From Gammaproteobacteria bacterium (GTDB taxonomy: Bacteria > Pseudomonadota > Gammaproteobacteria > SZUA-229), in the NCBI GenBank assembly GCA_015488885.1, contig WFMW01000068.1:1-46683 (forward strand): 46,683 bases of DNA, in the 5' to 3' direction. Shown here in pieces: positions 1 through 46,683 of the stretch (position 1 is its first letter; every line of letters begins with the position of its first letter). The notes below the pieces were generated by a model. It worked only from the letters and a program-made list of their open reading frames with translations. It did not search any database and was not told where the DNA came from. A program made the position numbers and the translations under genes.

Positions 1-150
1 AATAGGAGCCGTAGCGAGGGGAAGTGGATTTGAGGCATATTTTTCACTATTTTGAGGAGAATAGCACGGCTATTTAACGATAAATAGAGGAAAATATGAC
101 CAAATTCCACTTTTCCGCAGTAGGCTATCTATTCTCGGACAGGCTCCTAG
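1..150. repeat. Inverted-repeat (MITE-like) element, copy A, cut by the window edge
   Basis: This is an imperfect long hairpin. The left arm at 21-31 (GAAGTGGATTT) pairs with 102-114, and the A/T-rich arm near 36-53 pairs with about 83-98. The right end reads GGACAGGCTCCTAG. It is related throughout to the complete copy at 14759-14963, sharing the blocks GTAGCGAGGG, ATTTGAGGCA, CTATTTAACGA and CGCAGTAGG. The right arm continues about 18 bases beyond what the left arm can match, so the left end probably lies outside the window. It has no coding capacity. I infer a non-autonomous mobile or REP-like repeat. Confidence 0.75.
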
Positions 151-320
151 TTTACATTAGAATGACGAAGAACCAAAAATCTGTTGCTGTTTTTTTCTGA
201 TTATTGACTATTGGCTAAAAAGACGAAACACAAATTATCCGCCATTCTGGCGCCAGGTTCGTTATAATTCCCGGCTATTACTTAGTATCTTTTATTAGCC
301 GACCTTATTAGTGGATTATC
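151..320 (+). promoter_or_regulatory. thrC leader region
   Basis: This non-coding stretch lies between the repeat element and thrC. A TATAAT sits at 263-268, about 50 bases before the ATG, but a good -35 box at the right spacing is not clear. A TTGACT lies at 204-209 without a convincing partner. A perfect 10-base palindrome, CTGGCGCCAG, lies at 247-256 just upstream of the TATAAT and could be an operator. I see no leader peptide rich in Thr or Ile and no attenuator hairpin with a T-tract. Confidence 0.3.
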
Positions 321-1790
321 ATGCAATTTATTGAAACACGCGGCAATGATGGCCAGCACCCCGAAACCGTCCGTTTTTCTGCTGCCATACTGGCACCTGT
401 CTCTTCCTATGGTGGACTTTTTTCGCCACAGAATCTACCCGTACTTGGTGAAGCATTTTTACAGCAACACCTGTCATCGGATTATAAAACCCTGGCCAGG
501 GCAGTATTAACCAGCTTTGCTATTGATATTGAAGATGCCATTATTGATAAGGCACTGGCTCTGTATGACCATTTTGATAACCCGGCTAACCCGGTACCCG
601 TGGTTAAGGTGAAAGAGGATCTGTATGTCAGCGAGTTATATCACGGCCCCACCCGGGCTTTTAAAGACATGGCCCTGCAGCCTTTTGGTCTGCTGTTATC
701 GGCACTGGCACAACAGCACAATGAAAAGTATTTGATTCTGGTGGCAACGTCGGGCGATACCGGCCCGGCGGCACTGGAGACGTTCAAAAATCGGCAAAAT
801 ATTCGGGTAGTCTGCATGTACCCCGATGGTGGTACTTCGGATGTTCAACGCCTGCAAATGGTTACTGAAGATGCAGACAATCTGAAAGTCATCGGTGTAA
901 AAGGTGATTTTGACGATACCCAGAGCGCCCTGAAACATTTGCTGGGTTCTGTTGAGTTCAATCAAACCCTGAAAACAAAAAATATACAACTGTCTGCCGC
1001 TAACTCGGTAAATTTCGGGCGAATTATTTTTCAGACTATCTATCATATCCATGCCTATCTGGAACTGGTTCGTCAACAGGCAATAACACTGGGAGAAAAA
1101 GTTTATTTATCCGTACCCAGTGGAAATTTTGGTAACGCACTGGGTGGCTATTATGCGTTAAAAATGGGGCTGCCGGTTGAAAAAATTCTGATTGCGTCCA
1201 ACAGCAATAATATTCTTACCCGGTTTATCCACACGGGTGTTTATGACCTGCGTGACCTGTCTGTTACCCCGACCACATCACCGGCCATGGATATTCTGAA
1301 ATCTTCCAATATCGAACGCATTCTGTTTGACCTGTTTGGCAAACAACGTACCCGGGAACTGATGCAGCAACTGGATAATGAAAAACATTACGCTCTGAAC
1401 GCAGCCGAACTTGCACAGATACAGGCGATATTTGCTGCTGACTACTGCACTGACGAGGAAGGCAAGGCCTATATCAAACAGACTTTTGCTGATGGCTACC
1501 TGATGGATCCGCATACCGCCACCTGTTTCAAAACCTATGATAACTGCCGCGACAAACCACTGAAAACCATTGTCTATTCTACTGCGGAATGGACCAAATT
1601 CTCACCGGTAATTGCCAATGCATTAACCGGTGAAACCGATACCCGGGATATTGATGCGTTAAAAGCTGTCGCCAGCAAGGCCGGTATTAAAATACCGGCA
1701 ACGATAAACAGCCTGTTTGACAAACCGGTTGCCCAGAAAACCGTCATCGACAAACAGGACATCGAAAAAACCATACTGGGGATACTCTAA
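321..1790 (+). CDS. thrC: Threonine synthase
   Basis: This 489-residue PLP enzyme converts O-phosphohomoserine to threonine, the last step of threonine synthesis, in the cytoplasm. The PLP lysine is K115 in HGPTRAFKDMA, the usual motif of the family. SGDTGPAALETF and PSGNFGNALGG form the phosphate and cofactor loops. The N-terminal FIETRG...GGLF region fits the long proteobacterial type, which is larger than the 428-residue E. coli enzyme. The gene converges on hom (stops 57 bases apart), so the two pathway neighbours are not one operon here. In many gammaproteobacteria they are co-directional (xerD-dsbC-hom-thrC). The Shine-Dalgarno sequence before the ATG is weak. Confidence 0.95.
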   Translation: MQFIETRGNDGQHPETVRFSAAILAPVSSYGGLFSPQNLPVLGEAFLQQHLSSDYKTLARAVLTSFAIDIEDAIIDKALALYDHFDNPANPVPVVKVKEDLYVSELYHGPTRAFKDMALQPFGLLLSALAQQHNEKYLILVATSGDTGPAALETFKNRQNIRVVCMYPDGGTSDVQRLQMVTEDADNLKVIGVKGDFDDTQSALKHLLGSVEFNQTLKTKNIQLSAANSVNFGRIIFQTIYHIHAYLELVRQQAITLGEKVYLSVPSGNFGNALGGYYALKMGLPVEKILIASNSNNILTRFIHTGVYDLRDLSVTPTTSPAMDILKSSNIERILFDLFGKQRTRELMQQLDNEKHYALNAAELAQIQAIFAADYCTDEEGKAYIKQTFADGYLMDPHTATCFKTYDNCRDKPLKTIVYSTAEWTKFSPVIANALTGETDTRDIDALKAVASKAGIKIPATINSLFDKPVAQKTVIDKQDIEKTILGIL

Positions 1791-1846
1791 GGAACCTCTT
1801 ACATGGACACCACCCGTTTATCAGGTAAGAGGTTCCCTACAGTATC
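1781..1846. repeat. Inverted repeat between convergent thrC and hom
   Basis: GGAACCTCTTAC at 1791-1802 is perfectly repeated in inverse at 1825-1836, with a 22-base spacer. With a few mismatches the symmetry extends outwards to about 1781 and 1846, over the thrC stop codon and up to the hom stop. Neither strand has a T-tract after the stem, so it is not a standard intrinsic terminator. It may act as a bidirectional transcription end or be a small repeat unit. Confidence 0.6.
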
Positions 1847-1847
1847 T

Positions 1848-3161
1848 CTAACTCCCCAGATGTTCCAGCCGAATACGTACGACCTTACCCTGCACACTGG
1901 CTAACTGCTCCACGGCGGTAATCGCCTGATTAACATTCGACTCAATGCATTTCTGGGTGAGCATAATCAAATGTACCGAGTTTTCACCCCCGGTGGGCTC
2001 TTTCTGTAAAACCGCTTCAATACTAATATTATTACTGGCAAAGGTTTCGGATACTTCGGCCAGGACGCCAGGTTTATCCACCGCCTGCATACGCAGATAA
2101 TACGATGTTACAACCTCATCAATGGGTAACACAGGCGTATCACGCATGGCATCATGCTGAAAACCCAGCAGGGGAACTTTATGCTGTAATGGCGCATCGA
2201 TGGTGCGTACCGTATCGATAATGTCAGCAACCACCGCTGAGGCAGTCGGTTCAGCCCCGGCACCGGCACCATAATACAGCGTCGGGCCAACGGCATCGGC
2301 CTGTACCAGTACGGCATTCATAACCCCATCGACATTGGCAATCAGGCGCTTTTCAGGAATCAGGGTCGGGTGTACGCGCAACTCAATGCCTTTATCGGTT
2401 TTACGGGTAATACCCAGATGTTTAATACGATAACCCAGCTCTTCAGCATAATTAACATCTTCGGGGGTTATTTTACTGATCCCTTCAGTATAGGTTTTAT
2501 CAAATTGCAGGGCGATACCAAATGCCAGCGATGCCAGGATGGTTAACTTATGGGCGGCATCGATGCCTTCCACATCAAAAGCAGGATCAGCTTCAGCATA
2601 ACCCAGAGCCTGCGCTTCTGCCAGAACCTCGGTAAAATCCCGGCCCTTATCACGCATCTCGGTGAGAATATAATTGCCGGTACCATTGATAATACCGGCC
2701 ACCCACTGGATTTTGTTGGCAGCAAGCCCCTCCCGCATGGCCTTGATAATTGGAATACCGCCCGCTACTGCTGCTTCATAACAGACACTTACACCCTGCT
2801 CAGTCGCGGCCTGCATAATTTCAGGCCCATGGGTGGCAATCAGCGCTTTATTTGCCGTCACCACATGCTTGCCATTTTCAATCGCTTTAAGCACCAGCTC
2901 TTTTGCCAGGGTGTAACCACCAATTAACTCAACCACAATCTGCACATCTGGGTCATTAACCACATCAAAGGCATTTTCGGTCAGTTTTGTGGTTTGTGGA
3001 TCCACAATGGTCTGTGCAGCTATATTCAGCCCGGCCACATGATAAAGATGAATTTCTCGACCCAGGCGCGCCTGAATTTCCGCAGCATTACGCAGTAATA
3101 CTGTTGCGGTACCACCACCTACCGTACCCAGACCTAATAAACCAACATTTACAGCATCCAA
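1848..3161 (-). CDS. hom: Homoserine dehydrogenase
   Basis: This 437-residue enzyme reduces aspartate semialdehyde to homoserine, feeding the threonine and methionine pathways. The N-terminal Rossmann motif GLLGLGTVGGGT is at residues 7-18. TANKALIATHG, GIINGTGNYIL and AEADPAFDVEGIDAAHKL form the catalytic domain. A C-terminal ACT domain starts near residue 345 (YYLRMQAVDKPGVLAEV) and would give feedback control by threonine. It is monofunctional, with no aspartokinase fusion. The start is TTG: GAGGAG lies about six bases upstream and no in-frame ATG precedes the Rossmann motif. It is divergent from the Mth938-like gene and convergent with thrC. Confidence 0.95.
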   Translation of the reverse strand: MDAVNVGLLGLGTVGGGTATVLLRNAAEIQARLGREIHLYHVAGLNIAAQTIVDPQTTKLTENAFDVVNDPDVQIVVELIGGYTLAKELVLKAIENGKHVVTANKALIATHGPEIMQAATEQGVSVCYEAAVAGGIPIIKAMREGLAANKIQWVAGIINGTGNYILTEMRDKGRDFTEVLAEAQALGYAEADPAFDVEGIDAAHKLTILASLAFGIALQFDKTYTEGISKITPEDVNYAEELGYRIKHLGITRKTDKGIELRVHPTLIPEKRLIANVDGVMNAVLVQADAVGPTLYYGAGAGAEPTASAVVADIIDTVRTIDAPLQHKVPLLGFQHDAMRDTPVLPIDEVVTSYYLRMQAVDKPGVLAEVSETFASNNISIEAVLQKEPTGGENSVHLIMLTQKCIESNVNQAITAVEQLASVQGKVVRIRLEHLGS

Positions 3162-3261
3162 AATTCTCTCCTCGGTGTTATCATTGTTATCAAGTAAGTG
3201 TGTATTCTACTGTATTCATTAACTAACGTATAATACCCGTCATTCACTTCAGGGTAGTACT
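3162..3261 (+). promoter_or_regulatory. Divergent promoter region, hom / Mth938-like gene
   Basis: A perfect TATAAT lies at 3229-3234 on the plus strand, 27 bases before the ATG at 3262, so transcription would start close to the gene. The -35 position (around 3206-3212, TTCTAC-like) is poor. On the minus strand, GAGGAG next to the hom TTG codon is the ribosome-binding site. No operator is obvious. Confidence 0.4.
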
Positions 3262-3639
3262 ATGCAATTTTCTCAGGACTTTGCTGGCGATGGTTATGTT
3301 ATAACCGCCTATGACACCAGCAGTATAACCGTAAATGGTAAACGTTTTACCAGCAGCCTGATTATTTCCGCCAGACAAATACAGGAAAACTGGCCTGTCA
3401 GCACCATGCAACAGTTACAGACTCACCATATAGAAACGTTTATGCAATATAATCCCGAGCTGATTATTCTGGGCACAGGCAGTAAACAGAGGTTCCCTGC
3501 TGTTGAGCTATATGCTGCTTTAAGTCAGCAAAATACGGGTATTGAAGTTATGGATACGGGTGCAGCCTGCCGAACTTATAATATTCTGACGGGTGAAGGC
3601 CGCAATGTTGTCGCGGGTATTATTATTGATAAAAAGTGA
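3262..3639 (+). CDS. Mth938-like domain protein (DUF498 / NDUFAF3 family)
   Basis: This 125-residue protein has the Mth938-like fold throughout. The family signatures are the segment ITVNGKRFTSSLIIS, then PELIILGTGSKQRFP, and IEVMDTGAACRTYNILTGEGRNVVAGIII near the end. The eukaryotic relative NDUFAF3 is a complex I assembly factor, but the bacterial role is not established, so no function is assigned. It is a single-gene unit, with a TATAAT just upstream and a terminator hairpin at 3719-3745 downstream. Confidence 0.85.
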   Translation: MQFSQDFAGDGYVITAYDTSSITVNGKRFTSSLIISARQIQENWPVSTMQQLQTHHIETFMQYNPELIILGTGSKQRFPAVELYAALSQQNTGIEVMDTGAACRTYNILTGEGRNVVAGIIIDKK

Positions 3640-3660
3640 ATGCCTGAATACCCTTGTGCC

Positions 3661-3692
3661 ATAAAAAAGCAGATGCACCAGGGCATCTGCTT
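3661..3692 (-). terminator. Intrinsic terminator of rpoS
   Basis: A perfect 10-bp stem is formed by AAGCAGATGC (3667-3676) and GCATCTGCTT (3683-3692) around a 6-base loop. Read on the minus strand it is followed by six T residues (complement of 3663-3668). It lies 54 bases past the rpoS stop codon. Confidence 0.8.
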
Positions 3693-3718
3693 AATAGATA
3701 GCGTATTTTATTATTTTT

Positions 3719-3745
3719 ACCTGAATCCGTGGGTTCAGGTTTTAT
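3719..3745 (+). terminator. Intrinsic terminator of the Mth938-like gene
   Basis: ACCTGAA (3719-3725) pairs with TTCAGGT (3734-3740). A CC/GG pair may close the inside of the loop. The stem is followed on the plus strand by TTTATTT. It overlaps the end of the rpoS transcription unit, so the two convergent genes each have their own terminator. Confidence 0.7.
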
Positions 3746-4732
3746 TTAATCGTGAAACAGCAGTTCCTCCGTAAACCCTTGATTTTCCAAAATTTTACGC
3801 AGCTGTTTTAATGCGTCCATCTGAATCTGGCGGACGCGTTCGCGGGTAACCCCCAGCTCTCTGCCAACATCTTCCAACGTGGTACGTTCATGGTTATTTA
3901 AACCAAAACGACGTACCAGAACTTCACGTTGCTTGGTTTCCAGTTGATCCAGCCAGACACCGAGGCTTGCCATAACATCATCATTCTGCAACATTTCAGG
4001 CGGCGCAGGCATACGATCATCAGCAACAATTTCCAGCAGCGGGCGATCATTTTCCTTACCAACCGGCACATCAACCGAGGTAACACGATCACGCAGGCCA
4101 AGCATTTTTTCGACACCGGCAACGGGTTTATTCAACATTTTCGCAATGTCTTCAGCCGTTGGTTCGGTATCCATGGTCTGTTCTAACTGCCGTGCCGCAC
4201 GCAGATAAACATTTAATTCTTTAATAACATGAATAGGCAGACGAATGGTGCGGGTCTGATTCATCAATGCACGTTCAATCGTCTGACGAATCCACCAGGT
4301 GGCATAGGTTGAAAATCGAAAACCTTTTTCTGGGTCAAATTTTTCAACGGCACGGATAAGACCAAGGTTGCCTTCTTCAATCAGGTCTAACAGCGCCAGT
4401 CCACGGTTCATATAGCGACGGGCTATCTTCACTACAAGACGCAGATTGCATTCAATCATTTTCTTGCGCGAATCCATATCGCCTTTAAGCGCCTTACGTG
4501 AATAGAAAACCTCTTCTTCTGCGCTTAATAATGCTGAGTTTTCAATCTCACGCAAGTAGAGACGCGTGGCATCCAGTTCCTTGCGATTAATTCTGGCATC
4601 TGGATCAGTTGTTTTGTTTTTAGCAGTCGTCGTCAGTATTTTTTTTTGTTCTAATTCAGTCTGCTCTATGTTAGATATGGGTTCTTCGACATTAATTTCT
4701 TTGTCGGTATCCATATCATCTATTTTGGTCAT
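3746..4732 (-). CDS. rpoS: RNA polymerase sigma factor RpoS
   Basis: This is the stationary-phase and general stress sigma factor. Region 1.2 is [21 protein letters not shown]. Region 2 runs from [18 protein letters not shown] through [17 protein letters not shown] (-10 recognition). Region 4 ends in a helix-turn-helix, [21 protein letters not shown] place the start at the ATG at 4732 ([12 protein letters not shown]), because GAGGGGAG sits eight bases upstream. This gives 328 residues, against 330 in E. coli. The reading frame stays open to 4807, but the codons MGWGII have no ribosome-binding site. The gene follows nlpD as in other gammaproteobacteria, but with a 442-base gap. Confidence 0.95.
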
Positions 4733-5174
4733 TAACAAAGCTCCCCTCTCGACCAGCTTATCATCTGTTTCAGCCATTGCTTCTATCATGATTATACCCC
4801 ATCCCAAAATGCGTTTTTGTAGTTATATTTTTACCCATTTAACGTGCCAGCCAGAGGAAGCATTACCTCAATATTTCCATGCACTTACAAGATCTTTCTA
4901 ACATCAACCCTAACGTGGCAAAATTTATATCATTAAATCACTATACAAAGCAAGTATTTATTGAAAAAAACTAGAAATTAATTTACCTTTATCCCTGTAA
5001 CCACATGATCTTGTGGTAAGCGATCTTATAAACAACTAGTCCAGATACCTCGTTTTAGATAGTAGCATGACCTGTTCACACCATCCATCAACGTCTGTTT
5101 ATTATATCGTCAGCATTGATGAATACTTATGTTATTTTTAAAGTTTGGTAATTTTATAACACAATCCGGGATAG
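4733..5174 (-). promoter_or_regulatory. Long rpoS leader with candidate promoter and dyad
   Basis: This is a non-coding gap between the nlpD stop and the rpoS start. On the minus strand, TTGCTT (complement of 4948-4953) and TATAAA (complement of 4924-4929) are 18 bases apart, a plausible sigma-70 promoter. It would give an rpoS 5' UTR of about 185 bases. Further upstream, at 5000-5017, lies ACCACA-TGATCT-TGTGGT, an 18-base dyad that could be a regulator site. In E. coli the main rpoS promoter lies inside nlpD; here there is room for a separate one. A long untranslated leader would fit post-transcriptional control, but no small-RNA site can be assigned by eye. Confidence 0.45.
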
Positions 5175-6101
5175 TCAGGGCAGGTAATGCTGAGGGTTAA
5201 CCGGTTTGCCATTACGGCGAATTTCAAAATGCAATCGTGGACGGGTATTGCCTTTGCGCCCCATCTCAGCAATTTGCTGCCCCGCTCTCACCCATTGACC
5301 TTCATGTACCAGTAATTTATGGTTATAGGCATAAGCACTGAGATAGTGTTTATTATGTTTTATGATCACCAGATTACCGTAACTAATCAGGCCATTACCA
5401 CTGTAAACCACCTTACCATCAGCAGCAGCATTAACCCGCTCCCCCATATTGCCGCGAATATCAATACCTTTGGCATTATGCCTGTTTTTTACATAGGCAC
5501 TGACGATTTTTCCCCGCACCGGCCATTGCCAGTGTATTGATCTGGCCCAACGCCGCCCCAATTGCCTGCCAGAGGTTTTCTGTGCCGTTGTTTTCTGCAC
5601 CGTGGTGTTGTGACCATGATAGGTAGGATGTATTGTATTTCGCGTCTTAACCTGTGTCCGGAGTAATAATTTCTGCCCCGGCTGAAGCAACCAGGGTGGC
5701 TTAAGCCTGTTTAACTGCACCAGCTGAGACTGACTGATAGCGTATTTTTTTGATACACCATACAGAGTATCGCCAGGCTGGATGCGTATCCAGCCTGGTT
5801 TGCGTTGCGTGGGTTTTGTTATACCATGCTGTCGGTGTATCGAAATTTCTCTGTGTGGCTTATTTAAACCCGCTGGTTGATGAATGTGCAGCCGCTGGCC
5901 GGGATGGATCAGAAAATGGCGCGTACTGATATGATTCCAGCGCGCAAGCTCGACCGGATCAAGCTCATAACGCCAGGCAATAGAATATATGGTGTCACCA
6001 GATTTTACTGTGTAATCACTGGTATTCCAGTACCCACTATTACTGGCACAGGCCTGCAGCAACAGGACAGCCGTAAAGATTAAAAATTGAATCATTAGCA
6101 T
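5175..6101 (-). CDS. nlpD: NlpD-like lipoprotein, LysM and degenerate LytM domains
   Basis: This outer-membrane lipoprotein would activate the septal amidase AmiC. The start at 6101 (MLMIQFLIF) gives a short signal peptide with lipobox LLQAC (lipid Cys about residue 18). The frame is open to 6197, but that start would overlap yqaA and bury the signal peptide. Two LysM domains follow, at about 30-73 (YTVKSGDTIYSIAWRY) and 105-147 (IQPGDTLYGVSKKY). The C-terminal M23/LytM domain lacks metal ligands: AKGID replaces HxGxD, and RLHFE replaces HLHFE. This is the same loss as in E. coli NlpD, so it is an activator and not a peptidase. The start lies 38 bases after yqaA, in one operon. Confidence 0.9.
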   Translation of the reverse strand: MLMIQFLIFTAVLLLQACASNSGYWNTSDYTVKSGDTIYSIAWRYELDPVELARWNHISTRHFLIHPGQRLHIHQPAGLNKPHREISIHRQHGITKPTQRKPGWIRIQPGDTLYGVSKKYAISQSQLVQLNRLKPPWLLQPGQKLLLRTQVKTRNTIHPTYHGHNTTVQKTTAQKTSGRQLGRRWARSIHWQWPVRGKIVSAYVKNRHNAKGIDIRGNMGERVNAAADGKVVYSGNGLISYGNLVIIKHNKHYLSAYAYNHKLLVHEGQWVRAGQQIAEMGRKGNTRPRLHFEIRRNGKPVNPQHYLP

Positions 6102-6139
6102 CGCTACGGCAGGCCTCAATTCACACAGCTTGACATTGC

Positions 6140-6715
6140 TCAAGTATGAAAATAAATGACCGCCACAATTGCTGCCACACTTAACCAGCCCAACCATTCA
6201 ATATACTTGCGTACGGTCGGCTCCAGTTTTGGCCCGGCCCAGGCCATTAATAAAGCAACCAGAAAGAATTGCAGCCCACGACCGATAAAGGCAGCAATAA
6301 TAAAGGGCAGAATGGCCATCGACATTGCCCCGGCAGAAAGCGTAAATAATTTAAACGGAATGGGAGAAAACCCGGCAACCACTACGGCCCAGAAACCCCA
6401 TTCGTTAAACCAGTGTTGCGCAATCAAATATTTATCCCAGTAGCCGACCGCTTTTATTAATGGCACCACCAGATCATCCGCAACGAAATACCCCAGATAA
6501 TAACCGACAATACCACCTAATACCGACATAATGGTGGCAATTAAAGCAATACGGATAGCTTTGTCCGGTTTTGCAATGGCCATGGGGGCCACCATAAAAG
6601 CTGTCGGTATCGGCAGAAAGATAGACTCAAACATACTCACTACAGCCAGATATCGCTCGGCATGCGGATGGATGGCCCATTGCATCATTTTTGCATACAG
6701 ACTGCTAAATATCAT
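6140..6715 (-). CDS. yqaA: YqaA family membrane protein (DedA/VTT superfamily)
   Basis: This 191-residue inner-membrane protein belongs to the SNARE-associated/VTT family. It has about four to five hydrophobic segments. The family motifs are [22 protein letters not shown] near the N-terminus and [19 protein letters not shown] in the middle, the latter being the re-entrant loop with conserved Pro and Phe. DedA-type proteins are linked to membrane lipid flipping and membrane-potential maintenance. The YqaA branch has no firm substrate. Its ATG overlaps the pcm stop by four bases, so the two are translationally coupled. Confidence 0.88.
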
Positions 6716-7350
6716 CGCACTGCCCCGTCAAGCAAGGGTACAAAATGGGCTATTTCCAGGTTCTTCTCTTCAATACTATCCTCATGACGAATAAACAGTT
6801 TAAGCTGCTGACGTCTGCCCACACCACCAACAGGAATAACCATGCGACCCCCCACCGCAAGTTGCTGCAATAAACTCGGTGGTACCTGTTCAGGCGCAGC
6901 GGTTACCATAATTGCCGGATACGGGGCATTAGGCGGCCAGCCCCAGGTACCATCACTATGTTTTGAAAACACATTCAATAACCCCATTAAATGATGTGCT
7001 TCACGGGCTCTCTGTAATAGCGCACTGATACGCTCTACCGTATACACTTTGGGCACCAGTCGCGATAAAATCGCAGACTGGTAACCCGAGCCGGTACCCA
7101 CTTCCAGCACCACATCAGGGATACCATCTGCCAGCAATACCTCAGACATACGGGCAACCGTATATGGCTGGGAAATCGTCTGACCATGACCGATAGGTAA
7201 AGCAGTATCTTCATAAGCACGATGAGCCATGGCCTCATCAACAAAAATATGCCGCGGTGTGGTTCGCATCACTTCAAGTACACGTTCATTCTTAATGCCT
7301 TTCTCGCGCAGACGCTCTACCAGCCGGTCACGTGTGCGCTGTGATGTCAT
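6712..7350 (-). CDS. pcm: Protein-L-isoaspartate O-methyltransferase
   Basis: This enzyme repairs isoaspartyl residues in aged proteins by SAM-dependent methylation, in the cytosol. It has [20 protein letters not shown] (substrate loop) and [15 protein letters not shown] (SAM motif I), then [11 protein letters not shown] choose the ATG at 7350 ([10 protein letters not shown]), which has AGGG eight bases upstream, matches the usual N-terminus and gives 212 residues. An ATG ten codons further upstream (7380) is possible but has a worse ribosome site. The gene follows surE and overlaps yqaA by four bases, the usual surE-pcm-nlpD-rpoS arrangement. Confidence 0.95.
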
Positions 7351-7413
7351 GCCTATACCCTGTATATTTCTATTTAACATTGTTTATCTGCTATCACTCA
7401 TTGCGTACCTGTA

Positions 7414-8202
7414 TTACTCTGTGCCTGAGAAATCATTACTGACAGTTTCTCGCGATAGTTCCCCCGGCAACCACGCCTTAATCTGTGACAGACTATCATA
7501 TCGAGTTAAATCAATCTGCAACGGGGTCACTGAAATGCAATTATTTTCTACCGCATAAAAATCAGTACCCTCACCCGCGTCCTGTGCAGCACCCGGCGGC
7601 CCCACCCAGTACATGGGTTCACCGCGTGGATCAAGCTGACGAATCACCCCCTCAGACTGATGCCGATTACCTAGCCGGGTTGCAACAACCCCCCTGATAG
7701 CCCCCCAGGGAATATCGGGCACATTCACATTTAATATTGTATTCGCTGCAAATGACGTTTGCCGCATATTTTTCAGCAGCAGCAAAACCGCCCTGGCTGC
7801 GCTCTCATAATATTTCGGTTGATAACTATTCATCGAAACTGCGATGGCTGGAAGCCCCAGATGCCTGCCTTCCATCGCTGCCGCCACCGTGCCTGAATAC
7901 AGCACATCATCGCCCATATTCGCGCCGGCATTAATACCGGAAACCACAATAGATGGCTGGTGATTTAATAAACCGGTTAACGCCAGATGAACACTGTCCG
8001 TAGGCGTGCCATCCACATAGTAGGCATTTTTATCATAGTTAACCACACGTAATCCACGTTCCAGTGTCAATGAACCACTGGCACCGCTACAATTACGTTC
8101 GGGCGCAACAACAGATATCTGATAATGCTCGAGTAAAGCTTGAACCAGCAGATGGATACCTTCGGCACGGTAGCCATCATCGTTAGTGACAAGAATATGC
8201 AC
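7414..8202 (-). CDS. surE: 5'/3'-nucleotidase SurE
   Basis: This 262-residue metal-dependent phosphatase acts on nucleoside monophosphates and supports stationary-phase survival. The N-terminus MHILVTNDDGY carries the metal ligands D8 and D9. S39 in RNCSGASGSLT and the Asn in VSGINAGANMGDD complete the site. YYVDGTPTDSVHLAL is the other conserved block. It is the first gene of the surE-pcm-yqaA-nlpD-rpoS series and is divergent from the Smr gene across 151 bases. Confidence 0.96.
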   Translation of the reverse strand: MHILVTNDDGYRAEGIHLLVQALLEHYQISVVAPERNCSGASGSLTLERGLRVVNYDKNAYYVDGTPTDSVHLALTGLLNHQPSIVVSGINAGANMGDDVLYSGTVAAAMEGRHLGLPAIAVSMNSYQPKYYESAARAVLLLLKNMRQTSFAANTILNVNVPDIPWGAIRGVVATRLGNRHQSEGVIRQLDPRGEPMYWVGPPGAAQDAGEGTDFYAVENNCISVTPLQIDLTRYDSLSQIKAWLPGELSRETVSNDFSGTE

Positions 8203-8353
8203 AATAATGAACCTTTATCTAATACAGGCGCGAAAGAAAAACACATAAAAACAGCCTATTCTAACCTGAATATTTTATGGTTATGCAGATTTCCTGATAA
8301 AATTTCACTGTTGCTCACTGTCATTCGATAAACACGCGCTACAATCCAGATTA

Positions 8354-8911
8354 ATGAAAAAGAATTATACAGATAAAGATGATAGCGATATTTTCCGCCA
8401 GGCAATGGGGAAGGTGAAGCCCATCAGGGGCAGTAACCGGGTATTACTCAAACCGCCACCCCGGCGGGTGGTACATCAGCCCGAATTACCCCAGAGCACA
8501 GATAATGGCGATTTTTTCTCCGATGCACCCATAAATGAAGACTGCCCCGATATTCTCAGTTTTGCCCGTAGTGGTCTTCAGCACAGCATTTTAAAACGCC
8601 TGCGCCAGGGCAAAATGCCAGTCGAAAACAGCCTGGACTTACACGGCCTAACTGTGCAGCAGGCGCGCACGGCATTAATCCATTTTCTGCGTGATTGCGA
8701 TAACATGGCATACCGTCATGTCATTATTATCCATGGCAAAGGCTATCGCTCAAAAACGAAGCCGGTCATTAAACCAATGCTTAATCGCTGGTTACGCCTT
8801 GCACCCGGCGTACTTGCCTTTCATTCTGCCTTACCGGAAGATGGCGGTAGTGGTGCTTTATATGTAATGTTAAGAAAATCAACGTTAACTCCTGATCGAC
8901 ACAATGAATAA
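8354..8911 (+). CDS. Smr-domain protein (SmrA/YdaL-like putative endonuclease)
   Basis: This 185-residue protein has a basic, Pro-rich N-terminal arm and a C-terminal Smr domain from about residue 93. The Smr signatures are DLHGLTVQQAR (95-105) and HGKG (127-130), then FHSALPEDGGSGALYVMLRKS. The last block resembles SmrA (YdaL) more than SmrB. Smr domains are nucleases; SmrB cleaves mRNA at collided ribosomes in E. coli, while SmrA is less clear. The last eight bases overlap the start of the arginine methyltransferase-like gene, so the two are translated together. Confidence 0.88.
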   Translation: MKKNYTDKDDSDIFRQAMGKVKPIRGSNRVLLKPPPRRVVHQPELPQSTDNGDFFSDAPINEDCPDILSFARSGLQHSILKRLRQGKMPVENSLDLHGLTVQQARTALIHFLRDCDNMAYRHVIIIHGKGYRSKTKPVIKPMLNRWLRLAPGVLAFHSALPEDGGSGALYVMLRKSTLTPDRHNE

Positions 8912-9887
8912 ACTCGCACAAACAGGCTATGAAAACTATTATCAAATGTTGTCAGATAATATTCGTATGCGCGCTTACAAGGCAGCCATATTCAATACCG
9001 TACACAGCGGTGATATTGTTGTCGATTTAGGTGCAGGAACCGGCCTATTAAGTATCTGGGCAATACAGGCCGGCGCTGCAAAGGTGTATGCCATTGAAAA
9101 AACAGATGCTATTGAACTGGCAAAAGAAGTTGCCCGGGTTAACCATTGCGAGGAAAAAATTGAATTTATCCAGCAAAATTCCCTGACAGCAAACCTGCCT
9201 GAAAAAGCCGATGTATTACTCTCAGAAACCTTAGGCAGTTTTGCGATTGATGAAAACACCCTGCTATTCACACAGGATGCCAGAGAACGTTTTTTAAAAA
9301 AAGACGGCAGGCTTATTCCCCAGTCTGTCGAATTATTTATTGCCCCGGTTAATAATGAAACCGTGTATCAGAAACTCAATTTCTGGAAGCATATTCCTGA
9401 TATCGATTTCAGCCCTGCTTTTGAGCTCTTTTCTCACAAGATCATGATCGAAACAATCAAAAAGCGCGATATACTGGCTGCTCCACTTACGTTAGCAAAA
9501 ATAGACCTGAGGGCTATTCATCAGACACAGTTTCACTCCAGAGACTATATACCAATAAACAAACCCGGCATTATTCATGGTATTGCCGGCTGGTTCACCA
9601 CACAACTATCTCCAGGCATTAAAATCAGTACTGCACCTGAGCAGCCGCCCACGCACTGGAAACAGGCATTTTTTCCTTTCAAAGATAAAATAGACGTTAT
9701 TAAAGGTGATATTCTGGACTGGTCGATGACTGTCGGTGGAAAAACTGCTGATAGCGATGACACATTCATTCAGTACGATTACCGGTGCACACAGTTAAAA
9801 AATGAGACCGAAAAAGCTATTGGACGGAATGCCCCCTGCCCATGCGGCAGCGGGAAAAAATACAAGAAATGTTGTTTAATTCAATAA
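8904..9887 (+). CDS. Protein arginine methyltransferase-like protein with C-terminal SEC-C zinc motif
   Basis: This 327-residue class I SAM methyltransferase has the PRMT plan. The N-terminal helix YYQMLSDNIRMRAYKAAI (12-29) resembles the PRMT YxxY/MLxDxxRT region. SAM motif I is VVDLGAGTGLLS (39-50) and the acidic end of strand 2 is E65. The double-E loop is SETLGSFAIDEN, with E108 and E117. A C-terminal beta-barrel carries HGIAGWF (225-231) and the THW loop PPTHWKQAFF (T250-W252). The last 21 residues form a SEC-C motif, NAPCPCGSGKKYKKCC (C312, C314, C323, C324), as in the SecA tail. The double-E and THW loops together are what separate PRMTs from other SAM enzymes such as PrmA. Its substrate is unknown. 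It is coupled to the Smr gene by an 8-base overlap. Confidence 0.8.
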   Translation: MNKLAQTGYENYYQMLSDNIRMRAYKAAIFNTVHSGDIVVDLGAGTGLLSIWAIQAGAAKVYAIEKTDAIELAKEVARVNHCEEKIEFIQQNSLTANLPEKADVLLSETLGSFAIDENTLLFTQDARERFLKKDGRLIPQSVELFIAPVNNETVYQKLNFWKHIPDIDFSPAFELFSHKIMIETIKKRDILAAPLTLAKIDLRAIHQTQFHSRDYIPINKPGIIHGIAGWFTTQLSPGIKISTAPEQPPTHWKQAFFPFKDKIDVIKGDILDWSMTVGGKTADSDDTFIQYDYRCTQLKNETEKAIGRNAPCPCGSGKKYKKCCLIQ

Positions 9888-9978
9888 GTGAAAGCCCCCC
9901 CTAAAACACACACAACACTGATAAAACCGATATATTAATACTTCTACCAGAAACACCTCAGGTTTACTCCACGTTTTC

Positions 9979-10482
9979 TTAATACCTGCCATGCGTTTTG
10001 TATATGTAATTATTCATTTCAATATGACTACGGTTCATATCAAACAGAATATTGTGAACAGTGCGGATAATAGCCCGCATGACTTTGTACATTAAATCCG
10101 GGTCTGCATTAATAAAAAACTCAAAATCGGCACGACTAAGACTGTAGGCAGTACAGCTACCGACAACTTTAAGTCCCGCGCTGTGCGGGTTCCCATCCAG
10201 AAAGCCGAGTTCGCCGACCATGCCACCCTTGCGCAATAAATGCAGCGTAACCAGATCACCTTCAGCAGCTTCCATCACCACTTCTGCCTGCCCGCTGACC
10301 AGAACATACAACGTGTCATCTTTCTGACCCTCTTCAATCAGGTACTGGCCATCACTCAGGCACAAAATAGCAACTTTTTCTGCAAGCGCCTGACATTGCG
10401 ACTCGGATAATTCCAGGCCAAGTGGCGAGTTTGCAATCATCCCTGCGTTAGCAATCAGGTTTTCTTCCTGTTCGGCTATCAT
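9979..10482 (-). CDS. Cyclic nucleotide-binding-fold protein, degenerate phosphate-binding cassette
   Basis: This 167-residue protein is almost only a cNMP-binding (CAP/PKA-like) beta-roll, with no helix-turn-helix. The core reads DGQYLIEEGQKDDTLYVLVSG then GGMVGELGFLDGNPHSAGL. The phosphate-binding cassette normally reads GELALxxxxPRTA. Here the Arg is His (H100), so ordinary cAMP binding is doubtful. The C-terminal helix region (FFINADPDLMYKVMRAIIRTVHNIL) looks like a dimer helix. GAGGA lies eight bases before the ATG. It converges on the methyltransferase gene and is divergent from the DUF2058 gene. The role is unknown; it may be a partner or sensor subunit. Confidence 0.8.
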   Translation of the reverse strand: MIAEQEENLIANAGMIANSPLGLELSESQCQALAEKVAILCLSDGQYLIEEGQKDDTLYVLVSGQAEVVMEAAEGDLVTLHLLRKGGMVGELGFLDGNPHSAGLKVVGSCTAYSLSRADFEFFINADPDLMYKVMRAIIRTVHNILFDMNRSHIEMNNYIYKTHGRY

Positions 10483-10695
10483 TCTGCTGTCCTCATGGTA
10501 ACGGTTTGTATCTCAGGAGTATGGGGAGTATAAACACCTTTACCAACCTTAGTCAAACCAGCGCTTTTTTCAATGTATAGTGAACCACATGGGTATGGTA
10601 AATAAATAGTAACTTTTGCTATATTCTATCCTGAAGTTGCGGATTCAGGTTAAAATAAAGCTGAGAGCTATTTTTTAAGTCTTTGAGAATAAACC
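10483..10695. promoter_or_regulatory. Divergent intergenic region
   Basis: These 213 non-coding bases separate the cNMP-fold gene (minus) and the DUF2058 gene (plus). They must hold both promoters. A/T-rich hexamers such as TATATT and TAAAAT occur near 10618-10655, but I cannot pair a -35 with a -10 convincingly. No hairpin or operator stands out. Confidence 0.25.
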
Positions 10696-11238
10696 ATGAG
10701 CAATGCATTACAGGAACAATTACTTAAGGCTGGCCTGGTCAGCAAACAACAGGTTAAGAAAGTCAATCATGAAAAAACTCGGAACAGGAAACAGCAGCGT
10801 AACCGTAAAACAACCTCCATAGATAAAAATCAGTTACAACGCCAGCAGGCTGCCGCTAAAAAAATAAAGCGTGATCGTGAACTAAACCTGAGAAAAGAAC
10901 AGCAGGCGAAAAATAAGGCAATTTCAGCAGAAATTAATCAGCTTATTAAAACCAGCCTGATTCCTCGAGATGAAAATTGTGAAATTATCTATCACTTTGA
11001 ACATCGAAATAAAGTGCAGCGGATTTATATCAATGAAGATATGCGGCAACAGCTAATACGAGGAAAATTGGGCATTGCTCGCATTGAAGGTCGTTATGAA
11101 CTGGTTCCACTTACTATTGCTGAAAAAATCAAACAACGCAATGAAAAGCGCATTGTTATGATCGACATCAAGGAACCGGCTATTGATGCGGATGACCCTT
11201 ATGCCAGCTATCAGGTTCCCGATGATCTAATGTGGTAA
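10696..11238 (+). CDS. DUF2058 family protein (YaiL-like)
   Basis: This 180-residue protein opens with MSNALQEQLLKAGLVSKQQVKK, the family hallmark. A long, highly basic stretch rich in Lys, Arg and Gln follows (residues 20-75), likely nucleic-acid binding and coiled. The C-terminal part IIYHFEHRNKVQRIYINEDMRQQLIRGKLGIARIEGRYELVP is the conserved globular domain. The family has been called nucleoprotein or polynucleotide-associated, without a defined role. GAGA lies about nine bases upstream of the ATG. It stands alone and converges on the perM-like gene. Confidence 0.85.
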   Translation: MSNALQEQLLKAGLVSKQQVKKVNHEKTRNRKQQRNRKTTSIDKNQLQRQQAAAKKIKRDRELNLRKEQQAKNKAISAEINQLIKTSLIPRDENCEIIYHFEHRNKVQRIYINEDMRQQLIRGKLGIARIEGRYELVPLTIAEKIKQRNEKRIVMIDIKEPAIDADDPYASYQVPDDLMW

Positions 11239-11308
11239 CAGAATACTAAGGAAGCACTGAATAGTTACACTGCACCATACATCCAGTACAACCAGCATTG
11301 CCTTCAGT

Positions 11309-12388
11309 TTAATCAGATTCAATCAGAGCAGCCACAGGTTCCTTAATGGTCGGCCAGGCATTAATGACTGCCTGCACCAGTGTCGCTAACGGAATAGCAA
11401 AGAACACACCCCATACTCCCCAGAGACCACCAAAGAACAAAACGGCAATAATAATGGCAGCAGGATGCATATTAACCACTTCTGAGAATAATAATGGCAC
11501 CAGTATATTCCCATCCATAAACTGAACCACCAGATAAGCAATCATCAGATACATAAAATCGCTGCTTGCTCCCCATTGCACCCAGGCAATTATGGTAACA
11601 GGAATAGTGACTGCCACTGCCCCCACATAGGGAATAATGACCGACAAACCAACAAACAGGCTTAGGGTTGCTGCATAATTCAGTCCCATCACCTTCAGTG
11701 GAATAAAAGTTGCAAGACCTACAATAACAATTTCAAGTAATTTTCCACGAATATAATTACCCATTTTTATATCAACATCTTCCCATACCTGATAAGCCAG
11801 ACCATTTTTTTCAGGTAGAAAACGACGTAACCAGTTAAGAATTTCAGTTTTATCCTTAAGCAGGAAAAATACCAGTAAGGGCACCACCACCAGATACACC
11901 ATCACCGTAAAAATATCCACAGCAGAAGATAATGATATGGTCACCAGTTTCTGCCCAACACCGACAATTTCTGACGTAAAACTGCCAAACATGGTTTTAA
12001 TTTCTTTATCTGCAAACAGCACAGGGTAGTGTTCTGGAATGCTTAATAGAAGCTGCTGAATTTTTTGCAGCATGCCGGGGAACTCTTTAACCAGCTGAGT
12101 TAACTGGCTAATAACTAACGGTATCAAACCAATTAATATAAATACCAGCGAGGTAATAAATAAAAAATAACTGCTTAAAAAAGCGACACAGCGTGGCACA
12201 CCCAGTTGCTGTAAACGCCTGACCAGACCTTCCAGTATATAAGCAATAATCACCCCGGCCAGCACCGGGGTAAGAATTTTCCCCCAGAACAGAACCAGCA
12301 AAAAACCTAGAATCAGAAATACCGCCAGGATAATTACCTGAGGGTCGGAAAAATGCTGCTCAAACCATTTTTTTATCAACTTGATCAC
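11309..12388 (-). CDS. AI-2E family transporter / PerM-like permease
   Basis: This 359-residue integral membrane protein has about eight hydrophobic segments. It starts with paired helices (VIILAVFLILGFLLVLFWG and TPVLAGVIIAYILEGLV). It then has a long amphipathic region (VKEFPGMLQKIQQLLLSIPEHYP), and family blocks VPLLVFFLLKDK, YIRGKLLEIVIVG, IPYVGAVAVTIPV and GGLWGVWGVFFAIPLATLVQAV. The family ranges from E. coli PerM and TqsA to Na+/H+ exchange, so the substrate cannot be given. Its ATG overlaps the upstream small gene by four bases, indicating translational coupling. Confidence 0.88.
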   Translation of the reverse strand: MIKLIKKWFEQHFSDPQVIILAVFLILGFLLVLFWGKILTPVLAGVIIAYILEGLVRRLQQLGVPRCVAFLSSYFLFITSLVFILIGLIPLVISQLTQLVKEFPGMLQKIQQLLLSIPEHYPVLFADKEIKTMFGSFTSEIVGVGQKLVTISLSSAVDIFTVMVYLVVVPLLVFFLLKDKTEILNWLRRFLPEKNGLAYQVWEDVDIKMGNYIRGKLLEIVIVGLATFIPLKVMGLNYAATLSLFVGLSVIIPYVGAVAVTIPVTIIAWVQWGASSDFMYLMIAYLVVQFMDGNILVPLLFSEVVNMHPAAIIIAVLFFGGLWGVWGVFFAIPLATLVQAVINAWPTIKEPVAALIESD

Positions 12389-12747
12389 GTATTTTCCTGT
12401 AATAAATCCTGATAGGCTTTAGCAAACAGTTTTTCCATATCATCAATCACTTCAACAGCATCACGTCCACTTACCATATGCTCGGTCATTAAAGATGATG
12501 CATCAGAAAAAACCGTCATACTGCCAATCATCGGATAAGTCACTTTCAGCCGCTTTATTGCACCTACAACCGTTTCCTGTTCAGGACGGGGAATAGCCTC
12601 CGGCTGTCCAATTTCTTTTGTTACCAGATCACCGAGAGAAGTCAGATACTCGGCAAAATCAAATAATGAATTCTGTCTCTCAGTATCCAGTGTTTCATAG
12701 AGTTCCACCAGTTTTGCAGAGGTTCTGTTTTTTTTACGCATAGGCAT
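12385..12747 (-). CDS. Conserved-looking protein of unknown function, coupled to the PerM-like gene
   Basis: This is a soluble protein of about 120 residues starting MPMRKKNRTSAKLVELYETLDTE. The reading frame is open up to 12882, but that part overlaps the LysR gene, so the ATG at 12747 or the one at 12741 is preferred. It lies 13 bases after the LysR stop. The N-terminal half (LVELYETLDTERQNSLFDFAEYLTSL) resembles small alpha-helical regulators of the type found in antitoxin-like proteins, but I recognise no family with confidence. It has no signal peptide or membrane segment. It lies between a LysR regulator and a transporter, with a 4-base overlap to the transporter. Confidence 0.65.
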   Translation of the reverse strand: MPMRKKNRTSAKLVELYETLDTERQNSLFDFAEYLTSLGDLVTKEIGQPEAIPRPEQETVVGAIKRLKVTYPMIGSMTVFSDASSLMTEHMVSGRDAVEVIDDMEKLFAKAYQDLLQENT

Positions 12748-12760
12748 TAACTCGGATATT

Positions 12761-13657
12761 TTAAGGTATTTTTTTACAAAAATTTTGTGCAAAACGCAGG
12801 AATTCGTCAGCAGCACGGGATTTAAATTTATAACGTTGTCGCACAAAAGAAAAAGGTCGATCCAGCGTGGGTGACAGTTCAACGGCAGCTAGCGTTCCCA
12901 GTTTTAACTCTTTTTCTATACTGGCTTTAGACACGATAGATATACCCATACCTGCCTCCACCGCACCTTTAATCGCCTCCGGGCTACTGAGTTCAAAGCA
13001 GACATTCAGCCTGCTTTCGGGGCTTAGTTCATGAATATAATTAATAATCGCCTCCTGCGTGCCAGAACCACTTTCACGACAGATAAACGGGTGTGAAATA
13101 ATATCTTTCACCTGCACTGTTCTTTCTCTGGCAAGCACATGTGAGTTAGGCATAATCACTACTAACTGATCAACCCGGCATTGCTCTACAATTAAATTTT
13201 TATTATTCACCGAACCTTCAACAATACCAAGATCCACCACGTTGTTTTCAACCATGGCAACAATATCTTCAGTATTGGATTCTTTTAAGCTGATTCTTAT
13301 ATCAGAATATTTTAGTTTAAACTCACCTATCAATAATGGCAGCATATATTCGGCAATAGTTGTACTGGCACCAAGTATTACACCACCACTCACATCACCG
13401 GTCATTTCTGTGATGCTACGATGCATATCGTCATAAATTTTTAAAATCCGATCAGCATAAATATAAACCTGTTTGCCAGTATCGGTAAGAGTCACTTTAT
13501 TATGAGTACGATCAAACAGGCGGGTATTAAACTGTTCTTCAAGCTGGCGAATCTGGAATGTCACCGCTGGCTGAGTCATATGCAGTTGTTCTCCCGCTCT
13601 GGTGAAATTTAATACCCTGGCAACAGTATGAAATATTTTTAAGCGTCGGTCAGCCAT
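12761..13657 (-). CDS. LysR-type transcriptional regulator (CysL/CbbR-like)
   Basis: This 298-residue regulator has an N-terminal winged helix-turn-helix (FHTVARVLNFTRAGEQLHMTQPAVTFQIRQLEEQFNTRLFDR, split here by sense and not by gaps). A substrate-binding domain covers about 90-295. VSGGVILGASTTIAEYMLPLLIGEF and SGSGTQEAIINYIHELSP resemble the CysL/CbbR branch, which controls sulfur or CO2-fixation genes. The target cannot be read from the neighbours, because no cys or cbb gene is in the window. It heads a three-gene unit with the small unknown gene and the PerM-like transporter. A 12-bp tandem repeat lies directly upstream. Confidence 0.9.
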   Translation of the reverse strand: MADRRLKIFHTVARVLNFTRAGEQLHMTQPAVTFQIRQLEEQFNTRLFDRTHNKVTLTDTGKQVYIYADRILKIYDDMHRSITEMTGDVSGGVILGASTTIAEYMLPLLIGEFKLKYSDIRISLKESNTEDIVAMVENNVVDLGIVEGSVNNKNLIVEQCRVDQLVVIMPNSHVLARERTVQVKDIISHPFICRESGSGTQEAIINYIHELSPESRLNVCFELSSPEAIKGAVEAGMGISIVSKASIEKELKLGTLAAVELSPTLDRPFSFVRQRYKFKSRAADEFLRFAQNFCKKIP

Positions 13658-13893
13658 AATCAGTATCCGTATCAGTATCCATATTTATACACAGGCATAT
13701 AATACCCATTGTTTTTTTAAGCTATAATCCTGTTATTTCAATCATTGCTATTCGTGAATGTATCGTGCAAAAAATCTTTTAACATCTATCGGCATTATAC
13801 TACGATAATGAATAAAGCTTGAGTGCTTTACTGAATAAGTGCCTATAGGGTACCTCTATTAACGTTGTACCAGAAAAAGGTTAAAACATCCCC
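13658..13893. promoter_or_regulatory. Divergent region LysR gene / DUF4124 gene, with a 12-bp tandem repeat
   Basis: ATCAGTATCC is repeated with a 12-base period at 13659-13670 and 13671-13682, directly before the LysR start codon. A TATAAT lies at 13723-13728 on the plus strand, 166 bases before the DUF4124 gene. LysR regulators often bind such divergent regions. No T-N11-A motif could be chosen with confidence. The region has no coding capacity. Confidence 0.35.
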
Positions 13894-14391
13894 ATGCTGA
13901 AAAACATATATCACTTATTTGTCAAAATAATTCAATGGGTGATTCCACAGGGTGTAGTTATGCTGTTACTGATTGCAAACCTACCCTGCCAGGCAGCCAT
14001 TTATAAATGGTCAGACCAGCAGGGTCAGGTGCATTATAGTTCCCAGCCAGCGCCTGCGGGTTATCAGACAACAAAAATAATAATTCGCCACAATACCACA
14101 ACCAGACCCGGTATATCCAAAGAGGAACTGGATATACGAGCCATTAACCGGCGTGAAACTGAGTTAAAAAATAAAAAACGCCCACCAGCAACCCAACAGA
14201 TAAAGAAAAAAATACCCGCCAGTGTCAGGCATCGTCTATGTCGGCAAGCAAGGACCAACCTCGACATCATACAGTCACGTGGCCGTATGCGGGAAATTAA
14301 TGCCCGAGGGGAACATGTTTACCTTAGCGAAAAACAGCGCCAGCAACGCATTGACACCGTAAAAAAGAGACAACGTAAATATTGTCGTTAA
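13894..14391 (+). CDS. DUF4124-domain exported protein
   Basis: This 165-residue protein has a hydrophobic N-terminal signal (VVMLLLIANLPCQAA; cleavage likely after PCQA). A DUF4124 domain follows (IYKWSDQQGQVHYSSQPAPAGYQT), a small beta domain common in gammaproteobacterial exported proteins. The rest is very basic and rich in Gln and Arg, ending KKRQRKYCR, with two Cys that could pair. The start could also be the internal Met at residue 23, which would shorten the signal peptide. Function unknown; probably periplasmic or envelope-bound. The tautomerase gene follows after 27 bases. Confidence 0.8.
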   Translation: MLKNIYHLFVKIIQWVIPQGVVMLLLIANLPCQAAIYKWSDQQGQVHYSSQPAPAGYQTTKIIIRHNTTTRPGISKEELDIRAINRRETELKNKKRPPATQQIKKKIPASVRHRLCRQARTNLDIIQSRGRMREINARGEHVYLSEKQRQQRIDTVKKRQRKYCR

Positions 14392-14418
14392 CCTGACACT
14401 GATAACAGGAGAACCATT

Positions 14419-14787
14419 ATGCCTTTATTAACCATTTGTACCAATACTGATATTGACCATGCTGACACTTTCACACTGGAAGCCTCAGCATTTACAGCCA
14501 GTCTGCTGGCCAAACCGGAAAGTTATGTCATGGTTAAAATAGAAACCGCACGCACAATGAGTTTTGCCGGCAGTTTTAAAGCCGCTGCCCATTTACAACT
14601 GAAAAGTCTGGGGCTGGCCGAAACCGAGACTGAGCGCCTGTCCGCTGCCCTGTGTCAATTTATTGAAGACAGGCTGAGTATTCCTGCCGCCCGCATCTAT
14701 ATTGAATTTGCCAGTCCCGAACGCAGTATGTGGGGCTGGGATAATCACACATTTGGCCAGGAGTCTGTCGGACTTAACCAATCGTAG
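14419..14787 (+). CDS. MIF-like tautomerase family protein, C-terminus altered by a repeat element
   Basis: This 122-residue protein resembles macrophage migration inhibitory factor along its length. It has the catalytic Pro after the initiator Met (MPLLTICTNTDI), KPESYVMVKIE, MSFAGS, the helix AAALCQFIEDRLSIPAARIYIEF, and the terminal WGWDNHTFG, where MIF ends GWNNSTFA. Keto-enol tautomerase activity is expected; the natural substrate is unknown. AGGAGA lies seven to eight bases before the ATG. MIF normally ends just after STFA. Here about nine extra residues (QESVGLNQS) and the stop codon come from the inverted-repeat element that begins at 14759. Confidence 0.88.
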   Translation: MPLLTICTNTDIDHADTFTLEASAFTASLLAKPESYVMVKIETARTMSFAGSFKAAAHLQLKSLGLAETETERLSAALCQFIEDRLSIPAARIYIEFASPERSMWGWDNHTFGQESVGLNQS

Positions 14788-14963
14788 CGAGGGAAAGCCG
14801 ATTTGAGGCAGATTTTTCGTTATTTTGAGGCGAGTAGTGCTACATGGATGTAGCGGTTACGAACCTAAGGATGGAATAGTACGACTATTTAACGAAAAAT
14901 AACGGGAAACATGGCCAAATCCGGCTTTTACGCAGTAGGTTGTGTTAAGTCCGACAGACTCCT
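14759..14963. repeat. Inverted-repeat (MITE-like) element, copy B, complete
   Basis: This 205-base element is bounded by a perfect 20-bp inverted repeat: AGGAGTCTGTCGGACTTAAC at 14759-14778 and its complement at 14944-14963. The interior also folds on itself. 14794-14804 (AAAGCCGATTT) pairs with 14917-14928, and an A/T-rich arm near 14809-14826 pairs with about 14894-14911. A short apical hairpin, GCTACATGGATGTAGC, lies at 14839-14854. It has no coding capacity. It is homologous to the element at 1-150 but has about 40 extra apical bases. The left end lies inside the tautomerase gene. Confidence 0.85.
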
Positions 14964-15048
14964 AGTATGGAAACGCTATAAGTATGGCATAACATCTCGA
15001 ATAGGTTAAAATGCGCGCCACTTTACTGTTTTAGCGACGAACCGTTTC

Positions 15049-16755
15049 ATGTATTTATCCAAATTTCAGTTGTCCACCCTCAAAAACACCCCTGCTGATG
15101 CAGAAATCACCAGTCATCAATTGATGTTACGCGCCGGTTTGATTCGCAAACTGGCTGCCGGTCTTTATACCTGGTTACCACTGGGTTTGCGTACCTTACA
15201 TAAAGTTGAAGCGATTGTACGTGAAGAAATGAATCGTAGCGGTGCGCTTGAAGTGCTGATGCCCGCTGTGCAGCCGGCAGAATTATGGCAGGAATCTGGA
15301 CGTTGGGAACAGTATGGCCCCGAGCTGTTGCGTTTTCACGACCGTCATAACCGTGAATTCTGTTATGGCCCCACCCATGAAGAAATCATTACTGATCTGG
15401 CGCGTCGTGAACTGGTCAGCTACAAACAGTTACCCACCACCTATTACCAGATACAGACCAAATTTCGTGATGAAGTCCGCCCGCGTTTCGGGGTGATGCG
15501 AGCGCGTGAATTTATCATGAAAGATGCCTATTCCTTCCATGCGAACGCCGCCAGCCTGCAACAGACCTATGAGCAGATGTACCAGACCTATACCACCATT
15601 TTCACCCGCCTGGGGCTGGAATTTCGTGCGGTAATGGCCGACAGTGGTGCGATTGGCGGCAACCGTTCCCATGAATTTCATGTACTGGCTGACTCAGGTG
15701 AAGATGCCATTGTTTTTTCTACCGACAGCGACTATGCCGCCAATATTGAAAAAGCCAGCGCCCTGATTCCCTCCGATACCCGCCCGTTACCTGCTGCCGA
15801 CATGCAGACTGTCGATACGCCGCAGCAACACAGTATTGAACAAATATGCCAGTTTCTGTCTATCGCGCCCACGCAATGTATCAAAACACTGCTGGTTGAA
15901 GGCAGTGACGCCGGAACAGTGGTGGCACTGGTGTTACGCGGCGATCACGAACTCAATGAAATCAAAGCCAGCCATCTGGACGAAGTCGCGTCACCACTGC
16001 GTTTTGCCAGTGATGAACAGATTCAACAGGCAGCCGACTGTGATGCCGGCTCGATTGGCCCGGTCGGCTTAAAAATAACCATCATTGCCGACCATGCTGC
16101 CCTGCAACTGGCTGATTTCGTCTGCGGTGCCAATCAGAATGGCCAACACTATACCGGCGTGAACTGGCAACGTGACTGCCCGCTACCGGTAGCAGCTGAT
16201 CTGCGCAATGTGATAGCCGGTGATCTCAGCCCCGATGGCAAAGGCACGCTGTCGATAGCACGTGGTATAGAAGTCGGCCATATTTTTCAACTGGGTGATA
16301 AATACTCTACTACCATGGATGCCACTGTACTGGACGAAAAGGGCAAAACCATCACCATGACCATGGGCTGTTATGGCATTGGTATCAGCCGCATTGTCGC
16401 TGCCGCTATTGAACAGAATAATGATGATAAAGGCATTATCTGGCCCGCCAGTCTAACCCCTTTTGATATTGCCATTGCACCCATCAATATGCATAAATCA
16501 GCGGCGGTTGAAGCTGCCGCAATCAAGCTGCATGACCAGCTTACTGCAGCCGGATATGATGTGTTACTGTTTGATGAAAAAGCCCGCCTCGGTGTTATGC
16601 TGGCCGATATTGATTTAATCGGCATACCTCACCGTCTGGTCATTGGTGAACGCGGTTTAACTGACAACAAGGTAGAATATAAAGGCCGCACTGATGCTGA
16701 AAGTCAGGATCTGACTTTCAGTGAAGTGGTAAGCTTTCTGCAGGACAGAAGCTAA
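15049..16755 (+). CDS. proS: Prolyl-tRNA synthetase
   Basis: This 568-residue class II synthetase charges tRNA-Pro. The N-terminus [46 protein letters not shown] is typical of the bacterial type. Motif 2 is [21 protein letters not shown] (with residues split between loop and strand), and motif 3 is [16 protein letters not shown]. Between motifs 2 and 3, about residues 225-405, lies the INS editing domain, with [12 protein letters not shown], which hydrolyses Ala-tRNA-Pro. The C-terminal anticodon domain ends [19 protein letters not shown]. Its stop lies 13 bases from that of the convergent aldehyde dehydrogenase gene, with no terminator between. Confidence 0.97.
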
Positions 16756-16768
16756 CGCGTTTAACGAT

Positions 16769-18142
16769 TCAGACTTTTGTTACCCAGACAGAATGAATAT
16801 TCACAAATTCACGAATACCAAAAATACCCAGTTCACGGCCATAACCCGACTGACGGATACCGCCAAACGGAACCCGTGGGTCAGATTTTGACATATCATT
16901 GACAAAAGCAGCACCCGATTCAATCTGCTGGCTGGCAATACGTTCACCGCGACTCAGGTTCTGCGTCCATACCGAACCACTCAGGCCGAAGTCGGTGTCA
17001 TTGGCCACTGCAATCGCCTCCGCCTCATCAGCCACCCGGATCAGCGTAGCCACCGGACCAAACAGCTCTTCCGACCACGCCGCCATACCCGGTTTTACAT
17101 CAGCCAGTACTGTTGGTGGATAAAATGCACCATCGCCAGCGGGAATCTCGCCACCAATCAACGCCGTGGCACCGGCATCAAGCGTACGTTGCACCTGATC
17201 AGCCAGACCATCACGTAAATCCATTCTGGCCTGAGGACCAATATAAACCTCTTTATCTGCAGGATCACCCATTTTTAGCTGACCGACTGCAGCAACAAAT
17301 TTTTGCCTGAATGCTTCATAAACCGCATCCACCACAATAAAACGTTTGGCCGCTATACAGGTCTGGCCACTGTTCTGAAAACGAGCAGTAATGCCGACTT
17401 TCACCGCCTGATCAATATCGGCATCTTCAAGCACGATATAAGGGTCGGAACCGCCCAGTTCAAGCACACATTTTTTCAGCGCTTTACCGGCTTCGGCTGC
17501 CACGGCCCGTCCTGCGTTCACGCTGGAGGTAATGGTTACCGCTGCCACCCGCGGGTCATGGATAACTCGGGTCGTTTCATCTATATCAATTAACAGAGAA
17601 CGAAACAGATGCTCTGGGAAACCAGCATCACGAAACACCTCCTCAATCATTAACGCACAGCCAAAGGTATTTGGCGCATGTTTTAATACACAGCCATTAC
17701 CCGCCATCAGCCCTGGAGCGGCAAACCGAAACACCTGCCAGAACGGAAAATTCCATGGCATAATAGCCAGCACGACACCCAGCGGCCTGTAGCAGACAAA
17801 ACTGTGATACGCATCGGTGTCAATATCTTCAGTATGCAGAAAGCCTTCCGCCTGCTCGGCATAAAACCGGCATACCCAGGCACACTTTTCAACTTCAGCC
17901 ACACCCTGCGCAGTAATCTTGCCCATCTCGGCAGTCATCATTGCTGCATAGTGATGTTTGTTTTGCAACAGCAAGCTGGCAGCATTAAGCATCAGGCGCT
18001 GACGTTCGATAAAACTGGCAACTGCCCATTGTTGCTGTGCCTGTTGGGCTTTATCGAGAATATCGGTGACCGCCCCCGCTTCCATGCACGGGTATTCGGC
18101 AATCACTCTGCCGGTTAGTGGGTTAATACTTTTAAACATCAT
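16769..18142 (-). CDS. NAD(P)-dependent aldehyde dehydrogenase, succinate-semialdehyde type (Sad/YneI-like)
   Basis: This 457-residue aldehyde dehydrogenase is closest in pattern to E. coli Sad (YneI), an NAD-dependent succinate-semialdehyde dehydrogenase. Counting from the TTG one codon upstream, the catalytic Cys is C263 (NSGQTCIAAKRF), the general base is E229 (CVLELGGSDPYIVLEDADI), and the oxyanion Asn is N132 (IMPWNFPFWQV). LLKHAPN-type and FGGIRQSGYGRELGIFGIREF blocks match Sad. The GSxxxG motif reads SSVNAG, with Ser for the first Gly. The ATG at 18142 follows GAGAGA. No GABA transaminase gene is nearby, so the natural substrate is uncertain. Confidence 0.88.
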   Translation of the reverse strand: MMFKSINPLTGRVIAEYPCMEAGAVTDILDKAQQAQQQWAVASFIERQRLMLNAASLLLQNKHHYAAMMTAEMGKITAQGVAEVEKCAWVCRFYAEQAEGFLHTEDIDTDAYHSFVCYRPLGVVLAIMPWNFPFWQVFRFAAPGLMAGNGCVLKHAPNTFGCALMIEEVFRDAGFPEHLFRSLLIDIDETTRVIHDPRVAAVTITSSVNAGRAVAAEAGKALKKCVLELGGSDPYIVLEDADIDQAVKVGITARFQNSGQTCIAAKRFIVVDAVYEAFRQKFVAAVGQLKMGDPADKEVYIGPQARMDLRDGLADQVQRTLDAGATALIGGEIPAGDGAFYPPTVLADVKPGMAAWSEELFGPVATLIRVADEAEAIAVANDTDFGLSGSVWTQNLSRGERIASQQIESGAAFVNDMSKSDPRVPFGGIRQSGYGRELGIFGIREFVNIHSVWVTKV

Positions 18143-18198
18143 CAAAATTTCTCTCTGTTGTGTTCAGGTTTTATCCGTCAACAAGCGGTTATCAACCT

Positions 18199-18615
18199 CT
18201 ATGTCCGGGCGAACCATTTATAACTGATACCCAGTACAATACCCCAGATGATATGCAGCATCAAGGTAGCAACCGGTGCCATGATCCCCAGATGCATACC
18301 AAACAGACCGGCACCGGCCATGGGCATAGGACCAATCATCATCATTAACCAGGCCAGTATGGAAAAAATAATCGCACTGCTCATAATACCACCGGGAAGT
18401 TTATTCACCAGCGCGGCGAATAACAGCCCCCAGATAACCGTACCGATAATAAAGTGGGCAACCCAGCCCATAATAAGCGGTGCCCCCATCATCCCGGCCA
18501 GCATTTTAATGGCATTCAGATCGGGCATAATACCCATTTTGGCTTTTGCTACCATCAATATGGATAACACCACGGTGGCAATAAAACCTGAAATAATACC
18601 TGCTTTGATATTCAT
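18199..18615 (-). CDS. Small four-helix membrane protein (DUF6789-like)
   Basis: This 138-residue protein has four hydrophobic segments: GIISGFIATVVLSILMV, PLIMGWVAHFIIGTVIWGLLFA, SSAIIFSILAWLMMMIG and PVATLMLHIIWGIVLGISYKW. A Met/Gly-rich loop (MPMAGAGLFGMHLG) lies between the last two. The pattern resembles the DUF6789 family of unknown function. AGGAGA lies eight bases upstream of the ATG. It lies between kup and the aldehyde dehydrogenase gene on the same strand. No function is assigned. Confidence 0.7.
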   Translation of the reverse strand: MNIKAGIISGFIATVVLSILMVAKAKMGIMPDLNAIKMLAGMMGAPLIMGWVAHFIIGTVIWGLLFAALVNKLPGGIMSSAIIFSILAWLMMMIGPMPMAGAGLFGMHLGIMAPVATLMLHIIWGIVLGISYKWFART

Positions 18616-18739
18616 ACACTTATCTCCTGTTATGATTAAACAATCGTTATTGAGCAGATGCTCAATGGGTTATAGATAAGCGTTAGATGCCACTAACCGT
18701 GGGCAGGTTACACCCGTTTGTATTTTTTCTTCATAATTA

Positions 18740-20638
18740 TTACAAACCCACCTGTAAGCCGAGTTCCAGTACCCTTTCTTCAGGTAGACGGTAGTAAGCA
18801 GTGGCACGAGCCGCATTGCGTGCCAGCCAGGTAAAAATCTGTTCCTGCCAGAAAAAAGGCAAGCCTGGAATTTCACGTCGGGCAATCAACGTTTCACGGC
18901 CGATAATATAAATCACCGCTTCTGTGTCAACGGGAATGCCAATATGCTCACCCAGTTTTAATGCAAGTGGAATATTTGCCGGTTGCGAAAAACCATAATG
19001 CACACGCAGCCGAAACACACCCTGCCCAAGATCCTGAAAATCGAGACGTTCTGCCGCAGGCACATGCGGTTGATCCGCCACCACGACGGTAAGAAAAATA
19101 ACCCGTTCATGCAACACATGGGTACATTTCATGTGCTGTATCAATGAAGCGGGTACACAGGGCCCTTCCTGGCTGGTCAGCACCACTGCTGTTCCGGGCA
19201 CACGGTAGGGCGGGTCATCTTCAAGTTGTTGCAGAAAATCGCTCTGCCTGATGGCGCGTTTGGCCAGACGGGATAGCAGCAATGCCCGACCCGACCGCCA
19301 CGTCCACATAATAATAAAAAGCACACCGGCAATGAGTAAAGCGTACCATCCACCTTGCGGGATTTTTGCCAGATTGGCACCTAGAAAAGCACTATCCACC
19401 GGCATAAACAGAACCCCTACCCCTACCGATAATAACGGATGCCAGCCAAATCTTCTTGCCACCGCCACCGCCAGTAAGGTGGTGACCACCATATCCATTG
19501 ACACCGCAATACCATAGGCAGCAGCAAGTGCTGAGGAACTGCCAAAACCCAGCACCAGCCCGATACAGGCCACCATCAGCAACCAGTTAACCAGTGGCAG
19601 ATAAACCTGCCCGGATTCTTCTGCCTGGGTAAAAATAACGCGCATTCGGGGTAACTGACCCAGATGAATGGCCTGACGGGTTAATGAAAAGGTGCCGCTG
19701 ATCACCGCCTGGGAAGCAATGATGGTCGCCACGGTTGCCAGCACGATCAATGGGATAAGCGCCCAGTCGGGTGCCAGTTTGAAGAAAGGCGCACTGATTG
19801 CAGCCGGTTGCTGAATCAGCAGAGCGGCCTGCCCCAGATAGTTCAGCAGCAAAGCTGGAAAGACAATAACAAACCAGCCGCGCCGGATTGCCGAGACACC
19901 AAAATGCCCCAGATCGGCATACAGGGTTTCGCCCCCGGTTACCACCAGAAACACTGCCCCCAGAGTAAGAAAGCCAGACATACCATTATGGGCAAAAAAC
20001 GTTAGTGCATAGCAGGGATTAAAAGCAACCAGTACGGATGGATGCATTAATATGCCGCGTATGCCAAGCAATGCCAGCACACTAAACCATAGCAGCATAA
20101 CCGGGCCGAAGAAATTACCGATTTTATTGCTGCCATAACGCTGTATCGAAAACAGCCCCAATAAAATAACAATGGTCAGCGGTAACACGAAGCGAACCAG
20201 CCCCGGTTCGACCACAACCACCCCCTCCACCGCACTCAATACTGAAATCGCAGGCGTGATAGTCCCATCACCATAAAGCAGACAGGCACCAAACAGCCCC
20301 AGAATCATCAGCAGATAACGCGGCTCACCGGGTTTGCTATGCCAGGGATTCAACAAAGCGACCAGCGCAATAATACCACCTTCACCCTGATTATCAGCAC
20401 GCAGAACAAACACCAGATACTTGACCGATATAATCAGTAGCAATGCCCAGATAATCAGCGATAACACACCCAGCAGATCGGGCGGATTAAGCACGGTTGC
20501 CTCCGAGCTGGCAAAACTTTCCCGCAGGGCGTAGAGCGGGCTGGTACCAATATCGCCGAATACCACACCCAGAGCTGCCAGAATGGTAGCTTTTTTTCCA
20601 CTTGAAACAAAATCGGAATGTTCTTTAACAATGGCCAT
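18740..20638 (-). CDS. kup: Low-affinity potassium uptake protein Kup
   Basis: This 632-residue K+/H+ symporter of the inner membrane belongs to the KUP/HAK/KT family. The signature ALGVVFGDIGTSPLYALRESF is at residues 18-38, followed by GEGGIIALVALL, YGDGTITPAISVLSAVEG and GGWYALLIAGVLFIIMWTW. About twelve membrane segments are followed by a cytosolic C-terminal domain (about 440-632) with VVLTSQEGPCVPASLIQHMK. Length and motifs are standard. It is the third gene after the sigma/anti-sigma pair, with a 35-base gap, so that sigma factor may control it. Confidence 0.96.
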   Translation of the reverse strand: MAIVKEHSDFVSSGKKATILAALGVVFGDIGTSPLYALRESFASSEATVLNPPDLLGVLSLIIWALLLIISVKYLVFVLRADNQGEGGIIALVALLNPWHSKPGEPRYLLMILGLFGACLLYGDGTITPAISVLSAVEGVVVVEPGLVRFVLPLTIVILLGLFSIQRYGSNKIGNFFGPVMLLWFSVLALLGIRGILMHPSVLVAFNPCYALTFFAHNGMSGFLTLGAVFLVVTGGETLYADLGHFGVSAIRRGWFVIVFPALLLNYLGQAALLIQQPAAISAPFFKLAPDWALIPLIVLATVATIIASQAVISGTFSLTRQAIHLGQLPRMRVIFTQAEESGQVYLPLVNWLLMVACIGLVLGFGSSSALAAAYGIAVSMDMVVTTLLAVAVARRFGWHPLLSVGVGVLFMPVDSAFLGANLAKIPQGGWYALLIAGVLFIIMWTWRSGRALLLSRLAKRAIRQSDFLQQLEDDPPYRVPGTAVVLTSQEGPCVPASLIQHMKCTHVLHERVIFLTVVVADQPHVPAAERLDFQDLGQGVFRLRVHYGFSQPANIPLALKLGEHIGIPVDTEAVIYIIGRETLIARREIPGLPFFWQEQIFTWLARNAARATAYYRLPEERVLELGLQVGL

Positions 20639-20673
20639 AAATCAGCTGCCTGTCACTTCTGATCACGGCCGTT

Positions 20674-20985
20674 TTAATCATTTTTACGTGCCTCAAGGAT
20701 GGCCCTGATCAGTTCTTCGGGCACGTTTTCAGGGACAGCCTCATCGTCCATGGTACAGACGGCACGGTCAATATCAATGGAACGTTTATAGGCCTGCAGA
20801 TACTCACGACATTCACGGCACATACGCAAATGCGATTCAAACCGCTGTTGTTGTCTGCTGTTCAGCTCACCATCCAGATAGTCAATCACAAAGTTTTCAA
20901 ATTCCCGACAGCTGATCATTGCTGGTATATGCCTGAACATAAAACCTTTCAGCCAGTGCCACCAACCTGTTTGATGTTGTTTCAT
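20674..20985 (-). CDS. Zinc-finger anti-sigma factor (zf-HC2)
   Basis: This 103-residue protein has the ZAS motif HxxxCxxC at H52-C56-C59 (SHLRMCRECREYLQAY), preceded by EFENFVIDYLDGELNSRQQQRFE, the usual zf-HC2 layout. It has no membrane segment, so it is a cytosolic anti-sigma of the ChrR/RsrA type. Its ATG overlaps the sigma gene stop by four bases. Such factors release sigma when redox or metal conditions change the zinc site. The signal here is unknown. Confidence 0.88.
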   Translation of the reverse strand: MKQHQTGWWHWLKGFMFRHIPAMISCREFENFVIDYLDGELNSRQQQRFESHLRMCRECREYLQAYKRSIDIDRAVCTMDDEAVPENVPEELIRAILEARKND

Positions 20986-21539
20986 TCCATCTCCTCACCA
21001 CGCAGCAGGGGTTCAAGCAGCTTTTTTAAGGCTGTACGTGCCCGGTGCAGGCGTATTTTTACATTCGCTTCAGAAATAGCCAGTAATTCAGCCACTTCAC
21101 GGGTTGTATAATCTTCGATGTCACGTAACAGCAAAACGATACGGTAAGCATCCGGTAATTGATGAATATTTTTATGAACCAGATTTCGGCGTTGCTCATC
21201 AGCAAGTATCGCCTCCACGGTTTCAAGTTTATTCCAGGGTGTTTCAAGCCGACAGTCATAACGATCAAATTCAGGTAATAATGCATCAATGGGCTGCTCT
21301 GCCAGACGTTTTAACTGACGTAATTTCATTAATGCCGCATTCACAGTAATTCGGTGTAACCAGGTTTTCAGACTGGCGCGTTGCTGAAAATCATCCAGTG
21401 CACGAAACACATTGATAAAAGCCTCCTGCACCACATCTTCCGCCAGCGCATGATCGCCCAGCATACGTTGTGCCAGCGCCAGCATCCAGCCAATATGTTC
21501 ACGCACCAGTGACTCAGGGTTAATGGGTTCAATGTTCAT
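20982..21539 (-). CDS. ECF-type RNA polymerase sigma factor
   Basis: This 185-residue group IV sigma factor has only sigma-2 and sigma-4. Sigma-2 contains LAEDVVQEAFINVFRAL and SLKTWLHRITVNAALM. Sigma-4 contains LPDAYRIVLLLRDIEDYTTREVAELLAISEANVKIRLHRARTALKKLL (helix-turn-helix near residues 140-165). It is co-translated with the zinc-finger anti-sigma downstream. The metallo-hydrolase gene is 66 bases upstream on the same strand, and kup lies downstream. I could not identify a GGAAC-type autoregulatory promoter in the 66-base gap. Confidence 0.93.
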   Translation of the reverse strand: MNIEPINPESLVREHIGWMLALAQRMLGDHALAEDVVQEAFINVFRALDDFQQRASLKTWLHRITVNAALMKLRQLKRLAEQPIDALLPEFDRYDCRLETPWNKLETVEAILADEQRRNLVHKNIHQLPDAYRIVLLLRDIEDYTTREVAELLAISEANVKIRLHRARTALKKLLEPLLRGEEME

Positions 21540-21605
21540 TGATTTACAACTTTAACCTGTGTTTAACCATATAATCGCTGGCTGATGGTATCGGGGTTTA
21601 TTCGT

Positions 21606-22544
21606 TCAGGGTCGAAAACAATCCAGATCATTGGCAAAAATCACTGTACCGTGATAATAACGTGAAATAATTTTTCGCGTCTGCTTCTCTTTACCCAGGG
21701 TGCGGCGCATACGATGCGACAACACCAGTTGTTTAACCATCGCCCGGGCGGCTATTTTTCCGATCACTGAAGGTGGCATATGTAATTGACGCGCGACCCC
21801 GCCTGCGCCTTCTGGAATAGCATTATGTGCCACCAGTATATCGCTATGAGCAGCAAGCTTTGCCAGGGTATGCCTGTTCCCGTTCATATCACCCGAAAAA
21901 GTAATGGAATGACCATTGACATCTACCCGCCAGGCAAGTGCTGGTATTGGCCCATGATGAACAGGAACAGCAGACAGCTTAAATCGTTTATTGTGAAAAC
22001 CGACCCAGAGTAATCGACCCGTCGCATCAATATTATGCGCCACCAGTTTATACGCACTCGATGGTGACTGGTCAATAAAATCACTCAGATAATGAAAGGC
22101 ACCATCAGGTTCGGCAAATTCAGCATGAACAAAAGCCTTTGCGGAGGGCATCAGATCGTTTCCCGTTGGCCCGAACAGAGGTAAATCCCGATATCGGTCA
22201 CCAAAATAGGAGGCCTTGATAAATACCGGCAGGTCAGCACTGTGATCAACATGAAAATGTGAAAATACAATAGCATCCAGGTCTTTGAAATCGGCGCCGG
22301 TCCTGGCAAAATTAAGCGCGCTACCACCACCAGCATCTACCAGCAAGCGCGCTTTACCATTTAACCACAGCAGATAACTGCTTGATGCCCGCCCGGTCTG
22401 TATCACTTCCGGGCCACCTGAACCCAGCACCTGTAACCAGACCCCTTCTGCGCCGCAGCTGCGGGCAAGCACCAGAAGTGGCAGACACAATAGCATCAGC
22501 AAACTGAAACAAGCCATATATAGCGACATTTTTAATCGAGTCAT
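21606..22544 (-). CDS. Exported metallo-beta-lactamase-fold hydrolase (RNase Z-like class)
   Basis: This protein of about 312 residues has an N-terminal signal sequence (SLYMACFSLLMLLCLPLLVLA). The MBL metal motif SHFHVDHSADLP gives H96, H98, D100 and H101. GGGSALNFARTGADFKDLDAIVFSHFH is split around it, with VDAGGG before it. Further ligands appear in VPVHHGPIPALAW and ITFSGDMNG, and LVLSHRM closes the site. The order resembles RNase Z/arylsulfatase-like enzymes, but export argues against a tRNA substrate. A TTG at 22550 precedes the ATG at 22544. The start lies directly after the Kef-type gene stop, suggesting coupling. Confidence 0.83.
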   Translation of the reverse strand: MTRLKMSLYMACFSLLMLLCLPLLVLARSCGAEGVWLQVLGSGGPEVIQTGRASSSYLLWLNGKARLLVDAGGGSALNFARTGADFKDLDAIVFSHFHVDHSADLPVFIKASYFGDRYRDLPLFGPTGNDLMPSAKAFVHAEFAEPDGAFHYLSDFIDQSPSSAYKLVAHNIDATGRLLWVGFHNKRFKLSAVPVHHGPIPALAWRVDVNGHSITFSGDMNGNRHTLAKLAAHSDILVAHNAIPEGAGGVARQLHMPPSVIGKIAARAMVKQLVLSHRMRRTLGKEKQTRKIISRYYHGTVIFANDLDCFRP

Positions 22545-22550
22545 TGGCAA

Positions 22551-23717
22551 TCAGTCCATACGTTTACGTTCGGTACTGGAAATAGGAGTGCGATAGCGAT
22601 ATACCACCCAATACGTTGACAGTACAAAACTGATAATAACCACCATTTGAATAAAATAGGATGTATTTAAATCAATAATTCCTGCCGTCACCGCAGTGTA
22701 TGCAAACAATAGAGAAAATTCGCTGCCCTGCCCCAGACGTACTCCCAACTCTGTTGACAGGGATTTTTTTTCTCCTGTTAATTCAAAACCTTTTTTAAAC
22801 ATCAATGGTTTTATCAGCACCACAATAAATGCCAGTAATAAAGCCACCATTAAAATATGCTGTGAGGCCAGAAAGTTAAACTGCGCACCGATGGAAAAAA
22901 AGAACAGGACAAGAAAAAAATCACGCAATGGTTTTAAATCTTCTGCAATGACCATGGCTACCGGGGAAGAAGCAAATGCAACCCCAGCAATAAAGGCTCC
23001 CATTTCATAGGATAAACCGATAGCATCAGCAACCCCGGCACCCAGCATCCCCCAGCCCAGTGACAGCAGAAAAGCATATTCACGAATGGTATCAAAGCGG
23101 ACAAACAGACGATTGATAAGGTATTTCACCAGCAGATAGGCGCATACCGCCAGCACCAGCAGTTTTATTATTAATAATAAAATACTGATGACAACGTCAT
23201 TATTCTGCCTGCCGGTCATAATCAGGATAAGCACAATAGCAATCACGTCCTGTAATAATAAAACACTGGTCATCATTTCACCGGTATGCTTATGATGCAA
23301 AGTCGTAGTAGGAATTAATTTAAGACTGATAATGGTACTGGAAAACATCAATGATGCACCAATAACCAGGCTATTAATCAGCTCAAACCCTGATAATAAA
23401 GCTACCGAAGTAAAAAGAATCAGGAACACAATACTGCTTGTTAATGTGACAACAGCTGTTTTACTAAATAAATGAAACAGGCGTTCAGCTTTTAGATTCA
23501 TCCCCAGCAAAAATAACAACAGTATGACCCCTATGTGGGAAAGCTGTTCAATATGATCTGGTTGTTTAATAATTGCCAGCCCCCAGGGTCCGGCAATGAC
23601 CCCAAGGACGATATAGGCAAGAATAATCGGCTGTTTTAAATACAGAAAAACCGTGCCAAGAATCGCTGCTCCGGCAAAAATAGACACCAGTTCGAAGATA
23701 ATATTTTCAAAGCCCAT
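22551..23717 (-). CDS. Kef-type cation/proton antiporter, membrane domain only
   Basis: This 388-residue CPA2-family antiporter of the inner membrane has about twelve hydrophobic segments. Blocks include YIVLGVIAGPWGLAII, GVILLLFLLGMNLKAERL, ASLMFSSTIISLKL and GAFIAGVAFASSPVA. The protein ends at YRYRTPISSTERKRMD, so the C-terminal RCK/TrkA-N domain of full KefB/KefC (about 600 residues) is missing. Regulation by glutathione adducts as in KefC is therefore unlikely. It is adjacent to the MBL hydrolase and follows the nitrilase gene by 60 bases, which include a 21-bp tandem duplication. Confidence 0.88.
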   Translation of the reverse strand: MGFENIIFELVSIFAGAAILGTVFLYLKQPIILAYIVLGVIAGPWGLAIIKQPDHIEQLSHIGVILLLFLLGMNLKAERLFHLFSKTAVVTLTSSIVFLILFTSVALLSGFELINSLVIGASLMFSSTIISLKLIPTTTLHHKHTGEMMTSVLLLQDVIAIVLILIMTGRQNNDVVISILLLIIKLLVLAVCAYLLVKYLINRLFVRFDTIREYAFLLSLGWGMLGAGVADAIGLSYEMGAFIAGVAFASSPVAMVIAEDLKPLRDFFLVLFFFSIGAQFNFLASQHILMVALLLAFIVVLIKPLMFKKGFELTGEKKSLSTELGVRLGQGSEFSLLFAYTAVTAGIIDLNTSYFIQMVVIISFVLSTYWVVYRYRTPISSTERKRMD

Positions 23718-23744
23718 TTTGAATCCGGTTTATTCAAATAATTT

Positions 23745-23783
23745 TAAGACTGGAGATTATGGCGATAAGACTGGAGATTATGG
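23745..23783. repeat. 21-base tandem duplication at the end of the nitrilase gene
   Basis: TAAGACTGGAGATTATGG occurs at 23745-23762 and again at 23766-23783, separated by CGA, giving a 21-base period. The second copy carries the nitrilase stop codon and the first lies in the gap before the Kef-type gene start. It is probably a recent slippage or recombination product. Confidence 0.85.
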
Positions 23784-24611
23784 GTTCAGATTTAACTCAC
23801 AATTAATACGCTTGTGCTCCAGTACCGGGAACATTTTACGCGTGCGTTCCAGCTTGATAATATCAATATCTGCCACCACTACACCGGTACCATTCGGCAG
23901 GCGATTTAATATTACTCCCCATGGATCAATGACCATACTATCGCCATGTGTTTCCCGACCACCAACATGATAACCACCCTGATCAGCAGCAATAACATAA
24001 GATAAATTCTCAATTGCACGCGAACGCAATAAAGACTCCCAGTGGACTTTTCCCGTCAAGCCGGTGAAGGCTGAAGGCAGTGCGCAAATTTCCATGCCCC
24101 GGTTAACCATAGTGCGGAATAACTCAGGAAAACGCAGGTCATAACAGACGGCCAGCCCCAGTTTACCGAAAGGTGTATCAACCACCGCCACATCCTTACC
24201 GGCACTGATGGTTTCCGATTCAGTATAACTTTCATTAGTCGCTTCCATGGTGACATCAAACAGATGAATTTTATCGTAACGGGCAATACATTCGCCCTTA
24301 TCACTATAGAGGAGACAGGCAGCCGCTACTTTTGCCGGGTCACGTGAGGCAAGTGGAACCGTGCCACCCACCAGCCAGACCCCCTGTTTTTGTGCCTGTT
24401 CAGCTAAAAAATCCTGTAACAGTCCATGTCCATAAGTTTCTGCTATTTTCACCTTATCCGTTTCGGAGGTACCCATAATGGCAAAATTTTCCGGTAATAC
24501 AATTAACTCGGCACCTTGCTGAACCGCTGTTTTTATCAGCTTTTCTGCTTCATCAAGATTGGCTTTTACATTCGGCCCCGATGCCATTTGTATGGCTGCA
24601 ACTTTACTCAC
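23778..24611 (-). CDS. Carbon-nitrogen hydrolase, Nit1/deaminated-glutathione-amidase-like
   Basis: This 277-residue nitrilase-superfamily amidase has the full catalytic triad: E41 (VLPENFAIMG), K114 (RYDKIHLFDV) and C156 (GLAVCYDLRFPELFR). SYVIAADQGG and ETHGDSMVIDPWG match the Nit1/Nit2 group. Nit1 enzymes hydrolyse deaminated glutathione, a repair reaction, and this is the likely activity. The gene sits downstream of yhdP, its usual place in gammaproteobacteria before tldD, but tldD is absent here. One small unknown gene separates it from yhdP. Confidence 0.9.
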   Translation of the reverse strand: MSKVAAIQMASGPNVKANLDEAEKLIKTAVQQGAELIVLPENFAIMGTSETDKVKIAETYGHGLLQDFLAEQAQKQGVWLVGGTVPLASRDPAKVAAACLLYSDKGECIARYDKIHLFDVTMEATNESYTESETISAGKDVAVVDTPFGKLGLAVCYDLRFPELFRTMVNRGMEICALPSAFTGLTGKVHWESLLRSRAIENLSYVIAADQGGYHVGGRETHGDSMVIDPWGVILNRLPNGTGVVVADIDIIKLERTRKMFPVLEHKRINCELNLNP

Positions 24612-24638
24612 CTGATTTATTCTCCAAAAGATCGTTAA

Positions 24639-25013
24639 TTATCGTAATGACAGCTTAATCATATCATCCGCAGCACTACCGGGTTGCATGATTATATAAT
24701 GAGATGGTATGCCATATGTTACCAGCCAGTCCGCCACTTCCTGCACCCAGATTTCACCTTCTTCACCACCTGGGTACTGTAATATCATTTTTAAATCTGG
24801 CTCTGCTTCAACTCGACCCAGCCATGTTTTAACCAGCTGACTTAATGCCGGTATTGTGGTAATACGCCTGTCCGTTCGATTTAATTCCCATTGTTCGGCA
24901 TTTAGTATCCACTGTGATGTGGATCCTGTTGCTGCACTTATCGGCACACTAAAAAACATGCCTGTTACAATACTAAATAAAACAGGATATAAAAAGTTAA
25001 AACGAACCTTCAT
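24639..25013 (-). CDS. Small exported protein of unknown function
   Basis: This 124-residue protein has a signal peptide (LYPVLFSIVTGMFFSVPISAA, cleavage after ISA). The mature part is about 95 residues. It has a conserved-looking core ITTIPALSQLVKTWLGR then MILQYPGGEEGEIWVQEVADWL, and VTYGIPSHYIIMQPGSAADDMIKLSL at the end. I recognise no named family. The beta-alpha-beta pattern with an acidic PGGEEG loop is reminiscent of an OmpA-like periplasmic fold without its standard motifs. It overlaps the end of yhdP by 17 bases and precedes the nitrilase gene by 27, so it is likely in one operon. Confidence 0.75.
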   Translation of the reverse strand: MKVRFNFLYPVLFSIVTGMFFSVPISAATGSTSQWILNAEQWELNRTDRRITTIPALSQLVKTWLGRVEAEPDLKMILQYPGGEEGEIWVQEVADWLVTYGIPSHYIIMQPGSAADDMIKLSLR

Positions 25014-28000
25014 CGTTCACCTCATCATCAGTCGGCGTATTTCCCTTATTGATAATTTTTTGAATCAACGGTTTATCCCACTTACCAGTAATAGTATACA
25101 CATCGTCTTTAATAAGACTAATATTCAGTGCCTTTTGAATTAAAGCCAGTCCAGCACCAACCACCACGCCACCCAGTAATGTGGCACCAGCAAAAGTTAT
25201 ACCCCCGGCATTAGGTTTAACCCGCATCAGCAGATCATAATTATGCTTAACCAGACCCAGATTACCCGACATTTTAATATCAGCCGCCGGTGCCTTGATT
25301 TCAAAAGCGCTCAGTTTTCCCTTACCATGGCTAAAATCCAGTCTACCGTCTATTTTATCGAACACAAAACCTTTACGATAGACATCCTTGAAATTTAATG
25401 CCAACCGGTTTGTTATCTGGAAAATATTCATTAACCCCAGCAAACGACCGCTGGCACCGGGGTTAACATTGGGAATCACACCTTGTTGAAGTTTAAATTC
25501 TGCATCACCATTAACATTTTTCCAGGACAGTAAATAAGGTTCAGCTAACCAGTCAGCGTTAAATGTTGCGTCAAATTTGCTTTTATCTATGCTTTTCTCA
25601 AACCCCAGGCCGGTTAATGTTTTCCCCATATCATCACTGTGAATACCACCTGATAAAGTGGTTTTATTATTATGCAGCCAGCCTGTTAACCAGGTTCCTT
25701 TTGCATTCAGTGACATAGCTGGCCCATTTAATTTGATTTTTTCAATTAACATGCCCTGCTGTTGCCAGTCGGTTTTAAGTACGGCATGATTAAACTTCCA
25801 GTGATTCCAGTACAGTTTTTTTGCCTGCAAATCAAGTGGCGGAAAGTCCTGTGGTTTTATTTCACCATTATTGTATGTATTTCCTGCTGAAACCAGCAAT
25901 GCAGATAGATTGAGTGTATCAAAATTCATCTGTACTGTTGTATCCTTATCAAACCCTTCTGCAAAACTGCCTTTACCTGAAATTAGTGGGGCATGTATAT
26001 TAAATGAAATCAACCCCGTATTATCTCTAACTACATTTAATGACAGTATATCCTTAGCGGTTAAGCCAAGATGCAGAATATCATCATCCAGAACATCAAT
26101 CGAAACCTTTACCGGTATCGATTTTTTTGCTGATTTACTGACCACATCTGACATCGCAATGGAAACCCCTTTCAGGGATGAACCAGCATCAACATGAACC
26201 AGATAATCTTCTGGATGAAAGGGAACCTTTATGGATATATTCCACGGTGATTTACCAGACAGCCAGTTATCAGGTATCCATTTGTAGCTACCCAGCAATG
26301 TGTCAATATTAATCGGCCCTTTGATATTAACGATAACTTCAGGATTATTTCGCTGATTAATAGTACGCGCAGAAATATTTAATGCGGAGCCATCAATATA
26401 AGCACTGACATTATTGCCAGTGATGCTGTTTTGGGTGAAGCTAAAAGAGCCATTGATATTTTTAAGTGAGTAATCCAGTTGTGGGTAATACCAGCTTGAA
26501 TGATCGAAAGCCAGTTTACCGCTATAAGTGGGGATAATATTATCCTCATACAGAGGAATATTTAATGCCAGATCCAGCACTGTTTTTCCATCCAGCTGAA
26601 ATAATCTGAATGTATTACCCAGAAAATCATCCAGTGGACAACTCCATATATATGCCTGCAAGTCCTGAATGGAAGCAATGGCTTTAGCGTTTATTTTTAG
26701 TAATGGTTTTTTTAAGTCAACAATACTTGCATTGACTTTTGCCAAATATGCACGTTTACTTTTTCCGCTCGCATTGGTGATAAACATACTGTTATTATAA
26801 AATTTTATATCTGCTGATAAACCATAAATAACCGGCCAGTTATCAAGAAACTTAAGGCTGATATCTGTTGGATGAAATAAAACCTCCATGACACCTTCAC
26901 CATTGTGATAGGGAAAATCAGCAACATTACCATATAGAATAAAAGCCCCCTGCCTGACATAACCATTATGAATTGAACTATCAAGCCAGTTAACCAGCGC
27001 TGGACTCATAATACCTACCGGCAGATAATGAGATGTATATTTGGTATAAGCATTATAAAAGCTGGTCTGCATATCGATAAAAAGAGACGGCGGTTTCAAC
27101 TGGCTTTTACTGGAACCGTTAGCGGGAGGGGTATCGGATGTTTTATTTTTATTCTGCCATTTAACATCCTGTGCAGTTTTAGCAACAACCACATTGCTAA
27201 CTGCTGGCATATTTAATCTTAAACGTGACCAGGTATCAATATGCCTGTTTTTTATGTGTAACAATGGTGCTGATAATGACCATGCATGATCATTTAAAAA
27301 ATTCTTTGACAACTTGATAACCGCATCACCTGTCAAAACATCTGCCTGCAGCGGGTCACGAAACAATTTTTTTAGTGAAACGATGACCTGTTTTGATAAT
27401 AGTTTAAGATTAATTTTATTATTATTAAAACGGACGTTAGCATCTACCCCTGACACACTGGCGGGTATATTCTCCAGCCTCATTCCAAGATTAATAAAAT
27501 CACCACGCAAGCGGTCTTTATCAGCAGCATCAACAATATAGGATAACTGAAGGTTATAAACATCCCCGGTTAGTTTCATTTTATCAAGCGGGGTTGACTT
27601 TATTTTATCGCCTGCCAGGATATCGGTAATCTTAATAATATCCTGTAGGCGCAGAAAACTGGCGTTAACATACAGCTCTTCAGCACCATAGCTGGCAATA
27701 ATATTTGCTGCCTGCGGCCATAACGGTTTACCCGCCTGTTCCATTTCAAGATCGGATACATTGATATGCCATCGCCGGGCTATTTTGGTTAATCGCAATG
27801 AGGTTGATAGTTTGTCAACTTCCCAGACAGATGAAGATCTTTTTTTAGCCATTGCATTTGCAATGGAAAGTTCTGTCGCAGACAGGCGAGTAATAATCTG
27901 AGTTAATTTATTATTATGCAGCGTCCCCCAGATTGTCGTATCGACGACACCGTCTAACTTATAATCTGGAAGCTGATTAAATTTTTTCATCCATTGTTTA

Positions 28001-28707
28001 ATCTTTATCGCTTTAGCATCAATATAGAAATTACCACTGATATTTTGCTTGAACTCACCTTGCAAATTAGCAATAACATGTAAATGCTGACCAAAATTTT
28101 CTGGCAGTTTCATGCTTAATTCAAGATGATGAGCGTTACGATAATTTTCAACATTAACATTAACATCAAGTAAATTTAATGCGAACCCGTTTTTCGTCAT
28201 ATCCCGATAATAGATATTACTGTCGATAAGTGAATAGTCAGCATGTAGCAAGGTGTACATTAGCTTATCCATCATGCCAGTAGAGTGACTATCTTCAATC
28301 TCAATACCCTGCACCAGCCAGCGTTTGTTCATCTGCTTTTCAATGGAAATATCTATACCAACCAGGCTGATGTCACCCACCACCAGTTCCCTACGCAATA
28401 AACTGTGTATTGTATCCAGTTCAAAGAGTAATTTTCTGAAATGAAACAGGGGGACTTTATTGACTGAGTTATAAACCGTTATCTGAAGGAGATCCAGACG
28501 AGGTGAAAACCAGTTTATATCCGCATCGATACGCTCAATACGAACAGGCAGGCCAATCTGCTGGCTTATAGCCGTTTCTATCTCAGTTTTATAACCGGTT
28601 GCGTAGGGTAAAAAGGCACGCAGCAGACCAAATGCCACCGCCACAACAATTAGCATAATGGCCAGCGTTATAATAATACAAACCCGAAGTCGCAATAACC
28701 AACGCAT
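24997..28707 (-). CDS. yhdP: YhdP family AsmA-like phospholipid transport protein
   Basis: This 1236-residue inner-membrane-anchored giant is about the size of E. coli YhdP (1266). One N-terminal membrane helix (VCIIITLAIMLIVVAVAFGL) is followed by a long periplasmic beta-groove. It has the DUF3971 start (AISQQIGLPVRIERIDADINWFSPRL) and the AsmA-like C-terminal domain (GRLDFSHGKGKLSAFEIKAPAADIKMSGNLGLVKHNYDLLMRVKP, given here as the region near residues 1115-1165). YhdP, TamB and YdbH carry phospholipids to the outer membrane. It follows rng by 22 bases, the conserved order, and overlaps the next small exported-protein gene. Confidence 0.93.
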   Translation of the reverse strand: MRWLLRLRVCIIITLAIMLIVVAVAFGLLRAFLPYATGYKTEIETAISQQIGLPVRIERIDADINWFSPRLDLLQITVYNSVNKVPLFHFRKLLFELDTIHSLLRRELVVGDISLVGIDISIEKQMNKRWLVQGIEIEDSHSTGMMDKLMYTLLHADYSLIDSNIYYRDMTKNGFALNLLDVNVNVENYRNAHHLELSMKLPENFGQHLHVIANLQGEFKQNISGNFYIDAKAIKIKQWMKKFNQLPDYKLDGVVDTTIWGTLHNNKLTQIITRLSATELSIANAMAKKRSSSVWEVDKLSTSLRLTKIARRWHINVSDLEMEQAGKPLWPQAANIIASYGAEELYVNASFLRLQDIIKITDILAGDKIKSTPLDKMKLTGDVYNLQLSYIVDAADKDRLRGDFINLGMRLENIPASVSGVDANVRFNNNKINLKLLSKQVIVSLKKLFRDPLQADVLTGDAVIKLSKNFLNDHAWSLSAPLLHIKNRHIDTWSRLRLNMPAVSNVVVAKTAQDVKWQNKNKTSDTPPANGSSKSQLKPPSLFIDMQTSFYNAYTKYTSHYLPVGIMSPALVNWLDSSIHNGYVRQGAFILYGNVADFPYHNGEGVMEVLFHPTDISLKFLDNWPVIYGLSADIKFYNNSMFITNASGKSKRAYLAKVNASIVDLKKPLLKINAKAIASIQDLQAYIWSCPLDDFLGNTFRLFQLDGKTVLDLALNIPLYEDNIIPTYSGKLAFDHSSWYYPQLDYSLKNINGSFSFTQNSITGNNVSAYIDGSALNISARTINQRNNPEVIVNIKGPINIDTLLGSYKWIPDNWLSGKSPWNISIKVPFHPEDYLVHVDAGSSLKGVSIAMSDVVSKSAKKSIPVKVSIDVLDDDILHLGLTAKDILSLNVVRDNTGLISFNIHAPLISGKGSFAEGFDKDTTVQMNFDTLNLSALLVSAGNTYNNGEIKPQDFPPLDLQAKKLYWNHWKFNHAVLKTDWQQQGMLIEKIKLNGPAMSLNAKGTWLTGWLHNNKTTLSGGIHSDDMGKTLTGLGFEKSIDKSKFDATFNADWLAEPYLLSWKNVNGDAEFKLQQGVIPNVNPGASGRLLGLMNIFQITNRLALNFKDVYRKGFVFDKIDGRLDFSHGKGKLSAFEIKAPAADIKMSGNLGLVKHNYDLLMRVKPNAGGITFAGATLLGGVVVGAGLALIQKALNISLIKDDVYTITGKWDKPLIQKIINKGNTPTDDEVNDEGSF

Positions 28708-28729
28708 AATAATTTATAATCGTGACACT

Positions 28730-30193
28730 TTACAGAATTACAACATCATACTGTTCCTGAGTAAACAGCGCTTCTACCTGAAATTTAATTGGAATACCAA
28801 TAAAATCTTCCAGCTCTGCCAGGCTGTTTGATTCTTCATCCAGCAGCATATCCACCACTTCCTGAGATGCCAGCACCAGCAATTCTGCCGCATCAAACTG
28901 CCTGGCTTCACGCAGAATTTCTCTGAAAATTTCATAGCATATGGTCTCTGCCGTTTTTATTGTACCGCGACCCTCACAGGTCGGACAGGTGCCGCACAGG
29001 ACATGCTCGAGACTTTCACGGGTGCGCTTACGTGTCATTTCGACCAGCCCCAGTGAAGAAACTTCACAGATACTGGTACGCGCGTGATCACGCTCCAGGG
29101 CTTTTTCCAACGCGCGTAACACCTGGCGTTTATGTTCGTTTTCCAGCATATCAATAAAATCCAGAATAACGATTCCCCCAAGATTTCTCAGGCGTAATTG
29201 ACGTGCAATCGCCTGAGCCGCTTCAAGATTGGTTTTAAAGGTGGTTTCCTCCAGGTTCCGGCTGCCAACAAAACCACCTGTATTGACATCAATTGTGGTC
29301 ATCGCTTCAGTCTGATCAATAATAAGATAGCCACCCGATTTGAGCTGAACTTTACGTTGCAAGCCTTTCTGGATTTCATCTTCCACCCCGTGTAAATCAA
29401 AAATGGGGCGTTCACCCGGATAATGTTCAATCAAGTCAGCTGCCTCAGGAACATATTTTTCGGCAAATTCACGCATAATCCTGCTGGTTTCACGCGAATC
29501 CACCCGAATAACCGCCAGCCCGTCATCGACCATATCACGTAATACCCGTAAAAACAGGGGCAGGTCTTTATGTACGACATTGCCCACTTCAATCTGTTCT
29601 GAATTATTCAGATTTTCCCACAGACGATTGAGATAGGTAATATCACGGGCAATGGCATTTTCATCCGCCACTTCTGCTGCGGTGCGCAGAATATATCCAG
29701 CCCCACTATTACGGTGCGTTTGCGTATACATTAAATGACGTAAGCGCTCACGATCTTCTTCATTTTCAATCCGGCTTGATACACCAATATTGTGTGAATT
29801 AGGCAGAAACACCAGATAGCGTGAAGGGATAGTGATATTGGTGGTCAAACGTGCACCTTTGGTACCTAACTGATCCTTGATAACCTGCACCAGTACACTC
29901 TGACCTTCATGAAGCAACTGACAAATATGCGGTACACTGTTATTTTCGATTTTTATAGCAACATCCGAAATGTGCAAAAAAGCCGCTTTTTCCAGCCCGA
30001 TTTCAATAAACGCCGCCTCCATTCCCGGTAACACCCGCACTACCTTGCCTTTATAAACATTACCCACCAGGCCGCGACTACGATTGCGCTCAATGTACAA
30101 CTCATAGAGCATACCATTTTCGAGAAAGGCAACACGGGTTTCCTGCGGAGTGATATTAATTAATATTTCCTTACTGATTGATAAATTCGCCAT
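28730..30193 (-). CDS. rng: Ribonuclease G
   Basis: This 487-residue endoribonuclease matures 16S rRNA 5' ends and decays mRNAs. An N-terminal S1 domain (VGNVYKGKVVRVLPGMEAAF, about 40-125) is followed by the catalytic DNase I-like domain. Metal ligands are D302 (LIIDQTEAMTT) and D345 (VILDFIDM). The Zn-link CPTC is at 403-406. Its length matches RNase G (489) and not RNase E, which has a long C-terminal scaffold. maf usually precedes rng in gammaproteobacteria; here rlmH does, 120 bases upstream. Confidence 0.96.
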   Translation of the reverse strand: MANLSISKEILINITPQETRVAFLENGMLYELYIERNRSRGLVGNVYKGKVVRVLPGMEAAFIEIGLEKAAFLHISDVAIKIENNSVPHICQLLHEGQSVLVQVIKDQLGTKGARLTTNITIPSRYLVFLPNSHNIGVSSRIENEEDRERLRHLMYTQTHRNSGAGYILRTAAEVADENAIARDITYLNRLWENLNNSEQIEVGNVVHKDLPLFLRVLRDMVDDGLAVIRVDSRETSRIMREFAEKYVPEAADLIEHYPGERPIFDLHGVEDEIQKGLQRKVQLKSGGYLIIDQTEAMTTIDVNTGGFVGSRNLEETTFKTNLEAAQAIARQLRLRNLGGIVILDFIDMLENEHKRQVLRALEKALERDHARTSICEVSSLGLVEMTRKRTRESLEHVLCGTCPTCEGRGTIKTAETICYEIFREILREARQFDAAELLVLASQEVVDMLLDEESNSLAELEDFIGIPIKFQVEALFTQEQYDVVIL

Positions 30194-30313
30194 AGTTAAC
30201 CTGTTTTGTTTATAGACCTGTGTTTTGCTGCATTCTCAGGCAACGTCGTAAAGAAGCAGATGCCAGCACATACTGCTGACGGTACATAAAGGTTTCTGTA
30301 CGCATAAAGAAGA

Positions 30314-30784
30314 TCAACCCCGGTGATAAGGATGATTAGCTATAATTGACCAGGCGCGGTAGATTTGTTCAACCAGCATAACCCGGATCAATGTATGCGG
30401 AAAGGTTAACGCCGACAATGAAATTTTAAACCTCGCCTGTTGCAGCAACTCGGTAGACACCCCGTCCGGGCCGCCAATAATCAGTGCAATATCCTGCCCC
30501 TGTTGCAGCCAGTTATCCAGCCGTCTGGAAAAATTTTCTGTGGATAGCATCTGCCCCTGAACATCCAGTACCACCAGCACAGAACGGGGGGGTACCGCCG
30601 CTAACAGTTTACGACTTTCGTCACGGACAATACGCTTTATATCGGGATTTTTACCGCGTTTGATTAATGGTAATAAAATACTGTTAAGGCAAATTTCTGC
30701 AGGCAGACGACGTTTATAGTCAGCGCAGGCCTGCTCAACCCATGCGGGCATTTTGTGCCCAATGGCAACTAGATGTATCTTCAA
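30314..30784 (-). CDS. rlmH: 23S rRNA pseudouridine(1915)-N3-methyltransferase RlmH
   Basis: This 156-residue SPOUT methyltransferase methylates the pseudouridine at position 1915 in helix 69 of the 70S ribosome. The C-terminal trefoil knot shows LIIGGPDGVSTELL and LSALTFPHTLIRVMLVEQIYRAW, and ends YHRG, as in E. coli RlmH. The gene lies 15 bases after rsfS, in the conserved nadD-rsfS-rlmH operon. Confidence 0.96.
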   Translation of the reverse strand: MKIHLVAIGHKMPAWVEQACADYKRRLPAEICLNSILLPLIKRGKNPDIKRIVRDESRKLLAAVPPRSVLVVLDVQGQMLSTENFSRRLDNWLQQGQDIALIIGGPDGVSTELLQQARFKISLSALTFPHTLIRVMLVEQIYRAWSIIANHPYHRG

Positions 30785-30799
30785 ACTACCACCCTGCCA

Positions 30800-31177
30800 T
30801 TACCCTGCCTCAGGTTTCTTCACCATAGGTTTTCTATTCTCGGGCAGACTTCCGGTATCTATCTGCCACAGGCTTTCCAGATCGTAAAACTCACGCACCT
30901 GTTTTTGCATGACATGTACAATCACATCCCCAAGATCAACCAGCACCCACTCACCAATATCATCACCCTCAACACCCAGTGGTTGTATACCGACTTTTTT
31001 TACAGCTACCACCACATTGTTCGCAATGGATTTAACATGGCGACTCGACGTACCACTGGCAATAACGAGCCAGTCGGTAATGGATGTTTTATTGCTGACA
31101 TTTAACAACGTAATGTCTTCGGCTTTCATATCTTCCAGTGATTTTACTACCATGGCTTTTAAGCCTGTTTCAGTCAT
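30800..31177 (-). CDS. rsfS: Ribosomal silencing factor RsfS
   Basis: This 125-residue protein binds uL14 on the large subunit and blocks subunit joining during starvation. The Iojap domain covers most of it: LEDMKAEDITLLNVSNKTSITDWLVIASGTSSRHVKSIANNV (residues about 13-54), then GDDIGEWVLVDLGDVIVHVM and REFYDLESLW. A C-terminal tail of about 20 residues is unstructured. The start overlaps the nadD stop by four bases (ATGA), so translation is coupled. Confidence 0.95.
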   Translation of the reverse strand: MTETGLKAMVVKSLEDMKAEDITLLNVSNKTSITDWLVIASGTSSRHVKSIANNVVVAVKKVGIQPLGVEGDDIGEWVLVDLGDVIVHVMQKQVREFYDLESLWQIDTGSLPENRKPMVKKPEAG

Positions 31178-31803
31178 GCAAGGAACCTCTTTAATTGTTG
31201 ATACACCTTTGCTGGCATCATTGTTGCCACTGCTTGCACCTGTGTCTGTCCTGCATGCAGAAGACGGTGGCGAATATCAGTGGATGAGATAGCCAGCTGA
31301 GGCACTGATTGTATCAGGATTTTGCCACCGGCCTGTGATTGCCATCGTTTTTTATCCTGAATAAGGCGTTTTTTTAAAAAATCGTCCATAGATGGTAGAA
31401 CATGGATACCAGGACGCTGCATCACCACCAGATGACAATATTGCAATATTGTCCGCCAGGCAAACCAGTGTCCAAAACTGGCAAACGCATCCATTCCCAT
31501 AATCAGGCAGAGCGTTTCCTGTGGGAAATCCTCACGCAGTGATTTCAGGGTATCGACCATATAAGATGGGCCATCACGATTGAGCTCACGCCTGTCCAGA
31601 ATAAAATCTGGATAAGCCTGCAGGGCAATCTCTAGCAGACATACTCGTTGTTCCGTCGATAACCAGGGCAATCCACGATGCGGCGGAAGTCTATTTGGAA
31701 CAAAACGCACCTTTGACAGGCCCAGTTCCTGCAAAACCACTTGCACCGGCTTCAAGTGGCCATAATGAATCGGGTCAAAAGTTCCACCAAATATACCCAG
31801 CAT
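31174..31803 (-). CDS. nadD: Nicotinate-nucleotide adenylyltransferase
   Basis: This 209-residue enzyme makes deamido-NAD from nicotinate mononucleotide and ATP. The nucleotidyltransferase motif GGTFDPIHYGHLKP is at residues 5-18, and the C-terminal ISSTDIRHRL contacts ATP. SYMVDTLKSLREDFP and IMGMDAFASFGHWFAW are typical. It follows proA by 79 bases, which include a 12-base tandem repeat, and overlaps rsfS. Confidence 0.95.
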   Translation of the reverse strand: MLGIFGGTFDPIHYGHLKPVQVVLQELGLSKVRFVPNRLPPHRGLPWLSTEQRVCLLEIALQAYPDFILDRRELNRDGPSYMVDTLKSLREDFPQETLCLIMGMDAFASFGHWFAWRTILQYCHLVVMQRPGIHVLPSMDDFLKKRLIQDKKRWQSQAGGKILIQSVPQLAISSTDIRHRLLHAGQTQVQAVATMMPAKVYQQLKRFLA

Positions 31804-31845
31804 AGAACTACCGGCAATAACACAAAGGCGTCATTTTATCAGCCG

Positions 31846-31870
31846 TATTGTCAGCTATATTGTCAGCTAT
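31846..31870. repeat. 12-base tandem repeat between proA and nadD
   Basis: TATTGTCAGCTAT at 31846-31858 is repeated with a 12-base period at 31858-31870. It lies in the short gap between the proA stop and the nadD start. It resembles the other short duplications in gene gaps of this window and has no coding role. Confidence 0.8.
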
Positions 31871-31882
31871 TTTCCACATTAT

Positions 31883-33172
31883 TTACTGTCGTATATGACC
31901 ATCACCCAGTACCACATATTTAACACTGGTCAACCCTTCTAGCCCAACCGGGCCACGGGCATGTAATTTATCGGTACTGATACCGATTTCAGCACCCAGA
32001 CCATATTCAAAACCATCAGCAAACCGGGTCGAGGCATTGACCATCACCGAACTGGAATCCACCTCGCGTAAAAACTGCCTGGCTTTGCTGTAATTTTCAG
32101 TAATAATGGATTCAGTATGCTGTGAACTATGCAGATTGATAAATGCAATCGCAGCATCCATATCATCCACCACTTTTATAGACAGAATCGGCGCCAGATA
32201 TTCGGTATCCCAATCAGCATCGACGGCGGCTTTCATTTCAGGAAAAATCGCCAGTGCGCGTTCACAACCGCGTAATTCCACCTCGGCAGCCATAAAATGT
32301 CCACAAAGATCAGGTAGAATTTCTGCCGCTACCGACTCGGCAAGCAATAATGTTTCCATGGTGTTACAGGTGCCATAACGCTGGGTTTTGGCATTAAACG
32401 CAACTTTTACCGCTTTCTCAAAATCGGCATCATCATCAATATAAACGTGACAGATACCATCAAGATGTTTAATCACCGGCACAGTCGATTCACGACTGAT
32501 CCGTTCAATCAAACTTTTACCACCACGGGGAATAATGACATCAACAAATGCTTTCATACGTAATAACTCACCCACCGCAGCACGATCTGTTGTGTTAACT
32601 ACCTGCACCGCGTTACCTGGTAAACCGGCCATCTCCAGCCCCTGTTTGATACAGGCGGCAATCGCCTGATTAGAATGAAATGCTTCGGAACCGCCACGTA
32701 AAATCACCGCATTACCGGACTTCAGACATAAGGCTGCCGCATCCGCTGTTACATTCGGGCGTGACTCATAAATAATGCCAATGACACCCAATGGCACCCG
32801 CATATGACCAACCTGAATACCTGATGGCTGGTATGCCAGATCATGAATACCACCAACCGGATCAGCCAGCGCAGCCACCTGACGCAAGCCCTCTGCCATC
32901 GCCTGAATACGTGTCGGCGTTAATTCAAGCCGATCCAGCAATGCGGCAGCCAGCCCTTTGGCTTTTCCTGCAACAAGATCAAGTTGATTTGCCCGCGTCA
33001 GCTCATCGGCCTGCTGTTCAATTAACAAGGCCATTTCGGTTAATGCCCGATTTTTAGCCCCGGTTTCTGCCCGGCCAATTTCACGCGATGCCCTGCGGGC
33101 GCCTGCGCCTACTTCAGCCATATATTCCTGAATATTGAGTTCGCTCAATGCGACATTTATCTTCATTATCAT
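31883..33172 (-). CDS. proA: Glutamate-5-semialdehyde dehydrogenase (gamma-glutamyl phosphate reductase)
   Basis: This 429-residue enzyme catalyses the second step of proline synthesis, NADPH-dependent reduction of gamma-glutamyl phosphate. The catalytic Cys is C269 in [49 protein letters not shown] is the cofactor region (residues about 126-160). The end [20 protein letters not shown] is standard. proB is not in the window. A second ATG two codons in (33166) may be the true start, because the Shine-Dalgarno sequence is weak at both. It is downstream of holA. Confidence 0.96.
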
Positions 33173-33221
33173 TCACTTACCATAGTTTATCGTCACAATT
33201 CGTTGCGTTGTTATATTTAAC

Positions 33222-34229
33222 TTAATTCACGCTGCCGCACCCGGCAATGTGAAAACACAGGCTCAGTAATTCATCCCACACATTGGCCTTTGACACCCCT
33301 TTACTGGCCTTATCTATAATTGTACAGCGTTTTAACATATGTTGAAAAAAACAGGCAGAATGACGTGACAGACAGGCCTTAAACAAAGACATACGATTCG
33401 CCCAGACACCAGCATGACGCAATAAATAATCAGCAGAAGCCGGAGACTGTGCAGCACGGCATAATAACCGAATATCCCTGGCCAGCAGACCGTTAATAAA
33501 AATAGCGTCATAGCCTTCTGCTTTTAAGCCATTGACAATCGTTACTACACGCGACTGATCGCCTTTTAACATCATATCGGTAAGTTCAAATACACTGTAG
33601 CGTGACTGTCTGGTAATCACATCAACCACATCAGTATAGTTGACTTTTCCAGGGCCGATTAGCAGATGCAGTTTATCAATTTCCTGTGCAGCCGCCAGTA
33701 AATTACCTTCCACCTGCTGGCTAACATAACGAATAACCTCGGCATCAGCCTGCATACCACAGTGCAAAAACCGCCGTTTCACCCATTGTGGTAATTTATC
33801 CCTGTTTAATGGCCAACATTGTACCACCAGCCCCAGTTGCTCAACGGCTTTAAACCAGGCCGTTTTTTTTGTACTGGTTTCAAGTTTACCGGCATTAATA
33901 AAGACCACCGTATCCTCTGCGGGTCGCTGACAGTAGTCTTTTAAAATTTGTGCGCCCTGTTTACCGGGTTTGGCAGTTGGCAGACGTAATTCCAGAATAC
34001 GTCGCGTAGCAAACAGAGACATGCTGGCGGTTTGTTCAATAAAAATTTGCCAGTCGAACTTTGCATCAATATCCATCACTTCACGTTCGCAGTAATCCTG
34101 ATTACGCAAATACTGACGAATAGCATCTGCTGCTTCCATCTGCTGCAATGGCTCATCACCACAAACGAAATACAGTGGATACACTTGTTTTGGCAAACTC
34201 GCTGCTAACTGATCAGGCCGTACATTCAT
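33222..34229 (-). CDS. holA: DNA polymerase III delta subunit
   Basis: This 335-residue protein is the wrench subunit of the clamp loader, opening the beta clamp. The N-terminal LYFVCGDEPLQQMEAADAIRQYL and FATRRILELRLPTAKPGKQGAQIL are typical. The middle has LLAAAQEIDKLHLL and SRYSVFELTDMMLKGDQSR. The fold is AAA+-like without a working Walker A. It begins two bases after the lptE stop, in the conserved lptE-holA order; leuS, usually upstream of lptE, is absent. Confidence 0.94.
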   Translation of the reverse strand: MNVRPDQLAASLPKQVYPLYFVCGDEPLQQMEAADAIRQYLRNQDYCEREVMDIDAKFDWQIFIEQTASMSLFATRRILELRLPTAKPGKQGAQILKDYCQRPAEDTVVFINAGKLETSTKKTAWFKAVEQLGLVVQCWPLNRDKLPQWVKRRFLHCGMQADAEVIRYVSQQVEGNLLAAAQEIDKLHLLIGPGKVNYTDVVDVITRQSRYSVFELTDMMLKGDQSRVVTIVNGLKAEGYDAIFINGLLARDIRLLCRAAQSPASADYLLRHAGVWANRMSLFKACLSRHSACFFQHMLKRCTIIDKASKGVSKANVWDELLSLCFHIAGCGSVN

Positions 34230-34231
34230 GG

Positions 34232-34771
34232 TTATTTTTTTGTCTTTACCGGCACAGTTGCATTAGCCGTCGCTTCCTCAGACAACGACTGTAACTTCAA
34301 CAGTATACGGACAGCCGCCTCATGTTGCATTTCTTTATATAATGTTGCCTGTTCGTTGGTTGCCGCTAGCACCGCATCCGGGTCGAATAATAATGTGCGG
34401 GTTAAAGTGATTGAATCATTAACCGGTTTAATATAACGACCTTTAAATTGAACATGGACTTTATAGTTAAGCAAATATTCATGTGCACGGCCACTGGCAT
34501 CCACTGAAAGCACACGTTCACCTTTTGTTTCATTGAGTAAGACTAAACTCATTTTGGCATTATCAGCCTGTTTAACAACAGTAATATTGTCACTACGTAA
34601 CAGATCCTTCAGATCCCGCGCCAGATCAAAAAAAGTATTATCCTGCACATAGACAGGCGATAGTTCACTTGACAGTTTAATAGCACCACGTAAATGGAAA
34701 CCACATGCAGAAAGTAAACATAGATACCCTGCAAGACTTAGCCTGAAAATAAATTTTTTATAATTTAACAT
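34232..34771 (-). CDS. lptE: LPS-assembly lipoprotein LptE
   Basis: This 179-residue outer-membrane lipoprotein plugs the LptD barrel and helps insert lipopolysaccharide. The signal peptide ends in the lipobox LLSAC (C23), followed at once by GFHLRGA, the LptE signature. FDLARDLKDLLRSDNITVV and RALTLTRTL-type beta strands follow (TLTRTLLFDPDAVLA). lptF and lptG, partners in the same pathway, lie at 44465-46658. holA follows directly. Confidence 0.93.
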   Translation of the reverse strand: MLNYKKFIFRLSLAGYLCLLSACGFHLRGAIKLSSELSPVYVQDNTFFDLARDLKDLLRSDNITVVKQADNAKMSLVLLNETKGERVLSVDASGRAHEYLLNYKVHVQFKGRYIKPVNDSITLTRTLLFDPDAVLAATNEQATLYKEMQHEAAVRILLKLQSLSEEATANATVPVKTKK

Positions 34772-34886
34772 CTATAATTTAATATATATTATCTATTAAT
34801 AATAAAACAGCTTGAAAATCAAAGCCATGCCTTGATTGTATTGATGTCTGTAAACCAGTGATAGCATAAGACTTGCTCACGGTTCC
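34772..34886 (-). promoter_or_regulatory. lptE upstream region
   Basis: This A/T-rich non-coding stretch lies between lptE and the TTAA-bounded repeat. Just upstream of lptE are runs such as TATATATT near 34785-34793. No -35/-10 pair is convincing. The repeat may separate lptE from transcription coming from the carbonic anhydrase gene. Confidence 0.25.
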
Positions 34887-35037
34887 TTAACCCGGATATT
34901 TCACACAACCACTACAGATTAACTTTAACATTATGTATTGACTAACAAATACAGGTGTCAGAAAAGTACACTCTGCACCAGAAACCGTTATACAGTTTTT
35001 AGAAAAGCCCTGTATTTCTATGAAACATCCGGGTTAA
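34887..35037. repeat. TTAA-bounded inverted-repeat (MITE-like) element
   Basis: TTAACCCGGATATTTC at 34887-34902 is repeated in inverse at 35022-35037 with one mismatch; the match extends to about 22 bases with three mismatches. The element is about 151 bases, has no coding capacity, and both ends read TTAA. This fits a target duplication of TTAA flanking arms that begin CCCGG. TTAA targets are known for piggyBac-type elements. IS1380-family ends often begin CC, so a relation to that family is possible but unproven. The right TTAA contains the stop codon of the carbonic anhydrase gene. Confidence 0.65.
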
Positions 35038-35639
35038 CACTGATCAGCAGAATTAATACTATCACCCAGTCGGTTTAAAATGCCATTTTCAATATTATAT
35101 ATCCAGCCATGAACCGATATTGCCAGCCCTTTTTTCCAGGCCTGTTGAACAATGGTGGTATTGCAGACATTATTTACCTGCTCAATCACATTGAGTTCAC
35201 ATAAGCGATTCAGTTTTTCATTATGTGACAGTGTCTGCAATTTGTCCGCATGTAAGCGGCCAACATCTTTTATATGCCGCAACCAGTTATCAATCAGCCC
35301 ATGGTCATGCTGATCCAGCGCTGCCTTCACCCCACCACAGCCATAATGCCCACAGACAATAATTTGTTTTACTTCAAGTATTTCAATAGCAAACTGCAAT
35401 ACAGACAGACAATTCAGATCCGTATGTACCACCATATTGGCAATATTACGATGCACAAAAACTTCACCAGGTGGCAGGTCGATAATCTGATTAGCCGGTA
35501 CACGACTGTCTGAACAGCCAATCCATAGATATTCTGGCAGTTGTTGTTTTGCCAGTCTGCGAAAAAACTCAGGGTCTTTATTCTTGATCGCATCTGCCCA
35601 GGCAAGGTTTCTGTCAAATAGATGATTTAATTCACTCAA
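35034..35639 (-). CDS. can: Beta-class carbonic anhydrase
   Basis: This 201-residue zinc enzyme interconverts CO2 and bicarbonate in the cytosol. The ligands match E. coli Can: C42 and D44 in GCSDSRVPANQI, H98 and C101 in GHYGCGGVKAA. R46 of the Asp-Arg dyad is present. The C-terminus is NRLGDSINSADQC, whose stop is part of the TTAA end of the repeat at 34887-35037. That end may replace the original C-terminus. E. coli Can has 220 residues, so about 19 are missing. It lies 37 bases after parE. Confidence 0.95.
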   Translation of the reverse strand: MSELNHLFDRNLAWADAIKNKDPEFFRRLAKQQLPEYLWIGCSDSRVPANQIIDLPPGEVFVHRNIANMVVHTDLNCLSVLQFAIEILEVKQIIVCGHYGCGGVKAALDQHDHGLIDNWLRHIKDVGRLHADKLQTLSHNEKLNRLCELNVIEQVNNVCNTTIVQQAWKKGLAISVHGWIYNIENGILNRLGDSINSADQC

Positions 35640-35640
35640 A

Positions 35641-35666
35641 TAGATACTCCATATAGATACTCCATA
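35641..35666. repeat. 13-base tandem repeat before the carbonic anhydrase gene
   Basis: TAGATACTCCATA occurs at 35641-35653 and again at 35654-35666. It sits directly upstream of the can start codon, where a ribosome-binding site would be expected. The repeat ends ten bases before the parE stop. Confidence 0.85.
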
Positions 35667-35675
35667 TATTTTTAT

Positions 35676-37559
35676 CTATACCGCTGCCAAAGCACCTTTT
35701 GCTTCCAGCCAGGCTTTTCTATCGGCAGCACGTTTCTTTGCCAGTAACATATCCAGCATTTCATTGCTGTTATTATCGGCATCCAGCGTAAGCTGTACCA
35801 GTCGGCGGGTATCTGGTGCCAGGGTGGTAACACGTAATTGTAGCGGATTCATTTCACCAAGGCCTTTAAACCGTGTCACACTGACTTTACCACGTATTTT
35901 TTCTGCTGCAATGCGGTCGAGTATGCCGTGTTTTTCAGCTTCATCGAGCGCATAAAAAACTTCTTTGGCAACATCAATACGATATAACGGCGGCATGGCA
36001 ATATAAATATGACCGGCGGCAACCAGTGGCCGGAAATGACGCAGAAATAGTGCACATAACAAGGTTGCGATATGATAACCATCAGAGTCTGCATCGGCGA
36101 GCACACAGATTTTATCGTAGCGCAAGCCATCGATTTGTGTGGCACCGGGATCAACACCTATAGCAACAGAAATGTCATGGACTTCCTGCGAACCCAGCAC
36201 CTGATCACCATCCACTTCCCAGGTATTTAATATTTTGCCACGTAATGGCATAATGGCCTGAAATTCACGGTCACGCGCCTGTTTTGCCGAACCGCCTGCT
36301 GAGTCTCCTTCCACCAGAAAAAGTTCGCTACGCAGGCTGTCCTGTGATGAACAGTCGGCCAGTTTACCGGGTAATGCAGGCCCCGAAGTGACTTTTTTAC
36401 GCACCACTTTTTTACCCGCACGTAAACGTTTCTGAGCATTATCGATAGCCAGTATGGCGATGGCTTCACCGGCTTCAGTATGCTGATTTAACCACAGGCT
36501 AAAAACATCCTTCACCACACCGGAAACAAATGCCGCGCATTCGCGCGACGATAAGCGCTCTTTGGTCTGGCCGGAAAACTGCGGGTCGGATAATTTTACA
36601 GAGAGCACATAACAAACCCTGTCCCAGACATCTTCCGGGCTGATTTTCACCCCTCGCGGCAATAAGCTGCGAATATCACAAAACTCACGCAATGCTTCGG
36701 TTAAACCGCTACGTAAACCGTTAACATGGGTGCCACCCTGTGCGGTAGGAATCAGGTTAACATAGGATTCAGTGGTTAGTTCACCGGCTTCAGGCAACCA
36801 GGTAAGCGCCCAGTCAACAGCTTCTGTTTCAGCATTCAGATGACCGATGAACGGCTCTGTCGGCAGGGTCGCTTTATCAAACAGATTTTCGCCCAGATAA
36901 TCAGTCAGCCCCCCTTCGTAATGCCAGCTTTGCTGTTCACCGGTGTTTTCATCGACAAAACTGACTTCCAGACCGGGGCATAACACCGCTTTGGCGCGTA
37001 ACACATGTTTTAAGCGCGCAAGCGAAAAAATGGCGGTATCAAAATATTTTTTCTCTGGCCAGAAATGTATCCGGGTGCCAGTATTACGTTTACCAACATT
37101 GCCGGTAATGGTCAGTGCGCTAACTCTGGCGCCCTGCTCAAAGGCCATGCTGTAGATATGACCGTTGCGTTTGACCTGAATATCCAGTCGTGACGACAAC
37201 GCATTAACCACCGAAACGCCAACCCCGTGAAGACCGCCGGAAAACTTGTAATTTTTACTGGAAAATTTACCTCCAGCGTGTAAGCGGGTCAGAATCACTT
37301 CAACACCCGGAACCCCCTCCTCGGGATGTTTATCCACCGGCATACCACGGCCATCATCTTCCACACTGACCGACGCATCTTTATATAATATCACGTCAAT
37401 TTTTCTGGCAAAGCCGGCAATAGCCTCATCAACACTGTTATCAATTACCTCCTGAGCGAGGTGATTGGGTCGGGTAGTATCGGTATACATACCCGGACGC
37501 TTCTGTACCGGCTCCAGCCCGGTTAATACCTCAATCGACGAGGCATTATAGTTACTCAT
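35676..37559 (-). CDS. parE: DNA topoisomerase IV subunit B
   Basis: This 627-residue ATPase subunit of topoisomerase IV decatenates daughter chromosomes. The GHKL domain shows EVIDNSVDEAIAGFA, DDGRGMPVDKHPEEGVPGVEVILTRLHAGGKF (in parts) and GLHGVGVSVVNALS. The TOPRIM domain has LVEGDSAGGSAKQARDREFQ and ADADSDGYHIATLL. ParE and not GyrB is indicated by length (E. coli ParE is 630) and by the absence of the GyrB insert. The start ATG at 37559 (MSNYNASSIEVLTGLEPV) has AGGT eight bases upstream. The frame is open to 37679, but those 40 codons resemble no ParE. parC is not in the window. Confidence 0.96.
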   Translation of the reverse strand: MSNYNASSIEVLTGLEPVQKRPGMYTDTTRPNHLAQEVIDNSVDEAIAGFARKIDVILYKDASVSVEDDGRGMPVDKHPEEGVPGVEVILTRLHAGGKFSSKNYKFSGGLHGVGVSVVNALSSRLDIQVKRNGHIYSMAFEQGARVSALTITGNVGKRNTGTRIHFWPEKKYFDTAIFSLARLKHVLRAKAVLCPGLEVSFVDENTGEQQSWHYEGGLTDYLGENLFDKATLPTEPFIGHLNAETEAVDWALTWLPEAGELTTESYVNLIPTAQGGTHVNGLRSGLTEALREFCDIRSLLPRGVKISPEDVWDRVCYVLSVKLSDPQFSGQTKERLSSRECAAFVSGVVKDVFSLWLNQHTEAGEAIAILAIDNAQKRLRAGKKVVRKKVTSGPALPGKLADCSSQDSLRSELFLVEGDSAGGSAKQARDREFQAIMPLRGKILNTWEVDGDQVLGSQEVHDISVAIGVDPGATQIDGLRYDKICVLADADSDGYHIATLLCALFLRHFRPLVAAGHIYIAMPPLYRIDVAKEVFYALDEAEKHGILDRIAAEKIRGKVSVTRFKGLGEMNPLQLRVTTLAPDTRRLVQLTLDADNNSNEMLDMLLAKKRAADRKAWLEAKGALAAV

Positions 37560-37716
37560 ACTGCTACCTGTGGTTATTTCAATAATACCTGAATCCGTAA
37601 GTTCATCGTGGATACAGTGTACAGCGCGTACTTTACCATTAGTTCGATGGAATTTGTTATCTGATGACCCCGGTAACACTCATATTACTGGATATTTATG
37701 TGTACAATAGCAAGCT

Positions 37717-40700
37717 ATGAGCCTGCATGCTGTTAATCCCTCTATCAACGCCACGGTTTCCGCCTCTGCCGGTAGCGGTAAAACCTGGTTATTAATTACT
37801 CGCATTACACGCTTACTGCTTGCCGGTGCCAAACCGGGCAATATACTTGCCTTAACGTTTACCCGCAAAGCAGCCGGTGAAATGCAAATGCGTTTACACC
37901 AGCGTTTATACGAAATGGCTACCGTTAGCGATACCGAGCTGACAGCATTACTCACCCAGGCAGGCTGCGAAACTGATGTAGCAACCCGACAAACGGCGCG
38001 CAAACTGTACGAAACGCTGATGCATAGTTTATACCCGGTGCGCCTGGTGACCTTTCATTCTTTCTGTCAGGATATTCTTGCCCGATTTCCACTGGAAGCC
38101 GATATTCCACCCGGGTTTGCGTTGCAGGAAGACACCGGCTTGCTGGAACAACAGGCATGGCAGGCATTGTTTGTCGAAGCCACACAAACCCCTGATAGCG
38201 AACTCAGCCGACAACTTGCTATATTAATGGATCACTGTCATGGTGCAGCGAATACCCGCACAGCGCTGAACAGTTTTATCAGCCATCGCAGTGACTGGTG
38301 GGCATATAACCTGAATCAGCGCCAGCCGGTTCGCTTTGCCAGCCAGCAACTCCATACCTATTTACAGATGGAACAACTCGGCAATCCCTGTGATGATTTT
38401 TTCAAGCGAATTAAAACCGAAAACTTACAGCTATTTGCCAACCTGTTACGTCAACATCCTACAGCAACCAATCTAAAACATGCCCGGACGATTGATGCCA
38501 CTGTCTTGGCAAGTGATGATATAAAACAGCGTTTTGACAGCCTGAAAACGGCTTTCCTGACTAAAAACACCGAGCCGTTAAAACGTAAAGACAGTAAAAC
38601 GCTACAGACAAAACTGGGGACAGAAAATGCCGAGAAATTTCTTTACCTGCATCAATATATTGCTGAACAGATGCTGCTAACGGTCGATTATCTTCGTCGT
38701 CAGCAAACATTCGAGCTAAACCATGCCTGGTATTATTGTGGTGAATATTTGCTGGCAATTTTTCAGCGTCTCAAACGTCAACAACGCCTGCTGGATTTTA
38801 CCGACCTGGAATGGAAATGTTTTCAGTTGATTAATCAGGCTGACAATGCCCAGTGGATACAGTATAAAATCGACCAGCGTATCGACCATATTCTAATTGA
38901 TGAATTTCAGGACACCAATCCAACACAATGGCATCTCCTCGCCCCCATTCTGGAAGAAATTGCCGCCTCTGGACATGAACGCTGGCGCAGTGTCTTTCTG
39001 GTGGGTGATGAAAAACAGTCTATCTACAGCTTTCGCCGCGCCAACCCCGAATTACAGGCCCGAGCATCAGCATGGTTAGCTACTAACCTGAATGCACAGG
39101 CAACACCGCTAGACGCGTCCAGACGTTCATCCCCTGCCATTATCGACTGTGTTAACCATGTCTTCACTCAGGATGAGGTCAAACCTCTTATGCCGGGTTT
39201 CAGTGAACATAAAACCTGGCTGAATCAACTCCCGGGAAAAGTCTGCCTGCTGGAATTGTTTCATCCCGATGACGAAGCTGCGGTAACTGAAGCTGATAAA
39301 ACCACCGCAACAGAAACAGTTCCCGCATTTCGCAACCCACTGCAACAACCACGTATTGATAAAACCACGGACAATCATCGTCAGGAAGCCGATTTTATTG
39401 CCAGACAAATTCAGCAATTGCTACGCCAGGCCATAGCAATTACCGATGATGATCAGCAACGCGCTATCAAATATGGCGATATAATGATTTTAATGCGTAA
39501 TCGTTTGCACATCGATACTTACGAAGAAACGCTACATCGTTATGGTATTCCATTTATCAGCAGTAAACACGGCGGTCTGCTGGAAAATCAGGAAGTTCAA
39601 GATTTAATCAAACTACTGGAAATTCTGATTTCGCCGTTTAATAATCTGGCGCTGGCGCAGGTACTAAAATCCCCCATCTTTGCCGCCAGCGATGAAGATT
39701 TAATGGTACTGGCAAGCCAGCCACAACAGGCCTCAGTTTCAGCCTGCTGGTATCAGTGGCTATTACTTCTGGCTCAGCAAGATACTACCTCGGAACCACT
39801 ACAACGTGCTGCCACTTTGTTACCCCACTGGCGAAAACTGGCCGATGTTCTACCTGTCCATGACTGTCTGGACAGAATTTTTTCCGAAGCCAATCTACTG
39901 CAACGTTATGCTGCAGCAAGTGGTGAGTATAACCGGCAACGGGTGATGGCAAACTGCCAGCGTTTGCTGGAATTATCGCTGGAAAATGACAGTGGGCGTT
40001 ATCCCGGCATTAACCATTTTCTACAATATCTGCAAAATTCACAGCAGCACTCGCACAATCAGCTAGATGAACCGCTGCTTGAAAACAACACATCACGGGT
40101 TCGCCTGCTCACTATTCATGCCAGCAAAGGTCTGGAAGCACCCGTTGTTTTTATTGTTGACTGCAACAGTGTCGGCAATAATAAATCCGCTTATTCGACA
40201 CTGGTAAACTGGCCTGCAGAAAAAACCCGGCCAGTTAATTTTATGTTACAACTGGGTAAAAAAAATACTGACTCCATAACTACTGCTTTACAACAACAAA
40301 AATTAATTGAATACCAGCGTGAAGATTTAAACCTGCTTTATGTTGCCCTGACGCGGGCACGGCAACAACTTTATATCAGTGGTGTTGAAAGCAGGAAGAG
40401 CCATTCCGGCTGGTATCACTTATTGCAGCAGGGCTTTGCTGAATTTGCCCAGCGCGATATGACAGTAAACCATAACTGCCTTATCTATCAGTATAATAAT
40501 CACCAGCAAATCAGTCCGGCTGTCATGACACAGGCTGAAAAACCAGAGTCTACCAAACCGGTTGATTCCCGTTTATATCAGCCGATAATCATGCCCGAAA
40601 AAAGACAGATGGTTATTGCACCGGGTAAAACAGAAAATAATGGCATCGATGAAACAACACAGGAAAACACTGAAAAAACCAATGCCCTGTCGAGGGGGAT

Positions 40701-41181
40701 ATTGATACATCGGGCACTGGAACTACTCAGCAACCCAACTGGCAAAACCTTGAATACAACACAGATTATAGCCCAGCTAGCTGCCGAGTTTCATTACCCT
40801 ATTACCGATGCCATGCTCGACCAGTGTTACAGGGAAGCAAGACAAACCGTTGATAACCCGGCTTTTAGCCATATCTTTAGCCCTGGTGCAGGCACTGAAT
40901 GTTATAACGAACTACCTGTATTGTATTATCTGGATAAACAGCATAATCCGCAGCAGGCTGTTTATGGCATTATTGACCGCGTAGTTAAAACTGAAACACA
41001 AATAAGCATAATTGATTATAAATCTCACCGTGTTCTGGAAAATGAAAACCTGATCGCCTATGCAGAACAATTTCGTCCCCAGTTAAATTATTATCTCCGG
41101 GGTTTACAGAAAATATGGCCGGGCATTCACTATAAAACAGCTATTCTTTTTACCTTTTCTGCACGTTTAATCTGGTTATAA
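37717..41181 (+). CDS. AddA-like UvrD-family helicase with C-terminal RecB-type nuclease domain
   Basis: This 1154-residue SF1A helicase-nuclease would process DNA double-strand ends for recombination. Motifs in order: Walker A ASAGSGKT (16-23), LALTFTRKAAGEM, VTFHSFCQDIL, Walker B ILIDEFQDTNPTQW, VFLVGDEKQSIYSFRRANP, LLTIHASKGLEAPVVFI, LNLLYVALTRARQQLYISG. The C-terminal PD-(D/E)XK nuclease shows AVYGIIDRVV and ISIIDYKSH, then YAEQFRPQLNYY. The layout fits AddA better than RecB. AddA normally works with AddB, usually encoded next to it, but no addB is here: upstream is divergent parE and downstream convergent dsbC. The ribosome site is weak. Confidence 0.88.
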   Translation: MSLHAVNPSINATVSASAGSGKTWLLITRITRLLLAGAKPGNILALTFTRKAAGEMQMRLHQRLYEMATVSDTELTALLTQAGCETDVATRQTARKLYETLMHSLYPVRLVTFHSFCQDILARFPLEADIPPGFALQEDTGLLEQQAWQALFVEATQTPDSELSRQLAILMDHCHGAANTRTALNSFISHRSDWWAYNLNQRQPVRFASQQLHTYLQMEQLGNPCDDFFKRIKTENLQLFANLLRQHPTATNLKHARTIDATVLASDDIKQRFDSLKTAFLTKNTEPLKRKDSKTLQTKLGTENAEKFLYLHQYIAEQMLLTVDYLRRQQTFELNHAWYYCGEYLLAIFQRLKRQQRLLDFTDLEWKCFQLINQADNAQWIQYKIDQRIDHILIDEFQDTNPTQWHLLAPILEEIAASGHERWRSVFLVGDEKQSIYSFRRANPELQARASAWLATNLNAQATPLDASRRSSPAIIDCVNHVFTQDEVKPLMPGFSEHKTWLNQLPGKVCLLELFHPDDEAAVTEADKTTATETVPAFRNPLQQPRIDKTTDNHRQEADFIARQIQQLLRQAIAITDDDQQRAIKYGDIMILMRNRLHIDTYEETLHRYGIPFISSKHGGLLENQEVQDLIKLLEILISPFNNLALAQVLKSPIFAASDEDLMVLASQPQQASVSACWYQWLLLLAQQDTTSEPLQRAATLLPHWRKLADVLPVHDCLDRIFSEANLLQRYAAASGEYNRQRVMANCQRLLELSLENDSGRYPGINHFLQYLQNSQQHSHNQLDEPLLENNTSRVRLLTIHASKGLEAPVVFIVDCNSVGNNKSAYSTLVNWPAEKTRPVNFMLQLGKKNTDSITTALQQQKLIEYQREDLNLLYVALTRARQQLYISGVESRKSHSGWYHLLQQGFAEFAQRDMTVNHNCLIYQYNNHQQISPAVMTQAEKPESTKPVDSRLYQPIIMPEKRQMVIAPGKTENNGIDETTQENTEKTNALSRGILIHRALELLSNPTGKTLNTTQIIAQLAAEFHYPITDAMLDQCYREARQTVDNPAFSHIFSPGAGTECYNELPVLYYLDKQHNPQQAVYGIIDRVVKTETQISIIDYKSHRVLENENLIAYAEQFRPQLNYYLRGLQKIWPGIHYKTAILFTFSARLIWL

Positions 41182-41225
41182 TTTCCAGGAATAGTCTGGC
41201 GTAACCCTACAAACTATTCTGCAAC

Positions 41226-41978
41226 TTAATTTTTGTGTAATTCTGCAACCACTTGTTTGACAGGCACATAACCCGGTATCATCTGACCATTTTCAAGTAT
41301 AATTGCCGGGGTACCACGCACCCCGATTTTATTAGCTGCTGCTATTTGTTTACTCAGCGGGTTTTTACAGGTTTTTGCTTCAACCTGGCCACCAGACATG
41401 GCTAAATTAAGTGCCGCATGCTGATTCTTCGCACACCAGACACTTTCAGTTTTTTTCCGGTCATTCTCACCCTTGAGTGGCAGAAAGATATAGCGAACTT
41501 CAATATTATTTTTCATATATTCAGGTATTTCACTGTGCAGGCGACGACAATAGGGACAATCAACATCAGTGATAACTGTAATTTTATGTTCTACTTTTGC
41601 CGGTTTAAACACCTGCATATTTTTCTCTCCCAGGCTGGCAATAGCATTTAAACGAATAGCCGATTTTGCCTGTTCGCTATAATTTTTTCTGGTTGATATG
41701 TTAATAAGATCACCATCCAGCATATATTTTGCATGGGCATCCATATAAACAACCTGATTACCAACAACGACCTGATATAAACCGGCAATAGGCGTTACAG
41801 AAATCTTGCTGACTTTTAAGGATGGCATACGCTTTGCAAAAGCAGCCTTCAATGTCAAAACACCTTTATTCTGAACCTGCTTAAGACTACCAGTATCACT
41901 GCTGGCATTTGCGGCAACAACCATAACCGGTGAAAGGAGTGAAATCGCTAATAAATAACTAAAAATACTTGTTTTCAT
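41226..41978 (-). CDS. dsbC: Thiol:disulfide interchange protein DsbC
   Basis: This protein of about 250 residues is a periplasmic disulfide isomerase. The ATG at 41978 (MKTSIFSYLLAISLLSPVMVVAANA) gives a clean signal peptide, with GAGA eight bases upstream. The frame is open 11 codons further. The N-terminal dimer domain (residues about 25-100) contains PIAGLYQVVVGNQVVYMD. The thioredoxin-like domain has the active site CPYC (C141, C144) in TDVDCPYCRRLH, and the cis-Pro loop GVRGTPAIIL. A second Cys pair (VWCAKN and AKTCKNPL) is conserved in DsbC. The xerD-dsbC order is kept, but hom and thrC, which often follow, are elsewhere. Confidence 0.94.
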   Translation of the reverse strand: MKTSIFSYLLAISLLSPVMVVAANASSDTGSLKQVQNKGVLTLKAAFAKRMPSLKVSKISVTPIAGLYQVVVGNQVVYMDAHAKYMLDGDLINISTRKNYSEQAKSAIRLNAIASLGEKNMQVFKPAKVEHKITVITDVDCPYCRRLHSEIPEYMKNNIEVRYIFLPLKGENDRKKTESVWCAKNQHAALNLAMSGGQVEAKTCKNPLSKQIAAANKIGVRGTPAIILENGQMIPGYVPVKQVVAELHKN

Positions 41979-42231
41979 ACTTGTTCTCATTGAAATAAGC
42001 TGATGATACATAAAATTCTGATGTTAAAAAGAATATCTTAAAGACATCCTGTAATGGGATTAATTCCACAGTTACTTATATTAGTTAGTGGATTATACAT
42101 GCTACCTCTGATGCCTGTTTTACTGAAATAGCTAAATATAAAAACACCTTCAGCATATCCTTTTTTATTTATATAATAATCAACAGGATACAAAATACAA
42201 AACCTGGCAAAAAAGTACAAATCGGCAGTTT
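41979..42231 (-). promoter_or_regulatory. xerD-dsbC gap
   Basis: These 253 non-coding A/T-rich bases follow the xerD stop. In most relatives xerD and dsbC are close, so this gap is large. I see no hairpin with a T-tract, no repeat copy and no convincing promoter. The gap could hold the dsbC promoter. Confidence 0.25.
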
Positions 42232-43152
42232 TCAGGAACGCGGATGGTGCTGTTGATAAAGCGAACGCAAACGTTGGTCAGCAACATGCGTATAAATCTG
42301 TGTCGTAGAAATATCACTATGTCCAAGTAACATTTGTACCACACGTAAATCCGCCCCATGATTAAGCAGATGCGTCGCAAAAGCATGTCTGAGAGTATGT
42401 GGTGAGAGTTGATTCACATCTATCCCGGCATTCACCGCATAATATTTTATTCTGTACCAGAATGCCTGCCTGCTCATTGCCTGCCCCCGACGGGTAACAA
42501 ACACAGCATCTGTTGGCGCTCTGTGTTGTAAAAGGTTTATTCTGGCCGAGGGTAAATAATTGTTTAACCAGTCCAGTGCCACTTCACCAACGGGTATCAA
42601 CCTCTCTTTATCACCTTTACCTATTACCCGTAATACTGCCGGTTCCAGCGACACCTGTGATAAGCCAAGATTAATTAATTCACTCACCCGTAATCCTGTC
42701 GCATATAATAATTCAAGCATGGCACGATCACGTAAACCTATATCATCATCAATATCGGGAGCCTCAAGTAAATCTTCGATTTGTTGCTCATTCAATGCAA
42801 CAGGAAGCGATTGTTCGGATTTAGGCGATTCAATAAGGTAGGTTGGATCTTCAGCAATGCTATTTTCACGTAATAGATAGCGAAAAAATCGCCTTAAGGT
42901 TGAAAGCAGGCGGGCAGCCGAACGCTGCTTTTGTTTTAGCTTAACATTATAAGCAAGATAATCCTGAATCTGCTGCGTACTGACAGCAGACAAATTAACA
43001 TGAATAGTCATTAACCAGGCAGCAAAGCCGGCCAGATCATTACGATATGCTGACAGCGTATTTTCACTGAGACCATTTTCCATCCATAAATGGTCAATAA
43101 AGCCTTCAATCAGCTGTTGTTCTAATGGTGGTAACTGGTTAAATCTTGCCAT
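42232..43152 (-). CDS. xerD: Site-specific tyrosine recombinase XerD
   Basis: This 306-residue recombinase resolves chromosome dimers at dif together with XerC. An N-terminal SAM-like core-binding domain (LIEGFIDHLWMENGLSENTLSAYRNDL) precedes the catalytic domain. The catalytic residues are visible: Arg in YATGLRVSELINL, Lys in VIGKGDKERLIPV, HxxR in SPHTLRHAFATHLL, His in LLGHSDISTTQIYTHV and the final Tyr (QIY). I start at the ATG at 43152 (MARFNQLPP). The frame continues to 43203, but that runs into the terminator of the upstream histone-like gene. E. coli XerD has 298 residues. Confidence 0.93.
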   Translation of the reverse strand: MARFNQLPPLEQQLIEGFIDHLWMENGLSENTLSAYRNDLAGFAAWLMTIHVNLSAVSTQQIQDYLAYNVKLKQKQRSAARLLSTLRRFFRYLLRENSIAEDPTYLIESPKSEQSLPVALNEQQIEDLLEAPDIDDDIGLRDRAMLELLYATGLRVSELINLGLSQVSLEPAVLRVIGKGDKERLIPVGEVALDWLNNYLPSARINLLQHRAPTDAVFVTRRGQAMSRQAFWYRIKYYAVNAGIDVNQLSPHTLRHAFATHLLNHGADLRVVQMLLGHSDISTTQIYTHVADQRLRSLYQQHHPRS

Positions 43153-43169
43153 AATTGAAAATATTACTA

Positions 43170-43228
43170 AAACGGGGTAACTACCCGTTAGCAAAAAGGC
43201 CACTCAGAGATTGAGCGGCCTTTTCTGG
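43170..43228 (-). terminator. Terminator of the histone-like gene, with a second hairpin
   Basis: Read on the minus strand, AAGGCC-GCTCA pairs with TGAGT-GGCCTT around a 5-base loop (43196-43222) and is followed by TTTTT (complement of 43193-43197). It lies just after the histone-like stop codon. A second hairpin follows, with AACGGG/CCCGTT near 43171-43189, some 20 bases before the xerD start. Confidence 0.78.
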
Positions 43229-43250
43229 CATAAAATAAAACGAGACGGTA

Positions 43251-43745
43251 TTATGCTTTTTTAGCCTTACGTCGTTTTACTGGTTTAAGCGCTTTTTCAA
43301 TTTTAGCCATTTCGCTCTTCGTCCAGCTTGCGATAAAACGGGCAACCGCTATTTCCTTATTTGCTGCCATTTTAACCATAAGATCATGACGTTTCTTCGC
43401 GGTAGCAATTTCAGCTTTCGCTTTTGCCAGCTCAGCGGCCGTAGCAGCAACACGTTCACGCATTTTTTGTTTTAGCATAGCGGTAGCCGCTTTCTTCTTT
43501 GCTGCTGCTATTTTTTTCTTCGCGGCAAGCGCTTTATTTTTAGCGACAGCAGCTTTCTTTTTCGCAGCCGCTGCTTTTTTCGCTACAGCGGATTTAGCTA
43601 CTGATTTTTTTGCCGTCACTTTCTTCTTAACTTCTCTTTTTGCCGTTGTCTTTTTCTTAACGACTTTTTTTCTTACTGGAGCTTTCTTTTTAACTGCTCT
43701 GTTAGCAGTTATTTTTTTCTTTGTTACTTTTTTTGTTTGAGCCAT
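43251..43745 (-). CDS. Histone H1-like lysine/alanine-rich protein
   Basis: This 164-residue protein is very rich in Lys and Ala. Residues 1-60 carry repeated KKK(V/A) patterns such as VTKKK, VKKKA and VVKKKTTAK. Residues 55-90 are AAKKKAA-type repeats, as in eukaryotic H1 tails and bacterial AlgP or Hc1-like proteins. The C-terminal third (MRERVAATAAELAKAKAEIATAKKRHDL, then IEKALKPVKRRKAKKA) is helical and less repetitive. It is likely a nucleoid DNA-binding protein. AGGGGA lies seven bases before the ATG. A strong promoter candidate lies upstream and a terminator follows, so it is a single-gene unit. Confidence 0.85.
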   Translation of the reverse strand: MAQTKKVTKKKITANRAVKKKAPVRKKVVKKKTTAKREVKKKVTAKKSVAKSAVAKKAAAAKKKAAVAKNKALAAKKKIAAAKKKAATAMLKQKMRERVAATAAELAKAKAEIATAKKRHDLMVKMAANKEIAVARFIASWTKSEMAKIEKALKPVKRRKAKKA

Positions 43746-43776
43746 GGAATATCCCCTTTTGTGAGTTACGTACGAA

Positions 43777-43804
43777 AGTATAAAAGGTTATATTAATTAA
43801 GCAA
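43777..43804 (-). promoter_or_regulatory. Promoter candidate of the histone-like gene
   Basis: On the minus strand TTGCTT (complement of 43799-43804) and TATACT (complement of 43777-43782) are separated by 16 bases, close to the sigma-70 consensus. The -10 box lies 31 bases upstream of the ATG, so a short leader follows. Confidence 0.6.
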
Positions 43805-43868
43805 ACTTTTTTTTATATTTTTCAACATTTTTTATCAATTAAGAAACCTCTGAACAGATATCTTACGA

Positions 43869-43896
43869 TATAATCATCCTGAAAATTATCATTATC
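43869..43896 (+). promoter_or_regulatory. RDD gene -10 box and Fur-box-like site
   Basis: TATAAT lies at 43869-43874. Its -35 partner is weak. Immediately downstream, 43885-43896 reads ATTATCATTATC, the complement of GATAATGATAAT, which matches two hexamers of the classic Fur box. Agreement over the full 19-base consensus is 14 of 19. Iron control of the RDD gene is a possibility only. Confidence 0.35.
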
Positions 43897-43922
43897 AATA
43901 CACAATCATAACAAAGAAACCT

Positions 43923-44375
43923 ATGTCCAGGTCAAACTCTACTACCACGGTATATTATGTCGGTATTTTTCGACGTTTATTTGCCATTTTTTATGACTGC
44001 CTTTTACTGCTGGCTTTATTGTTCATTGATGCATTTATTTTTACCGCTATAAACGGTGGTCAGGCTGTTGAACGAGATAGCCTTTTATTTCCGGCCTTTG
44101 TAATCAGTTTACTGGGTGTCAGCTTTATGTATTTTGGCTGGTTCTGGACACATGGTGGACAAACACTGGGAATGAAGACCTGGCAAATGAAACTACTGAC
44201 TGAAGATGGCCGTTATATTAACTGGAAACAGGCATTCATTCGTTATCTAACTGCTTTTTTCTCGTGGTGCTGTCTGGCAATGGGTTTTATATGGTCATTC
44301 TTTAACGCAAAAAAACAATGCTGGCATGATATCAGCAGTCGGAGTGTTATGCTGGATTTACGCAAATACCGATAA
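43923..44375 (+). CDS. RDD family membrane protein
   Basis: This 150-residue inner-membrane protein opens with the RDD signature GIFRRLFAIFYDCLLLLALLF (Arg-Asp helix, residues 14-34). It has a second helix, LLFPAFVISLLGVSFMYFGWFW, and a third, FIRYLTAFFSWCCLAMGFIWSFF. WTHGGQTLGMKTWQMKLL and the end CWHDISSRSVML are conserved in the family. RDD proteins have been linked to transport in some bacteria, but no substrate is assigned here. It is convergent with lptG, its frequent neighbour in gammaproteobacteria. Confidence 0.88.
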   Translation: MSRSNSTTTVYYVGIFRRLFAIFYDCLLLLALLFIDAFIFTAINGGQAVERDSLLFPAFVISLLGVSFMYFGWFWTHGGQTLGMKTWQMKLLTEDGRYINWKQAFIRYLTAFFSWCCLAMGFIWSFFNAKKQCWHDISSRSVMLDLRKYR

Positions 44376-44464
44376 TACTAAGGGCAAATTCTATAAGTGC
44401 GGAATACAAGGACATCTTAATCAAAACCATCAGCCACAGGCATATGGATATCGAGTAAAAAACG

Positions 44465-45550
44465 TCAACGAATTCGGGATAAGAACAACAGACTGATTAC
44501 CATCACCAGAATCAACGGTGCTGAGGCACTGATTACCGGCGCAACACCTGTAGCCAGACCCAGGTAATTGGTGGTGCGGCTAATCACATAAAAACCAACG
44601 CCTATAATCACTGCCAGCACGATACGCTGCCCGGCACCGCCACTCCGAGGGGTGGTGGTAAACACCAGCGGCATCGCAATCAGTAACATTGCAAGACAGG
44701 TAAGCGGGGTAAATATTTTTATCCAGAATGCCAGTTTATAGTCATCAGCATCAAGCTTGTTAGACTCAAGATAGCCGGCGTAGGTATATAATTCATGGAT
44801 GGACATATCCTGTGGCTCCAGTTCAAGCACAGAAAACAAATCGGGCAATATCAATCGAGGCATCAGTAATTCTTTTTTAAAGGACGTTTTTGTTTCAACA
44901 ATTCCATTCGGTACACCAACACCACTTATTGTTGTACGCTTCAACCCGCTAAGAAGCCAGCGATTATTTTTATAAACCGCCTTTTTTGCAAAAGTAATGG
45001 CACTTAGATGATGTTGTTTATCCAGCCGGTAAATACTAATCTGCTGTAATTGATGATCAGGCAGGATATGTTTTACATTAATATAACGATTTTCATTGCG
45101 TGCCCATATATCATTAAACCCACCAACAATCAGTTTTTTGTTTATGGCTTCTGCACGTAATACTTTTGCCATTGCCGTCGTATGCGGCACCACATATTCA
45201 CCTAATATAGCAACCAGAATTGCAACAAACAGGCCAGTTTTAAGCACCATGGCGGTAATTTTACCGATGCTGATACCTGCAGCACGCATAACAATTATTT
45301 CAGAATTTGCTGCCAGAGAACCTAACGAAATAATACTCCCAAGAAGCAAAATAGAGGGTGACAGCTCATATAATCGTTGTGGCAATTTCAGCATAACAAA
45401 CAAAAAAGCATGTATTGCATCATAATTACCCGTACCCACTGCTTTTAGTTGCGATACAAAATCAATAAACACAAACATGATCAGCATTATCAACGTTGCC
45501 ACCAATACACCAACAATGACTGTTTTAAAGATATAGCGGTCAAGCACCAT
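44465..45550 (-). CDS. lptG: LPS export system permease LptG
   Basis: This 361-residue protein is one of the two membrane subunits of the LptB2FG transporter, which extracts lipopolysaccharide from the inner membrane. It starts MVLDRYIFKTVIVGVLVATLIM, with the LDRYI motif of LptG. It has three N-terminal helices (with SPSILLLGSIISLGSLAANSEIIVMRAAGIS, the coupling region), a periplasmic jellyroll about residues 135-265, and three C-terminal helices (LTCLAMLLIAMPLVFT). Its start overlaps lptF by 11 bases. Confidence 0.95.
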   Translation of the reverse strand: MVLDRYIFKTVIVGVLVATLIMLIMFVFIDFVSQLKAVGTGNYDAIHAFLFVMLKLPQRLYELSPSILLLGSIISLGSLAANSEIIVMRAAGISIGKITAMVLKTGLFVAILVAILGEYVVPHTTAMAKVLRAEAINKKLIVGGFNDIWARNENRYINVKHILPDHQLQQISIYRLDKQHHLSAITFAKKAVYKNNRWLLSGLKRTTISGVGVPNGIVETKTSFKKELLMPRLILPDLFSVLELEPQDMSIHELYTYAGYLESNKLDADDYKLAFWIKIFTPLTCLAMLLIAMPLVFTTTPRSGGAGQRIVLAVIIGVGFYVISRTTNYLGLATGVAPVISASAPLILVMVISLLFLSRIR

Positions 45551-46658
45551 GTTTAGTCACCAGCCGTTTAGTGTTAACGCCAATATAACCACTGCTCTTT
45601 AACAGAATAAATAGAAAAATCACTGCCAGTATATGCACCCACCATATACCGATCCAGGCCGGGATTTTTTGCTGAATAATCCAGCTATATGCCATACTGA
45701 TCAGGTTTGAATAAACCAGGTATAAAATCAGTGCTAACACCAGTTTTGAATATCGTCCACTACGCGGACTGGTCTTACTTAATGGTAATGCAATTAATGA
45801 AACAATCAATGCGGCTATCGGTATTGATATACGCCACTGTAATTCAGCCTTGTCTTTGGGGATAGATGAAGCCCACAGCTCACGCATACTTTTTGTTGAA
45901 GCAGATGAATGGACAGCCACCTCCTTTTTATCAATATGTAAGCCATAATCGTCGTATTCAATAATTTTCATGGCCGCTTCACCTGCATTGCCCACATATT
46001 GCACACCATGGTGCATTACCATATAACGATTACCATTTTTATCTATGTAACTACTGCTGCTGGCAGCCACATCGACCTGTGTTTTATTATCTTTTTCCTG
46101 CTGAAAAAATGTATTTTTACGCTGTTTATTATTTTTACCCTCTGCTTCCAGAAACAGAACAGCACCGCCTTGACTGGCTCGATTAAATTGCCCTACCAGT
46201 AAAGAATCAATTTCAGACCGACTACTGACTTTTGCGGTAATCACTGCACGCTGATGCTCCATCATGGGTTTAATAAACAGGCTTAAAATCACTACCAGCA
46301 CTGTGGTCGGTATTACCACCAGTAACAATGAACGATACCATTGCAGCGGCCCCATGCCTGCGGACATAATAGCCGTCATTTCACTGTCTTTGTATAAACG
46401 GCCAAAACCTAATAAAATCCCCATTAATAAACTAAGTGGGACTAATATCACACTAAACTGAAACATACTGTTAACCAGATAGGCCAGAAATGCGCTGACC
46501 GGAATAAACCCCTGGGTAATCCAGCTCAAAAGATGAACCGTCTCGGTACTCAGCACAATCACCAGCAATACCAGTAACACCGTGAGCCAGGCAGTAAGAA
46601 TTTCGCGTGCCAGATAACGATCAAGAATTGTGATTGAAAACCGCATAGTTTGAACCAT
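45540..46658 (-). CDS. lptF: LPS export system permease LptF
   Basis: This 372-residue partner of LptG has the same plan of 3+3 membrane helices and a periplasmic jellyroll. Motifs are ILDRYLAREILTAWLTVLLVLLVIV, VNSMFQFSVILVPLSLLMGILLGFGRLYKDSEMTAIMSAG (coupling helix, about residues 63-102), and LQWRISIPIAALIVSLIALPLSKTSPRSGR. The jellyroll carries a Lys/Asn/Gln-rich insertion near residues 170-195 (EGKNNKQRKNTFFQQEKDNK). An ATG four codons in (46646) is an equally good start. It precedes and overlaps lptG; the upstream neighbour lies outside the window. Confidence 0.94.
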   Translation of the reverse strand: MVQTMRFSITILDRYLAREILTAWLTVLLVLLVIVLSTETVHLLSWITQGFIPVSAFLAYLVNSMFQFSVILVPLSLLMGILLGFGRLYKDSEMTAIMSAGMGPLQWYRSLLLVVIPTTVLVVILSLFIKPMMEHQRAVITAKVSSRSEIDSLLVGQFNRASQGGAVLFLEAEGKNNKQRKNTFFQQEKDNKTQVDVAASSSSYIDKNGNRYMVMHHGVQYVGNAGEAAMKIIEYDDYGLHIDKKEVAVHSSASTKSMRELWASSIPKDKAELQWRISIPIAALIVSLIALPLSKTSPRSGRYSKLVLALILYLVYSNLISMAYSWIIQQKIPAWIGIWWVHILAVIFLFILLKSSGYIGVNTKRLVTKHGA

Positions 46659-46683
46659 TTAGTAAAACATACTGATCGTAAAA

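Follow-up and report, generated by a model that had tools for sequence, protein, structure and literature searches.

A dispersed hairpin repeat of a gammaproteobacterium is very probably a non-autonomous transposon with IS1182-family ends and a fold-constrained interior

MITEs are usually viewed as decaying leftovers of IS elements, often confined to a single species. MITEPye1 of Paracoccus yeei, as presented in the accessible part of its report, is 159 bp long, lacks an ORF and has 18-bp terminal inverted repeats (TIRs) like those of the IS1182 family; it shows 4-bp direct repeats and a long stem-loop, and IS1182 transposases are its proposed mover (PMC11578231). The hairpin repeat analysed here agrees with it in length, TIR type and direct-repeat length, a likeness drawn from the description alone, so that this kind of element is already known and MITEPye1 may, by analogy, be a relative; it comes, however, from one alphaproteobacterial species with 1-3 copies, and that part of the report holds no covariation, strand or module analysis (PMC11578231). 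IS1182-family IS (NF033551; ISPsy36, ISPye18) share with the repeat the terminal sequence and the CTAG target; the tested members duplicate these 4 bp, as the repeat presumably does, and, unlike the repeat, IS1182-family IS encode a transposase. Correia/NEMIS and ERIC are also short palindromic MITEs that are widespread in one bacterial group, but their ends, targets and lengths differ from those of our repeat, and we know of no GGA modules in them. RNase III cleavage has been reported for Correia and altered transcript levels for ERIC (PMC10969869).

The hupL MITE of the sulfur bacterium Thiomargarita nelsonii is abundant, about 205 bp long and bears a 19-bp inverted repeat; it can be likened to ours by description only and differs in its 10-bp direct repeats and its proposed PD-(D/E)XK partner (PMC4853749). 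CsrA/RsmA-binding hairpins, characterized by RUACARGGAUGU and ANGGAN loops (PMC3791407), and the TwoAYGGAY RNA motif (PMC2864571) resemble modules of our repeat, which likewise bear GGA in an ANGGAN loop; unlike the known CsrA/RsmA binders, these CsrA-like hairpins sit at the apex of a transposon and are putative sites. A review of prokaryotic MITEs does not mention IS1182, CsrA or covariation (PMC10969869), and the letters of the repeat's motifs had no match in the open-access papers searched, an absence that is weak evidence. The RNA-like constraint and the GGA modules of the repeat appear to be new.

The window, that is, the whole stretch of 46,683 nucleotides that we analysed, corresponds to contig C68; the draft genome spans 2.63 Mb on 72 contigs. 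The window contains two copies of the repeat, A and B, which belong to one family (covariance model R1). An initial annotation had described them as hairpins that differ by paired changes, with a 20-bp TIR and an apical hairpin added in copy B. Both hairpins are real and fold, as DNA, far better than shuffles (z = -7.3 for A, -10.0 for B); so are the paired differences, GTGG/CCAC in A against GCCG/CGGC in B, and both the 20-bp TIR and the apical GCTACATGGATGTAGC hairpin are present in copy B. The features of the two copies and of the adjacent gene are as follows.

1..146, plus strand: copy A, basic form with the other TIR type; R1 125.9 bits, 5' truncated, left 13 nt absent
147..150, no strand: right target copy of A, CTAG, read from the sequence
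14419..14787, plus strand: ORF of a MIF-like gene directly 5' of copy B; PF01187, E 1.3e-17; the MIF profile stops at residue 112 of the 122-aa ORF
14757..14760, no strand: left target copy of B, CCAG, presumably a decayed CTAG
14759..14778, plus strand: left TIR of copy B including the last two target bases (AGGAGTCTGTCGGACTTAAC); IS1182 type, near the IS1182 ends CAGCCTGTCGGACTT of L198/L199
14761..14961, plus strand: copy B, long form of the hairpin MITE, 201 bp = 159 + 42; R1 151.8 bits, E 5e-35 on 14758-14964; fold z about -10
14783..14797, plus strand: core motif CGTAGCGAGGGAAAG, fixed and asymmetric, which forms the left-hand part of the internal loop; 42 elements show little or no variation in it
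14834..14875, plus strand: module M1 at the apex, 42 nt, whose hairpin GCTACATGGATGTAGC has GGA in its loop, plus a second GGA motif AAGGATGGA; 70.1 bits, E 6e-16 on model R2, whose training set includes copy B
14930..14938, plus strand: right side of the internal loop, ACGCAGTAG, in which CGCAGTAG is nearly invariant in 42 elements
14944..14963, minus strand: right TIR of copy B, taken from the sequence
14962..14965, no strand: right target copy of B, CTAG

Copy A lacks 13 nt at its left because the contig starts inside it; full A-type copies in contigs C57 and C25 show the missing left end, which starts with AGGAGCCTGTCCGAGAATAG. A-type copies elsewhere in the genome carry the terminal repeat too, and the TIR was thus wrongly regarded as an addition of copy B. 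The apical hairpin of B, though correctly recognized, is part of a 42-nt insertion (14834-14875) that is missing from the basic form. The MIF-like gene would originally have ended at a TAG stop at 14758-14760, within the target CTAG; a T-to-C change would have turned this stop into CAG, and the ORF now reaches 9 codons into copy B, to a conserved TAG of the element. Elsewhere in the window, an inverted repeat of 25 bp (88%) around a 16-nt loop, located at 1781-1846 at the end of ORF 321-1790, is possibly a terminator or another small repeat, and TTTCTTTTT-type repeats at 43251-43745 on the plus strand lie inside a small minus-strand ORF, for which they suggest a lysine-rich, histone H1-like product.

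BLAST with both copies located the repeat at about 20 places in the source genome, where R1 has 19 matches with both strands counted; the genome-wide check for a mere pair of copies therefore leaves the family standing. The basic element, GAG...CTC, measures 159 bp +/-1 almost everywhere and occupies the site CTAG. Among 57 full elements, the GGAG..CTCC span is 160-162 in 48 and typically 161 bp, C precedes the left dinucleotide in 51, G follows the right one in 47, and most copies have CTAG on both flanks; taking CTAG as the target leaves an element proper of 159 bp. The repeat thus has the attributes of a MITE, being small (159 bp in its basic form), devoid of a transposase gene and present at about 20 places. 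It had also been proposed to be REP-like, which does not agree with 159 bp, paired TIRs of 16-20 bp and DDE-type ends, as against the 20-40 bp of REP sequences.

Two TIR types occur, GAGCCTGTCCGAGAATAG in copies like A and GAGTCTGTCGGACTTAAC in copies like B. The A-type copies of the source genome look recent because they are mutually 99-100% identical, and this identity is probably also why the assembly broke at them: contigs C44, C50, C65 and C68 each begin or finish inside an A-type copy. Shrunken copies in the source genome (C12:4303-4373, C25:11060-11111, C31:48143-48170, C57:146547 and C63:13408) retain only the two TIRs or the outermost bases of these and resemble products of a deletion that removed the palindrome between its arms. 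In the copies of L125, L129 and L167, a CGCCATCCATGGCGG-type hairpin stands in place of the left TIR, directly 5' of CGTAGCGAG.

A search of 34 hairpin-carrying genomes revealed an IS in Marinobacterium profundum (L234:500-2251) that has CTAGGAGGCTGTCCGAGAATG at both ends, like the repeat, and encodes a complete IS1182 transposase (NF033551, 387 bits against a cut-off of 270). This IS lies directly against a copy of the hairpin repeat, at the right end of that copy, with a single CTAG common to both. An IS end from Methylobacter (L233) is identical to the A-type end of the repeat in 20 of 20 bases; the ends of both IS are CTAGGAGGCTGTCCGAGAAT, and in Marinobacterium profundum and Methylobacter a transposase with matching ends thus occurs in the same genome as the repeat. 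A plasmid copy of the repeat in Pseudomonas sp. MPC6 is followed by CTAGCAGCCTGTCGAACTT and transposase remains, a lead to complete IS1182 elements on Pseudomonas plasmids with CTAGCAGCCTGTCGGACTT ends (L198/L199; the L198 transposase is NF033551), and some hairpin copies, such as L099, begin with exactly CTAGCAGCCTGTCGGACTT. Filled and empty sites (pPUV-5 versus pTTS12, and pPAG5 versus pBM908) document two independent insertions in which one CTAG became CTAG-IS-CTAG, both by IS1182 elements with the end type other than CTAGGAGGCTGTCCGAGAATG; a search for an empty site of the hairpin repeat itself found none. The IS1182-type ends of the repeat, together with the CTAG duplication by IS1182 elements, mark it as very probably an IS1182-type MITE, and its ends at CTAG support the proposal of a non-autonomous mobile repeat.

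As judged from these ends, an IS1182 transposase would cut the hairpin element and insert it in trans at CTAG, thereby duplicating CTAG, and the two TIR types of the source genome would answer to two IS1182 lineages. The source genome itself has no PF13751 transposase match, and its partner IS may have been lost, left unassembled or diverged too far. Among relatives, 11 of the 24 bearing the repeat have a transposase, compared with 7.7 expected, which is a weak co-occurrence, and their PF13751 loci mostly have other ends, for example TTAGCAGCCTGTTGAAAAA. TIR pairs at IS distance, searched by pattern alone in the loci and relatives, yielded no autonomous element, and the 159-bp fold was not seen in the IS1182 ends examined. 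Insertion into TAG stop codons is in weak excess only: it accounts for 5/64, and the share among other CTAG sites is 2.2% (p = 0.02).

The interior of the element evolves under constraint to fold on one strand. In 42 elements from different loci, 96.2% of the cells of the 64 pairs are paired and 40 of these pairs have changed on both sides; none of 500 shuffles reached the observed values, and pairing fell to 33-52% in slid structures. On a tree of 98 elements, 185 pair-preserving double changes fall on 53 of the 64 pairs, as against 3-17 in slid controls, counts of events that are approximate because the tree was built from the same alignment. Since the structure had been drawn from the first alignment, the test was repeated on a held-out set, 25 elements of other classes that had not contributed to that alignment. 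The model was used to align them, and such an alignment is biased towards the model's structure; they were 93.0% paired, both partners had changed in 46 of the 64 pairs, and 0/500 shuffles reached this; their stems were rewritten, and GTAGCGA, GCAGTA, the tandem G.A and the apical ATAG...CTAT were kept. The pairs exceed chance, and the covariation, alongside fixed mismatches, supports the earlier suggestion of selection for a hairpin.

The long forms differ in what they carry at the apex. Each of the 7 insertions of at least 45 nt among the aligned elements falls at model position 85, which is the apical loop, and M1 recurs at the same point in two genomes of other genera (G029 and G045, two occurrences apiece), with a stem that covaries. 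A second module, M2, comprises three hairpins and occurs in other copies of the source genome and in L172; the layouts of L174, L269 and L270, also with three hairpins, are similar. When ten modules were folded alone, GGA lay in a hairpin loop in 9/10 on the plus strand and 0/10 on the other, the exception being the module of L168, which has no GGA loop; these modules are partly interrelated and hence not independent cases. For 6 modules, shuffles produced a GGA loop in <1% of cases.

The source genome encodes CsrA, and GCUACAUGGAUGUAGC is similar to RUACARGGAUGU, the motif obtained for CsrA by SELEX, and is compatible with an ANGGAN loop (PMC3791407). From this resemblance, the apical GGA loops would bind CsrA/RsmA, and we regard them tentatively as candidate sites, a role that is possible but on balance doubtful. 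Rfam gave no match in the window at the gathering score; a weak CsrC match below gathering at L069 316-370 (E 0.0012) adjoins that copy of the repeat and lies outside the element. M1 units, 42 nt with the GGA hairpin and AAGGATGGA, were also observed outside any MITE, singly or as tandem pairs (contigs C44 and C16), at the following positions.

L084, 434-517, 4090-4173 and 7377-7418: M1 units outside MITEs
L083, 457-498 and 2747-2788: M1 units outside MITEs

Paired changes on a hairpin can be read in more than one way, and the strand on which the element folds bears on the first of these readings. Of 49 informative columns, 42 hold more G.U than A.C cells (p = 3.6e-7), as do 32 of 39 in the held-out set (32 vs 7, p = 7e-5); as an A.C on the plus strand is a G.U on the other, the folded strand is the plus strand. 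The RNA of copy B reaches -95.9 kcal/mol on this strand and -78.4 kcal/mol on the other. The constraint would act on a transcript of the plus strand, and the inserted element would then be read as a long RNA hairpin. Selection might instead act on single-stranded DNA, with the hairpin serving as folded DNA in, for example, a strand-specific step of transposition or replication; the DNA fold (z about -10) speaks for this, as does the lack of bias in the orientation of neighbour genes (41 vs 32, p = 0.35), which also gives no support to a role within the mRNA of a single adjacent gene. The ends and the CTAG duplication are, however, those of a DDE transposase, an enzyme that works on double-stranded ends, and RNA is indicated by the strong tolerance of G.U together with GGA loops on that same folded strand. 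We therefore think selection as folded DNA unlikely.

Palindromes are prone to arm-to-arm correction, and template switching or gene conversion from one arm to the other could create paired changes without selection on the fold, as had been considered at the outset. The switch between TIR types, in which a whole block differs on both arms together, accords with such a process and may have been aided by it. Correction would, however, erase mismatched motifs, whereas the tandem G.A mismatches are fixed in 37/42 and 39/42 elements and the core CGTAGCGAG/CGCAGTAG is fixed across classes while the flanking stems change; nor does it predict the preference for G.U over A.C on one strand. The fixed mismatches and the strand bias are evidence against correction as the sole process, and we consider it improbable.

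Less probable still is dispersal without any constraint on the fold, in which paired changes would reflect symmetric transposase binding at the ends and different IS1182 partners. The match of the two TIR types to two IS1182 end types does explain the paired changes in the outer 20 bp, but the 38 inner pairs, interior to the TIRs, account for 122 of the 185 pair-preserving double changes and covary in the held-out set, and covariation beyond the outer 20 bp refutes dispersal as the whole explanation. The TA before and after GGAG...CTCC in most copies recalls MITEs of the IS630/Tc1 type, such as Nezha, RUP or Correia, that duplicate TA; we practically discount this identity, as IS with the same ends encode IS1182 transposases and the matching IS duplicate CTAG, not TA. 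A search for an IS630 partner found no PF13358 in the source genome. We thus hold it very probable that the hairpin repeat is a MITE with IS1182-family ends and a fold-constrained interior.

This MITE is widely distributed. R1 has matches in 24 of 116 relatives. Of 398 genomes sampled across the phylum, 53 carry the family, most of them outside the class, again with the fixed length. A scan with the core pattern returned at least 105 stretches, from genomes of many gammaproteobacteria; Sedimenticola, Thiodiazotropha, Methylobacter, Marinobacterium, Colwellia, Thiotrichaceae and others are among the matches listed, as are a few MAGs of other groups, in which contamination is possible. One copy, that of Pseudomonas sp. 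MPC6, is on a plasmid, and a phage collection contained no match to the repeat.

A single homologous MITE has here retained its length, its loop motifs and a fold with covarying stems in many genera and in more than one class, and it is clear which strand folds. The conserved fold and the clear strand make it directly testable whether a bacterial transposon persists through its RNA. In a wider reading, which we judge rather unlikely as a whole, the transposon would be a structured RNA whose transcript fold is selected across at least two bacterial classes, and its apical modules would plant predicted CsrA/RsmA-binding hairpins beside genes genome-wide. The GGA modules would then tie transposition to the CsrA network, and if this is true, transposition spreads post-transcriptional regulation, or a CsrA sponge.
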